IMG/VR virus record: IMGVR_UViG_3300046777_000464
Span: 1-20,261 of that record
Length of the DNA: 20,261 bases
DNA from: a virus
Direction: 5' to 3' (one strand)
This document shows, piece after piece, positions 1-20,261 of the stretch. The stretch's first letter is position 1. The number at the start of each line of letters is the position of its first letter. The notes beneath the pieces were generated by a model. That model was not told the origin of the DNA. It did not search any database and saw only the letters and a list, made by a program, of their open reading frames with translations. A program made the position numbers and the translations under genes.

Positions 1-617
1 CTAAGCAACCCACCGCCGCCACCACCAAACGATCCGTTCATTGCAGCAAGTATTCCCGTACTGCCTCCGCTGTTACCGCCCAAACCAGCGCCAGCCGAGA
101 CGTAAAATAGATAAGTATTCGACGTACCCCCGGCGTTGTACGCTCCATTTAGTTGAGTCGCAGTCTGTGGGTAAATTGACCATAATAGGTTTCCGATTGG
201 GGGCGAACCACCAGCGCCAGAAGCAGCATAGCCTCCTGTATAACCAGCGCCGCCACCGCCACCGCCTGATCGACCATTTCCCCCACTACCATTCCCACCG
301 CCGCCGACTTCAGCATAAAGCGTACCTGCGGATGTAACCGATGTAGGTGATCCGTTATTACCAGCAGAGCCTCCAGCGCCGATAACAACTTCCAACGGTT
401 GTCCAGTAACAGGGATTTCAATTACCGCCGCGCCGCCAAATCCACCGCCGCCTCTACCACCGCCTCCGCCACCACCAACAAGCAGGGCTTCGATGCGCTG
501 AACACCACTCGGGACAGAAATGGTTTGCGAAGTAGAAATTGTCGGGGTTTGCGTATAACGAGTAATAGCCCCGCCTAACGCTCCAGTACCTGCGCCTTGG
601 AAAGTACCCGGATTCAT
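1..617 (-). CDS. Glycine-rich tail-fibre/adhesin-like protein (3' end beyond window)
   Basis: An open frame of 205 codons begins at ATG 617-615 and runs off the left edge without a stop. The start overlaps the TAA of the gene before it (TAATG). After an N-terminal stretch rich in Thr/Ser comes a beta-type segment (VPSGVQRIEALLVGG), followed by long poly-glycine runs (for example GGGGGGGRGGGG near residues 50-60) and further Gly-rich blocks at about 105-125, 175-185 and 195-205. Poly-Gly blocks of this kind form packed polyglycine helices in receptor-binding tips of phage tail fibres. The protein is last in a series of fibre-like genes, so an adhesin or fibre-tip role is likely. This is family resemblance plus position; receptor and full length are unknown. 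Confidence 0.75.
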   Translation of the reverse strand, partial: MNPGTFQGAGTGALGGAITRYTQTPTISTSQTISVPSGVQRIEALLVGGGGGGGRGGGGFGGAAVIEIPVTGQPLEVVIGAGGSAGNNGSPTSVTSAGTLYAEVGGGGNGSGGNGRSGGGGGGAGYTGGYAASGAGGSPPIGNLLWSIYPQTATQLNGAYNAGGTSNTYLFYVSAGAGLGGNSGGSTGILAAMNGSFGGGGGGLL

Positions 618-1000
618 TAGAAGTCTCCTGCGCGGGTCACCTGAATGTTGAACGTCTCAGCATTGTTAGTGCTGGCGCGAAGTGACCAACCACTTGCCAA
701 TACAATGGCTTGGTTAAGAAGGACCGCTTGGAATACCGAAACAGTGGTGCTTGGCGTAGTTGCCGTGACAAGAATCTCGTCAAACAGATATGTATTCGTT
801 CCGTCGTTTAAGAACAAACGAACAACACCCGCCGTCGTGGTTCCAGTTGCCGTGATGTAGATATCGTCAATACGAGACCCACTAGCCCCGGCAGTGAACA
901 CCGTGACAATCGTGCCAGTACCATTTCGGGCAGTGTTTGCAACGGAGACTTGGGCTTGCGCCGTTCGAACGGTTGATGCGTATTGTGCTGCTGTAGCCAT
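617..1000 (-). CDS. Small beta-rich putative virion/fibre-associated protein
   Basis: A 127-residue protein with a clean ATG preceded by a GAGGAA ribosome site about 8 bases upstream. It is rich in Ala, Thr and Val. Short alternating hydrophobic segments (TGTIVTVFTAG, VRLFLNDGTNTYLFDEILV) suggest an all-beta fold. There are no transmembrane segments, signal peptide or catalytic motifs. It lies between fibre-like genes, starts 10 bases after the preceding stop, and its TAA overlaps the ATG of the glycine-rich gene. It resembles small conserved phage proteins of unknown function. A fibre-associated or structural role is inferred only from position and composition. Confidence 0.65.
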   Translation of the reverse strand: MATAAQYASTVRTAQAQVSVANTARNGTGTIVTVFTAGASGSRIDDIYITATGTTTAGVVRLFLNDGTNTYLFDEILVTATTPSTTVSVFQAVLLNQAIVLASGWSLRASTNNAETFNIQVTRAGDF

Positions 1001-1010
1001 GATTTATTCC

Positions 1011-1397
1011 TCAAACAATTCCGTAAGACTGGACGATGTAATCTTGAGCGCCAGATGCAGACGATCCCCAAGTTAACGTGCCAGAGCCGTTAGTCCTTAA
1101 AAATTGACCAGACGTACCGTCCGCAGAAGGCAAGGTATATGTGGCCGATCCCGCTACAGCCGCTGCCTGCAAGCGAACATATCCGGATGTAGAACCGTCA
1201 AGTTCTATGTACCCATTAAAAGATACGTTCTGTCCATTAAAAGCAGGATTCTTGGCAAAGGCTATATTCTGCGAAGCATCAATCGTCATCGCAATCGTGC
1301 CAGCACCTGAGCCGGTCTTGATGACAAGTTCGCCCGACGTATCACTCGTGACGACGTAGCCGGTTGTGGTGGTAGTACCTGAAGATATCGTACTCAT
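1011..1397 (-). CDS. Tail-fibre-like repeat protein
   Basis: A 128-residue protein. I place the start at ATG 1397-1395, not the in-frame GTG at 1409. The ATG forms a classic ATGA overlap with the stop of the previous gene, and AGGTGG lies about 8 bases upstream. Recognisable fibre elements are the Thr-run TTTTTGYVVTSDTSGELVIKTG, the segment TMTIDASQNIAF-like (AMTIDASQNIAF), and the block YVRLQAAAVAGSATYTLP followed by GTSGQFLRTNGSGTLTW. Such blocks recur in phage tail fibres and tail-spike shafts, normally inside much longer chains. Here the module is a stand-alone short gene. A structural fibre role is likely; trimerisation and partner are unknown. Confidence 0.75.
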   Translation of the reverse strand: MSTISSGTTTTTGYVVTSDTSGELVIKTGSGAGTIAMTIDASQNIAFAKNPAFNGQNVSFNGYIELDGSTSGYVRLQAAAVAGSATYTLPSADGTSGQFLRTNGSGTLTWGSSASGAQDYIVQSYGIV

Positions 1398-1909
1398 ATG
1401 ATGACCCACCTCTGTCCTGCGGCGACGGTAACAGTAGCCCCGCTACCCACAGTGTGAGGTCCTACAGTGAACCCGTTGTACCCGGTACCAATCGTATAGC
1501 TCGTGCTAGTCACATCCGAGTTGACCAAAATACCGTTGCTGGAACTGACGATACCCGCAGTGAGATTGCCCGCTATGGTGACGTTACCCGCAGCGTCTTG
1601 GTTTACGGATTTACCGGCGGGATATACAACGAAGACGCTCTTCGTACCGACACTGAGGTTGACCAGACTACCGCCATTTGACGACGCCAGCACAGTATCT
1701 CGGGACAATAATGTGCCCGACGAAGTATAGGTACCGATACCAACTTCCCACTCGTTTGCCGTTTGATGGGCAATCGTGTAGTAAGTAGTGTTTCCGTTAC
1801 CAATGACAGCAAACGACTGGTAGTTATTCACCGCTCCGTCAAGAGTCAGTGATCCCGTACCGGTTGTCTGCGAGGTTTCGTTTACTCGGTCTGCGAGTAC
1901 AAGGGCCAT
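1394..1909 (-). CDS. Tail-fibre-like structural protein, MALVLADRV type
   Basis: A 171-residue protein starting MALVLADRVNETSQTTGTGS, an N-terminal signature I recognise from many phages of aquatic bacteria. It is followed by the typical SFAVIGNGNTTYYTIAHQ and GTYTSSGTLLSRDTVLASS segments and a Tyr-Pro-Ala-Gly-Lys end of the first domain near residue 100. The C-terminus ends in GSGATVTVAAGQRWVII, a terminal motif often found at the end of phage fibre proteins. The start ATG 1909-1907 lies one base after the upstream stop (TGATATG), and the stop overlaps the next start by four bases. A virion, tail-fibre-associated role is inferred from family resemblance; no structure or experiment is known to me. 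Confidence 0.75.
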   Translation of the reverse strand: MALVLADRVNETSQTTGTGSLTLDGAVNNYQSFAVIGNGNTTYYTIAHQTANEWEVGIGTYTSSGTLLSRDTVLASSNGGSLVNLSVGTKSVFVVYPAGKSVNQDAAGNVTIAGNLTAGIVSSSNGILVNSDVTSTSYTIGTGYNGFTVGPHTVGSGATVTVAAGQRWVII

Positions 1910-1910
1910 A

Positions 1911-2087
1911 TCAGGCCCCCATCAAGTCGTCTTCCGCAAACCACCGCTGTTGAACCGTGCCGTCAACGTCCGTCCATTCGACGAGGCAGTAGATAACACC
2001 GTCCTCATCCATACGAAGTGCGACTACAGGCCCCTGCGGGATAACGGCTTTGATCTTAACGGCATCGCCTTTTTTAAACTTAGCCAT
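1911..2087 (-). CDS. Small DUF2158/YodC-like protein
   Basis: A 58-residue gene opened by ATG 2087-2085 with a strong AGGAG ribosome site seven bases upstream and closed by TGA 1913-1911. The protein starts MAKFKKGDAVKIK and continues with a hydrophobic turn, an acidic RMDEDG loop, a VEWTD segment and a Trp-Phe near the end (QQRWFAEDDL). The KKGD.V.(L/I)K start, central acidic hairpin and final W-F-x-x-x-x-L match the layout of the small SH3-like DUF2158 family (YodC of E. coli). Function is unknown for that family. It lies between a putative tail protein and the fibre cluster. The ribosome site and tight packing support a real gene; the family assignment is by eye. Confidence 0.7.
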   Translation of the reverse strand: MAKFKKGDAVKIKAVIPQGPVVALRMDEDGVIYCLVEWTDVDGTVQQRWFAEDDLMGA

Positions 2088-2096
2088 GACTACTCC

Positions 2097-2678
2097 TTAC
2101 GCCGCATCAAGGCTGAAAGTATACGTGACGTTCAGCGTGTCACCGGAAGCAACCGAGCGGTCGCCGGGGGCTTGGAAGTCCGAAGCCGAGAACAGAATTC
2201 CCGTCGTACCGCCCTTGGTGTTGTTGCTCACGAGGAACGCCCCGCCAACCACCGCAGTCGCGTTGATGTTGAACTGCGCCGGGGAACCCGAGTTTGTGAT
2301 GATTGACGGATCAGCCAACGACGCCGCACCAAACACAGCAGCAGGACGGGTCGCATTGCTATACGGAGTGATCTCAGTCCAACCCGCGTGGGAGGCCATC
2401 GTGTCTGAACCTGACGGAGTGTTAGCAGCACCCGGTCCATAAAGGCCGAGATACCAAGCAGCCGTGTAGGACGAACCCGTGAAGTACTTGTTGTTCATGT
2501 CCTGCAAGCCAACGTCAACCACAAGGTTGTGCGACTCAGCGGACCACTTCAGGTTACCGTCCTTGTCCAAGCACTCAACACGATAGACACCGCCAGCCGA
2601 AGCCTTAGCGGTCGAGCCGAGAGCCTTCTCCAAAGCAGCGCCAACTGCGTCTGCCGTCTTAGCCTTTTCGTTAAACAT
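2097..2678 (-). CDS. Conserved phage structural protein, function unknown
   Basis: A 193-residue protein. Its ATG 2678-2676 has an AGGAG site about 8 bases upstream. The N-terminal 30 residues are Ala/Lys-rich and probably helical. A beta-rich body follows, with landmarks YRVECLDKDGNLKWSAES, HNLVVDVGLQDMNNKYF, WYLGLYGPG, SDTMASHAGWTEI and a C-terminal GDTLNVTYTFSL. I recognise the combination 'dNlVvd.GlqdmL...f..s...WylGLy' and 'D.m.sHaGWtE...Y...tRP' from conserved proteins in tail or head-tail regions of many phages. It probably forms part of the virion; the exact location is not visible. It sits between two other putative structural genes. Confidence 0.65.
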   Translation of the reverse strand: MFNEKAKTADAVGAALEKALGSTAKASAGGVYRVECLDKDGNLKWSAESHNLVVDVGLQDMNNKYFTGSSYTAAWYLGLYGPGAANTPSGSDTMASHAGWTEITPYSNATRPAAVFGAASLADPSIITNSGSPAQFNINATAVVGGAFLVSNNTKGGTTGILFSASDFQAPGDRSVASGDTLNVTYTFSLDAA

Positions 2679-2690
2679 CTCAATAACTCC

Positions 2691-3107
2691 TCAAGTAAAG
2701 CGAAGCAGCGCAGAATTCGACGTATTCGGGGGCATCTGCACGGTGAAGGTGCCACTAGCCGTCTTGTCCGCGCCAAAACTCAAGACAGCGATAGACTTGT
2801 TGCCCTTGCTCACGTTGTAGATCAAAGCCCCTGCCGCAGTGAACGTAGCCGGGGTCCACACAACGTTGTTGAAAGTAACGTATACGACACCATTCGAAGC
2901 ACTAATCGCTGCCCCAGTAATGGTCTGACCGCCTGCAACGTAACTTCCCCCCGTCACTTCAGCGGTCGTGGTGTATACCGTGGTGTCCTCATTAATCGTT
3001 GAGGAGCTTGTATACAGAGCCATCTTCAAAGTATCCGTAAGCAGGTTATGGACGCCTTGCAGCATCTCCTGTCGGAAACTCAAAGTCTGTGTCTGAAAGA
3101 TAGCCAT
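2691..3107 (-). CDS. Conserved phage structural protein, function unknown
   Basis: A 138-residue protein whose start overlaps the upstream stop (TAATG at about 3109-3105). It begins MAIFQTQTLSFRQEMLQGVHNL, then LKMALYTSSSTINEDTTVYT and repeated G/T-rich beta segments (GGSYVAGGQTITGAAI). I have seen this pattern (FKxEmL.G.Hn....fk.ALYtss) in conserved virion-associated proteins of diverse tailed phages, often beside the protein encoded immediately downstream here. No enzymatic motifs or membrane segments are present. A structural role is likely but unspecified. Confidence 0.65.
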   Translation of the reverse strand: MAIFQTQTLSFRQEMLQGVHNLLTDTLKMALYTSSSTINEDTTVYTTTAEVTGGSYVAGGQTITGAAISASNGVVYVTFNNVVWTPATFTAAGALIYNVSKGNKSIAVLSFGADKTASGTFTVQMPPNTSNSALLRFT

Positions 3108-3748
3108 TAGCTAGTTACCGGCAAGCGAACCTGACCACTACGGTACGAGTCGCGGCGATTGAGGCCATCACCCAAGCGAGCCAACTGTTGAATGGCTTCC
3201 TGATACTTCGCTTCGTAGTACTGCATCATATCGGCTTCACCCTTCAAGTAGGTGTACGCCTCGCGCAGTGATCCGTAGAGCAGAACGTTCTCGTAGTTGT
3301 CGCCCAGCCACGAAGTGCCAGCCGTCACGATGGACTGCGGATAGTAGTAATAGTGCATTTCGACTTGGTACGCCAAATCCGGGGTCGGCCCCAGAATGAA
3401 CGTGTTGTCATCGAAGATCGCGTAGTACTTAGGCTTGGCCTGATCGTCCGGGTCCGGATACGACTGGCGGATGAAGTTCACATCCTTATCAAGCAAGAAC
3501 TCCTGAGCATTTGTAACCGGGTCGATTACTGCCAAGGAGAACGTAGCCAGCCAATCAGAAGGCAGCGTCAGATACTTATTACCAATCGTCAGCGTACCGA
3601 CCTGATTACGACGGATAGCGGGGATCTGAACGGCGTTATAAATCCGCTCCTCTGCAAGTTGAACGAACGTAGGAATGTTCGCTACGAACGACTGTTCTGT
3701 CGATTCGCAGTACTGCTGTATCAACGTTGTCAGAGAAGCGTAATTCAT
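3107..3748 (-). CDS. Head-tail adaptor protein, SU10-adaptor-like
   Basis: A 213-residue protein, mostly alpha-helical at both ends with a central beta domain. Features are an N-terminal helix MNYASLTTLIQQYCESTEQSFVANIPTFV (about 1-29), an AEERIYNAVQ helix, the beta-strand segments VGTLTIGNKYLTLPSDW and RPTPD-type turn (LGPTPDL), a run of tyrosines MHYYYYP around residue 130, and a C-terminal helix with LLYGSLREAYTYLKGE. This arrangement (AE.RI...., lP.D.......v....., Y.Y.P, LL.asLleA..yl) is that of the phage adaptor family that binds under the portal, as in SU10-type podoviruses. It overlaps its neighbours by ATG/TAA junctions on both sides, consistent with coupled translation. Confidence 0.75.
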   Translation of the reverse strand: MNYASLTTLIQQYCESTEQSFVANIPTFVQLAEERIYNAVQIPAIRRNQVGTLTIGNKYLTLPSDWLATFSLAVIDPVTNAQEFLLDKDVNFIRQSYPDPDDQAKPKYYAIFDDNTFILGPTPDLAYQVEMHYYYYPQSIVTAGTSWLGDNYENVLLYGSLREAYTYLKGEADMMQYYEAKYQEAIQQLARLGDGLNRRDSYRSGQVRLPVTS

Positions 3749-3942
3749 TAGCTCCAGCCTGCGCGGACCTTGCCGTTGTTCTGCAAGTTAATCTGAGACA
3801 CGAACTTCGTGCCCTTAGTAGCAGCGCCAGCACCTCGCATCTTCATGTGGGTGACGCCCTTGTTCACATCCTTCTCCGGGTAGCCGTTCTCGCCAGTCGG
3901 ATCAGGATTGTGCTTGATCTTGCCGGGATTCAATTCTTTCAC
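3748..3942 (-). CDS. Small basic hypothetical protein (GTG start)
   Basis: A 64-residue protein with a GTG start (3942-3940) preceded by GAGGT about 7 bases upstream. The stop TAA overlaps the ATG of the adaptor gene. It is rich in Lys, Gly and Asn (for example GENGYPEKDVNKGVTHMKMRGAG) and has no hydrophobic core long enough for a membrane helix. The central TKGTKFVSQINLQ is the only hydrophobic part. I do not recognise its function. Close packing and a good ribosome site support expression. It belongs to the group of tiny basic proteins scattered through this structural operon. Confidence 0.6.
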   Translation of the reverse strand: MKELNPGKIKHNPDPTGENGYPEKDVNKGVTHMKMRGAGAATKGTKFVSQINLQNNGKVRAGWS

Positions 3943-3947
3943 GGTAC

Positions 3948-4130
3948 TTACCTCGGGCCAGAAGACTTACGCACCGGGCTACGCTGGTTCATCACCTTCG
4001 CCATACCACGACCGTACTTCTTCATTTCAGCGTTGGTCTTGCCACCAGCACGCATCTTCTTAACGTCAGCGTCCGGATGGGCACCTTTGCCTTTTGCCAT
4101 ATGCTTCTTCAGCATCGCCTTCATATCCAT
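3948..4130 (-). CDS. Small Lys/Met-rich basic protein
   Basis: A 60-residue, strongly basic and Met-rich protein starting at ATG 4130-4128 with GGAG about 6 bases upstream. The sequence reads as Lys-rich helices: MKAMLKKHMAKGKGAHP, then KKMRAGGKTNAEMKKYGRGM, then SPVRKSSGPR. The element MKKYGRGMAKV resembles the MGRAMVKKYSEGG stretch of the basic protein encoded at 6027-6482, which suggests a shared short motif. No known enzyme domain is present. The role is unknown; binding to nucleic acid or packing inside the capsid are possibilities raised only by charge. Confidence 0.6.
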   Translation of the reverse strand: MDMKAMLKKHMAKGKGAHPDADVKKMRAGGKTNAEMKKYGRGMAKVMNQRSPVRKSSGPR

Positions 4131-4139
4131 CTCAATCTC

Positions 4140-4517
4140 CTAGGTCACTGCGACCGTTACATCGCCCACTAAACATTGGGCTACTAAGTCATTAGGCGTC
4201 AGACCCGCGTCGTCAGCCCTTGCACCACCAATAGGTGCCCAGCCCCATTGGATCATTCTACTACCACCCGCGCCATTATTGCCGGGTTCAAAATAGGACA
4301 AATCCGGACGAGGGTTTCTAAGTGCCTGCGGGTCATCGACCGGGTACAGACCGAGCGATAACTGTGGCTGATCGGCTTCCCAACATTCCGGACAAACCAA
4401 GATATTGACGTTCTTGGTCTTGATCACCAAAGACTTCAACTGCTTGAGCTTGTACCGGAATCCACACCGGTCGCACTCCGAAATCGCATGTTTGCCACTC
4501 GCAAAGCGATTAGGCAT
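4140..4517 (-). CDS. CxxC zinc-ribbon conserved phage structural-module protein
   Basis: A 125-residue protein with two CxxC pairs (C15/C18 and C42/C45), predicted to bind one zinc ion. The start MPNRFASGKHAISECDRCGFRYKL and the following VNILVCPECWE..QPQLSLGLYPVDDPQALRNPRPD are a signature I recognise from many phages of aquatic bacteria, where the gene always sits near the head-tail connector genes. The C-terminal half is Gly/Ala-rich. ATG 4517-4515 follows the stop of the 4519-5244 gene by one base. Function is not established in any homologue I know; position suggests a connector or minor virion role. Confidence 0.7.
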   Translation of the reverse strand: MPNRFASGKHAISECDRCGFRYKLKQLKSLVIKTKNVNILVCPECWEADQPQLSLGLYPVDDPQALRNPRPDLSYFEPGNNGAGGSRMIQWGWAPIGGARADDAGLTPNDLVAQCLVGDVTVAVT

Positions 4518-4518
4518 C

Positions 4519-5244
4519 TCAGTACCCGCCTAAGAACGACTCTCTTGGGACAAACCGAACCGCAGCCTTTTCACGATCCTCACCAGCAGCTAGATCCCAA
4601 GCCTCGTCATATTGAGTCTTCAGGATCATCGTCCGAGCCTCAGCACCGGGGATCTTCATCGACAACATGTAAGCCAGTCCCGCCACCATACAGGGCAGGA
4701 ACCGGAATGGGATGTCTTGTCCATTAGAACCATTACCCACATCGAACATACGGCGCAGGCGGGTGTAGTACAGGGTCCAAGTAGTCGTGTTATCTGGCTT
4801 CGGCCACACAGTGAACTGCGGGTAAACCACGACATTATCAGCGCCTGTTGCGCCAGTACGACGATTGATCCAAATTTGAATTGGGCGACCCGTTGCGTTC
4901 TTGTTCGGGATCGACACGTAGGTGCTGGACGAGATACGGGTAATGTTGATGTCTTGCTGGTTCGTGCCAGTACCCGTGCGGATCACGTGGTCCAACAGAT
5001 CAACCGTATCTACAGGCAGGTCGTAAGTACCGACGTTATAACTCAGCGTGTGAGTACCCTGTTCCAGAGTCCACAGGTTAATACCCCGGTTAGCCCAGTC
5101 CATCAAAAGCAGGGACAGACTACGCTTCGCCGTACGCAGGTCATAACCGGTACGCAATTCCGCACCACAACGCTCGAATGCCTCTTCTACGATGGTATTG
5201 AGGTCGAGGTTGAAGTCGGTTGTAGCTGTAGTCTTGTCGGCCAT
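4519..5244 (-). CDS. Putative head-tail connector/adaptor protein
   Basis: A 241-residue protein. Its N-terminus is helical (FNLDLNTIVEEAFERCGAELRTGYDLRTAKRSLSLLLMDWANRG), followed by LWTLEQGTHTLSYNVGTYDLP, a beta-rich middle with PIQIWINRRTG and a W-P-K-P/D-N-T turn (VWPKPDN), YYTRLRRMFD, and a C-terminal helical domain FRFLPCMVAGLAYMLSMKIPG plus a long charged helix. The layout of helical N-terminus, beta barrel insert, then helix 'lvagLAy.ls.k.pg' resembles connector/adaptor proteins that sit below the portal in P22- and SU10-like phages. It could be a paralogous adaptor to the 3107-3748 product. Assignment is by pattern and position only. Confidence 0.6.
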   Translation of the reverse strand: MADKTTATTDFNLDLNTIVEEAFERCGAELRTGYDLRTAKRSLSLLLMDWANRGINLWTLEQGTHTLSYNVGTYDLPVDTVDLLDHVIRTGTGTNQQDINITRISSSTYVSIPNKNATGRPIQIWINRRTGATGADNVVVYPQFTVWPKPDNTTTWTLYYTRLRRMFDVGNGSNGQDIPFRFLPCMVAGLAYMLSMKIPGAEARTMILKTQYDEAWDLAAGEDREKAAVRFVPRESFLGGY

Positions 5245-5265
5245 TACTTTTTGCCCTTTGCCTTC

Positions 5266-5511
5266 TTACTTCCCTTTTTGGCGGTAGCTGCGCGTTTTAG
5301 CAGCAATGCCCTTGGGTTGCTGTACGAACTGCTTACCTTGGGCTTTTCCTCGGCGCTTGGCGGCAGTGGTTCGGGCGTACTCGGCTGGGCTGAGAGCTTT
5401 AATAGCAGCCTCTGGCAAATACCTTTCACCCGTATCAGAAGATCTTTTACCACTTTTGGTTCTCCATTTCTGGGCAGTCCAAGCCTTCAAGGATTGCTGC
5501 GGCGCTTTCAA
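5266..5511 (-). CDS. Small basic conserved phage protein (TTG start)
   Basis: An 81-residue protein whose only suitable start is TTG 5511-5509. That TTG forms a TTGA four-base overlap with the TGA of the upstream gene and has a G-rich GGCGGGGGG stretch about 8 bases upstream as ribosome site. No ATG lies upstream in frame before coding of the previous gene. The sequence KAPQQSLKAWTAQKWRTKSG, then SDTGERYLPEAAIKALSP and AEYARTTAAKRRGKAQGKQF, is a conserved small basic phage protein I recognise (TKSGK.S..TGERYLP..AI..L). Function is unknown. It sits in a run of very basic small genes. Confidence 0.7.
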   Translation of the reverse strand: MKAPQQSLKAWTAQKWRTKSGKRSSDTGERYLPEAAIKALSPAEYARTTAAKRRGKAQGKQFVQQPKGIAAKTRSYRQKGK

Positions 5512-5807
5512 TCGCGATACCCCCCGCCACGCCGCTTGTACTCTTTAGCCAGCAACTGCGCTTTTCGCGCTGACCACTGACCTGCTTTAGTACCTTGCAC
5601 CGCCCGAGACTTAATGGACTTGAACAAGCTCTCACGCATACCGGGCTTGGTGTAGTTACCGGCCTCGTTGACCTTGCTCTTGACCTTACCGCCTTTTGCG
5701 TGGCGAATGGGACGACCAGTACCCTCAACAATTTCGTTATCCCCGCGCCGTTTAGCACGAGGGATTTTGCTAGGGGCAATGACGCCCATTCCACGCGAAG
5801 CCATCAT
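5508..5807 (-). CDS. Small basic conserved protein with KPGQWSARKAQLLAKEYK-type C-terminus
   Basis: A 99-residue, strongly basic protein. It can start at either of two consecutive ATGs (5807 or 5804); the first overlaps the upstream TAA. A variable N-terminus contains KIPRAKRRGD and RHAKGGKVKSK. The conserved C-terminal domain reads NYTKPGMRESLFKSIKSRAV, then KAGQWSARKAQLLAKEYKRRGGGY. The last part is a short domain also seen in other viral and bacterial small proteins of unknown function. No enzyme motif is present. It could bind DNA or sit in the capsid, but nothing in the sequence proves that. Stop TGA overlaps the TTG start of the next gene. Confidence 0.7.
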   Translation of the reverse strand: MMASRGMGVIAPSKIPRAKRRGDNEIVEGTGRPIRHAKGGKVKSKVNEAGNYTKPGMRESLFKSIKSRAVQGTKAGQWSARKAQLLAKEYKRRGGGYRD

Positions 5808-6034
5808 TAGACGAACTTGCCTCGGGTCTTACCCTTAACGGCACAACCATCAGCACGCTTGGAAGCAGAGCCGATCATGCCGCCCTTGGCTTTCTTCACG
5901 GGCTTTTTGCTCTTGATGTCGTCGCCAAATCCAGCACCCGGCTTAATCGTCGGGACATCCGGAAGCATTCCGCGAGAGATCAAATCCTCAGACGGCGATC
6001 CAACTTTAGGAGCCGGGGTTTTAGCTTTAGCCAC
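5807..6034 (-). CDS. Small basic GKTRGK-motif protein
   Basis: A 75-residue protein. I choose GTG 6034-6032, because AGGTGG lies 5 bases upstream and the protein then starts MAKAKTPAPK; an in-frame GTG at 6043 is a weaker alternative. The gene overlaps the preceding one by 8 bases. The middle is Pro/Gly-rich (LPDVPTIKPGAGFGDD), followed by KSKKPVKKAKGGMIGSASK. It ends in the motif KRADGCAVKGKTRGK. The same motif type, KAADGVATKGKTKGK, occurs near the end of the upstream neighbour's product. I recognise 'KRADG.A..GKTRG' from small phage proteins encoded in structural operons; their function is unknown. Confidence 0.7.
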   Translation of the reverse strand: MAKAKTPAPKVGSPSEDLISRGMLPDVPTIKPGAGFGDDIKSKKPVKKAKGGMIGSASKRADGCAVKGKTRGKFV

Positions 6035-6482
6035 AGTAACCACCTTTGTTCATCTTAACCATTTTGCCCTTGGTCTTGCCCTTTGTGGCAACGCCATCAG
6101 CGGCTTTGCGGAAGACAGAACCACCTTCGCTGTACTTCTTGACCATCGCACGGCCCATCGTGTCAGCCGAACGCTTCTTCATAGCGCGACCGGCCTTGTC
6201 AGCAATTTTGCCGCCCTTCTTGTACATCGGCTCTTCCGGAATCGGCTTCAATCCCGGCATACGATTGGTTTTAATTCGCTCTGACAACCGTTCACGTTCA
6301 GGACGCATCATGCGTCCACCCATTGCATACTTTTTCACGTTACCATCTCCAAATTTGCGGCCTTTATCGGCCTCCATGAAGTCTTTCCCGACTTTCGACG
6401 GGATACCTAGACGCTTAGCAGCCTTCGGATCGTTAGCCACTAACGCCATTAAACGGTGCTGTTTTCCGGACTTACTTGGCAT
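6027..6482 (-). CDS. Basic Lys/Gly-rich protein with GKTKGK motif
   Basis: A 151-residue, very basic protein. Its N-terminal part, MPSKSGKQHRLMALVANDPK and AAKRLGIPSKVGKDFMEADK, is a recognisable conserved phage module (S..Q...M.a...........gip..VgkeF..aDkgrkf). The remainder consists of low-complexity basic repeats: KKGGKIADKAGRAMKKRSAD, MGRAMVKKYSEGGSVFRK, AADGVATKGKTKGKMV. The ATG at 6482-6480 lies inside the end of the holin-like gene (11-base overlap). No enzyme domain is present. Function is unknown; capsid-internal or DNA-binding roles fit the charge but are guesses. Confidence 0.7.
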   Translation of the reverse strand: MPSKSGKQHRLMALVANDPKAAKRLGIPSKVGKDFMEADKGRKFGDGNVKKYAMGGRMMRPERERLSERIKTNRMPGLKPIPEEPMYKKGGKIADKAGRAMKKRSADTMGRAMVKKYSEGGSVFRKAADGVATKGKTKGKMVKMNKGGYCG

Positions 6483-6666
6483 CGTCTTTGCGCTTAATAA
6501 GTTCAGAAAACGGCTTACCCGTCACCATTTCTGCGATCCGCATCAATGTCCAGATCGCACCAATAAGGCCAAATATAGGTGTGAACACTTGTAAAAATGA
6601 CCCTATAGTTGCAAGTAAGGACAGGATATCTAATGCGTTCTTGAGATGCTCATTATGGTCTGTCAT
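6472..6666 (-). CDS. Putative holin (small membrane protein)
   Basis: A 64-residue protein with a short hydrophilic N-terminus (MTDHNEHLKN). A strongly hydrophobic stretch from about residue 12 to 47 is long enough for two transmembrane helices separated by a Thr-Pro turn (LDILSLLATIGSFLQVFTP and IFGLIGAIWTLMRIAEM). The C-terminus is charged and ends KRKDDAK. Small size, two helices and charged tail are the usual build of class II phage holins, which permeabilise the inner membrane to release or activate the endolysin. No endolysin gene is seen in this window, so lysis genes are apparently split. A non-holin membrane protein cannot be excluded. ATG 6666-6664 follows the upstream TGA by one base. 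Confidence 0.6.
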   Translation of the reverse strand: MTDHNEHLKNALDILSLLATIGSFLQVFTPIFGLIGAIWTLMRIAEMVTGKPFSELIKRKDDAK

Positions 6667-6667
6667 A

Positions 6668-6922
6668 TCAGCAATTCCACGCTCTCAGGGATTTGTTGAT
6701 ACGGCTGTTGGGATCTTTAGCGGTTTTGGCGCTTGTAAGCTTTTTCTTCATGCCCTTCATGCGAGCACAGAAAGAATCTCGACGAGAACCACCCTCGGGT
6801 TGAGGACGCTTAAGACCCGGCTTGCCGGGATTAGCACGGTTATAGGAAGCCCGGCCTTTGGCATTTAAGCCGCCAGCCGGGTTTTTGCCTTCCTTACGCT
6901 GCCACGCGGGTGACTTAGGCAT
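6668..6922 (-). CDS. Small conserved basic protein (DUF6321-like)
   Basis: An 84-residue basic protein: MPKSPAWQRKEGKNPAGGLN, AKGRASYNRANPGKPGLKRP, then RRDSFCARMKGMKKKLTSAK, ending DPNSRINKSLRAWNC. This is one of the most conserved small proteins of such phages, and I recall it as a DUF6321-type family. 'PAW.R.EGK...GGLN.KG..SY.R.NPG', 'R..FC.RM.GMK.KLTS.KTA.DP.SRIN..LR.W.C' is nearly invariant. The two cysteines (in SFCAR and at the C-terminus) are part of that pattern. Function is unknown. It overlaps the next upstream gene by 8 bases, at the top of the run of basic proteins. Confidence 0.75.
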   Translation of the reverse strand: MPKSPAWQRKEGKNPAGGLNAKGRASYNRANPGKPGLKRPQPEGGSRRDSFCARMKGMKKKLTSAKTAKDPNSRINKSLRAWNC

Positions 6923-7220
6923 AGAACACCATCACCGAGGCAATGTCCGTGACATCAACATAAACGTTGGTCTGGAACAATAAGCCTTCACCGGGAAGTA
7001 GGATGTAGTCCGGGGCCGTAGATGCCGCGAGGGTATTGATGGTCGCCTTGACCACACCCGAAGCACCGCCGTCCTTGAACACCACACTGCCTGCACCGGC
7101 TGCGGGGATGATGTAAACAGCCTTTACGCGGCAACGACCGAGGGAATTAGCCGCCTGATCAGCGATAAGCCCGTCAGTAGTTCGAACCGCACTAGCTAAT
7201 ACATCTGTTTGCATAGCCAT
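6915..7220 (-). CDS. Small putative virion protein
   Basis: A 101-residue protein with start ATG 7220-7218 and an AGGAG site about 8 bases upstream. Sequence landmarks are MAMQTDVLASAVRTTDGLIA, RVKAVYIIPAAGAGSVVFKDGG and YILLPGEGLLFQTNVYVDVTD. The alternating hydrophobic pattern ('IPAAGAGSVVFKDGGASG', 'LLPGEGLLF.T.vYv') is that of small beta-sandwich phage proteins found beside capsid genes. It has neither membrane segments nor catalytic motifs. It may be a capsid-surface or minor head protein; this is inferred from its place just after the capsid gene block. Confidence 0.6.
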   Translation of the reverse strand: MAMQTDVLASAVRTTDGLIADQAANSLGRCRVKAVYIIPAAGAGSVVFKDGGASGVVKATINTLAASTAPDYILLPGEGLLFQTNVYVDVTDIASVMVFYA

Positions 7221-7232
7221 TAGCGGCTCCTA

Positions 7233-7616
7233 TTAAGCAGCGACCGCCCCGTTGATTCCCACAATCGCCCAACCAGCGGCGGTGTAGATCAGGGTGACAG
7301 CATCGCCAACGTTCGTGAACGTGATCGTGGTGAAGCCAATCTTCGTGGTCGGGGTCAGCACAGCCGAACCACCGTCAACCACGTGGGCGACAACCTTCAA
7401 CTGACCAACCGTGCCGTTAGCAAGGGTAAGAGCCTGAGCAGCGCCAGTCGTGGTGAGCGAGGTGAACATATCGGTCACATTGACCGCACCGGCTCCCGAG
7501 AGAGACTGAACCGAGGCGAAGACATCGCCAGTCAGGTTACCAACAACATCACCAGTAAAAGCACCGATGAAACCATTGTCCGAAGCAACCGGACCCGAGA
7601 AAGTAGTACGTGCCAT
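7233..7616 (-). CDS. Small putative virion protein (MARTTFSGPV type)
   Basis: A 127-residue protein with start MARTTFSGPVASDNGFIG, followed by a small repeat FTGDVVGNLTGDVFASVQSL. The C-terminal half is beta-rich (VGQLKVVAHVVDGGSAVLTP, FTTITFTNVGDAVTLIYTA) and ends WAIVGINGAVAA. The N-terminal S-G-P-V..dnGF.G and the closing WaivG.nG.v are features of small proteins encoded near major capsid genes of many phages. GAGG lies about 8 bases ahead of ATG 7616-7614. It is the first gene after the capsid terminator, so its transcript must come from read-through or from an unseen promoter at 7617-7711. Confidence 0.65.
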   Translation of the reverse strand: MARTTFSGPVASDNGFIGAFTGDVVGNLTGDVFASVQSLSGAGAVNVTDMFTSLTTTGAAQALTLANGTVGQLKVVAHVVDGGSAVLTPTTKIGFTTITFTNVGDAVTLIYTAAGWAIVGINGAVAA

Positions 7617-7640
7617 TTCAAAACCTCACATGCGAGTAGT

Positions 7641-7683
7641 GCTTATCAGTCTGCATGTCGTCAGTCGGGGCTGTCTGATAAGC
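7641..7683. repeat. Inverted repeat in the capsid-downstream spacer
   Basis: GCTTATCAG (7641-7649) and CTGATAAGC (7675-7683) are perfect 9-bp inverted arms 25 bases apart, between the capsid terminator and the next bottom-strand gene. On the top strand it is followed by GGATTTTT, so it could act weakly as an opposite-strand terminator. It could equally be an operator or an RNA hairpin ahead of the 7233-7616 gene. No convincing -35/-10 pair is visible beside it. Confidence 0.5.
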
Positions 7684-7711
7684 GGATTTTTCCCGATAAC
7701 GACTATATATC

Positions 7712-7752
7712 ATTAAAAAAGAGGGGCTACAAGCATTTCTACCTGTAGCCCC
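7712..7752 (-). terminator. Intrinsic terminator after the capsid gene
   Basis: On the bottom strand a perfect 9-bp stem GGGGCTACA / TGTAGCCCC (7752-7744 with 7731-7723) encloses a 12-base loop. It is followed, after TC, by six T residues (7720-7715). It lies 28 bases after the stop of the major capsid gene, so it should end most capsid transcripts and lower expression of the genes further left. Confidence 0.9.
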
Positions 7753-7779
7753 CCATCTCTCTAGGTCGTCAAGAACCTA

Positions 7780-8688
7780 TTAGGACGCGCCCGGCGAACC
7801 GAACATGCCCAGCGGATCCGACCAGCCGAAGCTATAACGCTCGCGGCTCTTGTACCGGACGTTGCCGGTGTCGAAATCGCCGTCCATGCTGTTTTGCAGC
7901 GGGGTACGCACGAAGTGCTTCATGCCGTTCGGAACGTCGGTCGTCAAGAACCAAGCATTCGTGTCGGTCAAGAAGTGGTTAACGGTGTAACCGCCCGGGA
8001 TCGCACCCATCGACTTCAGCGCGTTGATGTCGTTATCAGCAGTCGCAACACGGAGTTCCGTGTCGAGGAGCCGCTTGGCAACGAACATCAATGACGGAGG
8101 AACGATGAGCTTGTTGGGCTTCGCCGCGATCAAAAGACCACGCTCGTCGGTCCAACCAGCGATCTGAATGACAGCCGCTTCCAACGAGGTTTCGTTGAGG
8201 TCAGAAGCCGTCAAACGGTTGCTGTTGACACCGCCCGAGATAAGCGGATGCGAGGCCGAGAACAACGGCTGGCCGTCACCGCCCGTGTAGGCAGCAGCGA
8301 AACCATTGTTCAGAACCGACGCAGCCTTAACTTGCTTCGTGTACGCCATAGCGCGGGCAAGAGCCTTCGTGTAGCGCTTGCTGAGCGAGTCGTACAGGTT
8401 GTCCTCAACCGCCTCTTCCGTGATGGAGAAGCCGAGAGCAATCGTCTCGTGGTTGTAACGAGCCGTCCAAGCTTCCTGCGCGTTATCGTACGCAATGGCT
8501 TGGCCTTCCGGCTTGACCGGGGCAGCGGAGAATCCGCTCAGCTTCGTCTCTTCTTCGAAGGAACGCTCGGAGGTCTCAGTCTCGTAGATCTCCTTGTGCT
8601 CTTCGCCGTACTGCTTGTACTCCAGACCGAACAGGGCGTTCAGGCCGGGAAGCAGCTCTTTCAGTAATTGTGCACGTGAAATAGCCAT
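7780..8688 (-). CDS. Major capsid protein, Mu gpT-like
   Basis: A 302-residue protein that builds the icosahedral head. It begins MAISRAQLLKELLPGLNALF, then EYKQYGEEHKEIYETETSER with a short E/K-rich extended-loop region, and GFSITEEAVEDNLYDSLSKR leading to the long spine helix (YTKALARAMAYTKQVKAASV). Next come PLFSASHPL, the hallmark of the gpT-like HK97-fold family ('g..LFs..H'), LLIAAKPNKLIVPPSL, and a C-terminal segment with RERYSFGWSDPLGMFGS. Length fits the family (about 300). There is no N-terminal delta domain, so assembly probably relies on the separate scaffold-like gene at 9800-10789. An intrinsic terminator follows directly. Confidence 0.88.
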   Translation of the reverse strand: MAISRAQLLKELLPGLNALFGLEYKQYGEEHKEIYETETSERSFEEETKLSGFSAAPVKPEGQAIAYDNAQEAWTARYNHETIALGFSITEEAVEDNLYDSLSKRYTKALARAMAYTKQVKAASVLNNGFAAAYTGGDGQPLFSASHPLISGGVNSNRLTASDLNETSLEAAVIQIAGWTDERGLLIAAKPNKLIVPPSLMFVAKRLLDTELRVATADNDINALKSMGAIPGGYTVNHFLTDTNAWFLTTDVPNGMKHFVRTPLQNSMDGDFDTGNVRYKSRERYSFGWSDPLGMFGSPGAS

Positions 8689-8704
8689 TTCTTAGAACTC
8701 CCTA

Positions 8705-9337
8705 TTAGGTGCCCGACGCGTTGTTATACGCGTGGTAACCAGCATTGAACTTGACGATGAACTCGACAATGTTGCCGCTGCTGTTCGCAGTGTCCACCAC
8801 CACATCAACCACACGGAACGGCAACGAGGTCGTCACGTTGTTGATGTAAATGCCCATCTTGCTGTCACCCGTGATCGAAGAACCCGTGTTGAGGACGAGT
8901 TCCGCGTTCGTGCCAAACGAGTTGGCGCGGGAAACATAAGCCGGGAGAAGACCGCCAGAAGTGCTGTCCGCAACGTTGCTCGTCACGTTGACAACCTTGT
9001 AGAGCGCGTTCGGATCATCCGAGACGTACGCAACAATGTCGTCAGCCACAACACTACCGGGGTAGTACTGCGAGAAGAGCTTCTGCTTCGTGGTCGGGTT
9101 GGTGTACGAACAGCCGAGGAACACGCCGATGACGCCGTTGACCGGCGAGGCATTGTTCTGGAGGGTCGTAATGATGACATTTCCCGACGAGTTCAACTGC
9201 ACGACATCGCCGTTATAGATGGCAGTGCCGTAGTTGTTCCCAATCGGAATCTGTCGGGTAGCACCTGCAAACGGCAAGCCACCGATCAAGTTGACCGGTT
9301 TCAAGCCATAAGGTGCATCAACAGTGGGATAAGCCAT
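8705..9337 (-). CDS. Head-decoration-like virion protein
   Basis: A 210-residue protein beginning MAYPTVDAPYGLKPVNLIGG. It contains FAGATRQIPIGNNYGTAIYN, GDVVQLNSSGNVIITTLQNN, then GVIGVFLGCSYTNP and YYPGSVVADDIVAYVSDDPN, ending in a Gly/Asn-rich beta region with VEFIVKFNAGYHAY. The pattern 'yGl.pv.ligg.p..g.tr...i....a.ai..GdvV......G.......' then 'iGVf.G..yt' is a beta-barrel protein encoded immediately before the capsid gene in many phages of aquatic hosts. It has been taken for a decoration or stabilising protein. AGGAG sits about 7 bases ahead of the ATG. The role is inferred from position and family pattern. Confidence 0.65.
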   Translation of the reverse strand: MAYPTVDAPYGLKPVNLIGGLPFAGATRQIPIGNNYGTAIYNGDVVQLNSSGNVIITTLQNNASPVNGVIGVFLGCSYTNPTTKQKLFSQYYPGSVVADDIVAYVSDDPNALYKVVNVTSNVADSTSGGLLPAYVSRANSFGTNAELVLNTGSSITGDSKMGIYINNVTTSLPFRVVDVVVDTANSSGNIVEFIVKFNAGYHAYNNASGT

Positions 9338-9357
9338 TTGATACTCCTAAAATGAAT

Positions 9358-9807
9358 TTATTTACCTTTACCGAACGAGACCGTCGTTTTCCGCTCATTA
9401 AAGAGGGGCATACGCTCGTCGCTCAGCCTCATAAAGTTATTGTCCACAGACTGCATCTGAGACTGAGCTTGCTTGGCGTAATAGTCATCACGCTGCTTCA
9501 TCAGTTCAGCTGGAGCCTTACAGAGCAACAACCCGCCAATCTCAATGTTGTCTTTAAAACGACTATTGGGATCAGCTTGCATCATCAATTTGGGTTGCTC
9601 AGAAGCCTTAACTGGCTCCCAACCTTCCCGGAACTTTGCAGACGTATTAGAGGGGTCGGCTTGACCCATAATGCTCGTCCGAATCCATCTGAACACCCAA
9701 CCTTCCTGCGGCTCCGGTTCAGGGAGCGTTTGGGGCGGGGCCCAAGTCATTTTTCGTTGCGCCGATTCGCGGTTTTCAAGTTCGCGAGCGAGTCTATTTT
9801 CAGCCAT
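9358..9807 (-). CDS. Conserved virion-module protein, function unknown
   Basis: A 149-residue hydrophilic protein. After MAENRLARELENRESAQRKM come PEPEPQEGWVFRWIRTSIMG, GWEPVKASEQP, NIEIGGLLLCKAPAELMKQR, DDYYAKQAQSQMQSVDNNFM and RMPLFNERKTTVSFGKG. This order ('GW..rwvR....g..D..n.......GWe.v', 'n.Ev.GLlLck.p.e....R..yY......qm.svdn.fm', 'MPlf.er.S.vtFG') is conserved in many phages between scaffold and capsid genes. Its function is unknown to me. It overlaps the end of the scaffold-like gene by 8 bases, so the two are probably co-translated. Confidence 0.7.
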   Translation of the reverse strand: MAENRLARELENRESAQRKMTWAPPQTLPEPEPQEGWVFRWIRTSIMGQADPSNTSAKFREGWEPVKASEQPKLMMQADPNSRFKDNIEIGGLLLCKAPAELMKQRDDYYAKQAQSQMQSVDNNFMRLSDERMPLFNERKTTVSFGKGK

Positions 9808-10789
9808 TGTCAGTCTCCAGTCTCATAAGTTCACGTGCGTACTGTTCATTGCTCAGGCCAAGTTTCTTGGCTATGGCAACTTGAGTCGGTGTCAGGCGGA
9901 CCTGACGCGGCGCGGTACTCCGCGTAGCTGGAGCAACCACATTGGCTGCTTTTTGTGCGCGGGGCTTCGCTTCTTTACGAGGCGCTACCTCCGTCGTTGG
10001 CTCAGCGTCCTCCTCGAAAACTTCGGGGAATCGCTTACGCATTGTCTGATCGATTTGCCGGTAGTAGTCATCACTACGCGGGTCCACGCCAGATCTGACC
10101 AGCTTTTCGTGCAGTCCAAGTGCGAGGGCGGTCATTTCCTCGTCAGCCCCAAACCATGTATTCTTCTGACGCCATTCTTCAGCCTTAGCATCGGAGGCGG
10201 CAGGAGCTTGCTTGGCCGGAGCACTTGCCTGTTGTTCCTTTTCTACACCCGATTCTTGCTTTTGTAAAGCGGGTTTAAATCGCTCTACTTCTTTAATACG
10301 CATTTTGGCATCGGTTAGAGCCTCCTGCGCCTCGGTAATCTTCTCGGCATCGCCAGACTCATAAGCCTGTTTCAGCCGTTCTTTCACCGTAGCAAGATCG
10401 TTCGCAGCCGCCCGAGTAGCCTCTTCAACATAGGCTCTCTGACCCAAAGTGACTTTCTGGCGAAGCTGCTTGATCTCTTCTTCACGGGCTTGGGCAAACC
10501 GAAGGGCTTCCTCACGCTCCCGTAAAGCACGTTCCTTTTCACGACGCTCGTCGTGCCACACCTTCTTCATCTGGGAAAGGCGCTTCTTGACCTTCTCGGA
10601 ATAGTCCTCAAGGTCGTCCTTTTCCAGTTCCTGCACTACTTCCTTCGGTAGCGGCTTACGGCCCCGGTCTTCTGGCGGGGTATCGTCCTCAATTTCGACT
10701 TTGATTTCGTCGTTTACTTCCTGACCAGCTTCGGCTTGCTGGGAAGCCTCCGCCTCAACCTCGTCAGGAAACTTGAATTCTTCTTGCAT
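9800..10789 (-). CDS. Putative capsid scaffolding protein
   Basis: A 329-residue, highly charged protein of low sequence complexity. It has an acidic N-terminus (about 1-60, many Glu), a long predicted coiled coil rich in Lys/Glu/Arg (about 70-195, for example KVKKRLSQMKKVWHDERREK and REREEALRFAQAREEEIKQL), an Ala/Gln/Lys linker (about 200-225), and a C-terminal part with NTWFGADEEMTALALGLHEK and a helical end. It lies upstream of the capsid gene in the place where scaffolding proteins are found, and its composition fits. AGGAG precedes the ATG. Scaffolds are too divergent for a firm family assignment; a capsid-associated protease is unlikely, since no catalytic Ser/His pattern is seen. Confidence 0.7.
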   Translation of the reverse strand: MQEEFKFPDEVEAEASQQAEAGQEVNDEIKVEIEDDTPPEDRGRKPLPKEVVQELEKDDLEDYSEKVKKRLSQMKKVWHDERREKERALREREEALRFAQAREEEIKQLRQKVTLGQRAYVEEATRAAANDLATVKERLKQAYESGDAEKITEAQEALTDAKMRIKEVERFKPALQKQESGVEKEQQASAPAKQAPAASDAKAEEWRQKNTWFGADEEMTALALGLHEKLVRSGVDPRSDDYYRQIDQTMRKRFPEVFEEDAEPTTEVAPRKEAKPRAQKAANVVAPATRSTAPRQVRLTPTQVAIAKKLGLSNEQYARELMRLETDNG

Positions 10790-10799
10790 GGTTTACTCC

Positions 10800-11177
10800 T
10801 TAAACGCGACGGATACCACGGGGATCGTCAACAACTGCTTCCACCGTGTCGTCGTTAATGATGCGGAACTCTCGTCCGTGGATGACCAAACGGGTACCGG
10901 CATAGGGACGGGTCAACACAAAGTCGCCTTCCTTACACCAAGCTCCAGTTGGGAAACGGTCCTTATCGGTGTAGCAAAGGTCACCCATCTTGATGACGAA
11001 TAGGACGACCGTAGTCAGTTCCTCCGTCCTCTTAGTGTCCTCGGCTTTGATAATGCCGCCTTCGTATTCCTCTTCTACGTGCGGAACCGCACAGAGGATT
11101 CGATACCCTTTCGGGTCTGGCAGTTGCGAGGCTTTCTTTGCCTCCTCCTGCGTCTTCTCAATGTCGATATTACTCAT
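10800..11177 (-). CDS. GroES-like co-chaperonin
   Basis: A 125-residue protein starting at ATG 11177-11175 with GGAG about 7 bases upstream; a longer frame from 11219 would add 14 residues lying inside the neighbour. After a 20-residue charged N-terminus comes the GroES barrel: GYRILCAVPHVEEEYEGGII (24-43), where GGII corresponds to the GGIV of the GroES mobile loop that touches GroEL. It continues with VVLFVIKMGDLCYTDKDRFP, GAWCKEGDFVLTRPYAGTRL and FRIINDDTVEAVVDDP. The T4 gp31 and RB49 CocO proteins are precedents in which a phage cap replaces host GroES during capsid folding. Position between portal and scaffold supports that role. Confidence 0.8.
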   Translation of the reverse strand: MSNIDIEKTQEEAKKASQLPDPKGYRILCAVPHVEEEYEGGIIKAEDTKRTEELTTVVLFVIKMGDLCYTDKDRFPTGAWCKEGDFVLTRPYAGTRLVIHGREFRIINDDTVEAVVDDPRGIRRV

Positions 11178-11364
11178 CGTCGCGCTCCAAGCGTTTTGCA
11201 AGGTCTTTGCTGTATCCAATTGCGAGGTCTAGACCCTGAAGGGCCCCGCAAAGTCGCTTGTATTCACCTTCATCCAATTTGCCTTGAACAAGGGTGTCTA
11301 CAATCATCGTGCGCTCCTCCCTGAGTTTTGACTCAAGGTAATCAAGAGCGGTTCTGTAAGACAT
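11170..11364 (-). CDS. Small helical conserved phage protein
   Basis: A 64-residue, fully helical-looking protein (MSYRTALDYLESKLREERTM, IVDTLVQGKLDEGEYKRLCG, ALQGLDLAIGYSKDLAKRLE). I recognise 'aldyL...l.ee..mivdtLaqG...dy.eYk.lcGal.GL..a......la' from phages of related layout, where it lies next to the portal gene. The portal stop codon lies three bases upstream of ATG 11364-11362, and the AGGAG ribosome site is inside the last portal codons. It overlaps the co-chaperonin start by 8 bases. Function is unknown. Confidence 0.7.
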   Translation of the reverse strand: MSYRTALDYLESKLREERTMIVDTLVQGKLDEGEYKRLCGALQGLDLAIGYSKDLAKRLERDDE

Positions 11365-11367
11365 GTA

Positions 11368-13887
11368 TTACTCCTGTGGTTTGATACTCCTCTGCTGGCC
11401 GAGAGTACGAGCGAGTTCCATCCCTACGCTTGCACCTTCCACCATTTTTTGTACCTCAACGTCGGTCTTGTGCTTCTCGATGTCCACACCAAGACGGGCC
11501 GCATCAAGTTCAGTACGCGCCTGAAGCTCGGCTTGACGGAGGCTAAGTTCATCCTGTTTTGCAGCAGCGTCGATGAGATCTTTCTTCTCTTTGCGTTGCT
11601 GTTCTGCGAGGCGCAACTGCGCGTCGATTTGCATCTGCTGGGCCTTTGTTTGGGCCTGAAGCTGCTTGATCTGCAAGTCCATCATCTGCATCTGCACAAG
11701 CGGATCTTGCATCTGCTGTTGGGCTTGTTCCATCTGAGCCGCCTGCGTGTCCTTCTGGAGAAGCTGGCTAGCAGCCTCGGCTGCAAGACGCGACAACTCA
11801 ACTTCAACTTGCGGCGGAAGCTCGTTCTCTTCCATATCGTTCGGCGGCGGGGGCAACGCAGCACCCAACTGCTTCTCGATCTCGCGGCGATATTTGAACG
11901 CCGTGTGCTCCATGATGTGAGCCATGATCGCACCCATAACAGCCTGAGCCTGCGGGCTTTGACCGATGACCGCCATGATCTTCGGGTCTTGGATCAGCGA
12001 CATGTGAGTCTGTAAGTGGGCGTCGTGATCTTGGTACATAAACGCTTTCATAGGCTTACCCATGATGGCATCCATGTTTTCCGTGATCGGATCGCGAGGC
12101 TTCATGTCGTCCATACCCGGCACGATCTTCTCGGCATTACGCACACCAAGAGTCTCAATCATCTGACGGTGCAGGTACGGCAGGTCGTAGAGTTGCGGAG
12201 CCGTTTGTGAAAGCTGAAGTACCGCTTGGTACTGCACAACCTTCTGCGACATTGTTGCCGCGTTCGGGTCCGATACCGGGATGACATCCACATCGTCATA
12301 GTCGGATTTCTTAGCCTTGCGACCACCGACTTCCGGCTCGTAGCTATACTCCTCTGGCGTATAGTCTCGGATGATCCCAGCGAGGAGCTTGAACTCCTGC
12401 TTCATCGTGTAGTGAATGCGAGCCTGCACAGCCGACATCACTTTCAGCACACGTTCCAAAATCGCCAAGGTCGTACCAACCGGGGCCTGCGAAGACATAT
12501 CGGATACTTTTAGATCCGACACCGCAGCAAAGCGACGGCCTTCCTCGATGATTTTGTCCATCAACAAGGACAAAGTTTGGCTCGGCTCCTTGTACGGGAG
12601 TGGCAGGATGTTGTCGCGAATCGCACCAGATGGGATATCTACGTCGCGGAATTCTCCGGGAGCAATAGGCGTATCGTCTCCCTTAATTCTAAGCCCACGT
12701 GACTTGAGGCCACCCGGAAGGTTGCTGAGGGTTCCTGCGTCGACAAGCTGCCTAAGAAGTGATGTAGCTGCCTTAGAGTGTCCGCCGATAAGGTGGATGA
12801 GACCAAAGTAGTAGAACCCGAAACCGGGGATGTAACCATAATGAACAAAGTGTTGTCGCTTGGCTTTGAGTTCATCGTCTTCTTTCCAGTTACGTCGGAT
12901 CGCTAGGATCGTTCCAGTTCCCTTCTCAATAGTGACCACGTACGGCAACGCAATACCGGTCTCGTGGTTGTCATCGTCCACATCCGGATAACCCGGCAGG
13001 TCGATGTTTACGTGCATCTCAAGAAGCTGGAACCGATCATCCATCGAAGCCGAGAACCCTTGGTCCTCTGCCTTTTGCTTCTCAACCTCGTCCATGACAC
13101 GGACCGGATCACCCAAGTCCACATCGCGATAGAACCCAGCATACTGAAGCTTACGTAGTTCGTTCTTTGTCTTACGCATACGGTGCGTAACACGCTCTGC
13201 GCTTTCCAGATTCGCCGCACCATAAGACACAACGATATCTTCAGCAGGAATAAACACCGCCGTCTGGCGATTCAACGACGGATCAAAATAGATCTTCTTG
13301 AACGCATTACCCGAGAGAGCCAATGACAACAGAAGTCGCTCGTGCTCCGGGCGGTACTCCTTCATCTCCTCGGTCAGCTTGTAGTTCATGTCATCCGCAA
13401 CACGGATGGCAGCGTCTTTCTTCTCCGGGGTCTCCTTACCAACAATCTTGGTCTTGACCGGTCCCATCGCAGGGAAGGTCTCCATGATGGTCTCGGACTG
13501 GAACTTAACTGCTGACTCCATCAGGAGCGGGTGGAACACACCACAGGCACCGGGCCACGGCTCGGTTCTCTCCTCGTACCGGATACCAAGGAGCTTCAAT
13601 CCTTTTACATATGTATCAAGCCAGTCTTTGCGAGAAGCCAAGTCCTGCTCGTAGTCACCCAGCAAGTCAGAAGCAAGACTCTGCAACTCGTTCTCGCCCA
13701 TGAACTCGGCGAGGTTCGCATCAAAATCTTCGGCGCGTGGCTCTGCCTTCTCAAACTCAATCTCTACGCCATCAACGCCAATTCGAAGGGCCTCCGGATC
13801 AACAATCTCGATCTCAATCGGTGCTTCGTCGGCAGCGAGAGCGTCAAGACCAAGCGGGGCTTCATACAATGCTTTATCAACGGCCAT
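11368..13887 (-). CDS. Portal protein, P22 type
   Basis: An 839-residue portal, the dodecameric ring at one capsid vertex through which DNA is packed and ejected and to which terminase and adaptor proteins bind. N-terminal acidic region (about 1-65), then YEQDLASRKDWLDTYVKGLK, PWPGACGVFHPLLMESAVKF, and QSETIMETFPAMGPVKTKIV, a typical start of large P22-like portals. The core has FYYFGLIHLIGGHSKAATSL and IDFS-like LSLLMDKIIEEGRRFAAVSD. A crown follows, with a Gln/Leu-rich coiled-coil tail from about residue 690 to 800 (QLQAQTKAQQMQIDAQLRLA), suggesting a long barrel inside the capsid as in P22 gp1. The SD AGGAG overlaps the large terminase stop codon. Confidence 0.88.
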   Translation of the reverse strand: MAVDKALYEAPLGLDALAADEAPIEIEIVDPEALRIGVDGVEIEFEKAEPRAEDFDANLAEFMGENELQSLASDLLGDYEQDLASRKDWLDTYVKGLKLLGIRYEERTEPWPGACGVFHPLLMESAVKFQSETIMETFPAMGPVKTKIVGKETPEKKDAAIRVADDMNYKLTEEMKEYRPEHERLLLSLALSGNAFKKIYFDPSLNRQTAVFIPAEDIVVSYGAANLESAERVTHRMRKTKNELRKLQYAGFYRDVDLGDPVRVMDEVEKQKAEDQGFSASMDDRFQLLEMHVNIDLPGYPDVDDDNHETGIALPYVVTIEKGTGTILAIRRNWKEDDELKAKRQHFVHYGYIPGFGFYYFGLIHLIGGHSKAATSLLRQLVDAGTLSNLPGGLKSRGLRIKGDDTPIAPGEFRDVDIPSGAIRDNILPLPYKEPSQTLSLLMDKIIEEGRRFAAVSDLKVSDMSSQAPVGTTLAILERVLKVMSAVQARIHYTMKQEFKLLAGIIRDYTPEEYSYEPEVGGRKAKKSDYDDVDVIPVSDPNAATMSQKVVQYQAVLQLSQTAPQLYDLPYLHRQMIETLGVRNAEKIVPGMDDMKPRDPITENMDAIMGKPMKAFMYQDHDAHLQTHMSLIQDPKIMAVIGQSPQAQAVMGAIMAHIMEHTAFKYRREIEKQLGAALPPPPNDMEENELPPQVEVELSRLAAEAASQLLQKDTQAAQMEQAQQQMQDPLVQMQMMDLQIKQLQAQTKAQQMQIDAQLRLAEQQRKEKKDLIDAAAKQDELSLRQAELQARTELDAARLGVDIEKHKTDVEVQKMVEGASVGMELARTLGQQRSIKPQE

Positions 13888-13897
13888 CTAAATTCTC

Positions 13898-15412
13898 CTA
13901 GTAATAGCCTTCTGACCGTCGCTTGAAATAACGCTCAGGTTCCGGCTCATCGCTAGCCAATCGTAAAAATCCTCCCTGCCTGTACCTAAGCAGGGCTTGT
14001 GTCATCGAGTCAACCAAGTCATCATGTTCACCAGATGGAAAGCTGGCCACTTCCTCTACCAGTTCTTCCGCCCAGTGGGTGTTCGGTACCCACACCCTAC
14101 CAGATGCGAATATATCAGCAACTGCGTTTAGGCGAGCGATCTTGTCGTTACCCTTGCTTGGAGTGAACTCCTGCACCGGGATACCCATAGCTCTAAGTTC
14201 GAATATCAGGGGGCTACCTGCGGCCTTGGCTTCGACAATCAGACTGTCCGGATTCCACGCTTTGTACTCTTCGTAAGCGCGTTCTTTTAGCTCCGGGAAC
14301 TCCATTCGATCCTTGAACGCATTCAATAGGATGATGTTCGACTGCAACTTACCGGTGTCGTCCGGGTGCTCGAAGATTCCCCACGTAGTGCAGGCTGAAT
14401 AGTCAGCACGTTGCGACTTTAGGAACGCGGTATCCCACGATTGGATCATGTAGCTACAGGGAGGCGGGTTGTCCCGGTCCCAAATCTTCCACCAATCGCG
14501 TTTTACGATGGCCGATACGTCAGAAGTGGGCTGTTGCTGGTACTGAGCCATCCACTTGCCGTTAGGAAGTTCCTGACGGAGGGCTTCTAGCTCCTCAAGT
14601 TTCCAAAACTCCGGCCAAAGTGACCTTCCGGTAGGCAAAATTGCCGGAAATTCGATGACTTCCCACTCTTCACCGCTACGCTGAGCGGCTGCCTTCAAAA
14701 CTTGCCCGGTTAGGTCCTTTTTAGACCACCGAGTCATGACTATGACGATGGCTCCGCCCGGTTGCAGACGCTGCCGAGGTCCCGATGTGTACCATTCGTA
14801 CGTTTTGTCGTAGATTTCGGGGTTAACTTCGGCCAGAGTCGCCTCTTGTTCCGAGTGTGGGTCGTCAATAATGAGTAGATCGGCACCCTTACCGGTCACA
14901 GCACCGCCAACACCGATAGCGAAGTACTCACCAGCGTAGTTTGTGGCCCATCTACCGGCTGCTTTTGAGTCTGCTTGCAGTGCAACCTGCGGAAATATGT
15001 CTTTGTACCGGTCAGAATCGACCAAGTTACGTACTTTTCGACCAAATCCCACCGCCAATTCCGCAGTGTGGGAGGTCTGGATAATCTTTTTTCCCGGGAA
15101 TCTACCCAAAAACCAGCTTGGTAACAGGTACGAAGCAAACTCTGACTTCGTATGACGAGGCGGCATATTAATAATGAGGCGTTTTACCTCGCCGTTTGCC
15201 ACCCTTTCGAAGGCTCTGGCCATCTTCGCGTGGTGTCGCCCATGAATAAAGTTCGGCCACACGTAATTAACGTAGGCCATGAAGTCGCTCTGGGCTTTCT
15301 CTTGGGTACCGACCTTCCTTGCTTCGGCAAGTAGCTCCCCCACCTTCTGCTGAACTTCAGGTGGTAGGGTTTGAAGGCGTTGTTCTACGTTACGGAGTAG
15401 GTTCTGATCCAT
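13898..15412 (-). CDS. Terminase large subunit (TerL)
   Basis: A 504-residue packaging motor that pumps DNA into the prohead and cuts it. ATPase domain: Walker A-like PPRHTKSE at about 84-91 (the usual Gly before Lys is Thr), Walker B LLIIDDP at about 179-185, and coupling motif MTRW at about 226-229. Nuclease domain of RNase-H type: SWDTAF (Asp about 327), IVEAKAAGSP (Glu about 394) and GEHDDLVDS (Asp 464/465). I use ATG 15412-15410; an in-frame TTG at 15421 would add three residues. The start lies inside the end of the small-terminase gene (23-base overlap). The portal gene follows after 10 bases, the usual phage order. Confidence 0.92.
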   Translation of the reverse strand: MDQNLLRNVEQRLQTLPPEVQQKVGELLAEARKVGTQEKAQSDFMAYVNYVWPNFIHGRHHAKMARAFERVANGEVKRLIINMPPRHTKSEFASYLLPSWFLGRFPGKKIIQTSHTAELAVGFGRKVRNLVDSDRYKDIFPQVALQADSKAAGRWATNYAGEYFAIGVGGAVTGKGADLLIIDDPHSEQEATLAEVNPEIYDKTYEWYTSGPRQRLQPGGAIVIVMTRWSKKDLTGQVLKAAAQRSGEEWEVIEFPAILPTGRSLWPEFWKLEELEALRQELPNGKWMAQYQQQPTSDVSAIVKRDWWKIWDRDNPPPCSYMIQSWDTAFLKSQRADYSACTTWGIFEHPDDTGKLQSNIILLNAFKDRMEFPELKERAYEEYKAWNPDSLIVEAKAAGSPLIFELRAMGIPVQEFTPSKGNDKIARLNAVADIFASGRVWVPNTHWAEELVEEVASFPSGEHDDLVDSMTQALLRYRQGGFLRLASDEPEPERYFKRRSEGYY

Positions 15413-15998
15413 CTTCCGCAACTTCTTCGGGTTGGTTCGTAAGTCCTAACTCTTCATCCAGATCTATTTCCGCTATAGATACTGGCTTGGTTTCGGTAAC
15501 GTCGGTGTATTCCGCGTCGTACAGTTCCAGCGTTTTACGCAGTTCTGTCTCAATATCCTTAACCGTACGGTGCGTGACATTAACGTCGATCCGCTCCGAA
15601 AAGAGTCCAACTCCCGAGACTTTGCCGAGAAGTTCAAGGGCTTTCAGGCGTACCTTCGGGTCGCCATCAACCGACTCCAGAACCAGTTTGTTCGTGACGT
15701 AATGTCGCAGTCGATAATGTACGTTCAGAATCTCGTGGTCGTATTCCGAAAGTATCGCGTTTAGATGTTTGACGGATGCCGGAGTTACTTTCTTGGCTGC
15801 TGGAAAACTTTCGTTCAGCAGCATTCCGTGAGACTGCTCTCGGTCGTCTTGTGTGATATCGACTTGCAATCCGCTCTCTTCCAAAGCTTCGACCGTATTT
15901 AGCATGGCCTCGGCTTTTGCACGGAAGTCCTGTAGCTCTTCCGGTGTGGTGTCGAACGGAAATGGAATACCTAGTTCTGGTGTTGCAACAACCGGCAT
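15390..15998 (-). CDS. Putative terminase small subunit
   Basis: A 202-residue protein, first gene of the bottom-strand operon. The N-terminal half is acidic and helical (TPEELQDFRAKAEAMLNTVE). The conserved core is VKHLNAILSEYDHEILNVHY, RLRHYVTNKLVLES, DPKVRLKALELLGKVSGVGL and FSERIDVNVTHRTVKDIETE, followed by an acidic tail. The core, with 'LR.yV.nkl..ES...dpk.RlkALelLGKv..VglFsE', is the one I know from proteins encoded directly before TerL in many phages. It would recognise the DNA packaging site and feed it to TerL. Helix-turn-helix geometry is not obvious, so the name rests on core pattern and position. Confidence 0.72.
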   Translation of the reverse strand: MPVVATPELGIPFPFDTTPEELQDFRAKAEAMLNTVEALEESGLQVDITQDDREQSHGMLLNESFPAAKKVTPASVKHLNAILSEYDHEILNVHYRLRHYVTNKLVLESVDGDPKVRLKALELLGKVSGVGLFSERIDVNVTHRTVKDIETELRKTLELYDAEYTDVTETKPVSIAEIDLDEELGLTNQPEEVAEDGSEPTP

Positions 15999-16026
15999 AT
16001 TCGCGCCTGTGGTGTCGTTGCCACGA

Positions 16027-16054
16027 AGTATACGGACAATTCTAAAAAATACAA
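16027..16054 (-). promoter_or_regulatory. Putative promoter for the virion operon
   Basis: On the bottom strand TTGTAT (16054-16049), 16 bases, then TATACT (16032-16027). The -10 box matches the sigma70 consensus at five of six positions (TATACT vs TATAAT); the -35 box is weak (TTG only). Transcription would begin about 22 bases ahead of the small-terminase ATG. Confidence 0.45.
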
Positions 16055-16301
16055 ATATCTATGCCGGGTGTATGGGACCCAAGTGCCTTACCGGGGGGTC
16101 TTTATATATGAGGGGGGTGGGGTAGGTCCGGTTACGATTCCGGAGTGCTTTGTCGAGACGCGCCTCGCCAAGTGGGTGTGGGATCAACGAGGTAGCCAGC
16201 ACCGGTTTTAAAAGTATTGTATCTGATGTGCGGATCATAGAGTAGCGGAGACAGGCGGGACTCCTAACTGGAATCGGGTGGTCGGGGTACGGTGGGGTCG
16301 C

Positions 16302-16317
16302 GATAAACACTGTTTAC
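16302..16317. promoter_or_regulatory. Palindromic operator-like site 1 (GATAAACACTGTTTAC)
   Basis: First of three identical 16-mers. The inverted half-sites TAAACA and TGTTTA are separated by one base. It lies 113 bases ahead of the ATG of the orphan gene at 16430, upstream of the weak promoter. Confidence 0.7.
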
Positions 16318-16336
16318 ACTTCAATTTCTACAATAC

Positions 16337-16367
16337 TTGCAATTTTTATCAGAGTGTGGTCTACTAT
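16337..16367 (+). promoter_or_regulatory. Weak putative promoter for the orphan gene
   Basis: TTGCAA (16337-16342) and TACTAT (16362-16367) are 19 bases apart, longer than the preferred 17. Both are recognisable sigma70-like boxes and sit between operator-like sites 1 and 2. No better pair is visible in the 130 bases before the gene, so the promoter may need an activator or another sigma factor. Confidence 0.3.
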
Positions 16368-16396
16368 ATCCATGCCGTGACGGACACGGCGCGACC

Positions 16397-16412
16397 GATA
16401 AACACTGTTTAC
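16397..16412. promoter_or_regulatory. Palindromic operator-like site 2 (GATAAACACTGTTTAC)
   Basis: Identical in all 16 bases to site 1, exactly 95 bp from it (about nine helical turns). It ends four bases before the AGGAG ribosome site of the 16430 gene. A protein bound here would block transcription elongation into, or initiation before, that gene. Confidence 0.7.
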
Positions 16413-16429
16413 AACTAGGAGTGACTACC

Positions 16430-16945
16430 ATGTTTTCAGAGAATCTCAAAAAGTCTGTACGCAACGCGATTGCAGCGGAGAAAACCACGGACAACAAATG
16501 GAAGGCCGTGGGCGATATTGCCAAGATGGAGTTTGAGAGCGCGGCCGCGCTCGAATCGATTCGGCCTCAATTCCTAACCGAAGTCATCTATCCCGCGATG
16601 GGCGATGAAGCCGTCAAAATCATCAAAGCCGAGTTGCCGCGCAAGGGCTCGAAGGACTGGAATGCCGCCAGTGCCGATCAACAGGCCGCGTGGGCGGCCG
16701 TGAAAGATGCCAAGAAAACCGTTCGCGGCGAGGGGTCAGTCTACTTTGGGCGCGTGGTTGAGTACGGATGGCCGACACCTAAATCGGACGACAAAGGCGC
16801 GCAACGGACTCGTGACCTAAAAACACGTTTCAACGAAGAATTGGCCGCGCTAATCAAGGCCGCGCAAAATGCAGAGACCCCGCCGTTCGACACCGGCATG
16901 GTGATCGGCCACCTCGAAGCGGCTCTGAAGTACGTAAACAAGTAA
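16430..16945 (+). CDS. Orphan 171-aa protein, possibly regulatory; function unknown
   Basis: Start ATG 16430 has an AGGAG site 8 bases upstream; an open frame from 16337 would extend it but has no ribosome site and crosses operator-like site 2. The 171-residue protein is soluble and mainly helical: MFSENLKKSVRNAIAAEKTT, NKWKAVGDIAKMEFESAAAL, FLTEVIYPAMGDEAVKIIKA, a Lys/Ala/Asp-rich middle, VYFGRVVEYGWPTPKSDDKG, and a C-terminal helix pair (FNEELAALIKAAQNAE). I do not recognise a domain and see no clear helix-turn-helix. It is a one-gene unit flanked by two operator-like sites before and one after, and closed by its own terminator, which suggests autoregulation. Its codons (many GCC, GCG) look richer in G+C than neighbouring intergenic DNA. 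Confidence 0.8.
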   Translation: MFSENLKKSVRNAIAAEKTTDNKWKAVGDIAKMEFESAAALESIRPQFLTEVIYPAMGDEAVKIIKAELPRKGSKDWNAASADQQAAWAAVKDAKKTVRGEGSVYFGRVVEYGWPTPKSDDKGAQRTRDLKTRFNEELAALIKAAQNAETPPFDTGMVIGHLEAALKYVNK

Positions 16946-16959
16946 CCACCCGCCGAGTG

Positions 16960-16989
16960 ACCCGCGCCGCGAGGCGCGGGTTATTTTTT
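16960..16989 (+). terminator. Strong intrinsic terminator
   Basis: A perfect 9-bp stem ACCCGCGCC/GGCGCGGGT closes a GCGA tetraloop, followed by TATTTTTT. It lies 15 bases after the stop of the 16430 gene and isolates it from the downstream operon. Confidence 0.95.
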
Positions 16990-17023
16990 GGCCCGAACTA
17001 TCATGCCTGTAGCAGCAGGTTCA

Positions 17024-17039
17024 GATAAACACTGTTTAC
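17024..17039. promoter_or_regulatory. Palindromic operator-like site 3 (GATAAACACTGTTTAC)
   Basis: The third identical 16-mer, 34 bases after the terminator of the 16430 gene. It has no promoter or start codon immediately next to it, so its role may be architectural or linked to the repeats that follow. Confidence 0.65.
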
Positions 17040-17131
17040 CGAATCGGGCCGCGCTTGGTCTTGAACAACCGGTACGCGCTGTTCGCAGCGTACCGATCCA
17101 AATCGAGCCTGTCAAGCCCTGTTTCTGTAGT

Positions 17132-17186
17132 CCGTTGTAGACACTGGATGTATCCATTGTAGGCATTGTAGGCACCCCTACAACGG
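17132..17186. repeat. Inverted repeat enclosing a tandem 9-mer
   Basis: CCGTTGTAG (17132-17140) and CTACAACGG (17178-17186) form perfect 9-bp inverted arms. Inside lie two head-to-tail ATTGTAGGC copies (17156-17164, 17165-17173). The core TTGTAG/CTACAA occurs four times here and again at 16328, 17426 and 17444. This resembles an iteron cluster beside the AT-rich tract. Confidence 0.6.
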
Positions 17187-17390
17187 CTAAGTGCTTGATT
17201 CTGAAAGGGAAAAAGGCATTTTTATAGGTATAATGTATGAATGTATCTATTTTTATATCTACTCGGAAATTATTTTTCTAAACACGTATTAAATGGTTTT
17301 ATTTTTAATTTAGTGTCGTCGAGGAAAGTGTCTGGGCAGCTTTCGAACCCTACATTTCGTGCATCGCATGACATTTAGCGTCGTAAATCA

Positions 17391-17419
17391 TTGACTTTTA
17401 AGGCATTTTGTTTTAGAAT
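17391..17419 (+). promoter_or_regulatory. Strong sigma70-like promoter for the small-gene operon
   Basis: TTGACT (17391-17396), a 17-base spacer and TAGAAT (17414-17419) match sigma70 consensus at five of six positions each with optimal spacing. Transcription should begin near 17426, giving a 70-base leader that contains operator-like site 4 just ahead of the first gene. Confidence 0.75.
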
Positions 17420-17463
17420 AAGTCTCTACAATAGATACATTGCCTACAACGAGGCAGCATTTA

Positions 17464-17479
17464 GTAAACACCTGTTTAC
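17464..17479. promoter_or_regulatory. Palindromic operator-like site 4 (GTAAACACCTGTTTAC)
   Basis: Perfect 7-bp inverted half-sites GTAAACA/TGTTTAC around a 2-base centre. It lies about 40 bases downstream of the predicted start of transcription and 8 bases before the AGGAG of the 17499 gene, a place where a bound repressor would act as a roadblock. Confidence 0.7.
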
Positions 17480-17498
17480 ATCTTTATAGGAGTGCAAC

Positions 17499-17708
17499 AT
17501 GAGCAGTGACTTTTCTTGTGTGCTTTGTGACTCGGCGATCAACCAGCACCGATACGAGATTGGCTACACGACCTGCAAGCCGTGTGGCGAGAAGCAAGCC
17601 CGACAACGCAAGCACACCATCGTCCCCATGCACAAGAGCAACTACATCGTGGTGACCAACCGCGAGGATCTAAAAGGTATCAACAACAAGGGAGGCTTCT
17701 ACCGATGA
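17499..17708 (+). CDS. Small zinc-ribbon conserved phage protein
   Basis: A 69-residue protein with two CxxC pairs (C7/C10 and C26/C29), likely binding one zinc. A conserved basic segment follows: ARQRKHTIVPMHKSNYIVVT and REDLKGINNKGG. I recognise 'C..C.......Y.lG...C..CGe..Ar.rkhtiVPmhKSNY..vt....L.g.n.KGg' from many tailed phages infecting different bacteria; its function is unknown to me. The zinc ribbon and arginines would suit DNA or RNA binding. ATG 17499 has AGGAG 8 bases upstream, and the stop overlaps the next start (ATGA). Confidence 0.8.
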   Translation: MSSDFSCVLCDSAINQHRYEIGYTTCKPCGEKQARQRKHTIVPMHKSNYIVVTNREDLKGINNKGGFYR

Positions 17709-17854
17709 AGGCTTTGATTGCAGTTTGTAGTGACGGAGCGCGGCACTTCCTGATGGTTGTGCCCAGTTCATTCGACACCCAAGCATGGGCAGAGTCTCGC
17801 CGTGAGGCGTTTGCACTCTTGGAAATTATCCGAATCTTGGAGGACGAGCGATGA
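17705..17854 (+). CDS. 49-aa hypothetical protein
   Basis: ATG 17705 forms a four-base ATGA overlap with the stop of the zinc-ribbon gene, so translation is probably coupled. The longer frame from 17582 lies inside the zinc-ribbon gene and is rejected. The 49 residues begin with a hydrophobic strand (MKALIAVCSDGARHFLMVVP) and end in a helix with Glu/Arg (RREAFALLEIIRILEDER). This could be a very small alpha/beta protein. I recognise no family. The next gene again overlaps by ATGA, which supports that this is a real member of the operon. Confidence 0.6.
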   Translation: MKALIAVCSDGARHFLMVVPSSFDTQAWAESRREAFALLEIIRILEDER

Positions 17855-18054
17855 CCGAGAGACAGAGAGTTTTTATAGTGGAAACGTGGCACGACGATAA
17901 CGTGCTGACATTTCTCTCCGTGCATAGCACAAGGGAATCTGCTGAAGCAGCAGTGCCGCTATACATGGCGGATTACAGACTGGGTGGCAGCGAAAAAGAT
18001 TACGTCATTAAGTCGTTGCCGTTGGACTGGACAATTTATGACGAGGAAGAGTGA
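17851..18054 (+). CDS. 67-aa hypothetical protein
   Basis: Starts at ATG 17851, overlapping the previous stop by four bases, with GAGGACGAG upstream as a ribosome site. The protein is acidic: FIVETWHDDNVLTFLSVHST, AEAAVPLYMADYRLGGSEKD, YVIKSLPLDWTIYDEEE. The pattern of a strand, a helix containing 'stresAeaav..y', and a final strand could be a small ferredoxin-like fold, but this is a visual guess. Function is unknown. It is third in a row of coupled small genes. Confidence 0.65.
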   Translation: MTERQRVFIVETWHDDNVLTFLSVHSTRESAEAAVPLYMADYRLGGSEKDYVIKSLPLDWTIYDEEE

Positions 18055-18233
18055 TGACCCAACCCAAACCCATAGCCGACCTGATCGGCGCGTTGAAAGA
18101 CTTACTGACATTGCCAACCGTTCAGATGACCGGAGACGCGGAGCGCATGAATCGTGCCGTGAAGCACCGAGCGAGGCAGTTAATCGAAGAGTACGAAAAG
18201 TTGGCCAAGCCTATGCCAGATAAAATTACGTAA
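18054..18233 (+). CDS. 59-aa helical hypothetical protein
   Basis: I choose ATG 18054, which shares one base with the previous stop (TGATG) and has GAGGAAGAG right upstream; GTG 18051 in the same frame is the alternative. The protein, MTQPKPIADLIGALKDLLTL, RMNRAVKHRARQLIEEYEKL, reads as two amphipathic helices joined by a short loop (PTVQMTGDAE). No known motif is seen. Two-helix hairpins of this size can be DNA-binding or regulatory, but nothing here shows that. Operator-like site 5 begins directly before its stop codon. Confidence 0.6.
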   Translation: MTQPKPIADLIGALKDLLTLPTVQMTGDAERMNRAVKHRARQLIEEYEKLAKPMPDKIT

Positions 18234-18245
18234 ACAGATGTTTAC
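18230..18245. promoter_or_regulatory. Palindromic operator-like site 5 (GTAAACAGATGTTTAC)
   Basis: Perfect 7-bp inverted half-sites around a 2-base centre. It overlaps the stop codon of the 59-aa gene and lies 29 bases before the ATG at 18275, where the operon has its only gap between genes. A TAAAAT at 18221-18226 could be a -10 box, but no -35 box is seen at a suitable distance. Confidence 0.65.
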
Positions 18246-18274
18246 ACAAGTGCAAACAAAAATGGGAATCGAAA

Positions 18275-18568
18275 ATGAAAAATGACTGGGATGACGAGTT
18301 GGAAAACGACTCAGGCTTACACGACCCCGACCAGTTTGAAATTCTGGAAGCCCTGTACCTGCAAGAGCGTACGGCTAACGACCAACTGATCGAGCGACTA
18401 AAACAACTGACCCAACTAGACGCCGATGACGCGCTACGTGGAATCCGTGACCTACTTGAAGATGGCTATATGTATTTCGGTGAGCGTAGGGCATGGGATA
18501 GGCCAAGCGTAGACAGTCTGGTGGGTGACGTTCGGCAACTACAACTATTCGAGGAGACAGTGCAATGA
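18275..18568 (+). CDS. 97-aa acidic hypothetical protein
   Basis: A 97-residue, strongly acidic protein (MKNDWDDELENDSGLHDPDQ) followed by a helix (EILEALYLQERTANDQLIER), KQLTQLDADDALRGIRDLLE, DGYMYFGERRAWDRPSVDSL, and a helical end. The upstream ribosome site is weak (GGGA), in contrast to its neighbours, and operator-like site 5 lies just ahead. It looks like a small coiled-coil protein of unknown function. High negative charge suggests, but does not show, a DNA mimic or an inhibitor. The stop overlaps the next ATG by four bases (ATGA), so it is coupled to the 289-aa gene. Confidence 0.65.
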   Translation: MKNDWDDELENDSGLHDPDQFEILEALYLQERTANDQLIERLKQLTQLDADDALRGIRDLLEDGYMYFGERRAWDRPSVDSLVGDVRQLQLFEETVQ

Positions 18569-19434
18569 CTGTAGTTAATCGGTTCACATACGAAGGTGCG
18601 AAGCAGCACTACCACAGCGTGACCCCGATCCGAGGACGCGCCACGGACATTAGACCCTGCGGAACCCGTCGGAAAGACTGGATGCAGGTATGTAGGACAA
18701 TCGAGAACGGTGAGGAATCCTATTCATACAAGTTGTACCAGACGCATTGCGTACGCTACCTGCCCGAGACCGAGACCCGTCCTGAGTCTGTCGAGATTAA
18801 GTGTGGCAGTTGGCATACCCCGAGTACCGCTGACTTCATCACCATGACTTCACCATTCCAGTGCGTGAAGCGTAAGAACAGGTTGTGGATTTCGGTTAAC
18901 GACGCCGAGTTGGGATACATCCATATGCCCCTCGATAGCCACGTACCGGTACGACTGTTTCGTATGCCAGATATGCGGTGGAGGGTTGAAGATCCGACAT
19001 TCTTTAAGCGTGCGATCAACAAGGATCGTGCGAAGGCAAGCCGACTGACCATCAAACCGTTCCTCGATTGGGTAAACATGTTTATGAAATTGTCGGACGG
19101 TTGGGTGACTCGTTCGTTCTACGAGGATGCCGACGAGCGCATCTTGCAGCGTGGGAAGTACGAAGGTATCAGTAAGAATCCCGCAGCATACCTATCGACC
19201 GATGATCCAGACATGTACCCCGTGATCCTGCGAAACATATTGGGTACGAACATACGCACATCACAGTATCGTCAGGTAAACAATAAGTACGAGTGCCAGT
19301 ACGATGCAAAGCGTGTGAAGGCAGCGATCCTAAAACTGCACGACACTCGTGCGGATATCTATGACATCGTGAAGGTGACTGCCGAGCCGACCATCATGGG
19401 TAACGTGGTCGATAGACCGAGACTGAACCGCTAA
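18565..19434 (+). CDS. 289-aa conserved phage protein, function unknown
   Basis: A 289-residue protein, longest complete gene of the top-strand module; its ATG overlaps the preceding stop (ATGA), and GGAG lies about 8 bases upstream. Landmarks are YHSVTPIRGRATDIRPCGTR, YKLYQTHCVRYLPETE, EIKCGSWHTPSTADFITMTS, NRLWISV, RAINKDRAKASRLTIKPFLD, and a C-terminal part with AAILKLHDTRADIYDIVKV. The elements 'tpirGR..d.rPlG.Rr....i' and 'y.c.ryl.t....' with 'W.T.sTa.FI' are shared by proteins in many phages of aquatic hosts; I know of no assigned function. Motifs of known polymerases, nucleases or methylases are not seen. It is directly upstream of the MoxR-like ATPase. Confidence 0.75.
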   Translation: MTVVNRFTYEGAKQHYHSVTPIRGRATDIRPCGTRRKDWMQVCRTIENGEESYSYKLYQTHCVRYLPETETRPESVEIKCGSWHTPSTADFITMTSPFQCVKRKNRLWISVNDAELGYIHMPLDSHVPVRLFRMPDMRWRVEDPTFFKRAINKDRAKASRLTIKPFLDWVNMFMKLSDGWVTRSFYEDADERILQRGKYEGISKNPAAYLSTDDPDMYPVILRNILGTNIRTSQYRQVNNKYECQYDAKRVKAAILKLHDTRADIYDIVKVTAEPTIMGNVVDRPRLNR

Positions 19435-19444
19435 TCAATTAGCG
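19429..19444. repeat. Short palindrome over a stop codon
   Basis: CGCTAAT and ATTAGCG flank a CA centre, spanning the TAA of the 289-aa gene. Without a T-run it would be only a weak terminator, and 7-bp palindromes arise by chance fairly often. Confidence 0.35.
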
Positions 19445-19460
19445 AACCAAACAGCATCAA

Positions 19461-19476
19461 GTAAACACGTGTTTAT
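19461..19476. promoter_or_regulatory. Palindromic operator-like site 6 (GTAAACACGTGTTTAT)
   Basis: Inverted half-sites TAAACA/TGTTTA around CG. It ends six bases before the -35 box of the promoter at 19483, an upstream location expected for an activator or for a repressor that loops, and different from the roadblock position of site 4. Confidence 0.7.
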
Positions 19477-19482
19477 AAATGC

Positions 19483-19511
19483 TTGACTTGTGACCCGAGA
19501 TCAAATATAAT
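19483..19511 (+). promoter_or_regulatory. Consensus sigma70-like promoter for the ATPase gene
   Basis: TTGACT (19483-19488), a spacer of 17 bases and a perfect TATAAT (19506-19511). Transcription would begin near 19518, leaving a short leader of about 30 bases with GGAG eight bases before the ATG at 19549. Confidence 0.85.
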
Positions 19512-19548
19512 ATCTCTAACAGTTAGATAAACAACAACGGAGTGCATC

Positions 19549-20261
19549 ATGAGCGTGATTAATTTTGGTAAGACGATTTCCCTATCCGAGTTCACGACTG
19601 CCGTGTGCGAGGTAGGCCACCTAGTTACCTTGGTGGGTGAAGGCGAGATGGGTATTGGCAAGTCTGCCGTACTCAAAGAGATCGCCAAGCGTATGCCGAC
19701 ACATCTACCTGCGTATATCGACTGCACATTGCTAGACCTAGGTGACTTTGCCCTGCCGTATACGGTCGAGGAGAACGGTATACGTGTGACTAGGTTCGCA
19801 CCTAATGCGCGGTTCAGATTCCACGAGGGTAAGCCCGTCATCATCATGCTTGACGAGATTGGCAAGGCGATGGGTGCGGTCAAGAACGTATTGATGACCC
19901 TGATGAACGAGTTCCGTATCGGTGATCACTACTTGCCCGAGGGGAGTATTGTCTTTGCGACAACTAACCTAGGCATGGAGAATCTGGGTGACCTGCTGCA
20001 ACCACATCAACGCAATCGTGTGTGTTCGGTACGTATCCGCAAGCCTGATGCTGACGAGTGGATCAACGACTATGCACTGAGTAACGGGATCGTGCCTGAG
20101 ATCATCGCGTGGGTTAAGCAGTTCCCGCATTGTCTTGCAGCGGGTGACGACCAGTCACAGAAGGACAATCCGTACATTAACTTCATTGGTCGAGCGAACA
20201 CGGGCGCGGTTGTCACACCACGTAGTCTTGAGAAGGCGAGTCACATCGCACAGCGTAGGTC
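19549..20261 (+). CDS. MoxR-like AAA+ ATPase (3' end beyond window)
   Basis: At least 237 residues are visible; no stop occurs before the right edge. Walker A is GEGEMGIGKS (residues 30-39), Walker B is VIIMLDEIGKA (97-107), sensor 1 is VFATTN (135-140), and HQRNRV (153-158) occupies the arginine-finger region. The segment between, with LLDLGDFALPY and RFAPNARFRFHE, is typical of the MoxR branch, as in chaperone-like ATPases that act with von Willebrand-factor-A partners. In phages such genes are usually followed by a VWA-domain gene; here that position is beyond the window. Its target in infection is unknown. It has its own consensus promoter with operator-like site 6 upstream, unlike the coupled genes before it. 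Confidence 0.85.
   Translation, partial: MSVINFGKTISLSEFTTAVCEVGHLVTLVGEGEMGIGKSAVLKEIAKRMPTHLPAYIDCTLLDLGDFALPYTVEENGIRVTRFAPNARFRFHEGKPVIIMLDEIGKAMGAVKNVLMTLMNEFRIGDHYLPEGSIVFATTNLGMENLGDLLQPHQRNRVCSVRIRKPDADEWINDYALSNGIVPEIIAWVKQFPHCLAAGDDQSQKDNPYINFIGRANTGAVVTPRSLEKASHIAQRR

Follow-up and report, generated by a model that had tools for sequence, protein, structure and literature searches.

In this phage contig, the first part of the rightward early module carries repeated copies of a short inverted repeat built from the half-sites TAAACA and TGTTTA, raising the question of what acts at these sites and whether they belong to a single regulatory system. The window analyzed here is the complete 20,261-bp IMG/VR record; its structural genes (terminase, portal, capsid) form a leftward module, and a MoxR-like ATPase is encoded in a rightward one.

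Operator sites in the window and in relatives

A preliminary description of this DNA listed six palindromic sites, at 16302, 16397, 17024, 17464, 18230, and 19461, each of which proved exact at its coordinate. A search of the window for TAAACA and TGTTTA separated by a gap of 0–5 bp recovered a seventh that had been overlooked, operator 6 (Table 1). Exact TAAACA-N0-3-TGTTTA sites thus number seven, versus a mean of 0.001 over 1000 dinucleotide shuffles (maximum 1), which upholds the earlier judgment that their conservation is beyond chance. Also upheld was the reported absence of full copies from the 16 kb of bottom-strand genes, where neither exact nor one-mismatch palindromes were found. The statement that all sites occupy noncoding DNA or gene ends ahead of top-strand genes fails for operator 6, which is intragenic. 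Operator 3 has no convincing ORF directly downstream. Operator 3 has a counterpart at the equivalent place in relatives, and the counterpart of operator 1 in relatives lies directly 5' of a TTGACA early promoter. Operator 4 is ~45 bp downstream of the predicted transcription start. The ATPase leader contains a single half-site (GATAAACAAC, 19524–19533) just before its Shine-Dalgarno (SD) sequence, at the spot where other genes have a full palindrome, and this half-site is conserved in relatives. Scanning the window for Rfam families and tRNAs returned no matches.

Table 1. Positions of operator sites and neighboring features in the window.
Feature	Sequence	Position	Strand	Remarks
Operator 1	GATAAACACTGTTTAC	16302..16317	.	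5' of first early gene; exact match
Operator 2	GATAAACACTGTTTAC	16397..16412	.	ATG of ORF 16430 follows after 17 nt
E1, first early gene (171 aa)		16430..16945	+	All-helical model
Terminator-like hairpin after E1		16967..16979	+	Consensus match; such hairpins no more numerous than in shuffles
Operator 3	GATAAACACTGTTTAC	17024..17039	.	~40 bp beyond E1 terminator-like hairpin
Sigma-70-like promoter	TTGACT-17-TAGAAT	17391..17419	+	Consensus match; upstream of operator 4
Operator 4	GTAAACACCTGTTTAC	17464..17479	.	ATG of ORF 17499 follows after 19 nt
Operator 5	GTAAACAGATGTTTAC	18230..18245	.	Overlaps stop of ORF 18054; spacer 2
Operator 6	GTAAACATGTTTAT	19072..19085	.	Abutting half-sites (spacer 0), inside ORF 18565-19434
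Operator 7	GTAAACACGTGTTTAT	19461..19476	.	Ends 6 bp 5' of ATPase promoter -35 box
ATPase promoter	TTGACT-17-TATAAT	19483..19511	+	Conserved in close relatives
MoxR-like AAA ATPase gene		19549..20261	+	Cut by window end; query used to find relatives

The ATPase was used to fetch 34 relatives, and the TAAACA palindrome recurs 4–14 times in 27 of these, counting exact and one-mismatch copies. Most of these sites fall in a stretch of ~9 kb at the beginning of the rightward early module; for example, all 12 exact sites of G004 (63 kb) lie at 7.6–16.6 kb, and all 10 of G006 (67 kb) at 55.3–64.3 kb. Many begin at the upstream gene's stop codon or overlap it, and the next start codon follows their end by 12–18 nt; some recur at fixed intragenic places. 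An SD sequence and start codon were present within 45 nt of 94 of the 155 context-distinct TAAACA sites, compared to 34% of random positions, and the gap from these 94 sites to the start codon has a median of 16 (quartiles 13–18). The conserved positions at gene ends and starts and at fixed intragenic places indicate that the arrangement is conserved, and not the motif alone. The shuffled-sequence control and the scan of relatives proposed in the preliminary description were thus both carried out, and the array withstood both. Its further proposal, that one dimeric regulator controls the top-strand module, is consistent with a dedicated and strongly conserved operator set.

The MoxR-like ATPase forms a near-constant trio with a DUF2201 VWA/metallopeptidase-like protein and a DUF3150-like protein in the window phage and its relatives. 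No relative emerged when genome contigs were scanned for a host or prophage. Among isolated phages, the ATPase, VWA, and terminase proteins give only distant matches (<60%) and the MarR-like protein discussed below gives none; no description of this array was found in open-licence papers.

The suggestion that spacers of 1 and 2 bases represent two regulators was not supported. In front of the VWA gene, the orthologous site has a spacer of 0, 1, or 2 depending on the relative, with unchanged half-sites, and the site ahead of ORF 18275 has a spacer of 2 in the window versus 0 in the close relative L004. Because spacers of 0–2 are exchanged at orthologous positions around fixed half-sites, the classes appear to be variants of one site. 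The spacer bases, and only these, exhibit an orientation bias, with C over G at 32:4, GA over TC at 28:3, and CA over TG at 14:0, counts that are inflated by shared ancestry.

Site placement and mode of action

The sites are predicted to be operators at which a single homodimeric repressor, encoded by the phage, shuts off the rightward early module, a reading to which we give a probability of about 0.65. Bound dimers would prevent initiation from the early and ATPase promoters, while at promoter-less sites ahead of genes they would serve as roadblocks to elongating RNA polymerase, as the stoperators of phage L5 do. The repressor would be encoded in or after the module, which would hence repress itself, and the outcome would be early shut-off or immunity. 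The immunity analogy may not extend to lysogeny, since no tyrosine integrase was found in the four long relatives G004, G006, G011, and G016.

Promoter occlusion together with roadblocks elsewhere would explain every placement seen in the sequences. Of the 155 TAAACA sites, 19 (12%, versus 3.5% of random positions) have a promoter of 10/12 or better nearby, with site centers at -18, -46 to -67, or +29 to +55, and most sites have no recognizable promoter nearby. At the ATPase promoter, the operator lies upstream of the -35 box in the window, G001, L004, and G004, and within the 17-bp -35/-10 spacer in L022, L025, and L027, a difference in position that favors repression. The tolerance of spacers from 0 to 3 bp is unusual for a rigid dimer, and it counts against a single homodimeric repressor.

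The same placements bear on other readings of the palindromes. Were these activator-binding sites or promoter elements that turn on each early gene, their short and fairly constant distance to the start codon would be accounted for, as would the centering of some sites, that at 19461 in the window included, near -50 of a good promoter. This reading is nonetheless improbable, given that the site at the ATPase promoter also occurs within the -35/-10 spacer, that other promoter-linked sites lie downstream at +29 to +55, that most sites lack -10 and -35 elements and some are intragenic, and that L006, L007, L008, and others keep the TTGACT-17-TATAAT ATPase promoter without an adjacent site. It is rather less probable that a host regulator binds the sites, each phage lineage following the motif of its host. 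Motifs do differ by lineage, no phage regulator with matching specificity is common to all array-bearing genomes, and a precedent is available in the reported control of phage genes by the host regulator CtrA in phages of Alphaproteobacteria (PMC9437464). The dense arrays, however, are restricted to one phage module, and many switches of host regulator would be needed to account for such different palindromes in a single phage group.

RNA hairpins formed before the ribosome-binding site, governing how each early gene is translated or processed, are a decidedly poor prospect, even though the sites are immediately 5' of SD sequences and variation in loop length is harmless to a hairpin. At -1/+1 the flanking bases are most commonly A..C (54 of 151), a combination unable to pair, zero-spacer sites leave a stem of only four pairs, the core half-sites do not covary, and sites upstream of or inside promoters are outside the transcripts. 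The frequent nonpairing flank and the sites inside or upstream of promoters argue for action at the level of DNA rather than RNA. Least probable of all is a role in partition or as a replication origin; palindrome arrays can act as centromere sites in phage-plasmids, but the placement of these sites is linked to gene starts and promoters.

Candidate regulators and lineage-specific palindromes

The predicted regulator gene lies outside the window, and by synteny the candidate genes are ~4–5 kb past its end. The best candidate for the predicted repressor is a 99-aa MarR-fold protein (G004 16121-16420), whose AlphaFold model (pLDDT 93) has MarR proteins as its top PDB matches (E about 1e-3) and whose score against Pfam MarR_2 is 15.1 bits, under the 27-bit cut-off. 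Its recognition helix is a near-constant S/C-F-A/G-T-I-H-A/E-R in the TAAACA contigs that carry the gene, and reads SxATTH in TTAACA lineages and TINKR or TLNKR in TCTACA and ATAACA lineages. This covariation of helix and motif is consistent with binding but confounded by phylogeny, and a Mantel test of the two with phylogeny controlled was not significant (partial r -0.22). The gene was not detected in the near-full-length array contigs G028 (TAAACA), G019 (TACTGTC), G033/G034 (CTAACA), and G016 (GTAAC). Together with the Mantel test, these genomes suggest that the MarR-like protein may be the regulator in some lineages only, or in none. For the lineage of the window, sequence and model make it a putative regulator at somewhat less than even odds. 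G019 (L176-L178) retains ten intact TACTGTC sites with no detectable MarR-like gene, and may have lost the repressor or use a different regulator.

Other proteins fared less well. A 77-aa Cro-like helix-turn-helix (HTH) protein (G004 28846-29079 = L039:9846-10079, and orthologs), whose gene neighbors those for an SSB-like protein and a primase, occurs in the near-full-length array genomes compared; it was rejected as the specificity determinant because identical recognition helices accompany different motifs (L145 TACTGTC and L110 TTAACA; G028 TAAACA and L133 TATACAC). An 80-aa wHTH protein encoded next to the MarR-like gene is retained as a weak candidate, its helix varying within one motif class. 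The DUF3310 protein was dismissed because L027 and L028, both of which have TAAACA sites, lack its HTH. E1 was set aside as well, having diverged strongly in L022/L026 with the motif unchanged; its model has no fold match in the PDB and no known DNA-binding fold, and its relatives occur in TAAACA, TTAACA, TTAAAC, and TAAACC lineages. A 60-aa ribbon-helix-helix-like gene (L145:11197-11400 and relatives) adjoins the VWA gene mainly in lineages with GTC-N-GAC operators, a distribution that led to its rejection for the window; its product may, on sequence grounds, be a candidate regulator of the GTC-type arrays.

Relatives without TAAACA have TTTCTACA, GATAACA, and GTAAC palindromes at similar places, and GTTAAGTC is another palindrome of more distant relatives with the same layout. 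A wider sample obtained through the VWA protein, the best 80 of 576 relatives, contained TTAACA, TTAAAC, TAAACC, TACTGTC, AATGTC, TTAAGTC, TATAGTC, CTAACA, and other types, although several of its loci, e.g., L127, L130, and L170, have no array. More than ten palindrome types are thus found among relatives, the consensus being lineage-specific, and their gaps to start codons are similar to those of the window. Sites per locus reach 14 in TAAACA loci and 19 in G034 (CTAACA). In L035 (12.3 kb), GTTAGCC-N4-GGCTAAC occurs about a dozen times within called genes and not ahead of them. Tentatively, and at less than even odds, these arrays may constitute a widespread palindromic, spacing-tolerant operator system found in the early operon across a large and mostly uncultured phage group, in which specificity would turn over between lineages, the regulator would sometimes be replaced by an unrelated protein, and the layout would be re-created at the same gene starts.

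Comparison with known systems

The closest parallel is provided by the stoperators of L5-clade (Cluster A) mycobacteriophages, which are numerous short repressor sites distributed genome-wide, mostly away from promoters, with a few true operators in early promoters, a lineage-specific consensus, and mostly one orientation relative to transcription; the sites are 13 bp and asymmetric, the repressor is monomeric, and the phages are temperate (PMC6550527, PMC9283540). The present sites are likewise numerous, dispersed, mostly distant from promoters, and lineage-specific in consensus. They differ in being inverted repeats with a 0–3 bp spacer, in their confinement to the early module, in an orientation bias limited to the spacer bases, and in the lack of a detected tyrosine integrase in the four long relatives. 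Because the defining asymmetric site is missing, the array is not classed as a Cluster A stoperator system, and elongation block is proposed by analogy; a repressor and roadblock array resembling stoperators would fit the data.

MarR-family repressors such as MepR, MarR, and ST1710 are winged-helix dimers that act on short palindromes, and the candidate's model matches MarR structures best; unlike these proteins of about 140 aa, the candidate has 99 aa and falls below the Pfam MarR_2 cut-off, its DNA binding being predicted. The Nostoc cyanophages A-1 and N-1 contain dozens of intergenic motif copies that their authors suggest are possible stoperators (PMC4916379); judged by the published description, those repeats are asymmetric and of mixed orientation, unlike the palindromes here. 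Cyanophage MinM2 (L211, OQ594354) shares the MoxR-DUF3150-VWA module but has a different palindrome, with 18 GTTCAG-N1-CTGAAC sites at 4793-43560, many of which are followed by an annotated start codon exactly 22–23 bp later. A search of 45 kb of MinM2 for the candidate regulators detected none of them, and the terminase-query matches of Pag-Yong1 and Pra-JY27 are identical to that of MinM2.

Mycobacteriophages supply the best-known cases of stoperator-type control, and a similar design with palindromic sites is found here in many phage lineages and a sequenced cyanophage. If the divergence in specificity reflects co-evolution of regulator and operator, these contigs would represent a natural experiment in which arrays of a dozen or more sites switch sequence together, and would also inform our understanding of regulators that accept variable half-site spacing.
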